The notes under the pieces are model-generated. The model was not told the DNA's origin and made no database searches. It was given only the letters and a program-made list of their open reading frames with translations. From an uncultured Caulobacterales bacterium (GTDB taxonomy: Bacteria > Pseudomonadota > Alphaproteobacteria > Caulobacterales > Maricaulaceae): a DNA stretch of 34,107 nucleotides. Made by a program: the position numbers and the translations under genes. Positions 1 through 34,107 of the stretch are shown piece by piece (within the stretch, counting starts at the first letter, position 1; every line of letters starts with the position of its first letter). The stretch lies in contig CALLBD010000014.1 in the NCBI GenBank assembly GCA_938001915.1, positions 1 through 34,107 on the forward strand, written 5' to 3'.

Positions 1-297
1 GCGCTGCTGATGCGGAAGCGGCGAGAGGTGAGGGTGCGGGCGGTTTGAGGGGAGGTAGGTAGTGTCTCGGTTTGAATTTTTGGGGTAATTCAAGTGGTAA
101 TTTAGACCTTCAGCAACTACGATTCTAGAATCGGCCTTTAAAACGTCGCAATTAAACGCCATATAACAAACTGTAGTAATGAAGCTACGAGCGTCTTTAA
201 ACGTAGTTAAATGTTATTGTAGCGCGATTATAGCGCAACATTAGCAGTTGACGCGGGTGCAACTTGTTGTGCTAAGGGGCGACTAACAACACTTAAC

Positions 298-328
298 AAC
301 GAATAATAGAGATATGGGGTTATTCGTT
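298..328. repeat. 9-bp inverted repeat (hairpin or operator)
   Basis: AACGAATAA at 298-306 is matched exactly by its reverse complement TTATTCGTT at 320-328, leaving a 13-nt loop. It lies about 75 bp upstream of the extended -10 promoter. It could be a protein-binding site or a transcript hairpin; no T-run follows, so a terminator is unlikely. Confidence 0.4.
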
Positions 329-402
329 ACTTGGTTATCGGTACGTAAAATCGTCATTAACCAATGACACACTCCATTGTGATACTATATTCATGTAAAA
401 TG

Positions 403-411
403 TGCTATAAT
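403..411 (+). promoter_or_regulatory. Extended -10 promoter for the small gene pair
   Basis: TGCTATAAT is a perfect extended -10 element (TGn followed by TATAAT at 406-411). No good -35 hexamer stands 16-18 bp upstream, which fits an extended -10 promoter. Transcription would begin near 418, ahead of the 14-codon open frame at 451 and the two-gene unit from 538. This is inference from consensus only. Confidence 0.45.
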
Positions 412-450
412 ACGGTCATTAAGCCGTTTGGCATGAAAATTGGAGGCATA

Positions 451-495
451 ATGCCAAAAAGGCTAAAGCAACGGCCTTATGTGTTGCTAAAGTAA
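451..495 (+). CDS. Possible 14-aa leader peptide
   Basis: ATG at 451 is preceded by GGAGG at 442-446 with a 4-nt spacer, one of the better ribosome-binding sites at this end of the window. The frame runs 14 codons (MPKRLKQRPYVLLK) to TAA. It lies just after the extended -10 element and before the gene pair at 538-1323, so it could be a translated leader affecting the downstream genes. It is too short to judge as a gene, and the match may be chance. Confidence 0.2.
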   Translation: MPKRLKQRPYVLLK

Positions 496-537
496 ACGGA
501 TTGCAGCAGCTGCGGCTGAGGTGAGATGGAGCTAACG

Positions 538-726
538 ATGAAAACTGAACTCGCGCTCTTGAAAGAAGAGCTATATGGCGATCCTAATAATAGCATCGCC
601 GATATAAAATTTTACCCAGGAGACACAAACGCGTCTCTAGAGGATGTCGCACGCGCGACGCGTAAAGCAATTGGCGTGCTTACTACTGGTAACTTTGAAG
701 AAATTCCGCTAAGTATCCAAAAATAA
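538..726 (+). CDS. Small protein, possible partner of the ImmA-like protein
   Basis: A 62-residue acidic protein that I do not recognise. ATG 538 is preferred over the in-frame ATG 526 because GGAG at 528-531 sits 6 nt before it, whereas the candidate ribosome site before 526 abuts the start. The sequence has a GDPNNS turn, a PGDT motif around residue 28, then a helical stretch (LEDVARATRKAIGVL). There is no signal peptide or membrane segment. The next gene begins 18 nt downstream, so the two are probably co-transcribed. A small gene before an ImmA/IrrE-like protein resembles toxin-antitoxin or regulator-protease arrangements, but nothing in the sequence proves this. Confidence 0.6.
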   Translation: MKTELALLKEELYGDPNNSIADIKFYPGDTNASLEDVARATRKAIGVLTTGNFEEIPLSIQK

Positions 727-744
727 TATGATTTTTGGAATCGA

Positions 745-1323
745 ATGCCTTACCGCGACCTTTACAATTTAAGACAAAAGCAACAATCACCCAGTCTGGA
801 CTTGCAATGGTTTCGAGACCAAGCTGCTGAACTTGGCTGGGTGAATAACTTAAAAATGGTCAGGACAGACGAGCTTGATTCCAGCATTTTGTGCGGCTTA
901 GTTCTTCGTAGACCAAATTTATCAGACCACGGAATAACTTCAGATTATATTATCATCACAAGCGGCGACTTGAAAACAAACCCAATAAAAGAAAAAACTG
1001 TTGCAATGAAGGAGCTTATGCACCTTTATCGCCCATTTCCTGCAGAAGAAAATGCGTCTGCGTTAGGCTTTGATACATTTGTGAGGCAATTTTTTGGACA
1101 TTCCGCTAGCGAGCGAACGAATGCTGTGATGTCTGAGTACAAGGCTCTTTGGATGGCGCTTGGGGTCGTCTGTCCTGAATATATTAGGACACGTTTCTTG
1201 TCTGAATACGAAGACGGACGTCCAATTTCAGAGATTGCTGCTGAAATGGAAGTTCAAGAGTATCATGCCGTAACAATACTTTCAGACCAATTCACGGATG
1301 AAATTCAGGCGCTCTTAAAATAA
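745..1323 (+). CDS. ImmA/IrrE-like protein with degenerate zinc site
   Basis: A 192-residue protein. Residues about 89-97 read AMKELMHLY, which lines up with the HELGH zinc motif of ImmA/IrrE metallopeptidases except that the first His is Lys. Downstream, SEYKALWMALGVVCPE matches the family's E..A..FA..LL.P helix, and the C-terminal GRPISEIAAEMEV resembles the following 'LA..F.VS' helix-turn segment. Active members cut a DNA-bound repressor. Loss of the first zinc ligand suggests a non-catalytic or altered protein. It follows the 62-aa gene by 18 nt; TGGAA precedes ATG 745. Lower GC than the downstream genes suggests transfer. Family placement is moderate; function is open. Confidence 0.6.
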   Translation: MPYRDLYNLRQKQQSPSLDLQWFRDQAAELGWVNNLKMVRTDELDSSILCGLVLRRPNLSDHGITSDYIIITSGDLKTNPIKEKTVAMKELMHLYRPFPAEENASALGFDTFVRQFFGHSASERTNAVMSEYKALWMALGVVCPEYIRTRFLSEYEDGRPISEIAAEMEVQEYHAVTILSDQFTDEIQALLK

Positions 1324-1424
1324 TCTGTACTGCCAAGAAGTCCTTCATGGATATCATTCTTATTTTTGAGGATTGATTTAAGTCCAGTTTCAGACCTACG
1401 TTCTGGCAAGACTCGGAGCCCTCC

Positions 1425-1814
1425 ATGAAAATGTATATCAAAAGCGTGATGGTGGATGACCAGGCTAAGGCTTTGGCCTTTTACACGGATATCCTTGGCT
1501 TTGACGTAAAGCATAATATCCCCATGGGTGAGCATAGTTGGATTACGCTGGTTTCCCCCGAAGAGACAGGCGAGGTCGAGCTGGCGCTGGAGCCGAATGC
1601 TTATCCTGCGGCGGCCGAATTTCAGGCGAAATTAAAAGCGGATGGTATTCCGTGGACCGCCTTTCGCGTGGATGACATCACCGCCGAACATGCGCGCCTG
1701 ACAGCGGCGGGCGTAGATTTTACGCAAGACCCTACCCCCGCAGGCGAGGTCACGCTGGCGGTGTTTGATGACACATGCGGGAACCTCATACAGCTCATTG
1801 AACTTGCGGGGTGA
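1425..1814 (+). CDS. VOC-family (glyoxalase/bleomycin-resistance fold) protein
   Basis: A 129-residue single-module pair of beta-alpha-beta-beta-beta repeats. The first is KSVMVDD..KALAFYTDILGF (about residues 6-26); the second runs from about residue 77 (WTAFRVDDITAEHARLTAAGV). It ends with the typical DTCGNLIQLIE, whose Glu126 is the usual C-terminal metal ligand position. Members include small lyases, dioxygenases and drug-binding proteins, so the substrate cannot be told. ATG 1425 has GGAG about 6 nt upstream; an in-frame ATG at codon 3 is possible. The next gene starts within or just after its 3' end, so the two are probably co-transcribed. Confidence 0.85.
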   Translation: MKMYIKSVMVDDQAKALAFYTDILGFDVKHNIPMGEHSWITLVSPEETGEVELALEPNAYPAAAEFQAKLKADGIPWTAFRVDDITAEHARLTAAGVDFTQDPTPAGEVTLAVFDDTCGNLIQLIELAG

Positions 1815-1821
1815 GCGCGGG

Positions 1822-2784
1822 TTGCTCTCTTGGCCTCAGATATCTCTGACACGCATAATTTGGCTTTGCTTCGCCGGTTTTATTTTAATGGGCTGCGCAA
1901 GTTTTCGCGGCGCGCCCACCGCCACTATTGAACAGACGCCCGGCGCCTTTAGCTTGCCCTATCGGCTTTCCTCTGCGGGGCGTATTTTGCTCGACGTCTC
2001 CATCGACGGAGAGGCTGCGCGGCCTTTAGCGCTCGATACCGGCGCGACGGTTTCCGTGCTTTATGGGAGCTATGCCGAGGCCATAGGGTTGGAAGTCAGC
2101 GGTAGAACCCTGTTTGTGAGAGGCTTGGTCGGGAAGGGCGAGCGCCCCGTCATCGAAAATGTCGAGATGCAATTAGGCGCGCGCGCTTTTGCGATGGACC
2201 AAATGCTCATGCTCGACACGCCCTTTATTAAAGACGAAGCCGTCGGCCTTTTGGGAGCGGATGTACTGGGCGGCTATGTAGCTCTATTTAATCGGGATAC
2301 ATTGACCGCCAGTTTTATTCCGCGAGACAATGTCACGCGCGAGAGTTTTAAGGGGTGGAATGAAATTCCGCTTCAAATTTTTGACGACGCCCAGACCAGC
2401 TCCCGTCTATATTTCGCGCATATTAATTACCGAAATCAGGATGTCCCAGTCTTGGTTGATACGGGGTCGAATTTGAATTTTATTAATTGGAAGCTCGCGA
2501 CACTGGATAGGGATGTGCGCCGATTGGAACGTAAACTCATTCGGCAAGGCACGGTGCAGGGGGCTTTAGACTCGACCTCTGCGTCGACGCAAACGAGCTT
2601 TAAAGATCTCACATTGGGACGTCAGCATTGGGATGAAATTACGGTCGTCATCATGGGGCTAGACGCCTTGGAGACGGTAGCGCCCGTGGACGCGCCCATG
2701 ATGGTGGCGGGCGCATCTGTCTTCACGCCGCATACCATTGCCTTCGATTTAACGGGGCTGGCCCTGTATATACGGCGGTCATGA
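1822..2784 (+). CDS. Two-lobed retropepsin-like aspartyl protease lipoprotein
   Basis: About 320 residues from the TTG at 1822. I prefer this start to the in-frame ATG 1765 because it gives a normal lipoprotein signal: short basic region, hydrophobic IIWLCFAGFI, then LMGC with the lipidated Cys near residue 25. ATG 1765 would add 19 residues and overlap the VOC gene by 50 nt. Two aspartyl-protease signatures are present: LALDTGAT (Asp about 72) and VLVDTGSN (Asp about 213), each followed by a hydrophobic region such as LLGADVLGG. One chain therefore carries both halves of a pepsin-like active site, or two independent retropepsin lobes. Likely periplasmic and anchored to a membrane. It overlaps the next gene by ATGA. 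Confidence 0.75.
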   Translation: MLSWPQISLTRIIWLCFAGFILMGCASFRGAPTATIEQTPGAFSLPYRLSSAGRILLDVSIDGEAARPLALDTGATVSVLYGSYAEAIGLEVSGRTLFVRGLVGKGERPVIENVEMQLGARAFAMDQMLMLDTPFIKDEAVGLLGADVLGGYVALFNRDTLTASFIPRDNVTRESFKGWNEIPLQIFDDAQTSSRLYFAHINYRNQDVPVLVDTGSNLNFINWKLATLDRDVRRLERKLIRQGTVQGALDSTSASTQTSFKDLTLGRQHWDEITVVIMGLDALETVAPVDAPMMVAGASVFTPHTIAFDLTGLALYIRRS

Positions 2785-3299
2785 TGGAATATCTGTTTCT
2801 TCTTATTCCGTTGGCTATTCTTTTTCTGGCATACCGCGCGCGCGGGAGCGGCGGCTTTTCCGCCCCCGAGGTTTCGCCGATTTCCAAGTCGGATTTAGGC
2901 GCTTTTGAAGCCGCGCCGTCGCTTTGGGTCAATAGTTCCGAGGCGGCCCTTTTTGCCATCCTGCGCCGATATATGCCGACGGGTTTTCATGTGCATGGCA
3001 AGACCCGGCTCGAGGATATCATCCGTGTCAGGCGCGGATTGCCAGAGCAGCTGCGCTGGGCGGCGCGCGGCCGGGTGAAATCTCGCCATGTCGATTTTCT
3101 TATCACCAACCGAGCGGGAAAGCCCGTCTTGGCGATAGAGCTGGATGGGGCGTCGCATAATAGGCGCAAACCGTCCGAAAGCGATAAGGTCAAGACAGCA
3201 TTATTTAAGGCCGCTGACATTCCCCTGCACAGAATCATTGTGGGTGAAGATTTCGACAGTAGAGCGCAGAAAATTGGCGATATGTTAAAGCGTTATTAA
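2781..3299 (+). CDS. Membrane-anchored DUF2726-type nuclease-like protein
   Basis: 172 residues. The N-terminus (MMEYLFLLIPLAILFLAYRA) is a single membrane anchor, followed by a soluble domain. The core matches DUF2726, a PD-(D/E)XK-like fold: HVDFLI around residue 108 gives the Asp, then a strand with the E-x-D motif (LAIELDGASHN), then a helix with KVKTALFKAADIPLHRI. Catalytic function is not established for this family. ATG 2781 overlaps the TGA of the protease gene as ATGA, so translation is coupled; a second Met follows directly. The body would face the cytoplasm if the anchor is N-out. Confidence 0.75.
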   Translation: MMEYLFLLIPLAILFLAYRARGSGGFSAPEVSPISKSDLGAFEAAPSLWVNSSEAALFAILRRYMPTGFHVHGKTRLEDIIRVRRGLPEQLRWAARGRVKSRHVDFLITNRAGKPVLAIELDGASHNRRKPSESDKVKTALFKAADIPLHRIIVGEDFDSRAQKIGDMLKRY

Positions 3300-3344
3300 C
3301 CACAATCCGATTGACTAGATTTCGGCGCATTACAGGAACTAAAC

Positions 3345-3782
3345 GTGCTCGGAATTTTAAAACGTAAGAAAATCGAAAAGCTGGAGGGTCAACTTGCGCA
3401 GGTTGACGTGCGTCTTGCGCTGACAAAGGCTGAACTTGCGGCACAGCTCATCAAATTGGCGGGTCAGACCTCTGATGTAGTCCCCCTGGTGGCGGCAGAC
3501 GACGCGTTGTCTGTGGCGCGCGATCTTTTTGGTTTTGAGGGCGCCCCCGTCGAAATCTGTCTCGTGCAGATTGCTCTTGGAGATATGTATCTGAAATTGG
3601 GACGGGAGGCTTCTGATAAATCTATGCTCACTCAGGCAAAAGCTGCCTATCGCACGGCCATTACGATGGCGTCGGTTCAGGGTGATGACGATCTACGCGC
3701 GGAATTACGGATGAAGGTAAAGCTCATTAATAGCCATTTAGGGCAAGGGCCAAAAACTCCGTCCCTCTTTCGCGCAGCTTAG
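3345..3782 (+). CDS. Hypothetical helical protein
   Basis: 145 residues from a GTG with AGGA 7 nt upstream. I do not recognise it. The first 40 residues are charged and heptad-like (KRKKIEKLEGQLAQVDVRL), suggesting a coiled coil. Residues about 75-125 (ICLVQIALGDMYLKLG ... AAYRTAITMA) resemble a single TPR-like helical pair. There is no signal peptide or membrane segment. It is the last gene before the GTA portal gene, 119 bp away, at the place where a GTA terminase would be expected, but it has no ATPase or nuclease motif and is far too short to be one. Confidence 0.65.
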   Translation: MLGILKRKKIEKLEGQLAQVDVRLALTKAELAAQLIKLAGQTSDVVPLVAADDALSVARDLFGFEGAPVEICLVQIALGDMYLKLGREASDKSMLTQAKAAYRTAITMASVQGDDDLRAELRMKVKLINSHLGQGPKTPSLFRAA

Positions 3783-3850
3783 GTTTTTAAATAAATCAAA
3801 GACTTACAGGAAAATTCAAGAGAATAATCCTCAGCTAACCCAAATGGCCC

Positions 3851-3879
3851 TATAAACAGCTCATCGACGAAATTTCGTC
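3851..3879 (+). promoter_or_regulatory. Putative GTA operon promoter with 14-bp palindrome
   Basis: TATAAA at 3851-3856 could be a -10 element, with no convincing -35. Nine bases later, 3866-3879 is the perfect palindrome GACGAAATTTCGTC, ending 22 bp before the portal ATG. Its position near the predicted transcription start suits an operator for a regulator of the capsid operon. Inferred from position and symmetry only. Confidence 0.4.
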
Positions 3880-3901
3880 TCGCCGTTTTTAGGTCTCCCA
3901 T

Positions 3902-5074
3902 ATGTTTACTTTCTTCCGTCGGTCCGCCGACCCCATTGCCGTGTCCGAAGCGCACACGCCAGAGCGCAAGGCCGCGCGCCCCTTGCTGGCTACGCATCTC
4001 CCGCGTGGCGCCGCGATGCCCTCGCAGTCATACATAGCGCTCTGCCGTGAAGGCTTTGCGCGCAACCCTATCGCCCATCGCTGCGTGCGCCTTATCGCGG
4101 AAAGCGCGGCCTCTGTGCCGCTGCGCAGTTCCGATGCGCGGGCCGCGAAACTTCTCGCGCGCGGCGTGCCGGGCCGCAGCGCCGTTGAAACGCTGGAGAG
4201 CTTTTATGGCTATCTGCAACTTGGCGGGAATGGGTTTTTAGAAACCGTGCTGAGTGGGGATGCCCCTATCGCGCTTATCGCACACCGACCCGACACACTG
4301 AAAATGGGCCGTGACGCGAAAGGGCAGGCCACAGGCTGGACGCAAGCGGTCGGTCCGAACACGCGCCGTTTTCCGCGCGATACGGCGACGGGGGCCTGCG
4401 CCTTGTTTCATATGCGCTTGTTCAACCCGCTGGACGAGTGTGACGGGCTTTCGCCGCTGTCTGCAGCGGCGCAAGCGGTGGCTTTGCACAATCGTGGCAG
4501 TGTCTGGGCAAAGGCCTTGCTAGAGAACTCAGCGCGGCCAAGCGGCGCTTTGGTACATGACCCGGCTTCTGGCGAGCGCCTGACAGATGAACAATTTGAA
4601 CGGCTGAAATCCGAACTAGAGAATAATTTCACAGGCCCGCACGCGGCGGGGCGTCCCTTGGTCCTTGAAGGCGGGCTTGATTGGCGCTCTATCTCGCTTT
4701 CGCCGACGGATATGGATTTTATTGAACTGCGCCGAGAAGCGGCTCGCGAGATTGCGCTGGCCTTTGGGGTTCCGCCCATGCTGCTCGGCATACCGGGCGA
4801 CAACTCATATGCAAATTACCGCGAGGCCAATCAGGCCTTTTGGCGGCAAACGATTATCCCCTTGGCGGCGAAAACTGCGCGGGGGTTGCAAGGCTGGCTC
4901 GCAGGGTTTTACGGCGAGGGTGTTGAGATAACGCCTGACCTCGACGCCGTGCCAGCGCTGGCGGAAGAACGCGCCGTGCTGTGGAAACGCCTCTCTGAGG
5001 CGCGGTTTATTTCGGACGGCGAGGCGCGGCAAATGGCGGGTCTCTCGTGCCAATCCGATGAGGTGGCCCCGTGA
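3902..5074 (+). CDS. GTA/HK97-family portal protein (g3)
   Basis: 390 residues, normal for the RcGTA portal. Portal dodecamers form the DNA channel at the capsid vertex and seed head assembly. HK97-portal features are visible: NPIAHRCVRLIAESAASVPL near the N-terminus, LLENSARPSGALV about residue 212, and the C-terminal stretch IALAFGVPPMLLGIPGDNSYANYREA (quoted in part: FGVPPMLLG) followed by REANQAFWRQTIIPL. The first gene of the block, it starts at ATG 3902 after a short leader with a weak ribosome site (TTAGG). The stop overlaps the g3.5 start. A terminase gene normally sits just upstream; here there is none. Confidence 0.92.
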   Translation: MFTFFRRSADPIAVSEAHTPERKAARPLLATHLPRGAAMPSQSYIALCREGFARNPIAHRCVRLIAESAASVPLRSSDARAAKLLARGVPGRSAVETLESFYGYLQLGGNGFLETVLSGDAPIALIAHRPDTLKMGRDAKGQATGWTQAVGPNTRRFPRDTATGACALFHMRLFNPLDECDGLSPLSAAAQAVALHNRGSVWAKALLENSARPSGALVHDPASGERLTDEQFERLKSELENNFTGPHAAGRPLVLEGGLDWRSISLSPTDMDFIELRREAAREIALAFGVPPMLLGIPGDNSYANYREANQAFWRQTIIPLAAKTARGLQGWLAGFYGEGVEITPDLDAVPALAEERAVLWKRLSEARFISDGEARQMAGLSCQSDEVAP

Positions 5075-5334
5075 CAGACCCCGTGACAGGAAAAGCCTCA
5101 ACACCGTTCCAAATGGACCGCACCATTACCATGAGCCTCGTCCTCACCTTGCTTGTGCAAACCTCTGGCGGGCTCATCTGGGCGGGATCTGCGGCGGCGC
5201 GATTAGATGCGCTGGAAAGCCGTATCGCCGTGAATACCGGCATCGCCCAACGCCTCGCGCGTTTGGAAGGTCAAACTAGCCAAATGGCGCAAAGCCTCGC
5301 CCGTATCGAAAGGGAGCTTATCCGCGATGAGTGA
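5071..5334 (+). CDS. GTA g3.5-like small membrane/coiled-coil protein
   Basis: 87 residues from a GTG that overlaps the portal TGA by 4 nt, with GAGGTG 5 nt before the start. Residues about 20-41 are hydrophobic (MSLVLTLLVQTSGGLIWAG), followed by a heptad-patterned helix from residue 44 to 85. A small gene between portal and protease is the RcGTA g3.5 position, though identity rests on position rather than on a recognised motif. The membrane segment plus coiled coil could suit membrane-associated assembly, but the role is unknown. It ends 8 nt inside the protease gene. Confidence 0.7.
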   Translation: MTDPVTGKASTPFQMDRTITMSLVLTLLVQTSGGLIWAGSAAARLDALESRIAVNTGIAQRLARLEGQTSQMAQSLARIERELIRDE

Positions 5335-5770
5335 TCTGTTTATCTCTGGGTACGCCAGCCGTTTCGGTGAAGCGGACCTCTCTGGCGATATCGTGCAGCG
5401 CGGCGCATTTAGCGCTTCTCTGCTCTCCCGCGCCGACCCATTCCCCATGTTATTTGGTCACCAGACCGATACGCCCATCGGCGTTTGGGACCGCATCTTT
5501 GAAGATGAGATCGGTCTGTTTGTGGCGGGACGTATTTTGGACACAGCCCCGTCTCCGCGCCGCTTAGTGGAAAGCGGAGCGGTCAGCGGACTGTCCATTG
5601 GCTACCGCACGCGGCGGTCAAATTCGCGCCCCTCTGGCGGGCGCATCCTAACCGACATTGATCTTTGGGAGGTGTCCGTCGTCGCCTTTCCCATGCTGCG
5701 CTCTGCGCAAATTACCCACATCGGCGACAGTTCTGAAATCAACGCAGACCATCAAAGGAGATATGCGTGA
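5327..5770 (+). CDS. HK97-family prohead protease (g4)
   Basis: 147 residues. This serine protease cuts the N-terminal scaffold from capsid subunits during prohead maturation. The expected catalytic elements are in place: FGH with His45, SGLSIGY with Ser90, and the WEVSVVAFP strand with Glu115. The start MSDLFISGYASRFGEADLSGD is typical of the family (SGYA then D..GD). It overlaps g3.5 by 8 nt and the capsid gene by ATGA-type overlap (GTGA). Intact and probably active. Confidence 0.92.
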   Translation: MSDLFISGYASRFGEADLSGDIVQRGAFSASLLSRADPFPMLFGHQTDTPIGVWDRIFEDEIGLFVAGRILDTAPSPRRLVESGAVSGLSIGYRTRRSNSRPSGGRILTDIDLWEVSVVAFPMLRSAQITHIGDSSEINADHQRRYA

Positions 5771-6933
5771 AACCCCAATTAGAAACCCCCAAACTCGAAA
5801 CAAAAGCTTCGGGCGATTTGCAACAGGCCAAGGCCGATTTCGCGGCCATCTTCGCCGCCTTTCGCGAAGCCAATGATAATCGCTTGGCGGCGCTGGAGGC
5901 GAAGTCATCGGTTGATCCGCTGCTGACGGAGAAAGTCGACCGCTTAAATGCGGCGTTGGAAACGCAAACGCGGCGCGTGGAGAACCTCACGCTGGCGCAA
6001 GCAACACCTAACTTCCCAAGCGAAGCGAAATCCGCCGACACCCAAGCCTGGGCGAGCTTTATTCGCACAGGTGAAACCTTAGGGCTGGAAGGTAAGTCCG
6101 TCGCCTCTACCGAAGGCGACGGCAGCCTCATCGCGCCCGTGGAGACAGAAACGCGTATCGATAGCGTCTTGGCGGAAACCTCGCCCATGCGCCGCCTCGC
6201 GACTATTCGCACCATCGGCGCAAGCCTTTTCCGTAAACCCGTCAGTACCTCTGGCGCGGCGGCAGGCTGGGTTGGGGAAACCGACCCGCGTGTCGAAACC
6301 GAAACGCCAAATCTCGCCCTGCTCGAATTTCCAGCGGGCGAGCTCTACGCCATGCCGGCTGCGACGCAGGCGCTGTTGGATGATAGCGTCGCCGATGTGG
6401 ATGCGTGGCTGGCTGAAGAAGTCCGCGATGTGTTTTCGGCCCAAGAAACGGCAGCTTTTGTAAATGGTGACGGCGTGAATAAGCCGCGCGGTTTCCTCAC
6501 AGAGCCGGGCTTAGGGGTGATTGAAACGGACGCGCTCGACACGGATGGTTTGATTGATCTCATCTACGGCCCGCACTCGCGCTACCGCGCCAATGGCAGT
6601 TTCGTCATGAACCGCCGCACGATTAATGCTGTGCGGAAATTCAAAGACGCGGATGGGAATTATATCTGGCAACCGTCCCTCGCGGCGGGCGGGCCCTCGA
6701 CCTTGCTCGGCTATCCGCTGGTGGAAATGGAAGATATGCCAGATATTGGCGGCGGCGCAGCCAGCGTAGCTTTCGGCGATTTCCGCCGAGGCTATCTCAT
6801 CGCAGACCGCCAAGGCGTACGCGTATTAAGAGACCCATACTCCGCCAAGCCATACGTGTTGTTCTACACAACAAAACGCGTAGGCGGCGGGGTGCAGGAT
6901 AAGGATGCGATTAAATTATTGAAGGCGGGGTAG
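5767..6933 (+). CDS. HK97-fold major capsid protein (g5)
   Basis: 388 residues from GTG 5767, with AGGAG at 5756-5760 as a strong ribosome site. The first ~90 residues are charged and helical (an AALEAKSSVDPLLTEKVDRL-type heptad pattern), as in the delta domain that the prohead protease removes. The HK97 core follows: TRIDSVLAETSPMRRLATI, AAGWVGETDPRVE, the E-loop region, and FVNGDGVNKPRGFLT. It ends VGGGVQDKDAIKLLKAG, typical of phage and GTA capsids. The insertion that interrupts the operon begins 7 nt after its stop. Confidence 0.93.
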   Translation: MKPQLETPKLETKASGDLQQAKADFAAIFAAFREANDNRLAALEAKSSVDPLLTEKVDRLNAALETQTRRVENLTLAQATPNFPSEAKSADTQAWASFIRTGETLGLEGKSVASTEGDGSLIAPVETETRIDSVLAETSPMRRLATIRTIGASLFRKPVSTSGAAAGWVGETDPRVETETPNLALLEFPAGELYAMPAATQALLDDSVADVDAWLAEEVRDVFSAQETAAFVNGDGVNKPRGFLTEPGLGVIETDALDTDGLIDLIYGPHSRYRANGSFVMNRRTINAVRKFKDADGNYIWQPSLAAGGPSTLLGYPLVEMEDMPDIGGGAASVAFGDFRRGYLIADRQGVRVLRDPYSAKPYVLFYTTKRVGGGVQDKDAIKLLKAG

Positions 6934-6940
6934 TAACCCT

Positions 6941-7094
6941 TCCTCCCCCCAGTAGGGGGAGGTGCTGAAGCGTTTGCAAAACGCGAAGGCGGAGGGGGTA
7001 AGTGTGCAGATTTAGTCCAGCACTCCTACCCCCTCTGTTTTCACTGACGTTCAAACATCTCCCCCCACTGGGGGGAGAAAGGTCTTTCTATTTT
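6941..7094 (+). repeat. 154-bp folded repeat, upstream copy
   Basis: Begins TCCTCCCCCC and ends GGTCTTTCTATTTT. It contains four potential hairpins: C-run/G-run arms at 6942-6962 (one mismatch), GCGTTT/AAACGC arms within 6971-6985, GAGGGGGT pairing with ACCCCCTC across the variable middle, and a 9-bp C-run/G-run hairpin near 7058-7078. It begins 7 nt after the capsid stop codon and ends 34 nt before the DUF559 start. Confidence 0.85.
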
Positions 7095-7128
7095 ATGGAC
7101 AGGTTCAAGGTGTTTGTTATTGTGAAGT

Positions 7129-7512
7129 ATGAAGCCTCGGCATTTCGATATCGACAGAAAGGCACTTAAACGCGCACGAAGTCTACGCAAAAATATGACG
7201 GAAGAAGAGCGATTGCTCTGGTCCGACTTAAAGACGTTTCGGAAATTCGGTCTGGCCTTTCGTAAACAGGCTCCCGTCGGTCCGTTCATTGTAGATTTCC
7301 TGTGCCGCAAAGCCATGCTTGTCGTTGAAGTCGATGGTGACCATCACGGCGAGGATGAGCAATGGATCAATGACCGCGAACGCGATGCATGGTTGGCCGC
7401 ACATGGCTATAAAATTCTGCGGTTTTGGAATGCGGATGTCAGGCGATCTTTGGACGATGTGACGGAAGCTATTTTTACAGAAGCAAAACGGTTGACAGAT
7501 TTACGCGACTAA
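7129..7512 (+). CDS. DUF559 (Vsr-like) endonuclease-fold protein
   Basis: 127 residues. N-terminal RARSLRKNMTEEERLLW is the usual DUF559 opening. The core has the Vsr-like nuclease pattern: PFIVDFLC with Asp56, then VVEVDGDHH with Glu67, Asp69 and His72-73, then AHGYKILRFWNADV and a closing helix. Members are predicted DNA endonucleases of uncertain role, often solitary and small. The gene fills the space between two direct repeats and sits between capsid and connector genes of the GTA operon, in the same orientation as the operon. No clear ribosome site precedes ATG 7129. Probably a passenger rather than a GTA component. Confidence 0.88.
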   Translation: MKPRHFDIDRKALKRARSLRKNMTEEERLLWSDLKTFRKFGLAFRKQAPVGPFIVDFLCRKAMLVVEVDGDHHGEDEQWINDRERDAWLAAHGYKILRFWNADVRRSLDDVTEAIFTEAKRLTDLRD

Positions 7513-7513
7513 C

Positions 7514-7667
7514 TCCTCCCCCCAGTGGGGGGAGGTGCCGAAGCGTTTGTAAAACGCGAAGGCGGAGGGGGTATGTGTAAAGGCTTTAACTCGGCACACC
7601 GACCCCCTCTGTTGTCTCTGCGGTCCAACATCTCCCCCGACTGGGGGGAGAAAGGTCTTTCTATTTT
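7514..7667 (+). repeat. 154-bp folded repeat, downstream copy
   Basis: Same ends and orientation as the copy at 6941-7094. The first hairpin is perfect here: CCTCCCCCC and GGGGGGAGG with an AGT loop (7515-7535). GCGTTT/AAACGC follows, then GAGGGGGT with its distant complement, then a C-run/G-run hairpin near 7630-7651. It starts 1 nt after the DUF559 stop, so it would also be the 3' end of that mRNA. Confidence 0.85.
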
Positions 7668-7708
7668 GACAGTATTCGATTTATTTCTAAATCCTATCAG
7701 CCTTGGTG

Positions 7709-8122
7709 CTACCCGTCTGTTAGCACTGTATAATCACTTCTATCATTTTCATATTTGTATTGGAGTTTAAGTTTTGATCCATTTTGAAAAGATATAATTG
7801 CGATAGCTACGCCGTCTTTAGAAATTTCTTTGAAGCCCTGAATTGGGCTTCCGAAAATCTTGTGACCATCAAAGAGTTTAGTATCTCGCCACTGCATTTT
7901 GTCATCACCCGTTATAGTTCCTACAATCGGGTAATTAATCTTATTGGCGTCTACTCTCCATTGGCAGGCCTCATCATCATAAAAAACCCTCCAACAATTC
8001 GAATGGTTATCTTTTAGGAAAATGGGGCAGCAAGCACATGAGAGATTTCCACATAGCCAAAACTGACGTGCGGACGCTTCGATAATCACATGCCCAATTA
8101 AATTTTCTTCAGTTACATTCAT
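7709..8122 (-). CDS. Hypothetical protein inserted in the GTA operon
   Basis: 137 residues from ATG 8122; an in-frame TTG at 8131 would add three. I do not recognise it. The N-terminus reads MNVTEENLIGHVIIEASARQ, followed by LCGNLSCACCPIF with four cysteines in about ten residues, then WRVFYDDE..QWRVD and KLFDGHKIFGSPI. The C-terminal half alternates polar and hydrophobic residues as in beta-rich domains. It lies on the opposite strand to every GTA gene, has lower GC, and ends 42 nt from the downstream folded repeat. Probably a passenger acquired with or after the DUF559 cassette. Codon pattern and reading suggest a real gene. Confidence 0.6.
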   Translation of the reverse strand: MNVTEENLIGHVIIEASARQFWLCGNLSCACCPIFLKDNHSNCWRVFYDDEACQWRVDANKINYPIVGTITGDDKMQWRDTKLFDGHKIFGSPIQGFKEISKDGVAIAIISFQNGSKLKLQYKYENDRSDYTVLTDG

Positions 8123-8203
8123 GACCAACAAATAAGGGTTGTTCTTTGAAAAGTCGAATTTTTTGAAACCAAAAAACGTCCGGTTAAAACTTAAACCAAA
8201 CCC

Positions 8204-8230
8204 AGCCTGCTCTCCGAGCAGGCTTTTTTT
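8204..8230 (+). terminator. Strong intrinsic terminator between g5 and g6
   Basis: AGCCTGCTC at 8204-8212 pairs perfectly with GAGCAGGCT at 8216-8224 around a TCC loop, followed directly by an unbroken T-run to 8230. This is a textbook rho-independent terminator reading in the GTA direction. It ends 22 nt before the ATG of g6, between the capsid half and the connector/tail half of the operon. Confidence 0.9.
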
Positions 8231-8252
8231 ATGCCTTCAAATAGGAGTCCCT

Positions 8253-8759
8253 ATGACATTGACTGACCTTTCCCCCCCGCCTGCTGCCGCTGTGTCACTA
8301 GACGCGGCGAAGGTGTTTTTGCGGGTGGACCATGAGGATGAGGACGCGTTGATTGCGGACCTTATCGATGTGGCCGCGCGCCAGATTGAGGCCCGGTGCG
8401 GCGTATCCTTGATTACGCGCCGCCAACGCCTCACCAAAGCCGCGAGTGCGGCGGGCGTGTATCTGACGCGTTATCCTATTCTCTCAATTGACGCCGTGCG
8501 TGACGGCGAGAACGCGCTGCCCATAGACGCAGATTTACGCGCGCGGCCAGTGCTCGTGCGAACTCAATCGCGCGGCACGCTCACCGTGGATTTCACCGCT
8601 GGCTACGGCGAGACCCCCGCCGATATTCCGACGCCGCTGCGCCAAGGCGTTATGCTGCTGCTGGCGCATCTCTATGAATTTCGCGTGGGTAATCCGCCGC
8701 CTGGATTTCCGATGATGGTGGATGCCCTCATTCAGCCCTATCGGGGGATGCGGCTATGA
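8253..8759 (+). CDS. GTA head-tail connector protein (g6)
   Basis: 168 residues from ATG 8253, chosen because AGGAG lies 6-7 nt upstream; the longer in-frame reading runs back through the terminator. The protein matches phage connector (gp6-like) adaptors that bind below the portal: AAKVFLRVDHEDEDALIADLIDVAARQIEARCGVSL (short part: LRVDHEDED) is the usual N-terminal helix pair, followed by beta strands and GTLTVDFTAGYG, then a C-terminal helix LRQGVMLLLAHLYE. It is the first gene after the insertion and begins a new series of 4-nt overlaps, so it needs read-through of the terminator or its own promoter. Confidence 0.87.
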   Translation: MTLTDLSPPPAAAVSLDAAKVFLRVDHEDEDALIADLIDVAARQIEARCGVSLITRRQRLTKAASAAGVYLTRYPILSIDAVRDGENALPIDADLRARPVLVRTQSRGTLTVDFTAGYGETPADIPTPLRQGVMLLLAHLYEFRVGNPPPGFPMMVDALIQPYRGMRL

Positions 8760-9073
8760 TTGGGCAAATGCGAAACCGTATCGGCCTCTACACGCCCTCC
8801 GAAGCGCCAGATGCGCTGGGCGGGACGGTGACGACATGGACGTTCCAGACCTCGCTCTGGGCGGGCATTCGGCCCAAAGCCCTGACCGAGCGGCTAGAGA
8901 ATGGGCGGCTCTCTGTGACGCAGAGCTATCTCGTCGCCATTCGCTATCGCCCGAGATTTCCCGAACGCGCGCGCTTGATGTGGAAGGGCCGCATGCTTCG
9001 CGTTGTCGCCGCGAGCGACCCTGATGCGCGCGGCGAGCGATTACACCTGATTTGTGAAGAGGAAGCCCAATGA
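8756..9073 (+). CDS. Phage head closure / head-tail adaptor (g7)
   Basis: 105 residues, of SPP1 gp16/HK97 gp10-type head-closure size. MRNRIGLYTPSEAPDALGG is the standard opening (R..I.l..p....d..Gg), followed by WTFQTSLWAGIRP and a beta-rich remainder (YLVAIRYRP...LMWKGRMLRVVAA) ending in LHLICEE. It closes the connector beneath g6 and holds DNA in the filled head. ATGA overlap with g6 and with g8. Confidence 0.85.
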   Translation: MIGQMRNRIGLYTPSEAPDALGGTVTTWTFQTSLWAGIRPKALTERLENGRLSVTQSYLVAIRYRPRFPERARLMWKGRMLRVVAASDPDARGERLHLICEEEAQ

Positions 9074-9543
9074 CCGAGCTGATGAATATATCTGAACAAG
9101 CGGAAAGTCTCGCGCGGGCGGTACATGCGGTGCTCTCTGCGGACCCCGCCGTGCAATATGGGCTAGGCGGGACGGCGGATATTCCGCCGCGCCTCTATGA
9201 CGCCGCGCCCGAAGATCCCATCTTTCCCTATCTGACTTACGGCGCGCTGCGCAGCGAGGATATTGGCGCGGACGCTGCGCCGATGGCATCGCACCAAATG
9301 ACGCTGCATCTCTGGTCGCGCTATACGGGGCGGGCGGAGGTCATGGCGCTACTGGGGAACGTCGGTCATGCGCTGACCGCCGAGCGTTTGACTGAGGCGG
9401 CCAATGTCGCGGTCCGCAGCGCCACGCCGATATATTCCGATGTGCTGCGCGCCCCCGATGGGCGCACCCATCACGGCCTGCTGCGCCTGTCCATCACCAC
9501 ACATCCGAAACAAGGCCAAATGACATCAGGAGAGCCCCTATGA
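9070..9543 (+). CDS. DUF3168 tail completion/terminator protein (g8)
   Basis: 157 residues. DUF3168 features: an N-terminal helix (ARAVHAVLSADPAV), then PPRLYDAAPEDPIFPYLTYG, then MTLHLWSRYTGRAEVMALLG, and a C-terminal strand LRLSITTHP. The family caps the tail tube at the head-tail interface. ATGA overlaps on both sides. Confidence 0.87.
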   Translation: MTELMNISEQAESLARAVHAVLSADPAVQYGLGGTADIPPRLYDAAPEDPIFPYLTYGALRSEDIGADAAPMASHQMTLHLWSRYTGRAEVMALLGNVGHALTAERLTEAANVAVRSATPIYSDVLRAPDGRTHHGLLRLSITTHPKQGQMTSGEPL

Positions 9544-9947
9544 GCGCGCAAAGAGGCGGCGATATGCTGCTGAAGATAAGAAATGACGCGGGGGCCTATG
9601 TGACCGTCGCGGGGCTGCGGACCAAAACTCTGCGCCTGAACGCGCGGCCCGTCGATGTGACCGATACGGCTTCGCGCGGCTGGAAAGAGCTATTGCCAGG
9701 GGCAGGGATGCGCACGGCGGAAATTTCGGGAACGGGCGTATTTCGCGATGCGGAGTCCGATACACGCCTACGCGGGGCATTCTTCGAACAATCCGCGCAG
9801 GCGTGCCGGTTTATCATTCCCGATTTTGGGATGATTGACGGGGATTTCCTTATCACGGGGCTGAATTATGCGGGCAGCTATAATGGCGAAGCCCAATTTG
9901 AACTCACCCTGATGAGCGCCGCTGTCCCAGAGTTTACAGCGCTATGA
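9540..9947 (+). CDS. Major tail protein, TP901-1-like (g9)
   Basis: 135 residues. Builds the tail tube. The sequence has the expected beta-sandwich pattern: GDMLLKIRNDAGAYVTVAGLRTKTL, then RPVDVTDTASRGWKELLPGAGMRT (short parts: VDVTDTAS, GWKELLPG), then IDGDFLITGLNYAG and FELTLMSA at the end. The 'g.r..s.....vd.T...s..w.e.l.gag..s..i...g' pattern is typical of GTA and siphophage tube proteins. ATGA overlaps both neighbours. Confidence 0.88.
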   Translation: MSAQRGGDMLLKIRNDAGAYVTVAGLRTKTLRLNARPVDVTDTASRGWKELLPGAGMRTAEISGTGVFRDAESDTRLRGAFFEQSAQACRFIIPDFGMIDGDFLITGLNYAGSYNGEAQFELTLMSAAVPEFTAL

Positions 9948-10222
9948 GTAGCTATCGAATGGGTGACCGCCAAGTAGTGGTGACAGGGCAGGTTTACCGC
10001 TTGCGTCTCACGGTCTCGGCCCTCGCGCAGATGGCGTCGGTGTTGGAGGCCGATAGCCCCAAAGCTTTGGCGGCGCGTTTGCGCAAGGCAGGTTTGGCGG
10101 AGTGGAACGTCGTCTTTCGCTGTGTCGCTACGCCCGCGTCAAAGACGGCATTTGGGCGCGAGAAGATGGTCGAGATTTTACCCAGTCTCAGCGCGCTGAT
10201 GAGTGAAGGCTTACGCGCATGA
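9944..10222 (+). CDS. GTA gp10-family tail assembly protein (g10)
   Basis: 92 residues, matching the small GTA_gp10 family, a putative tail-assembly chaperone component. It reads as a beta hairpin (VVVTGQVYRLRLTVSAL) followed by helices (AQMASVLEADSPKALAARL). Placed between the tube protein and the tape measure, where phages keep chaperones. ATGA overlaps with g9 and g10.5. Confidence 0.78.
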   Translation: MSSYRMGDRQVVVTGQVYRLRLTVSALAQMASVLEADSPKALAARLRKAGLAEWNVVFRCVATPASKTAFGREKMVEILPSLSALMSEGLRA

Positions 10223-10416
10223 GCTGGCCCTTTGAAAGCTGGCATCACATCGCCATTCGCCGTTTCAACCTAAACCCTGACGCCTTTTGGGATATGCCCC
10301 TGCGCGATTGGCTGGGGCTGTTGGAAGGTGTGAAACCGCAAAGTTTCGAAAGAAAAATTTTGGATGATTTGCTTCAAATCTATCCCGATGAAGGAGGCGA
10401 GAATGAACACGATTGA
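10219..10416 (+). CDS. Phage tail assembly chaperone (g10.5-like)
   Basis: 65 residues. PFESWHHIAIRRFNLNPDAFWDMPLRDWLGLL carries the family's pattern, in which a helix is followed by 'P..FW..t..El..l' (short part: NPDAFWDMPLRDWL). Known from RcGTA and related phages as the small chaperone before the tape measure. ATGA overlap with g10 and a 14-nt overlap with g11; the g11 ribosome site lies inside this gene. Confidence 0.78.
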   Translation: MSWPFESWHHIAIRRFNLNPDAFWDMPLRDWLGLLEGVKPQSFERKILDDLLQIYPDEGGENEHD

Positions 10417-10813
10417 TGACGCCGCGCAGGCGTTAGAAAGTTTCGCCGCAGGTCCCGGCGCAGAAGCGGCCAATGCTCTGGCGGATGTGTTTGAACAGGC
10501 GGGCGAGCGTATTGCAGGTTCGCTGGAACGCGCGGCAACGTCGGGGGAGTTATCATTTAACTCACTCGCGGAATCTGTCTTAAATGATCTCGCGCGTATC
10601 GCTATTTCAGAATTAATTACCGCGCCCTTACAAGGCGCGGTTTCCTCTTTGACGAGTTCGATTGCGGGCGGCGTGTCTGCGAAATCTTCGCCCGTTACCG
10701 TGAACGTAAATGCCCCGCAAGCCTTTGGGAAAACCAGCGGCCCGCAGGCCAGTTCCGCGCAAATGGCGGCGCAAATCGCGCAGGCTGTGACGCGGGCGCA
10801 AGGTAGAAATTAG
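10403..10813 (+). CDS. Short GTA tape measure protein (g11)
   Basis: 136 residues from ATG 10403, chosen for the AGGAGG site 6-7 nt upstream. The order of genes and the central segment (GELSFNSLAESVLNDLARIAISELITAPL, short part: ESVLNDLARIAISELI) match RcGTA-type tape measures. The N-terminus is Ala-rich helix; the tail is low complexity (Ala/Gln/Ser). It is shorter than I recall for RcGTA g11 (about 220 aa), so the tail tube would be short, as tube length follows tape length. Intact frame. Confidence 0.75.
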   Translation: MNTIDDAAQALESFAAGPGAEAANALADVFEQAGERIAGSLERAATSGELSFNSLAESVLNDLARIAISELITAPLQGAVSSLTSSIAGGVSAKSSPVTVNVNAPQAFGKTSGPQASSAQMAAQIAQAVTRAQGRN

Positions 10814-10837
10814 TCCGCCAAAATTAGGATAAGATAT

Positions 10838-11452
10838 ATGACAGATTTTCATGATGTACGCTTCCCGCTGAACCTCGCCTTTGGTGCGCGCGGCGGGCCT
10901 GTGCGGTCGGTAGATATTCTCGACCTTGCCAATGGAGCAGAAGTTAGAAATGCGAGAGGGCGGCATAGTCGTAGGGAATATAATGCTGCCGCAGGGATAA
11001 AGTCTCGTGAAGAAGCCATTGAATTATTGCATTTTTTTGAATCGCGCCGAGGGCCTTTACATGGATTTCGGTTCCGTGACCCCTTGGATTATGATGCGGA
11101 ATCCGTCCTTGGGATGGGCGACGGCAGGCAGACAGAATTTGCGCTGACAAAGGCTTACGGAACCGAACCGCAGGATTATATTCGACGCATTACGAAACCC
11201 GTGGAAGGGACCGTGCGTGTGCGAGTGGATGACGTGGAAACTTCCGTTTCCGTCGACCATGTGCGCGGCATTATCCAAGTCGCAACACCCCCAAAAATTG
11301 GTGCAATTATTTCCGCCAATTTTGAATTTGACGTCCCCGTCCGCTTTGCAGCTGAGGCGCTGGACATCGTGCTAGATGATTTTGGCGCAACCGAAATTCA
11401 GAATATTCCGCTTATAGAAATCCTACAATATGAAGGAACGTCTCATGAGTGA
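10838..11452 (+). CDS. DUF2460 distal tail protein (g12)
   Basis: 204 residues, of TIGR02217/DUF2460 type. FHDVRFPLNLAFGARGGPVRS opening (short part: FPLNLAFGARGGP), ELLHFFESRRGPLHGFRFRDP (short: RRGPLHGFRFRDP) and the C-terminal FDVPVRFAAEALDI are characteristic. The protein sits at the tail tip between tube and hub. A 24-nt gap separates it from g11; its last codons overlap g13 by 8 nt. Confidence 0.9.
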   Translation: MTDFHDVRFPLNLAFGARGGPVRSVDILDLANGAEVRNARGRHSRREYNAAAGIKSREEAIELLHFFESRRGPLHGFRFRDPLDYDAESVLGMGDGRQTEFALTKAYGTEPQDYIRRITKPVEGTVRVRVDDVETSVSVDHVRGIIQVATPPKIGAIISANFEFDVPVRFAAEALDIVLDDFGATEIQNIPLIEILQYEGTSHE

Positions 11453-12065
11453 TGTAACAACACTTTGTCATTTATGGGTCGTCGATATTCCGACCCGAAC
11501 GCCGATATATCTCACCGATCATGATGATATTATTTATTATGATGGTCAGACCTATCATCCGCAAAATTCGGGTGAGGGCGCCGTAACTGAAACGCGGTCG
11601 GGACTTGCCATCGACAGCGGCGGTGTGAGCACGCGTCTGACGCTCCCAAATCTTTCGGCACAAGACATTCGCGGCGGGGCGCTCGACGGCGGACAGCTCA
11701 CGCAATATCGCCATGATTGGCGCAGCGGGGAAACGGTGCTGCTGTTCAAGGGCCGGATTGGAGAGGTCAGTTTCTCGGGCGACGAAATTTCCATCGAATG
11801 GCTCGGGCAATCCAGCTTGCTTGACCGCTCGACGGGGCGAGTCTTTTCTCGCCAATGCGACGCGAGTTTTGGAGACGCCAAATGCGGTCTGTCGCTCTCT
11901 GATTTTCCAGACGGCACCGTCTGCCCCCGTAGCTTTCAGGCCTGCCATGACCAATTTTCCAATAGCGTCAATTTTCGGGGCTTTCCCTATTTGCTGGGTG
12001 ATGACGTTTTGCAAGCGGGCGTCAGCGATAGCGATATTCGCGATAGATCTTCGCGCTACCGATGA
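11445..12065 (+). CDS. DUF2163/BR0599 tail hub protein (g13), shortened
   Basis: 206 residues from ATG 11445 (AAGGA 7 nt upstream; ATG 11430 is less likely). The N-terminal DUF2163 part is complete: YLTDHDDIIYYDGQTYHP and VELLFKG-type strands (here TVLLFKGRIGEVSF). The signature CDASFGDAKC (Cys138, Cys147) follows. After that only about a dozen residues separate it from CPRSFQACHDQF and NFRGFPYL (Cys160, Cys167), whereas the family normally has roughly 70-90 more there. The frame is intact, so this looks like an in-frame internal deletion of the BR0599 region. In RcGTA the protein is a tail-hub iron-sulfur protein; four cysteines remain. ATGA overlap with g14. Confidence 0.85.
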   Translation: MSDVTTLCHLWVVDIPTRTPIYLTDHDDIIYYDGQTYHPQNSGEGAVTETRSGLAIDSGGVSTRLTLPNLSAQDIRGGALDGGQLTQYRHDWRSGETVLLFKGRIGEVSFSGDEISIEWLGQSSLLDRSTGRVFSRQCDASFGDAKCGLSLSDFPDGTVCPRSFQACHDQFSNSVNFRGFPYLLGDDVLQAGVSDSDIRDRSSRYR

Positions 12066-12496
12066 GTGATGCCCATACACGCGCCGCCATTTTGGCTTGC
12101 GCGGAAAGCTGGCTCGATACGCCCTACCGTCATCAATCCAGCGTTAAAGGCGTGGGTACGGATTGCCTCGGGCTCATTCGCGGAATTTGGCGCGAGCTTT
12201 ATGGCACAGAGCCAGAAACTCCGCCCGCTTATACGCCCGATTGGGCTGAAATGTCGGGAGAAGAAACCTTGCACGACGCCGCTAAGCGGTGGCTTACGCC
12301 CGTAACTGCGCCGCAAGCGGGAGACGTCCTACTCTTCCGGATGGCGCCCAATGCCCCGTGCAAACACCTCGCGATTTGTTCGGCGCCTGATCAAATCCTC
12401 CATGCCTACTGGGGGAAATCCGTCTTGCGGTCTAGTTTTGCCCCTTATTGGCGACGACGACACGTCGCCAGCTTTGCCTTCCCTGCTTTATCTTAG
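12062..12496 (+). CDS. NlpC/P60-family cell-wall peptidase (g14)
   Basis: 144 residues. TDCLGLIRGIW gives the nucleophile Cys35; KHLAI gives His102; ILHAY gives His114 as the third residue. WLDTPYRHQ near residue 18-25 is the usual strand before the nucleophile. In GTAs and phages this enzyme opens peptidoglycan at the tail tip during DNA entry. ATGA overlap with g13; g15 starts 11 nt after it. Confidence 0.92.
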   Translation: MSDAHTRAAILACAESWLDTPYRHQSSVKGVGTDCLGLIRGIWRELYGTEPETPPAYTPDWAEMSGEETLHDAAKRWLTPVTAPQAGDVLLFRMAPNAPCKHLAICSAPDQILHAYWGKSVLRSSFAPYWRRRHVASFAFPALS

Positions 12497-12507
12497 GAGA
12501 AACTCTC

Positions 12508-15500
12508 ATGGCGAATTTTGTGAGTGCTGCGACCCAATTCGCAGGTAATGCCCTCGTCCGTACGGCGACGACCCTGGCGGTGAATCAAGCCACGGGCTAT
12601 ATTAGCCGTGCGTTTGATAATAGAAACTTCGAAGGGCCGCGCCTCGAGACATTCCAGTTGCAAACCAGCCGTGACGGCGCGCCAATGCCGCGTATTTTTG
12701 GGCGCGTGCGCCTGTCCGGTCAGGTCATTTGGGCGAGCCATATTCGGGAAACCACGACGGAAACGCCTATCGGGGGGAAAGGTGGCGGGCCGACCCAGAC
12801 GGATTTCGCCTATTCCATCAGCTTCGCGATTGGCCTTTGCGAGGGCGAAATCGCAGGAGTAGATCGTATATGGGCCAATGGCGCGCCGCTGGAGACCGCG
12901 AACGTAGATATGCGGGTGTATCGCGGGACGGAGACGCAAATGCCTGACCCCATCATCGCGGCAACAGAAGGCGAGGATGCGCCAGCCTTTCGCGGGACGG
13001 CTTATCTCGTGTTCGAGGATTTCCCATTGGCCGCCTATGGCAACCGTTTGCCACAGCTTAGTGTGGAGTTAGTGCGGACGGGGAAAGGTGTCGGGCGTCT
13101 GGAAAGCCTCATTCAGTCGGTGAACCTATTGCCGGGGTCGGGCGAATTTGCCTATGCCACAGACATCATCGAGGAAAGCCCGCGTCCCGGTCAAACGCGG
13201 CCTCTCAATATGAATAATCTATCGGGTCAGGCGGATATAGACTTAGCCCTAGATCAGCTTCAAGCGACGCTCCCTAACTGCCAAAATGTCTCCATTATTT
13301 CTTCTTGGTTCGCGAGTTCCACGGACATAGGTAGCTGTGACATTCGACCAGGCGTAGAGCGCCGCATCCGCAATATTCGACATGCTAATTGGCAGGTGGG
13401 GCGCGATGATAGGGGCAGCGCCTATGTGGTTAGTCAAGATGCCGAAGGCCGTCCGAATTTTGGCGGAACGCCGTCTGACGAAAGCCTTATTCAAGCCATT
13501 CGCGCCATTAAATCTCGTGGCATGACGGTGACACTCTATCCCTTTATTTTGGTGGATGCGCCGGGCTTCCCGTGGCGCGGACGCATTAGCGGACAGGCGT
13601 CAGATGTAGCCGAATTTTTTGGGTCCGCACAACCGTCTGATTATAGTTCAGGCGCAGGCGAAAATCATTACCGCGCGCAGGATAATGGCTTTCGAAATTT
13701 CATCTTCTCTCATGCCAATTTGGCGCGGCGTGCGGGCGGGGTGGACCGCTTTGTCATTGGCTCAGAAATGATTGGTTTGACGACCATTCGCGATGCTCAT
13801 AATAACTTTCCCGCGGTTTCCGCATTGGCAGGGTTAGCCGCCGATATTCGCACGGTTTTGGGGCCACAAACGAGCCTTACTTATGCCGCCGATTGGAGCG
13901 AATATTTCGGCTTCCATCCGCAAGATGGCAGCGGTGATATTTTCTTCCATCTGGACGAGCTATGGGCGCATCCTGCCATTGATGCGATTGGGATAGATGC
14001 TTATTTTCCGCTTTCCGATTGGCGGGAAGGCGAGCATATAGACGGGCGAAATTTTGCGTCAATTTATGCGGCAGACTATCTCCGCGAAAATGTCGAAAGC
14101 GGGGAAGGCTACGATTGGTTTTATGCCTCTCAAACGGACCGCGAGGCGCAAATTCGGTCTCCGATTTCAGAGTGGGTTTACCGCTATAAGGACTTGCGCA
14201 ATTGGTGGTTACATGAACATCGCAACCGTATTAATGGTATTGAACAAACGCCGACAAATTGGGTGCCGCAAAGCAAACCTTTTTGGCTGACAGAAGTCGG
14301 GTGCCCTGCTGTAAATTTTGGAGCGAATCAACCAAACCTCTTCTCCGATGGTAAATCTGTGGAAAGTAATATTCCATATTTTTCAGATGGTTCTAGAGAC
14401 GACCTCATTCAACGACATTATTTGGAGAGTATAATTGGCTATTGGGATAATTCAAAAAACAACCCGATTTCGGCTGTATATGGACAGCCAATGATTGACC
14501 CGTCCGCGACGTCGGTCTGGGCCTGGGATGCGCGGCCTTTTCCCGACTTTCCCGCCCGCGAAACAGTTTGGGCAGATGGTGCAAATTGGCAGCGTGGACA
14601 TTGGGTAACTGGGCGATTAGGCGCGGTATTATTGCAAGATGTCATAACGGAAATTTGCGAGGAGTCTGGCCTATTTGATATTGACGTGGCGGGGGTAACA
14701 GGTCTTGTTTCGGGCCTTGTGATTGATCGCCCCATGCGCGCAAGGGACGCCTTGTCGCCGCTCATCGATAGCTATGATTTAATTGTTTCGGAAAAAGCAG
14801 GGCAGCTATGTTTTACGAGTCTGTCCAGCGTTCCCGTAAAGGTCATTTCTCAGAATGATTTAATCGCCCAAGACGGCGGGCCCGTTCGCTTCTCTATTGA
14901 TGATACAATGACGTCTTTACGCGATGGTCGGCTGACCTTTATTAACGCGGCGCGGGACTATCAATTGGCGACAGTTTCGGCGCGAAATGAAGCCGCGGAA
15001 ACCGTGCGTGTGTTTGATTTTCAGGTACCCCTCGTAATGGATATATCTCAAGCAAACCTAATTGTTGATAACGCCCTCGCGCGCTCTGAGCCTGCGCGCC
15101 GTTCCGCCCGTCTTTCACTACCCGTAAACCACGCCCCAGATGTGGGTGATATTGTGACTTTGCCGCAAGTGGAAGGGCAGTGGCAAGTGGCGCGCCTGCG
15201 TCACGGCCTGCAAGCCGATGTTGATTTGGTTAAGATATCAGACCGTTTATCAAACCCTATCGTGGCGAGCGGCATGCCCATGGCGACATCGGACCCAAAA
15301 TGGGTGTCTGAGCCCGTCGCCTTGGCCTTTGAGATTCCGGGTCAAAATGGTCTTCTAGTCGGGGCCTTACTCGACCCGTTTCGGAGCGCGCAAATTTCAT
15401 TTGCAGATGAAGCCGTGACCCTAACCGCGCCCGTAAAACTGGGGGCACTGCTTACGGATTTACCTTTCTCGACGCCGACATTGTGGGACCGCTTAACCGT

Positions 15501-16116
15501 TATCGAAATCCATATGCCGAACGGCGCAGGGTTTTCTGTTCCTGAAATTGAGGTATTAAACGGAAAAAACCGTTTCGCGATTGAAACGGCGGTTGGCTGG
15601 GAAATCATAGGCGCGGCGAAAGTGAGCCTCATCGCAGAGCAAACTTACCGCTTGAGCGGACTGCTGCGCGGTTTGAATAAGTCGGATGATATGATGGTGG
15701 ATCTTGTGCGGGCGGGCGCACGGGTCGTGGTGTTAGATGCAGGCCTCGCGCCGCTGCCTATCAACCCTGACCATATCGGAGAGACGCTTGACTTGACAAT
15801 TTCTGCTGCGGGCCGTGCGGGCGTGCCCGCGCAGCATTTATACTCCGCCGCCCATTTGCGGCCGCTATCGGTCGTGCATCTCACGGCGAAATCCGACGGC
15901 GAGATGACAGAACTAAGCTGGATACCGCGAAATTTGGACGGTTCAGATGCATTGGACCCAGCGGCGGAGTTTGAGATTAGCTGGCCGGGCGGCATACGGC
16001 GCGTTACTGGAACGTCTGTAAGCCTACCCATATCAGAGGGGTCAGATATCGACGTTTCAATTCGATCCAGCCATCCCCTTGGCGGATTGGGCAAGGCAAA
16101 TATAATCCGTGTTTAG
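12508..16116 (+). CDS. GTA baseplate/host-specificity megaprotein (g15)
   Basis: 1202 residues from ATG 12508, chosen for AGGAG 8 nt upstream; the longer in-frame start lies within g14. RcGTA g15 is of similar size (about 1,300). N-terminal region: RDGAPMPRIFGRVRLSGQVIWAS (short: MPRIFGRVRLSGQVIW), typical of tail hubs. A TIM-barrel-like GTA domain spans about residues 300-600, with DAIGIDAYFPLSDWR near 490 and FWLTEVGCPAVNFGANQ near 591, where hydrolase-fold acidic residues (Glu of LTEVG) are visible. A phage tail-3 type region and beta-rich C-terminus follow. Involved in receptor binding and baseplate structure. Last gene of the block. Confidence 0.92.
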   Translation: MANFVSAATQFAGNALVRTATTLAVNQATGYISRAFDNRNFEGPRLETFQLQTSRDGAPMPRIFGRVRLSGQVIWASHIRETTTETPIGGKGGGPTQTDFAYSISFAIGLCEGEIAGVDRIWANGAPLETANVDMRVYRGTETQMPDPIIAATEGEDAPAFRGTAYLVFEDFPLAAYGNRLPQLSVELVRTGKGVGRLESLIQSVNLLPGSGEFAYATDIIEESPRPGQTRPLNMNNLSGQADIDLALDQLQATLPNCQNVSIISSWFASSTDIGSCDIRPGVERRIRNIRHANWQVGRDDRGSAYVVSQDAEGRPNFGGTPSDESLIQAIRAIKSRGMTVTLYPFILVDAPGFPWRGRISGQASDVAEFFGSAQPSDYSSGAGENHYRAQDNGFRNFIFSHANLARRAGGVDRFVIGSEMIGLTTIRDAHNNFPAVSALAGLAADIRTVLGPQTSLTYAADWSEYFGFHPQDGSGDIFFHLDELWAHPAIDAIGIDAYFPLSDWREGEHIDGRNFASIYAADYLRENVESGEGYDWFYASQTDREAQIRSPISEWVYRYKDLRNWWLHEHRNRINGIEQTPTNWVPQSKPFWLTEVGCPAVNFGANQPNLFSDGKSVESNIPYFSDGSRDDLIQRHYLESIIGYWDNSKNNPISAVYGQPMIDPSATSVWAWDARPFPDFPARETVWADGANWQRGHWVTGRLGAVLLQDVITEICEESGLFDIDVAGVTGLVSGLVIDRPMRARDALSPLIDSYDLIVSEKAGQLCFTSLSSVPVKVISQNDLIAQDGGPVRFSIDDTMTSLRDGRLTFINAARDYQLATVSARNEAAETVRVFDFQVPLVMDISQANLIVDNALARSEPARRSARLSLPVNHAPDVGDIVTLPQVEGQWQVARLRHGLQADVDLVKISDRLSNPIVASGMPMATSDPKWVSEPVALAFEIPGQNGLLVGALLDPFRSAQISFADEAVTLTAPVKLGALLTDLPFSTPTLWDRLTVIEIHMPNGAGFSVPEIEVLNGKNRFAIETAVGWEIIGAAKVSLIAEQTYRLSGLLRGLNKSDDMMVDLVRAGARVVVLDAGLAPLPINPDHIGETLDLTISAAGRAGVPAQHLYSAAHLRPLSVVHLTAKSDGEMTELSWIPRNLDGSDALDPAAEFEISWPGGIRRVTGTSVSLPISEGSDIDVSIRSSHPLGGLGKANIIRV

Positions 16117-16154
16117 GCTGTTGAAACTCCCGCAGGGCCTCTTATTTACAGCCC

Positions 16155-17093
16155 ATGGCTAAAAACCCTTATACGTTGCTCGGTGTCGCCAAAACTGCGA
16201 CAGATAAAGAGATAAAGTCGGCTTATCGTAAGCTGGCCAAAAAACTGCACCCTGATGTAAATCCAGGCAATAGCTCAGCTGAAGCGAAGTTTAAGGAAGT
16301 CACCGCCGCCTATAACCTCCTGTCTAACCCCGATCTACGCCGCCAATATGACACGGGGCAGGTGGATGCCTCTGGCCAGCAGCAAAACCCCTTTGCGGGT
16401 GGGTTTCGTCACGCCAATGCCCAAGGTGGCATGGACACAGGATTTGGCGGTTTTGGCGGCATGGGCCAAGACGATATGGCCGATATGTTTTCCTCGCTTT
16501 TCGGCATGAATATGGGCGGCATGGGCGGCCGACGCCAAGCCCATGGCGGGTTTCAACGCCGTCCCGCGCCGCCGCAAAAAGGGGAAGATGTCCGCTACAA
16601 GCTGAAAATGAGCCTCATCGACGCCCTAAAGGGCGGTGTGAAAGATTTAGGAAAAGGGCTGAATGTCCGATTCCCTAAAGGCATAAAAGACGGTCAAACC
16701 TTGCGTTTGCGCGGTAAAGGCCGACCCGGCGCCAATGGCGGTCCCGCAGGTGATGCACATGTGAAAATCCTCGTGCAGCCGCACAAACGCCTGACCCGAG
16801 AGGGCAATGATTTGCATTTGACCGTGCCAATTTCGCTCTCTGAGGCCATGAAAGGTGTAAAAATCGACCTGAATTTACCCACGGGGAAGGGCTCACTCTC
16901 CATGCCGGCGGGCACAAATACAGGTAAACGCTTTAGGTTGAAAGGAAAAGGTGTCCGCGCCAAAGACGCCACGGGTGACCTTTATCTCACGGCACAAATT
17001 GTGTTGACCGATGGGGAATTAGCCGGGGCATCTGTCTTGGCCGCCCAGCTTCCAGACGGTGAGAATCACGATCTGAGACGCAAATTGATATAA
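16155..17093 (+). CDS. Class B J-domain co-chaperone (CbpA-like)
   Basis: 312 residues. Residues 5-70 form a J domain with the HPD motif intact (His32-Pro-Asp), so it can stimulate an Hsp70. A Gly/Phe/Met-rich linker (about 75-130: GGFGGMGQDDMADMF) follows, then the two C-terminal substrate-binding domains, starting around GEDVRYKLKMSLIDALKGG (short: LKMSLIDALKGG). The CxxCxGxG zinc repeats of class A DnaJ are missing, which makes it class B. It starts 38 nt after g15 but has no GTA motif, and the ribosome site is weak. Probably a housekeeping neighbour. Confidence 0.92.
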   Translation: MAKNPYTLLGVAKTATDKEIKSAYRKLAKKLHPDVNPGNSSAEAKFKEVTAAYNLLSNPDLRRQYDTGQVDASGQQQNPFAGGFRHANAQGGMDTGFGGFGGMGQDDMADMFSSLFGMNMGGMGGRRQAHGGFQRRPAPPQKGEDVRYKLKMSLIDALKGGVKDLGKGLNVRFPKGIKDGQTLRLRGKGRPGANGGPAGDAHVKILVQPHKRLTREGNDLHLTVPISLSEAMKGVKIDLNLPTGKGSLSMPAGTNTGKRFRLKGKGVRAKDATGDLYLTAQIVLTDGELAGASVLAAQLPDGENHDLRRKLI

Positions 17094-17139
17094 GTGTCAA
17101 TAAAGGTCTTGCATCACGAATAACCTGCCCTATCTCTTG

Positions 17140-17174
17140 TGTTCAGTAACTGTTCAGGGGCGGGGCGCTATAGC
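17140..17174 (+). promoter_or_regulatory. PhoP-type direct-repeat promoter
   Basis: TGTTCAG at 17140-17146 is repeated exactly at 17151-17157 with TAAC between, giving an 11-bp period. This is the classic spacing of OmpR/PhoP-type binding sites. A -10-like TATAGC lies at 17169-17174, leaving 11 bp from the second repeat, the spacing known for PhoP-activated promoters, where the box takes the place of the -35. Predicted start of transcription is near 17181, inside or at the start of the PepSY gene. Most likely bound by the regulator encoded at 17502. Confidence 0.65.
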
Positions 17175-17465
17175 ATGACGATGATTACCAAACGCCATAT
17201 ATTTTCGGCTGTTTTCGCCGCAATGCTCTCTCTCGGAGCGGTGAGCGCAGAGGCGCGCGTTGGACACTATAAGTCCTATGTCGTGAAGCAAGTGCAGCGC
17301 TCGATTACGCCTGCAGAAGCCAAGACGATTGCGCGCAGATATGTGCCTGATGGCCGTGTTGTTGATATTAAGCGGCGCGGAGACACATATATCGTCCGTG
17401 TTCTCAAAAAATCTAATAAAGTTGTCGATGTTAAGATTGACGCGAATACAGGACGTGTCAAATAA
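17175..17465 (+). CDS. Periplasmic PepSY-domain protein
   Basis: 96 residues from ATG 17175; ATG 17181 is an alternative and would make the mRNA leaderless if the promoter at 17140-17174 is right. A signal peptide (RHIFSAVFAAMLSLGAVSAEA, short: FAAMLSLGAVSAEA) precedes a PepSY domain: ITPAEAKTIARRYVPDG, then VVDIKRRGDTYIVRVL and VVDVKIDANTGRV. Such proteins often bind proteases or sensors and are common targets of PhoP/FeuP-like systems. The regulator gene follows by 36 nt with a hairpin in between. Probably under autoregulation with the two downstream genes. Confidence 0.88.
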   Translation: MTMITKRHIFSAVFAAMLSLGAVSAEARVGHYKSYVVKQVQRSITPAEAKTIARRYVPDGRVVDIKRRGDTYIVRVLKKSNKVVDVKIDANTGRVK

Positions 17466-17487
17466 CGACCCACAGCGTGGTCGTTAT
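17462..17487 (+). other. Intercistronic hairpin pepSY-regulator
   Basis: ATAACGACC at 17462-17470 pairs perfectly with GGTCGTTAT at 17479-17487, and the stem can be extended to 11 bp with one bulged C, closing on an AGC loop. It includes the PepSY stop codon. No T-run follows, so it is more likely an mRNA-stabilising or processing hairpin than a terminator. Confidence 0.6.
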
Positions 17488-17501
17488 CGAAAGGTCCCCC
17501 A

Positions 17502-18179
17502 ATGAGAATTCTAATTGTCGAAGATGATGAAGATTTGTCGCGTCAGCTACGTTCTGCCTTTAAAGATGCTGGCTATGCCGTCGACATTGCGATGGACGGA
17601 GAAGAAGGGCATTTCCTAGGGGATACGGAACCTTATGATGCGGTTATTCTCGATCTTGGATTGCCGCTTATTGATGGTGTGAGCGTGCTGCAAAAATGGC
17701 GCGCGGATGGAAAAAAATTCCCGGTCTTGATTCTGACTGCGCGTGACCAATGGTCAGAAAAAGTGGCGGGCTTTGATGCAGGCGCGGATGATTACCTAAC
17801 CAAGCCCTTCCATGTCGAAGAATTGATGGCACGGCTGCGCGCGCTCTTGCGCCGCGCGTCTGGTCATACAACGGATACAATCGAACTTGGCGACCTTATG
17901 GTCGATAATCGCGCTGCGCGCGCTTTTGTTGACGGTATGGCGATAAAGCTGACCAGTCATGAATTCCGCTTATTGTCTTATATGGCCGCGCACAAAGGCC
18001 GAGTGATTTCTAGAACGGAACTCGTTGAGCATATTTACGATCAAGACTTTGACCGCGACTCCAATACAATCGAGGTTTTCGTAGGCCGTTTGCGCAAGAA
18101 AATCGGCACCCAACGTATTGAGACCGTTCGCGGTTTGGGTTACCGCTTGTTAGACCCTGACGCTGAGACCACTGATTAG
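17502..18179 (+). CDS. OmpR/PhoB-family response regulator (FeuP/PhoP-like)
   Basis: 225 residues. Receiver domain: acidic pair Glu7-Asp8-Asp9, phosphorylatable Asp51 in ILDLGLPLIDG, Thr79 in LTARD and Lys101 in LTKPF, all intact. A winged-helix DNA-binding domain fills the second half (LTSHEFRLLSYMAAHKGRV, RDSNTIEVFVGRLRKKIG, VRGLGYRL). It is followed by its kinase gene 18 nt later and preceded by a PepSY gene with a direct-repeat promoter, an arrangement seen in PhoP/FeuP-like systems of alphaproteobacteria. AAAGG precedes the ATG. Confidence 0.93.
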   Translation: MRILIVEDDEDLSRQLRSAFKDAGYAVDIAMDGEEGHFLGDTEPYDAVILDLGLPLIDGVSVLQKWRADGKKFPVLILTARDQWSEKVAGFDAGADDYLTKPFHVEELMARLRALLRRASGHTTDTIELGDLMVDNRAARAFVDGMAIKLTSHEFRLLSYMAAHKGRVISRTELVEHIYDQDFDRDSNTIEVFVGRLRKKIGTQRIETVRGLGYRLLDPDAETTD

Positions 18180-18197
18180 GTCATAGGGCCTTCGGTC

Positions 18198-19595
18198 ATG
18201 GCAAAAGGGTCTCCTCCATCCCTTGTTTCCTCTCTCGTCCGGGCGGCGGCCCTTTGGGCTGTTCCAGGATTGATTGGCGTCACCTTGGCCTTGGGGCTAG
18301 TGTCCCGAAACTCATCTTATCGAAGTTTTGACGAGTCCTTGGAGTCGGCCGTTCTCGGCCTGATTGCCAGTGTTGAGTCTGATGAAGATGGGACGTTGAG
18401 ACTGTCGAGAGAACTGCCTGAACCGCGGTATCAGCGGGCTTTATCGGGCCGTTACTGGATGATCGGGACAATTGAGGACGGCCGCGAAATCATTCCCCTA
18501 AAATCGTCTCGGTCATTATATGGCGCTTCTTTGCCTGTAACGAGTGCGACAATTTCAGCCTTAGATAAGCAGGGGCAAGACCCCGTTCGTTTCACGACTT
18601 TGGGGCCAGATCTTGACGCGGATGAACGTTTACGCGTGGTGGCGCTTCAAGTGGTTTTGCCCAATATGACCAATCCCGTGGTCGTGCTCGCCGCCGCAGA
18701 CCGTGCGCCTGTTATGCGCTCTATTCGTAATTTCATCCTCGCTGCGGTCACTTTGTTGTCGATTTTGATTCTTGGGACAATTTTTGCGGTCTATGCGCAG
18801 GTGAGATTGGGCTTGCGACCCTTATTCGATTTAGGCCGCCGCATTGCGGATGTGCGCGAAGGACGGGCGGCCTCTGTCGAGGGAGATTACCCGCCTGAAA
18901 TCTCACCGCTTGCGACCGAGTTAAACTCCCTCATTTCCCACAATAAGACGATTGTGGACCGCGCGCAGACCCATGTCGGGAATCTGGCCCATGCATTGAA
19001 GACTCCCATTGCCGTCCTGCGCAATGAGGCGGAAGCCGCCGAGACTACGCCGTCTGAAATCGTGGCCAAACAAACCGACATGATGGCCTCGCAAGTAGAT
19101 CATCATCTTCGCCGCGCGCGTGCGGCAGCGCGCGGTCAAGCCATTGGCGTAAGGGCGAATATGGACCCCGTTATTGATGGATTAGTTCGTACCTTGCCTC
19201 GCATTTACAGAGATAAAGACCTGACGATTGAGAGGAAGGGCGACACCGGCCTCATTTTTCGTGGTCATCCGCGCGACTTAGAGGATATGATTGGGAATTT
19301 GATGGATAATGCCGCGAAATGGACCGGCAGCCGGATAGATGTTTTTGTACGAAAAGTTGAAGAGGGCGTCTGCATTGTTCGCATATCGGATAATGGACCC
19401 GGGTTGACGGCGGAAGAAATTGCCGAGGCATTGAAACGCGGCGCGCGCCTAGATGAAGCCACGCCAGGCAGCGGTTTAGGCTTGTCTATCGTTGAGGATT
19501 TGGCAGATGCGTACAAGGGGTCTTTGACATTTTCGCGCGCGCCATTGGGCGGGCTTCAAGCAGAACTGCGCTTGCCGATTGCGGTAGACCCATGA
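18198..19595 (+). CDS. PhoQ/FeuQ-like sensor histidine kinase
   Basis: 465 residues. Membrane segments about 16-36 and 178-202 enclose a ~140-residue periplasmic sensor; a HAMP-like linker follows (RLGLRPLFDLGRRIADVREG). The phosphorylated His265 lies in GNLAHALKTPIAVLRNEAE (short: LAHALKTP). ATPase boxes: N box with Asn367/Asn371 (GNLMDNAAKW), DNGPGL near 398 and GSGLGLSIV near 423. All catalytic motifs are present. The H-box LAHALKTP is of PhoQ type. It partners with the regulator at 17502 and overlaps the methyltransferase by ATGA. Confidence 0.92.
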   Translation: MAKGSPPSLVSSLVRAAALWAVPGLIGVTLALGLVSRNSSYRSFDESLESAVLGLIASVESDEDGTLRLSRELPEPRYQRALSGRYWMIGTIEDGREIIPLKSSRSLYGASLPVTSATISALDKQGQDPVRFTTLGPDLDADERLRVVALQVVLPNMTNPVVVLAAADRAPVMRSIRNFILAAVTLLSILILGTIFAVYAQVRLGLRPLFDLGRRIADVREGRAASVEGDYPPEISPLATELNSLISHNKTIVDRAQTHVGNLAHALKTPIAVLRNEAEAAETTPSEIVAKQTDMMASQVDHHLRRARAAARGQAIGVRANMDPVIDGLVRTLPRIYRDKDLTIERKGDTGLIFRGHPRDLEDMIGNLMDNAAKWTGSRIDVFVRKVEEGVCIVRISDNGPGLTAEEIAEALKRGARLDEATPGSGLGLSIVEDLADAYKGSLTFSRAPLGGLQAELRLPIAVDP

Positions 19596-20233
19596 GTAAG
19601 CCGCCCATCGCCTTAGAGGAGCGCCGCTCGGAAGACGCGCGATTATTCTCGCCCTCGGCGGGACGAAATAAATCTGATATTGCGGCGGCCTTGTCCGGTA
19701 TTCTTCCCATTGGCGCTTCGGTTTTAGAAATCGGAAGCGGGACAGGCGAGCATGGCATTGAGAGTGTTACTCAGCGGCCAGATTTGAAATGGCAATTTTC
19801 CGATCCCGACAAAACGTCCCGTGCGAGCCAATTGGCGTGGTCAGAGCTCTCCCTAAATGAGTTTCCCAAGCCCTTAAGTCTCGATATGTCAGACGAGACC
19901 TCCCGCGCGCAAATTACCGCGCAATATGACGCTATTTTTAGCGCAAATATGATCCATATCGCCCCAATTTCTGCGTTGCACGGTCTGGCAGACTTAGCCG
20001 CGCAAGCCCTTGTCGATTCGGGAAAAATGATCCTTTATGGGCCATTTTTACGGGGTGAGGCGTCTGCGCCGTCCAATTTGGCGTTTGACGCGTCCTTAAA
20101 ACGCAGAAATTCGGCTTGGGGCGTAAGAGATTTAGATGCTGTTAAGCATATATTCGCAAAGCGCGGCTTTAATGTCGCCAAGCTTCGCGACATGCCAAAG
20201 AACAATTTCATCTTGGACCTGTCACGAGTCTGA
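19592..20233 (+). CDS. DUF938 SAM-dependent methyltransferase-like protein
   Basis: 213 residues. The SAM-binding loop VLEIGSGTGEH lies around residue 45-55. DUF938 features include an N-terminal PSAGRNKSDI, the PD....W.FSDPD segment after motif I, FSANMIHIAP (motif IV region) and LYGPF. The C-terminal NFILDLSRV strand ends the Rossmann sheet. Substrate unknown. The ATGA overlap with the kinase gene indicates co-transcription, but no functional link is evident. Confidence 0.9.
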   Translation: MSKPPIALEERRSEDARLFSPSAGRNKSDIAAALSGILPIGASVLEIGSGTGEHGIESVTQRPDLKWQFSDPDKTSRASQLAWSELSLNEFPKPLSLDMSDETSRAQITAQYDAIFSANMIHIAPISALHGLADLAAQALVDSGKMILYGPFLRGEASAPSNLAFDASLKRRNSAWGVRDLDAVKHIFAKRGFNVAKLRDMPKNNFILDLSRV

Positions 20234-20322
20234 AGAAATATCCAAAGATGGATGTTTCGTCATGTTTTGGACAGCATTGGGTCATCTCAGACCCTGCAGT
20301 CTCAACGGGGAAAGGTTCCATT

Positions 20323-22161
20323 GTGTCTAAGTTTAGTTTGACATTGTTAGGGTCGGTTATGGCTTTCGGGCTAGCGCCGCAGGTCGTGGCGCAAGAGGCT
20401 ACTTTCGTTTTCGCAGACGCCGACACCTATGAAATTGTTCTGGATGAACCTGTCGCTTTCGAATTGACAGAGTCTAACTTTAAGTCGTTGAGAGACTTGG
20501 GTATAAATTTAGAGCCAACCACGCCAAATGGGTCTCAGGCTCCCGCGCCAATGCCGCTCCAAAACCCGTCGGCCGTACCGCAGCCTGTCGCGCAACCGAA
20601 TTTCCCGCAAACGATAGCGCCAAGCCTCGCAGTTCCTGGCCTCCCGAACCAAAGCCTCACGAACCAAAGCCTCACGAACCAAAGCCTCTCGAACCAAAGC
20701 CTTACAAATCCAAATCTGAAAACTATTCAGGGCGGAACGGATGTCGGCGGCCCACCACCCGCTGCTGCGAATATGCTTGATTTGCCAATCACGGCGCTGC
20801 CGTCCATTGCAAACCTCGTCGACCGCGTCAGCCCCTCTGTTGTTAACATCATTGTCAGAACCGAAACGGGCGAGACAACGAGCGAGGGACAAGGCTCTGG
20901 ATTTATCATATCCCAGAATTTGGAAGTCGTCACAAATTACCACGTCATTGAAGGCGGGACGACAATTGAAATCGAATTCAATGATGGCCGTACTTATCCA
21001 GCCTCTATCATCGGGACAGATGAGGAAACAGACCTCGCGCTTTTGAAAATTCAAACAAATGAAAAAATTCCACATGTGAATTTCCACCAGCCCAAAGATC
21101 TTCGGATTGGAGATTGGGTTGTGGCGATTGGCAACCCCTTTGGTATTGGTCAATCGACCTCTTTGGGCGTTATCTCCGCCATTGGCCGCGAGAAAGTGGA
21201 TAGCGGTTCATATGTTGATTATATCCAGACAGATGCCACGATTAACCGAGGCAACTCTGGCGGACCTCTCTTCAATTTAAAAGGTGATGTGGTCGGCGTT
21301 AACTCTGCGATTTACTCTCCGACTGGCGCGAGTGTCGGTATTGCTTTCGTTATTCCGCATCATACGGCTGAGCGTATCATTACATCGCTGCGTGAAGATG
21401 GGCGTGTTCGGCGCGGTTATCTTGGCGCTGGTCTTCGGACCGCAGAATATTCGATAGAGGGCTCACCCGGTATTTTTAAAGGCGGCGCAACCGTCAATGA
21501 TGTTTTACCAGGCTCGCCTGCAGATATTTACGGCCTTCAAGTCGATGATGTTATCTTAGATATTGACGGCCAAGTCGTGAAAAACTCTGTGCAAGCCACA
21601 CGCGCGATTGGCGGGATTACGCCAGGTGAAGTCGTGAAATTCATCTATGAGCGCGATGAGAAAACCTATGCCTTGGATGTTCAAATTGGCGAACGTCCCG
21701 AAAAATATGAAATTCGTAAAGCCAGCGCCGAGGCACAAGGCTTGCCGCCGCCCCCTCCGCCAGAAGACAAAGCGAAGCCGAAAGTGAATATTGATACGGG
21801 GCTTCATGTCCTAGATATCTCAGCTGAATTCCGCTCGGCTATCAACATGCGCTCCGATCAGGTTGGCATTTATGTCGAAGCCGTTGATCCCGGTAGCGCC
21901 GCTGAACAGGCGGGATTTAAGTTGGGCATGGTCCTTATGGAAGCGGACGGGCAGCCCATTGCAGAAGTCGCGAAATGGAAATCAATCGTCTTAAACGCGA
22001 AAGAAGCGCAGCAAGACGGTCTTATTGTCTATGTCCGTCATAAAGACGGTCATGAAACAAACATGTTGTTGCCTCTATATGATTCGGGACCAGCAGATTC
22101 TTTGGCGAATGTAAGTTTTTCGACCAATAACCAAAGCGTCTATGGAACGTATATCGAATAA
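20323..22161 (+). CDS. HtrA/DegP-family periplasmic serine protease with N-terminal insert
   Basis: 612 residues from GTG 20323, chosen for the AAAGG site and because it gives a clean signal peptide (KFSLTLLGSVMAFGLAPQVVA). A Pro/Gln/Asn-rich region follows (residues about 65-145) with a five-residue tandem repeat. The protease domain has His207 (NYHVI), Asp237 (TDLALL) and Ser312 (GNSGGP), with the same spacing (30 and 75) as E. coli DegP. PDZ1 spans about 360-455; a poly-proline linker lies near 474-480; PDZ2 spans about 500-590. It degrades or refolds misfolded envelope proteins. A regulator and kinase follow, as in several HtrA-linked stress systems. Confidence 0.94.
   Translation: MSKFSLTLLGSVMAFGLAPQVVAQEATFVFADADTYEIVLDEPVAFELTESNFKSLRDLGINLEPTTPNGSQAPAPMPLQNPSAVPQPVAQPNFPQTIAPSLAVPGLPNQSLTNQSLTNQSLSNQSLTNPNLKTIQGGTDVGGPPPAAANMLDLPITALPSIANLVDRVSPSVVNIIVRTETGETTSEGQGSGFIISQNLEVVTNYHVIEGGTTIEIEFNDGRTYPASIIGTDEETDLALLKIQTNEKIPHVNFHQPKDLRIGDWVVAIGNPFGIGQSTSLGVISAIGREKVDSGSYVDYIQTDATINRGNSGGPLFNLKGDVVGVNSAIYSPTGASVGIAFVIPHHTAERIITSLREDGRVRRGYLGAGLRTAEYSIEGSPGIFKGGATVNDVLPGSPADIYGLQVDDVILDIDGQVVKNSVQATRAIGGITPGEVVKFIYERDEKTYALDVQIGERPEKYEIRKASAEAQGLPPPPPPEDKAKPKVNIDTGLHVLDISAEFRSAINMRSDQVGIYVEAVDPGSAAEQAGFKLGMVLMEADGQPIAEVAKWKSIVLNAKEAQQDGLIVYVRHKDGHETNMLLPLYDSGPADSLANVSFSTNNQSVYGTYIE
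20641..20700 (+). repeat. 15-bp tandem repeat in the HtrA gene
   Basis: Four head-to-tail units of 15 bp (consensus CTCACGAACCAAAGC, varying at positions 3-4) with a decayed fifth unit at 20701-20715. Each encodes the five residues L-x-N-Q-S. Being in frame, copy-number changes would alter linker length without breaking the protein. Confidence 0.85.
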
Positions 22162-22196
22162 TTTTAACACTGGGCGGGGGCCTAATGGAGAAGAAA

Positions 22197-22868
22197 ATGA
22201 GAATATTAGTCGTCGAAGATGACTCAGTCGCTGCCGAATATGTCCGTAAAGGGCTTATGGAAGCTGGCCATGTTGTCGATCTTGCCCCCGATGGTGATTT
22301 GGGTTTGGAAATGGCCCGCGCCGCCGATTATGACGCTTTAATTTTGGATCGCATGCTGCCAAAGCGCGATGGTCTGGAGATTTTGGCGGACCTTCGCGAA
22401 GACGGTGATGCTGTGCCCGTCCTTATTCTTTCGGCGCTTGGTGAGGTTGACCAAAAGGTCGAAGGCCTGCGCGCTGGCGGCGATGATTATCTTGCCAAGC
22501 CCTATAGTTTCACAGAGCTTCTAGCCCGCGTCGAAGCCATTGGCCGACGCTCGGACCCAACCGCCGCCGTGACAAAACTTAAAGTCGGCGGACTTGAAAT
22601 GGATTTGCTGGCGCGAACCGTGCGCCGAGATGGTCAAAAAATTCTTCTGCAACCGCGAGAGTTTCGTTTGCTAGAATGCCTCATGCGCAATGCTGGCCGC
22701 GTGGTGACACGCACGATGTTGCTCGAAAAAGTCTGGGACTATCACTTTGACCCCCAAACAAATGTAATTGATGTTCATATCTCGCGTCTTCGTGGCAAGA
22801 TTGATAAAGAATTCGATGAGCCGCTTCTGCATACGGTTCGCGGCGCGGGCTATCGTTTGCAAATCTAA
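22197..22868 (+). CDS. OmpR-family response regulator downstream of HtrA
   Basis: 223 residues from ATG 22197, preferred for GGAG 6 nt upstream and for the family start MRILVVEDD; ATG 22185 would add four residues. Receiver: Asp51 in LILDRMLPKRDG, Ser in the place of the usual Thr (LILSALGE), Lys101 in LAKPYS. The C-terminal winged helix is complete (LQPREFRLLECLMRNAGRVVTR, short: REFRLLECLMRNAGRV; VHISRLRGKI; VRGAGYRLQI). It pairs with the kinase 20 nt downstream. CzcR/CusR-like in overall pattern; the signal is unknown. Confidence 0.92.
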   Translation: MRILVVEDDSVAAEYVRKGLMEAGHVVDLAPDGDLGLEMARAADYDALILDRMLPKRDGLEILADLREDGDAVPVLILSALGEVDQKVEGLRAGGDDYLAKPYSFTELLARVEAIGRRSDPTAAVTKLKVGGLEMDLLARTVRRDGQKILLQPREFRLLECLMRNAGRVVTRTMLLEKVWDYHFDPQTNVIDVHISRLRGKIDKEFDEPLLHTVRGAGYRLQI

Positions 22869-22888
22869 ACCGCTAAGGCCGTACATGA

Positions 22889-24469
22889 ATGTTCGGCTCA
22901 ATTCGAAAGCTTTATCGTAACACGCTCTTCAGACTTTCTCTGTTGGGCGCGTTACTCTTTGTGCTCTCCCTCTTTGTTGCGCTTGGGTATATTTACTACG
23001 CGACCATTGAGAGTGAGTTTTTACGCGTTGATCGCGCGAATGAAGCCGAAATAGCGGAGCTACAAGACTTTTATGACGCGGCGGGTAAAGACGCCGTGGA
23101 GAGATCGCGCCTGGTCGGACTGCTTAGTCCTTTAGAGCCTATGACGTCTTTAAATGCGCGGCAAATATATCATCAAAATGGGGCCGAGACCGTCAATAAC
23201 CTCGTGATTGCCAGAGGTCTGCCTTACGGGGATCAGCCCTATGAACGCGTCTATGTGATGCGCGCCGGTACGGGCATCACGGGTAACTTAGCCCAAATCC
23301 CCGTAGAAACTACAGGCGATGGGACAAGCCTTTTACCAGAGGAGCAAGGCGACACGCGCCTGACGCGGGTTGAGTTGATATATCTTCTTCCGCAGCTTGA
23401 TGCCGACCCCGTGGATCGGCGCGCCCGCGCGATGGCGGGGTATATTTATCTGAATAATGAGCCCGCAATCACGATTCTGGTCGGACGTGATGTGGAGAAT
23501 ATTGAACGCACAGGAGAACGGGTTCGAACCGCTATCCTGACATCGTCAGGTATTGCTTTGCTTTTGGGACTTTTATCATCCTTCTTCGTATCGCGGCGAT
23601 TTGCGAGGCGCGTTGAGAGCTTTAATCGTCTGGCCACGGATATACGGGCCGGCAACCTCGACCGCCGCGCGCCGCGAAATTATTCCGAAGATGAGATGGA
23701 CCTGCTGGCGGAACATTTGAATGCTATGTTGGACCATATTTCGCGCCTGATGCAGGCCATGCGTTATGCGGGCGATAGTGTTGCGCATGATTTGCGAACG
23801 CCTTTGACCCGTCTTCGGACACGGCTTGAAACTGCGGCGGTCGAATTGGGCGATAAGGATGAGGCGCTTATTCTGTATGAGGCTGCGGGAGATGCCGATC
23901 AGCTCTTGTCGACATTTGACTCCGTCCTGCGCATTGCGCGTTTGGAAGCAGGTGAGCGCAGAGAGCTTCTCAAGCCTTTGGACCCAAAGCCGATTTTAGA
24001 TGATTTGGCAGAGCTCTATGAACCCGCCTGCGAGGACGCAGGGCTAAGCTTCAGGGCTTCTGTCGCGTCAAAGACGCTCATTTTGGCCGACCGGGGTTTG
24101 CTGTCTCAGGCGGTTTCAAATTTATTAGAAAATGCGATTAAATATACGCCGCGTGACGGGTCCATAGATTTGGTAAGCCGAAAGAAAAGAGGCGGCGGCG
24201 TTGAAATTTCCATTCGTGATAATGGTCCTGGTATTCCAAGCTGGGACCGCGAACGCGTTAAAGAACGCTTCGTAAGGCTCGATAAATCGCGCTCTTTGCC
24301 GGGGAGTGGCCTGGGATTGTCGCTGGTTGAAGCCGTTGCTGACCTGCATCGAGCCGAATTCGTCATGTCCGATAATGAAGATTTGTTGCCCGTGGAAAAA
24401 GGCGGCGATCCTGACCGGCCAGGCCTGAAGGCCGCTTTAATATTCCCGCGCGTAAAATTAGAAAACTAG
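22889..24469 (+). CDS. Sensor histidine kinase downstream of HtrA
   Basis: 526 residues. Transmembrane segments at about 16-38 and 216-236 bracket a ~175-residue periplasmic sensor. HAMP domain about 236-290, then His300 in DSVAHDLRTPLTRLR. ATPase boxes: NLLENAIKYT (N box), RDNGPGIP and GSGLGLSLVEA. All residues for phosphotransfer are present. Same operon as the HtrA gene and regulator, so an envelope-stress role is likely but inferred. The convergent PAS-kinase gene ends 75 bp beyond its stop with no obvious terminator between. Confidence 0.92.
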   Translation: MFGSIRKLYRNTLFRLSLLGALLFVLSLFVALGYIYYATIESEFLRVDRANEAEIAELQDFYDAAGKDAVERSRLVGLLSPLEPMTSLNARQIYHQNGAETVNNLVIARGLPYGDQPYERVYVMRAGTGITGNLAQIPVETTGDGTSLLPEEQGDTRLTRVELIYLLPQLDADPVDRRARAMAGYIYLNNEPAITILVGRDVENIERTGERVRTAILTSSGIALLLGLLSSFFVSRRFARRVESFNRLATDIRAGNLDRRAPRNYSEDEMDLLAEHLNAMLDHISRLMQAMRYAGDSVAHDLRTPLTRLRTRLETAAVELGDKDEALILYEAAGDADQLLSTFDSVLRIARLEAGERRELLKPLDPKPILDDLAELYEPACEDAGLSFRASVASKTLILADRGLLSQAVSNLLENAIKYTPRDGSIDLVSRKKRGGGVEISIRDNGPGIPSWDRERVKERFVRLDKSRSLPGSGLGLSLVEAVADLHRAEFVMSDNEDLLPVEKGGDPDRPGLKAALIFPRVKLEN

Positions 24470-24543
24470 CGTCTGTCAATCAAATGCGCATAGCGCTTCT
24501 CTTACCCAAATACACATTCGGAGCCTATTAGTCCTGAACGGTT

Positions 24544-27399
24544 TTAAGCGGCGTTGTGTTTAGCCGTTGGAAGCGGCGGGGGCCCAGCGTGTGGCTGTCC
24601 ATTCTCCCCGGAGATTGGCGGGGGCGCATTCTGGACTTGTGTCACGGGATGAACCGCGACTGCTGCATCTGGTGTTGAAGGCGCATTGCTTGCCTGTAGA
24701 ACATCCGCAATATCTTGCGCCAATCGGGAGATTTCATTCCCGACCTCGTCCGAGTTCGGCTTTGTTTCTTTCTTTTGTACCGTCATAGGCAGTGTGAATG
24801 TGACGGTTGTGCCTTCGCCCACGACCGAGCTGATATTGAAGTTACCGCCATGCAGTTCGACCAAAGATTTAGACAGCGCTAACCCAAGTCCGGTGCCTTC
24901 GTGCTGACGCGAATGTTGGCTATCGATTTGCTCAAAAGGCTGTGCCAAGCGCGCGATATCTTCTTCTGAAATTCCGATACCCGTGTCCGAAACATGGATG
25001 ATAAGCCCCGCTGATTTGGGTTCTACAACGATGCGGACCACACCTCCCTCTGGCGTAAATTTAATGGCATTTGTCGTCAGATTTAAGAGGATTTGTTTTA
25101 CCGCGCGCGGGTCGGCTTCAATTTCTGGCGTATGCGCACCTTCATATACGAGTTTAAGTCTGTTTTCATCTGCCCGGCCACGCACAATCCGAATAACTTG
25201 CGATATCATTTCGGACATAATCATGGGTTCGGTGTTGAGCGTCATCTTGCCCGCCTCGATTTTAGACATATCCAAAATGTCATTGATCAGAGACAGTAAA
25301 TGCTGGCCAGAGAACAGAATGTCATTGACATATTCTTTGTAACGCGCGTCGCCTAATGGGCCGAACATTTCTTTTTTCATGATGTCAGAAAACCCGTTAA
25401 TCGCATTCAGGGGTGTGCGTAATTCATGCGACATATTTGCCAGAAATTCAGATTTGGATTGGTTCGCTTCTTCTGCTCTAATTTTTTCCTGTTCGTAATT
25501 TTCCGCTAACTCGACAATTCGGACTTGAGATTTGCGCAAGACATTGATGGTTTTCTCAAGAGCGTCTTGATTGACTTGCAATTGTTGTTCTCTGGTCCGA
25601 ATAGCTGTTATTTCGGTTCCTATAGACACACGGCCACCGTCGGTCGTCTGGGTTTCTAAATAGCGAAGCCACCGCCCATCAGTGAGTTGAATTTCATTTC
25701 CAGACTCGGTCCCGCTTTCGATAGTTTGCGTAATGTTTCGGTTCGCATGATATTCTACGGTGGCATAGGGCAAGCCTTGTGAAAGCTGTCCAGGCTGAAA
25801 TCTGAAAAAGTCCTCAAACCTTGAGTTCCAAAGGACGAGACGGTCCATCTGATCCCAAATTACAAAACTATCTGTCATAGATCCTAAGGCATCATAGAGA
25901 CGAGCCTCGGCGGCTTGTAAACGGGCTTGAGCGCCGCGGACTTCTGTCGTGTCTAGCGCCATGCCGACCACGAGCTTTGTCTGATTTTCTCTTTGAGTTG
26001 GACGTCCGCGACAGGACAGAACAATGGGCAGGCTCTCCGCGGCCATTTCAACCTCAAAAGGTCCGTTAATGGCGGCACGCTTAAGATGGTTATAAAACTG
26101 GTCTCTGTGCTGCATGGAGAAGAGACCGAGGAAATGCGGAAGCGGCAAAACCGTCTCTTTTTCTGGGAGCCCCATGGTTTTTGCCAGCGTCCGTGAAAGA
26201 TAAGCCGTATTGCGCGTGAGATCCACTTCCCAGATTCCGCCGCTAGCGCCATCAAAGGCCGCTTGATACCTTTGCCGAGAAACTTCTTTGACGGTGTTGT
26301 GTGCGCGCAGGGCATTTAATTGTTTGAGAAGCTGGCCCAAAAGAAACCAAATTAAGCCTGCGGAACAGAAAAATAATAGACCAAATAATAGCAAATTTTG
26401 CAAAATCGTTGGGTCTGTGTCCCGCGGCCTTATATCCATAACAGACAGGTAGGACTCTGAAATTTGAACGGCGCCAAACCAGGCTTTATCTCCATTGTGC
26501 ATGTGCGGACCAATGGATGATGAGGCCGTACCGCGAACAGCGTCCGATAACCGGTTTGCCGAGATGCGGTAGTAAGTTTGCGGCCCCTGCGACGCAATTT
26601 CTGGTGCGCCGTCGATCACGCGGCCCGAATCTCTGACGAGCGCCCGCGTTCCCATATTCTCGCCGATGAGCGTTCCAGGTTTTAAGGCGACAATTAAGAA
26701 ATTATCTCCAAACTTACGCGTAACAACAGGCGTCGCGACACCTTTGTCACTTATGAGAGAGTCTATCGCCACGCCACTATTTGGAAAATTGCGGCGGTCT
26801 AGTCTGGCCAATTGCGTCCCGACTCCGCGTGCATCTGCCAACAGGTCTCCATTACCCGTTAAAACGGCAGCTTCGAGGACTGTTCTAGAGCTGGCGACAC
26901 GGTTGGATATTTGTTGCGGGCTACCTTGCTTCGATAAAGCGAGGTCCATCCATTCGATTTCGGCATCCAAGGCCCGTGCAATTGAACTCGCATCTGATTT
27001 TAAGGCTATCTCGAACTGAGAGATTTGTCTCTCTCGCGCGGTGTGCATGTCGTTGAAGAACTTGTAACTCGCGATTAAAATGAAAAATGCGAAGAAAGAT
27101 AATATGATTATCAAAAGGCGTTTAAAGGCTGCACGCCCGCCAAAACTTTGTGAAATTCGGCTTACGAGGTCTTCCCCCTCATTCAAAAAAGTGGACCCTT
27201 GTGAAGAGGCACCTGGTGGTGCCGAAAAGGCCGGACGAGAAATGACAGACTGAGGCGCTGGCGCCTGAGCGTGGCGAGCTGGGCTTGCCGTTACCGGCCT
27301 ATATTGCTGTGCCGGACGAGCCCTGAACGGCTGTCCGGGGGCATGGCCCGAGGGGGTCGGTGTCGGTTGATAATGGGTTGGACCGCTTCCGTTTTGCAA
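24544..27399 (-). CDS. PAS-domain sensor histidine kinase, PleC/PdhS-like
   Basis: 951 residues from a TTG at 27399 with AAGGG about 9-10 nt upstream; no ATG or GTG is suitably placed. A ~90-residue Pro/Ala/Gln-rich cytoplasmic N-terminus precedes TM1 (95-115). A periplasmic sensor (to ~330), TM2 (334-356), two PAS-like domains (about 375-490 and 500-615) and a coiled coil follow. The H box NMSHELRTPLNAINGFSDIM with His658, then FGPLGDARYKEYVNDI and INDILDMSKIEAGKM, is the PleC/PdhS type. ATPase boxes (TTNAIKFTPEGG, DTGIGI, GTGLGLALS) are complete. No receiver domain. A low-complexity Pro-rich tail closes it. Likely acts in cell-cycle or polarity phosphorelay. Confidence 0.88.
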   Translation of the reverse strand: MQNGSGPTHYQPTPTPSGHAPGQPFRARPAQQYRPVTASPARHAQAPAPQSVISRPAFSAPPGASSQGSTFLNEGEDLVSRISQSFGGRAAFKRLLIIILSFFAFFILIASYKFFNDMHTARERQISQFEIALKSDASSIARALDAEIEWMDLALSKQGSPQQISNRVASSRTVLEAAVLTGNGDLLADARGVGTQLARLDRRNFPNSGVAIDSLISDKGVATPVVTRKFGDNFLIVALKPGTLIGENMGTRALVRDSGRVIDGAPEIASQGPQTYYRISANRLSDAVRGTASSSIGPHMHNGDKAWFGAVQISESYLSVMDIRPRDTDPTILQNLLLFGLLFFCSAGLIWFLLGQLLKQLNALRAHNTVKEVSRQRYQAAFDGASGGIWEVDLTRNTAYLSRTLAKTMGLPEKETVLPLPHFLGLFSMQHRDQFYNHLKRAAINGPFEVEMAAESLPIVLSCRGRPTQRENQTKLVVGMALDTTEVRGAQARLQAAEARLYDALGSMTDSFVIWDQMDRLVLWNSRFEDFFRFQPGQLSQGLPYATVEYHANRNITQTIESGTESGNEIQLTDGRWLRYLETQTTDGGRVSIGTEITAIRTREQQLQVNQDALEKTINVLRKSQVRIVELAENYEQEKIRAEEANQSKSEFLANMSHELRTPLNAINGFSDIMKKEMFGPLGDARYKEYVNDILFSGQHLLSLINDILDMSKIEAGKMTLNTEPMIMSEMISQVIRIVRGRADENRLKLVYEGAHTPEIEADPRAVKQILLNLTTNAIKFTPEGGVVRIVVEPKSAGLIIHVSDTGIGISEEDIARLAQPFEQIDSQHSRQHEGTGLGLALSKSLVELHGGNFNISSVVGEGTTVTFTLPMTVQKKETKPNSDEVGNEISRLAQDIADVLQASNAPSTPDAAVAVHPVTQVQNAPPPISGENGQPHAGPPPLPTAKHNAA

Positions 27400-27594
27400 A
27401 ACACTTATCCCTTTTGCCTCACGGCGAGTTTAGTTGTGATTTCGGGGCCAGGCCTCGTCGCTGATTATTCCGGCCCCGAATCGCTTCCTAAACAGAGTAC
27501 GACACCTCGCTAAACATTCGAACAAAACGTGGTTAATATTATGTTGAAATATCGACCTAGAGGCCTATTTTTTTGTAATTTCGTTACATAGCCG

Positions 27595-28323
27595 TTATGA
27601 AATGCGCGGTTCTGCTTCGGGACGTCCAATTGCGTAGCCTTGCGCCGCGTCAAACCCGAGCTCTGTCACAAATTTCCGAATCTCTTCGGTTTCAACACCT
27701 TCGGCAATAAATCGTACATCTAGCGCCTCTCTCAGAGAGAGCAGGGCTTTCAAAATCGCCCTGTCTCTGGCCGTGTTAAAAGCCGCAGCCACAAAGCCGC
27801 CGTCGATTTTCAGCCAGTTGCAGGGCAGGGCTCTTAAATATCTGATAGAGGCCGCGCCGGCGCCCACATCATCCAGACAGATGGGATGGCCCCGTGTTTT
27901 CAAATCGGACAAAAGCGACTCGGCAAGGCTTAGGTCGGCCATGTCCCAGCTCTCAGTGAGTTCAATGATGAGTTTCGTCGGCGAGGCTTTCAATGCCGTC
28001 AGGCAGGCCAAAACAGTGGATTTAAACTTGGGTTTGTCAACCGAGGCCCCAGATAGGTTAATGGCTATGCCGGAACCATCGGGGTTCTTATTTAAAACCA
28101 GAATAGCTTGCGCCAACATGGACAGGTCCAGATCTTTGATGACGCCAGAGACTTCCGCTGGGCGGAGCACGCCTTCTAAATGATCTTCGTCATCGAAACG
28201 GACGAGCCATTCATGGTGATGGACCGCGCCGTCAGAGAGATTGATAATAGGCTGGCGAAATACCGAAAACCGCTGTTCCGATATGTGGTCGCGAAACCCT
28301 TCTGCTGTGTGTAATGATGACAT
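27595..28323 (-). CDS. EAL-domain c-di-GMP phosphodiesterase
   Basis: 242 residues: a lone EAL domain without GGDEF or sensory part. Active-site residues are largely present: Glu38 (EWL in place of EAL), Asn89 (INLS), Glu121 (ELTES), Asp151-Asp152 (DDVGAG in place of DDFGTG), Lys172 (KIDG), Glu208 (AEGVET) and Gln228 (QGY). It is therefore probably able to hydrolyse c-di-GMP, though DDVGAG and KIDG deviate from the best consensus. GGAAAG lies just before ATG 28323. The PleC-like kinase gene lies 195 bp further on the same strand; no functional link is shown. Confidence 0.9.
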   Translation of the reverse strand: MSSLHTAEGFRDHISEQRFSVFRQPIINLSDGAVHHHEWLVRFDDEDHLEGVLRPAEVSGVIKDLDLSMLAQAILVLNKNPDGSGIAINLSGASVDKPKFKSTVLACLTALKASPTKLIIELTESWDMADLSLAESLLSDLKTRGHPICLDDVGAGAASIRYLRALPCNWLKIDGGFVAAAFNTARDRAILKALLSLREALDVRFIAEGVETEEIRKFVTELGFDAAQGYAIGRPEAEPRIS

Positions 28324-28406
28324 CTTTCCACAGTAGCACGGAATGCAAAAGAAAAAGTTTACGCCAATAAGCGACCTTCAGGCCGCCTACACATGTGTTT
28401 TGCGGC

Positions 28407-31010
28407 TTAGCTCCCGCGTGTTTTTTGCGCAATTTCCAGGACGTTCTTACTTGGTTTGGCCGCGATAACTCGGTCGAGCTCTGCACGGATAAGCGACTGT
28501 CGGTGCGTATCTAATTTTTTCCAAATTTCGAACGCGCCCAATAGGCGCGCCGCAATTTGTGGGTTGCGGCTGTCCATGTCCAGAATTTGATCTGTGAAGA
28601 AGCGATAGCCGGACCCGTCACTCTTGTGGAATAAATCGGCGTTGCCCATCGCAAATCCGCCGATGAGGGCGCGCACGCGGTTCGGATTACCGCGTTGATA
28701 TCGGGAGGATTCCGTCAGAGCTTCAATCGCCCGCAGGCCCCCGCTGTGCGGACGCATGGCTTGCACCGAGAACCATTTATCCAGCACGAGCGGGTCTTTT
28801 TCCCACTTCGCGTAAAACTCTTCCATCGTTGTCTCAACGCGTTGTCCGCCAAGCCGCGTTAGCGTAACCAGCGCAGCGAGTTCATCTGTCATATTCGTGG
28901 CGCTCGAGAGTTGATTTTGCGCGAGGCTCGCCGCTAGGGAATCCTGCCGCGCGGCGAGAAGCGCGAGGCACCGATTTCGCAGCGCGCGCCGGCCCGCCGA
29001 AGCCGCGTCAGGCCGGAAAGCGCCCGTATCTTCCAGCGCATGATAGCGGTCAACCAGGTCGTCTCTGAGATAATCTGCAATCGCCCGAGCGAGCCATTTC
29101 CCCGCTTCTTGCACGGCAATAGGATCTGTTTCTGTTAGGCTTTGTAAGACCTCCATAGGTGCGGGAGGTGTTAGCGTTAAAGCCTTGAAGTTATTGTCAA
29201 AATTTGGGTCGTCCAACGTGCGTTTCAACGCCTCGCAATACCCCTTTAAGGCGGCGTCGGGCGCAGGTGTTTCGCCGCTTTCAATTGCGCGGGCCATGTC
29301 TGCCATTAGCTGCCGCGCCAAAGTCTGCCCCGCTTCCCAGCGGTTAAACGGATTAGGGTCGGCCCGCATGAGGCGCAGCAAATCTTCCGTCGTGAAATCC
29401 GTTTCCAATGTCACAGGCGCAGAGAAATCTTGCAGCACCGAAATGGAATGCGGCGCCTCGATTTTATTATAGGTGACAGAGGTGCCAGAGTTTTGGAGGA
29501 CCGTCAGTTGCGGCTCTGATAGGGGGCCATTGTCGCCGACGATTTGCCAGCGGATAGGTATAATTACGGGCAGTTTTTTATCTTGTCCCGGCGTGGGCGC
29601 GAGGGATTGCATGAAGTGCAGGCGGTTCTCACCCGTCGTCAAATTCTCCCGAATGACGTTTAATTTCGGTGTGCCCGCTTGGCGATACCAGCTCATGAAA
29701 GGCGAGAGCGTTTGGCCTGTCGCCTCCTCAAAGCTCTCGATAAAATCTTCTACCGTCGCGGCCGTCCCGTCGCATTTTTCGAAATAGCGATCAGAGCCCG
29801 CGCGGAAATTTTCGGGACCAAGAATAGTTTTCAGCATGCGGATAAGTTCCGCGCCTTTTTCGTAAATTGTCGCCGTATAGAAATTGTCGATTTTCATATA
29901 GGAGTCGGGACGCACGGGATGGGCGAGGGGACCTGCATCTTCGGCAAACTGCCGCGCCCGTAGCGCGCGCACATCTTTGATACGCTGAACGGCTGCGCCG
30001 CGCTGGTCTGCGGAAAATTCTTGGTCGCGGAAAACGGTGAAGCCTTCTTTCAGACAAAGCTGAAACCAATCCCGGCAGGTCACGCGGTTGCCCGACCAAT
30101 TATGGAAATATTCATGGGCGACAACGGATTCAATCCGCTCGAAATTCATATCCGTAGCGCTCTGCGCATCGGCCAGCAGCAGTGCCGAGTTAAAGATATT
30201 CAGTCCCTTATTTTCCATCGCGCCGAAATTGAAATCGCGAACAGCAACAATCATGAAACGGTCGAGGTCATATTCGCGGCCAAAGGCCTCTTCATCCCAT
30301 TTCATAGAGCGCTTGAGCGCGTCCATCGCATATTCGGCTTTGGACCCATTTCCGGGGTCGACGAAAATCTCCAGCGGGATGTGACGTCCCGACATAGTGG
30401 TGAAGCTATCTTCCAAAACCTCAAATTCACCGGCGACGAGCGCAAAGAGATAGGCGGGTTTGCGGAACGGGTCGTGCCAAACGGCAAAATGACGGCCATT
30501 GCCCGCCGCGCCTTCTTCGATTTTATTGCCATTGGCCAAAAGATGCGGATAGGCGGCAATATCGGCTTCGATGCGCACGGTGAAGACGCTCATGACATCG
30601 GGACGGTCAGGGAAATAGGTAATGCGGCGGAAGCCCTCGGCCTCGCATTGCGTACAGAACCGCCCGCCCGAAACATAAAGCCCCATCAGCGTTGAATTGG
30701 ATGAGGGGTCGCAAAGCGTTTCAATCTCAAGCGTGAAACTCTCGGGCGTTTTCGGCAGGGTCAGCGTCTCTTGGTCCAGCTTATATTGCGAGCGCTTGAG
30801 GGCTTTCCCGTCCAGCGTCACGGATTTTAGAGAGATATTCTCGCCGTTTAAAACCAAAGGCTCATCGCGCAGACGCGTGACCTCTAGCTTGGATTTCACC
30901 GTTGTCGCCGAGGGTTGAAGATTAAAATCTAAATAAACAGACGTCAGCTCATGGCTCGGCGGTGTGTAGTCGGAGAGTAAGGTGGGAGCCGGGGCGGTAT
31001 CAGTGCGCAT
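28407..31010 (-). CDS. pepN: Aminopeptidase N (M1 family)
   Basis: 867 residues, normal for bacterial PepN. GAMEN at 263-267 binds the peptide N-terminus; the zinc site HEYFHNW gives His299, catalytic Glu300 and His303, with Glu322 nineteen residues later. The remaining domains (beta-barrel and helical C-terminus) are full length. It releases N-terminal residues from peptides in the cytoplasm. AGGA lies 8 nt before ATG 31010. The stop is 83 bp before the EAL gene start. Confidence 0.95.
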   Translation of the reverse strand: MRTDTAPAPTLLSDYTPPSHELTSVYLDFNLQPSATTVKSKLEVTRLRDEPLVLNGENISLKSVTLDGKALKRSQYKLDQETLTLPKTPESFTLEIETLCDPSSNSTLMGLYVSGGRFCTQCEAEGFRRITYFPDRPDVMSVFTVRIEADIAAYPHLLANGNKIEEGAAGNGRHFAVWHDPFRKPAYLFALVAGEFEVLEDSFTTMSGRHIPLEIFVDPGNGSKAEYAMDALKRSMKWDEEAFGREYDLDRFMIVAVRDFNFGAMENKGLNIFNSALLLADAQSATDMNFERIESVVAHEYFHNWSGNRVTCRDWFQLCLKEGFTVFRDQEFSADQRGAAVQRIKDVRALRARQFAEDAGPLAHPVRPDSYMKIDNFYTATIYEKGAELIRMLKTILGPENFRAGSDRYFEKCDGTAATVEDFIESFEEATGQTLSPFMSWYRQAGTPKLNVIRENLTTGENRLHFMQSLAPTPGQDKKLPVIIPIRWQIVGDNGPLSEPQLTVLQNSGTSVTYNKIEAPHSISVLQDFSAPVTLETDFTTEDLLRLMRADPNPFNRWEAGQTLARQLMADMARAIESGETPAPDAALKGYCEALKRTLDDPNFDNNFKALTLTPPAPMEVLQSLTETDPIAVQEAGKWLARAIADYLRDDLVDRYHALEDTGAFRPDAASAGRRALRNRCLALLAARQDSLAASLAQNQLSSATNMTDELAALVTLTRLGGQRVETTMEEFYAKWEKDPLVLDKWFSVQAMRPHSGGLRAIEALTESSRYQRGNPNRVRALIGGFAMGNADLFHKSDGSGYRFFTDQILDMDSRNPQIAARLLGAFEIWKKLDTHRQSLIRAELDRVIAAKPSKNVLEIAQKTRGS

Positions 31011-31118
31011 AATCAGTGTCCTATTCTTGGGGACTATGTGGCGAAGGCAGGCGAAGAGTTCAATGATTCAGGTGAGTTGGGCTTAGCGGGGGAGCCAACC
31101 CCATAGGGGGCCTTAGTG

Positions 31119-31149
31119 AGCGTCTTATTTTGGGCGATTTTAAGACGCT
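31119..31149 (+). repeat. Hairpin repeat, copy 1
   Basis: AGCGTCTTA (31119-31127) pairs perfectly with TAAGACGCT (31141-31149), loop TTTGGGCGATTTT-like. A related copy lies at 31330-31360. The two bracket the 40-aa gene. Confidence 0.65.
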
Positions 31150-31186
31150 TGTAGTATCAGCTTTTTATGTGCAGTAGATATATATT

Positions 31187-31309
31187 ATGAGTGAGCCAAG
31201 TGAGAAAAATTCACATCGTAAGCATATTGTGTCTCTAGTTTTTTGGTTATCCGCTTTATTTGTTCTCTCATATTATGGAGTTAAAGGTGGATACCTCCCT
31301 AATTACTAG
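31187..31309 (+). CDS. Small single-pass membrane protein (40 aa)
   Basis: A 40-codon frame from ATG 31187 to TAG. It begins with a charged soluble stretch (SEPSEKNSHRKH), then one hydrophobic helix (VSLVFWLSALFVLSYYGV) and a short tail (KGGYLPNY). Basic residues before the helix predict N-terminus inside. The pattern is that of a genuine small membrane protein, though no ribosome site is obvious upstream. It lies alone between two copies of a hairpin repeat and between minus-strand genes. Function unknown; chance cannot be ruled out. Confidence 0.45.
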   Translation: MSEPSEKNSHRKHIVSLVFWLSALFVLSYYGVKGGYLPNY

Positions 31310-31329
31310 TCGCAACTCTGGGATAGACC

Positions 31330-31360
31330 AGCGTCATTTTTTTGGGCGATTTAAGACACT
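31330..31360 (+). repeat. Hairpin repeat, copy 2 (degenerate)
   Basis: Shares GCGTC, TTTTGGGCGATTT and AAGAC with the copy at 31119-31149, but its arms (AGCGTC / GACACT) pair with one G-T wobble. It lies 3 bp past the stop of the gene remnant on the minus strand and could act as its 3' hairpin. Confidence 0.55.
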
Positions 31361-31363
31361 CAC

Positions 31364-31883
31364 CTAATGTCTCTCAATCCCCCCAACTCCGTTATCCCTG
31401 AAACTCTCAATATCTTTCCCGAAATAATCCGAAGGCTTTCCGTGGGTTAGCTCTGTGCGTCCATCAAATGCAAAAACATACTCCTCACTTTGAAAAACCG
31501 TGTCATCTTTATACTCGTTCTTTCGGACATAGGACAGGTAGACGTCACCTACTGGTTCGGGAGACGGTGGGTCTGAGCGATTGATAGTGACATATCAGTG
31601 TGTGCCGGGACTTTAGGAACGAGAGCCGACCAGTGGTTCCAAGTGGGCCAACTCTGGGGTTTATGACTGGCCGTTTCTTCAAAAACCGCTGCCGCAGGTG
31701 GTGCAGTTTTTGCCTCGCAAAAAATGCACGGTGTGGATTTGGCTGTAAGCCAATTCCACGAGTCTTCGCGTAAAACAAAACTTCTTCTACCCCTTGGTAT
31801 TCCATCGGGGAGACACATCTGCGGGCAGTCCTTTTTCGAAGGCTTCCCTTCATTTGCGGGATGCCGCCTCTACTGAAACCCAA
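31364..31883 (-). pseudogene. Frameshifted gene remnant
   Basis: Minus-strand coding-like sequence spread over two or three frames. The last part reads well in one frame (PPSPEPVGDVYLSYVRKN, EEYVFAFDGRTELTHGKP, DYFGKDIESF) and stops at 31364-31366. Upstream of about 31580 that frame is closed, while a neighbouring frame reads sensibly (STPCIFCEAKTAP, ASHKPQSWPTWNHWSAL, PKVPAHTDMSL). A further switch may occur near 31800 (EAFEKGLPADVSPRW). Together they suggest one ~150-residue protein broken by one or two frameshifts. No family recognised. A sequencing error could give the same picture. Confidence 0.5.
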
Positions 31884-31916
31884 GTTTCAACGAGGCAGTA
31901 AGCGCTTTCGCGTGTC

Positions 31917-32714
31917 TTAAAGTTCAAAGCTTCCGACGACGGGCACATGATCGGAGGGCCGTTCGCCTTCGCGGGTCATTTTGTGAATATCGAGCCCGCT
32001 CGCGCGGTCAATCGCTTGAGGAGAGCAGAGCAAATGGTCGATACGAATGCCGTGGTTATTTTGCCAGGCCCCGCGCTGATAATCCCAGAATGTATATTCG
32101 CCGTCCTTGCCGTTAAACTGGTCGAACATGTCATAGAGTCCAAGGTGCAAAATCGCGTTATAGGCATCATGGGTTTCTTGGCGATAGGCCGCATCGCCCC
32201 ACCATCCACGCGGGTCATGCGTGTCGCCCGCGCGCGGGATAACATTGTAATCACCTGCCAAAATCAGAGGCTCTTCATAGGTCAACAGTTCGGCGGCGTG
32301 GGCGCGCAGGCGGTTCATCCATTTCAGCTTATAGGCATATTTGGCCGATTGGACGCCGTCCTCTTCGACGGGATTTCCATTGGGCAGATAAATAGAGGCC
32401 ACGCGCACCGCGCCGCGCTCCGTCGAGACAACGGCTTCGATATAGCGGGCTTGTTCGTCGCTCTCATCGCCCGGCAGGCCGCGCCGCACATCCTCAAGCG
32501 GGCGTTTCGAAAGCAGGGCCACACCATTATAACTCTTCTGACCATAGGTTTCGACATGATACCCAAGGGCCTCAATTTCGAGGCGCGGGAAACCATCGTC
32601 CATGGTTTTGATTTCCTGCAAGCAGGCGATGTCGGGCTGCTCTGCTTCGAGCCAAGCCGTGACGGCGTGCAAGCGAGCTTTGATGGAATTCACATTCCAA
32701 GTTGCGATTTTCAT
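31917..32714 (-). CDS. xthA: Exodeoxyribonuclease III
   Basis: About 265 residues from ATG 32714. AP-endonuclease and 3'-5' exonuclease of base-excision repair. EEP-fold catalytic residues: Asn7 (TWNVNSI), Glu34 (LQEIK), Asp154 and Asn156 (AGDYNV), Asp near 225 (RIDHLL) and the final SDHVP His. The gene starts with an ATGA overlap on the J-like protein gene, so the two are translated together. The longer in-frame start is rejected because it lacks family similarity. Confidence 0.94.
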   Translation of the reverse strand: MKIATWNVNSIKARLHAVTAWLEAEQPDIACLQEIKTMDDGFPRLEIEALGYHVETYGQKSYNGVALLSKRPLEDVRRGLPGDESDEQARYIEAVVSTERGAVRVASIYLPNGNPVEEDGVQSAKYAYKLKWMNRLRAHAAELLTYEEPLILAGDYNVIPRAGDTHDPRGWWGDAAYRQETHDAYNAILHLGLYDMFDQFNGKDGEYTFWDYQRGAWQNNHGIRIDHLLCSPQAIDRASGLDIHKMTREGERPSDHVPVVGSFEL

Positions 32715-33622
32715 AGGTTTGCCAATGCTTGAATAATTTTCAAAATAACGAATGCGCCAAAAATCCACAGCCAGACATTTCCGCCGCCGCTCGATGTGTT
32801 TTGCGGGATGGGGGCGGGGTCAACGCCGCGTTTGCGCAATTGCATTCGGCGCTCCAGCCAGTCGATTTGGTTGCCGCGATATTGCCCCCGCGTGTTGACC
32901 TGATCCCAGCTCATCGTTTTGAAGAGCGAGGCGGCAATAGAGGGCGAGAGTTTCAAGGGCATTTTCTGCGGGGTGTCATGGTGGGGATGATCTGAAAAAT
33001 AGCCGTGAAAGCGTAAAATGCTTTCCAGCAGGGCATTTTCAAAATCGACATAATCGTCAATGTCGAGCTCTCGGGCTTTGCGAAATAGGTGGTTCCATTC
33101 TTCGCGGTCATTATAGCGTTTGGGGGTTTCCAGCATGGCCTCCAATGTCTCAATCAGGGGCTTGGCGGGGGGCTCTGAGAAAACAGGCTGAATGAAAGGG
33201 GCGTCTAAATTGGGTGTCGGGCCGATGGAATAGCTCGTGTCGGGCTCTGCCTCTGCCTCCGGTTCATCTGGGGGCAGCATGTCACTATAGGTGAGCGTGG
33301 GGGCGGGGGGCGCTGTTGTTTCAGGGGGTGGCATTTCAGGGGCAGGTGTTTCCTCAATCGGCGCGTTTGCGGCGGGTTCAGGCGCAGGCTCTTGTGCGGG
33401 TTGAGTGGCGGCTTGTTTAGCCTCCCACTCACGCTCTTCGGTTTGCCATTTCAGAATGTTGAGCGCCTGATCATGCGCGTCTCTCAGGCGCATAAACCCG
33501 TCGGGATCATCCTCAGGGCGGGTGACCTTGAGCATTCTCGAATAGGCGCGTTTGACCGCTTTGCGATCTTCTGGCGGGGCATCAAGGCCCAGTATTTTGA
33601 AATAAGGTGTGTGGGAGGGCAC
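32711..33622 (-). CDS. J-like protein with altered HPD motif, C-terminal membrane anchor
   Basis: 303 residues from GTG 33622. Residues 5-60 fold as a J domain (YFKILGLDAPPEDRKAVKRAYSRMLKVTRPEDDPDGF, short: KRAYSRMLKVTRPEDDP), but where HPD is expected it reads Arg35-Pro-Glu37. HPD is needed to trigger Hsp70 ATPase, so the partner contact is probably changed. A Pro/Ala/Glu-rich linker (about 70-145), a helical domain (about 150-270) and a C-terminal membrane helix (VWLWIFGAFVILKIIQAL) follow. Starts 3 nt after the Hsp70 stop; overlaps xthA. Confidence 0.85.
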   Translation of the reverse strand: MPSHTPYFKILGLDAPPEDRKAVKRAYSRMLKVTRPEDDPDGFMRLRDAHDQALNILKWQTEEREWEAKQAATQPAQEPAPEPAANAPIEETPAPEMPPPETTAPPAPTLTYSDMLPPDEPEAEAEPDTSYSIGPTPNLDAPFIQPVFSEPPAKPLIETLEAMLETPKRYNDREEWNHLFRKARELDIDDYVDFENALLESILRFHGYFSDHPHHDTPQKMPLKLSPSIAASLFKTMSWDQVNTRGQYRGNQIDWLERRMQLRKRGVDPAPIPQNTSSGGGNVWLWIFGAFVILKIIQALANL

Positions 33623-33625
33623 GGC

Positions 33626-34107
33626 TTAAAAAACATCCAGCCGATCAATTTCGTCAAGGAAGTCCGTGACCTCTTTGCGCGCTAATTTGATATCTGTGTC
33701 ATTTTGCTTGGTCAGTATGTGCTCAAAGCGAACCAGATGATTTTCAATAGAGGTTCGAATGTCGCCAAGGTGATTTTCATAGGCGGCTTTAAGGCGGTTC
33801 ACGACGGCGGCATTTTCTGCGACATCGCGCGGATGGATTTTTAGGGCCTCTAGCTCCTTCAAGCGCGCTTTGATTTCGGCTTGCGATAGGCTCCCGGGGT
33901 TGCCTTCCAGAATGAGCTGTTTGGTCTCGCCCGTTGAAACAATCGTGACAAGCACTTCGAGCACGCCAGAGACATCATAAGTGAAGCGGACTTCGAAATT
34001 CTGGGTTTTGTCTTTCTCCTTGGGGACTTTCAAGGTCAGCTCGCCCAGCGGCACATTATCTTCCACGCGCGGGCTCTCGCCTTGATAAATGCGCAATGTG
34101 ACTTCTG
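33626..34107 (-). CDS. Hsp70-family chaperone (HscC-like), C-terminal part
   Basis: Cut by the window edge; about 160 C-terminal residues are seen. The reading EVTLRIYQGE then VEDNVPLGELTLKVP and FEVRFTYDVSGVLEV is the substrate-binding beta-sandwich of Hsp70s; the helical lid follows (LKELEALKIHPRD ... NRLKAAYENHLG). The N-terminal ATPase is outside the window. The short form and the IHPRD motif fit the HscC group. It is the first visible gene of the unit Hsp70 - J-like protein - xthA. Confidence 0.88.
   Translation of the reverse strand, partial: EVTLRIYQGESPRVEDNVPLGELTLKVPKEKDKTQNFEVRFTYDVSGVLEVLVTIVSTGETKQLILEGNPGSLSQAEIKARLKELEALKIHPRDVAENAAVVNRLKAAYENHLGDIRTSIENHLVRFEHILTKQNDTDIKLARKEVTDFLDEIDRLDVF

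Follow-up and report, generated by a model that had tools for sequence, protein, structure and literature searches.

The window, by which we mean the whole 34,107-nt stretch of contig CALLBD010000014.1 (GenBank GCA_938001915.1) from an uncultured Caulobacterales bacterium of the Maricaulaceae, carries a gene transfer agent (GTA) operon with profile matches for capsid, portal, protease, gp6-like, HCP and gp17 genes and further GTA-specific matches to GTA_TIM, the GTA ‘megatron’ model and an Rcc01695-type distal tail protein. Head-to-tail gene order and the GTA-specific tail genes confirm an operon of RcGTA type, and with it the GTA setting given by the initial annotation. Between the capsid stop codon and a terminator-like hairpin lies a cassette composed of a small DUF559 nuclease gene flanked by two 154-bp direct repeats (Table 1). 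Just upstream of the GTA head genes is a DUF2726 gene (2781-3299) whose nuclease-like match is weak, and PADLOC returned one local match, to DpdF.

Table 1 Features of the capsid–gp6 region (positions in the window).
Feature	Position	Strand	Evidence
GTA major capsid gene; stop 7 nt before first repeat	5767..6933	+	profile match
Upstream 154-bp repeat, complete left-half/right-half pair, MITE/REPIN-like	6941..7094	+	repeat comparison, DNA search, folding
Left half, copy 1: hairpin 6942-6962, second hairpin, G tail CGGAGGGGGT at 6990-6999 mirroring purine arm GGGGGAGG	6942..6999	+	sequence
Right half, copy 1, inverted: tail ACCCCCTCT 7028-7036, hairpin 7058-7078	7028..7078	-	sequence, inverted repeat
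DUF559 (PF04480), predicted PD-(D/E)XK Vsr-like nuclease, 127 aa	7129..7512	+	profile match, fold, residues
Downstream 154-bp repeat	7514..7667	+	repeat comparison, DNA search, folding
Left half, copy 2: hairpin 7515-7535, tail 7563-7572	7515..7572	+	sequence, scanner
Right half, copy 2: tail 7602-7610, hairpin 7631-7651	7602..7651	-	sequence
Terminator-like hairpin and T run before gp6; similar ones in relatives by eye	8204..8231	+	sequence
gp6-like head-tail connector, next operon gene	8253..8759	+	profile match

The two repeats, in the same orientation, share 87% identity (E 3.4e-47, DNA search); the first 65 nt and last 47 nt are each 94% identical between copies, the 44-nt middle is 75% identical, and beyond the right half of copy 2 the remaining nucleotides, up to 7667, do not differ between the copies. 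Imperfectly palindromic, each repeat joins a left half to a right half in inverted orientation and is a complete half-half pair by itself; in each half a G tail comes after the hairpin and mirrors its purine arm, a correspondence found on reading in all four window halves (two per copy). Both repeats fold much more stably than shuffled sequence (z -7.4 upstream and -6.8 downstream; 0/200 shuffles as good), and the downstream copy begins 1 nt after the DUF559 stop codon (stop at 7512, repeat from 7514). The initial annotation was accurate as to the equal length, common orientation and near-identical ends of the repeats, their capacity to fold and their distance from the gene.

The window's own genome (G000; 2.6 Mb, 89.65% complete) contains two DUF559 genes in all, the second of which, on contig C62 between glyQ and glyS, has upstream of it a repeat that is diverged yet complete (seen by eye; absent from the DNA search list). 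A lone repeat copy (C59:419-557) precedes a gene with CN_hydrolase and NAD_synthase domains. As only the C59 copy stands alone, three of the four complete repeat copies seen in G000 adjoin DUF559 genes, and the genome count suggested at the outset gave repeats beyond the window's own site. In two species of the genus (L015 and L038, the neighbours of the latter identified by eye) a DUF559 gene with an upstream repeat lies at glyQ-glyS; this insertion is probably old and vertically kept.

The window protein matches PF04480 (DUF559) with E 4.8e-33, in agreement with the family first named for it, and has all of the conserved residues E27, D56, E67, D69 and H73; core residues are conserved across 12 aligned proteins. 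Foldseek searches with the structure model (pLDDT 88.8) matched 3hrl (E 5e-7), the homing endonuclease I-Bth0305I (1e-4; of the EDxHD/Vsr-fold family) and, more weakly, Vsr (7e-3). Family match, modelled fold and the acidic/His core together identify the gene product as a putative DUF559 nuclease of the PD-(D/E)XK type. At several loci (L108, L109, L081, L084 and others), the right half-repeat was read as often supplying the C-terminal tail of the DUF559 protein (PHPNPLPQERE-like).

DUF559 genes are under purifying selection, with dN/dS of 0.06-0.51 over 14 pairs; in 10 pairs the value does not exceed 0.111. Copies inside one genome are diverged (72-80% nt identity in the listed pairs, 87% in one pair), with no recent within-genome duplication among the copies fetched and compared; four entries in 100% pairs (L193, L203, L207 and L212) were repeat fetches of the same loci and were left out of the mirror test and association counts described below. 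The divergence of the copies implies that there have been no recent bursts of the gene itself and fits either a RAYT-like helper or vertical descent. Selection and divergence together give a pattern that resembles that of RAYTs, which are described in the accessible text of one study as nearer to housekeeping genes than to transposases (PMC8266576).

From portal to position 10813 the capsid–gp6 junction is the sole gap between genes, the next being one of 24 nt (10814-10837). For comparison, 30 capsid loci, including that of the window, were taken from among 46 genomes with a match; 28 reach gp6 and 2 end before it. The relatives also have a gap here, of 60-200 nt in 21 of the 27 with gp6 in reach, and the cassette therefore enlarged a gap and broke no overlap; the initial annotation's view of this as the only non-overlapping junction in the head genes stands as far as 10813. 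A match search over 1.5 kb after the capsid stop found DUF559 at this junction in 0/27 relatives. A lone paired repeat (left half, inverted right half) lies just after the capsid stop in L054 (same genus) and L076 (same order), and a lone half in L073. The site is empty in most relatives and has been used more than once; the comparison of relatives proposed by the initial annotation found 27/27 without the cassette, not the same cassette at the same place in all. The window's junction has about 580 extra nt besides the cassette, including an orphan 140-aa frame (7709-8131, minus strand) that matches no Pfam or NCBIfam family and is without a relative in the other 29 capsid loci. At the same junction L050 (G013) carries a different insert of ~0.9 kb, in which neither halves nor a DUF559 match were found.

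A common plan was evident among the loci compared, namely DUF559 loci of relatives, 27 loci of named genomes from several phyla and those from 150 sampled Pseudomonadota genomes. It begins with a hairpin whose 5′ arm is pyrimidine (CCTTCTCCC and variants); next, sometimes after a second hairpin, comes a G tail, in the forms GGATGAGGG, GGGTGAGGG and GGAGGGGG, which mirror the purine arms GGGAGAAGG, GGGAGAGGG and GGGGGAGG, respectively. Over 502 hairpins from 115/123 loci, tails matched the mirror of their own stem better than that of other stems (0.824 vs 0.769; z 18.7); control patterns also scored (z 6.2, 4.2 and 2.4), and the signal is therefore partly one of shared composition. Tail and purine arm covary as mirrors. 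The description of the unit as a gene between two 154-bp repeats is true of the window; the recurrent unit elsewhere is half, gene and inverted half.

This plan is that of the TM/PIT intrastrand triplex motif, in which a hairpin is followed by a third-strand tail mirroring the purine arm; the repeat is not private to the window's genome and is built on the plan of this widespread motif. As described in the accessible text of Holder et al. 2015 (PMC4666352), the motif is known from E. coli, where it is intergenic, occurs in inverted pairs and varies between strains; the triplex of the E. coli form (TMECO) formed in vitro and was not supported in vivo, no mobility genes are reported around the motif, and the main text makes no mention of DUF559 or ycjD. 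The exact TMECO consensus is absent, on reading, from the window halves, which have a second hairpin and stems CCTCCCCC/TCTCCCCC.

Linkage of half-repeats to DUF559 genes was measured with a hairpin scanner tuned on the first two locus sets (58 loci), the Pseudomonadota set (28 loci) being kept out of tuning; it replaced a simple regex that had found the motif near 15/31 DUF559 loci. In the tuning sets 102 halves lie in the 33.6 kb within 300 nt of the gene and 9 in the 127.9 kb farther out; corresponding numbers for the untuned set are 47 in 16.8 kb vs 3 in 62.7 kb. A half is present within 300 nt at 26/31, 27/27, 24/28 and 33/37 loci of the four sets (110/123 in total), compared with 5/111 same-size control windows around capsid genes and 7/153 far windows. 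The scanner found no half at 13/123 loci; it misses L015 and L038, both of which have the repeat by eye, and half counts are therefore low. A test independent of the scanner gave between-flank inverted repeats above the 99.9% shuffle level at 18/31 DUF559 loci vs 1/133 control ORFs; 9.5% of mismatched flank pairs from different DUF559 loci also exceeded the shuffle level, as expected if the repeats resemble each other between genomes.

The tail of the nearest half within 150 nt points toward the gene in 70/76 cases upstream and 77/91 downstream (147/167 together), and the gene therefore mostly lies inside the element; L033 and L171 are clear half-gene-half examples. The G tail often stops 1-10 nt before the DUF559 start codon, and the right half often overlaps the 3′ end of the gene. 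The repeat is also present at AT-rich DUF559 loci (L081, L083, L098). The association is general and strong across several phyla, and the analogy drawn from the window, to REP/RAYT systems but with a Vsr-like nuclease as the only gene, finds support far outside it.

A covariance model of the half (R1) was run with stricter filters on 60 genomes, G000 included, with at most 105 candidates scored per genome, and found the half in 49/60. Repeat and DUF559 counts, the latter without the 10 weakest or split rows, were correlated across the 60 genomes (rho 0.67, p 6e-9, a statistic that ignores kinship), with a median of 12 repeats in the 37 genomes with DUF559 and 2 in the 23 without; within the window's own genus alone (18 genomes) the correlation was not significant (rho 0.32, p 0.19). 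Among the best 150 listed repeats, 19 have a DUF559 gene no more than 400 nt away vs 0.14 expected under uniform placement, and 15/19 of these point their tail at the gene; by our estimate a preference for intergenic positions would raise the expectation several-fold, not to 19. Most listed lone repeats are far from DUF559, some of them multi-copy, and repeats are also found in genomes without detected DUF559 (20 in G017, 13 in G006, 50 in G026). Among the matches listed, short pairs matched over a constant 120-123 bp number three in G006, three in G011 and one in G017. The copies aligned within G011 and within G003 end sharply, with no target-site duplication visible by eye in five aligned G011 copies or the G003 family.

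In E. coli MG1655 the DUF559 gene is ycjD. At 167 nt from its stop codon, on the downstream side, is an exact TM pattern, with the tail directed away from the gene, and a decayed hairpin was seen by eye over the ycjD 3′ end. A 1-kb query over the ycjD locus was at least 80% covered in 3333/5426 complete E. coli genomes, and one TM 36-mer had a near match in 5090/5426. Strains differ in their TM pairs at hrpB-mrcB, alx-sstT and lldD-trmL: these are present in some and reduced or missing in others. No target duplication was seen by eye at E. coli empty sites, where flanks are partly diverged; such duplications, which the initial annotation had suggested seeking at the cassette's junction in relatives, appeared neither here nor in the G011 and G003 families. 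TM copy number shows no clear dependence on ycjD: among 40 rows listed, the mean number of TM places was 4.1 in 25 with a ycjD part and 3.1 in 14 with only a fabI part, a comparison that counts the locus itself and is confounded by lineage. The three ycjD-less genomes fetched (L139, L140 and L143, with no ycjD beside fabI) gave no clean empty site at the ycjD locus, a TetR/RND efflux island filling it in each.

DUF559 was detected at E <= 0.001 in 78/148 Bacteroidota genomes, 77 of them over the cut-off. Of 29 new loci, 27 were used (L261 and L264, near contig ends, were left out), and a half is present near DUF559 at 18/27 vs 2/31 far windows; the scanner found none at the remaining 9/27. Several Bacteroidota DUF559 domains lie in frame inside other proteins: leucyl-tRNA synthetase (LeuRS; L255, L257, L279), B12 methionine synthase (MetH; L268, L273) and type I restriction subunits (HsdR in L258 and L260, HsdM in L265). 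A domain scan of host proteins, covering 8 of the 12 loci read, found host domains before DUF559 in 8/8 interrupted proteins and after it in 7/8, the frame in L265 continuing past DUF559 without a further Pfam domain; no intein (Hint) domain was found in any of the 8. Translated half-repeats were read as PSP..GE-like peptides. LeuRS has three sites that differ between genomes. The nuclease occupies site 1 in both L255 and L257, and L279 has nothing there. Site 2 shows all three states, with no insert in L255, a lone half in L257 and the nuclease in L279. At site 3, L255 and L279 each carry a lone half and L257 is empty. At site 2 of L279 both tails point outward, against the usual plan.

DUF559 genes and hairpin/G-tail repeats probably make up one family of mobile elements, with forms that carry the gene and forms that lack it. 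The observations in its favour are the architecture, the linkage and its orientation, short forms present in several copies, sites seen both filled and empty, insertions in frame, purifying selection on the gene and mirror covariation. The full form would consist of a half-repeat, the nuclease gene and an inverted half-repeat; short forms (pairs of ~120-155 bp, such as each 154-bp window repeat) would be ends without the gene, presumably derived from full forms and needing the nuclease in trans. Single-stranded ends would fold into a hairpin with the G tail laid back as third strand, to be recognised and nicked by the nuclease, whose predicted fold is common to Vsr and I-Bth0305I, and copying would proceed by replication- or repair-coupled transfer without target duplication. 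Preferred insertion points would be the junctions between genes, such as the one directly behind the GTA capsid stop, joined in Bacteroidota by in-frame positions within proteins; in the window the nuclease gene would be held between two complete short elements. The initial annotation's ‘different kind of mobile or self-maintaining unit’ is supported in architecture and linkage, and movement by the nuclease is the part that we infer. Several observations count against the mobile-family model: the tail beside ycjD and both tails at L279 site 2 face away from the gene, DUF559 copies show no recent bursts within genomes, some genomes have repeats and no detected DUF559, the count correlation is not significant in the window's own genus, E. 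coli genomes with and without the ycjD part differ by about one motif place, and the scanner found no half at 13/123 loci and at 9/27 in Bacteroidota.

The main rival, which we consider unlikely, holds that DUF559 is a homing-type invader, a free-standing nuclease that targets pre-existing repeats and is copied in by break repair on their two arms, the repeats themselves spreading by other means. It would account for a gene seated inside two halves, for I-Bth0305I being among the closest solved folds after 3hrl, for in-frame insertions in conserved proteins, one site of which has a lone half in another genome, and for diverse copies long kept at the same junction, both at glyQ-glyS (L015, L038) and in Bradyrhizobium (L088, L090, L091 and L096, with the same neighbours by eye). 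However, a mere parasite of repeats would not be expected to show repeat number rising with DUF559 number over 60 genomes, the within-genome DUF559 copies compared are too diverged for recent homing, and the interrupted proteins are free of Hint domains (8/8 scanned).

Less likely again is a resident nuclease for DNA repair or structure trimming, with the adjoining repeats as immobile regulatory or terminator structures. Purifying selection would suit such a role, as would the DNA-damage context in which, according to the accessible text of PMC12907096, Caulobacter crescentus VsrA acts, a protein that carries a DUF559 domain; a G tail ending 1-10 nt before the start codon could act as a ribosome site. 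Against it stand the lone, in part multi-copy repeats listed far from DUF559, repeat pairs that are polymorphic in E. coli and in-frame insertion into unrelated proteins.

Ordinary REPINs moved by a RAYT (Y1) transposase, with DUF559 incidental, are very improbable: the inverted-doublet form is indeed that of REPINs as described in PMC3116915 (accessible text), but the repeats are linked to DUF559, and a RAYT as mover was rejected, as G000 (89.65% complete) has no Y1_Tnp (PF01797) match and such a match reaches E<=1e-3 in 8/60 genomes, in 6 of them over the cut-off, vs 49/60 with the repeat. That simple, G/C-rich hairpins lie near small genes by chance, as a compositional artefact, is hardly credible given how seldom control windows and control ORFs were positive, the sharp boundaries of multi-copy families and the repeats at AT-rich L081, L083 and L098.

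The mobile family that we favour is best read as a counterpart of REPINs and RAYTs, pairing elements that bear the gene with elements that lack it, in which the enzyme is an unrelated nuclease. Its REPIN-like traits are inverted palindrome doublets in multiple copies and a gene in the helper position, DUF559 and not a RAYT, flanked by the same palindromes. As far as the accessible text of PMC3116915 and PMC8266576 goes, REP/REPIN-RAYT (TnpA-REP) systems have the same inverted palindrome doublets and a helper that is flanked by them, kept and diverged and not bursting; here, however, the putative helper is a PD-(D/E)XK DUF559 nuclease rather than a Y1/HUH enzyme, and the ends are mirror-tail motifs. 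The TM/PIT motif (PMC4666352, accessible text) shares hairpin, G tail mirroring the purine arm, inverted pairing, intergenic position and strain variability, whereas in copies from the window's order a second hairpin often separates the stem from the tail.

Homing endonucleases of the I-Bth0305I type are similar in predicted fold (Foldseek E 1e-4) and, in Bacteroidota, in insertion inside conserved genes; unlike these, DUF559 is flanked by hairpin ends, is intergenic in the window and most loci read, and had no intein in the proteins scanned. E. coli Vsr and Caulobacter VsrA belong to the same nuclease superfamily, VsrA with a DUF559 domain, but a mismatch-repair role is proposed for them (PMC12907096), in accessible text that does not take up these repeats. 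IS-derived MITEs and Caulobacter CIR elements (named in the accessible text of PMC10969869 and compared by description) are likewise short intergenic inverted-repeat elements; a target duplication, as in classical IS and MITEs, was not found for these repeats. In Legionella, transposase/DUF559 segments are reported as recombination hotspots (PMC12308824, accessible text). Our search found no literature joining DUF559 with ‘inverted repeat’, or DUF559 or ycjD with the TM/PIT motif; novelty is provisional, since most subscription papers and bioRxiv preprints lay outside that search.

A wider reading is possible and held more tentatively than the mobile family itself: that a pan-bacterial mobile superfamily has as its ends the TM/PIT repeats recorded in >260 bacterial genomes, and that its enzyme, DUF559, reads the three-stranded fold, copies gene-less forms, spreads them with no target duplication and is able to place whole nuclease domains in frame within essential proteins, no intein being involved. 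TM/PIT motifs are a common but unexplained class of bacterial repeat with no known mover, and DUF559, linked to them in several phyla, is a directly testable candidate. If true, this would account for small insertions in operons, here that of a phage-like GTA, and for extra in-frame segments in tRNA synthetases and other enzymes; it would also represent a second, independent origin of a REPIN/RAYT-like system. The window and the distant loci point to an undescribed mobile-element family and to a possible mover of a common repeat.
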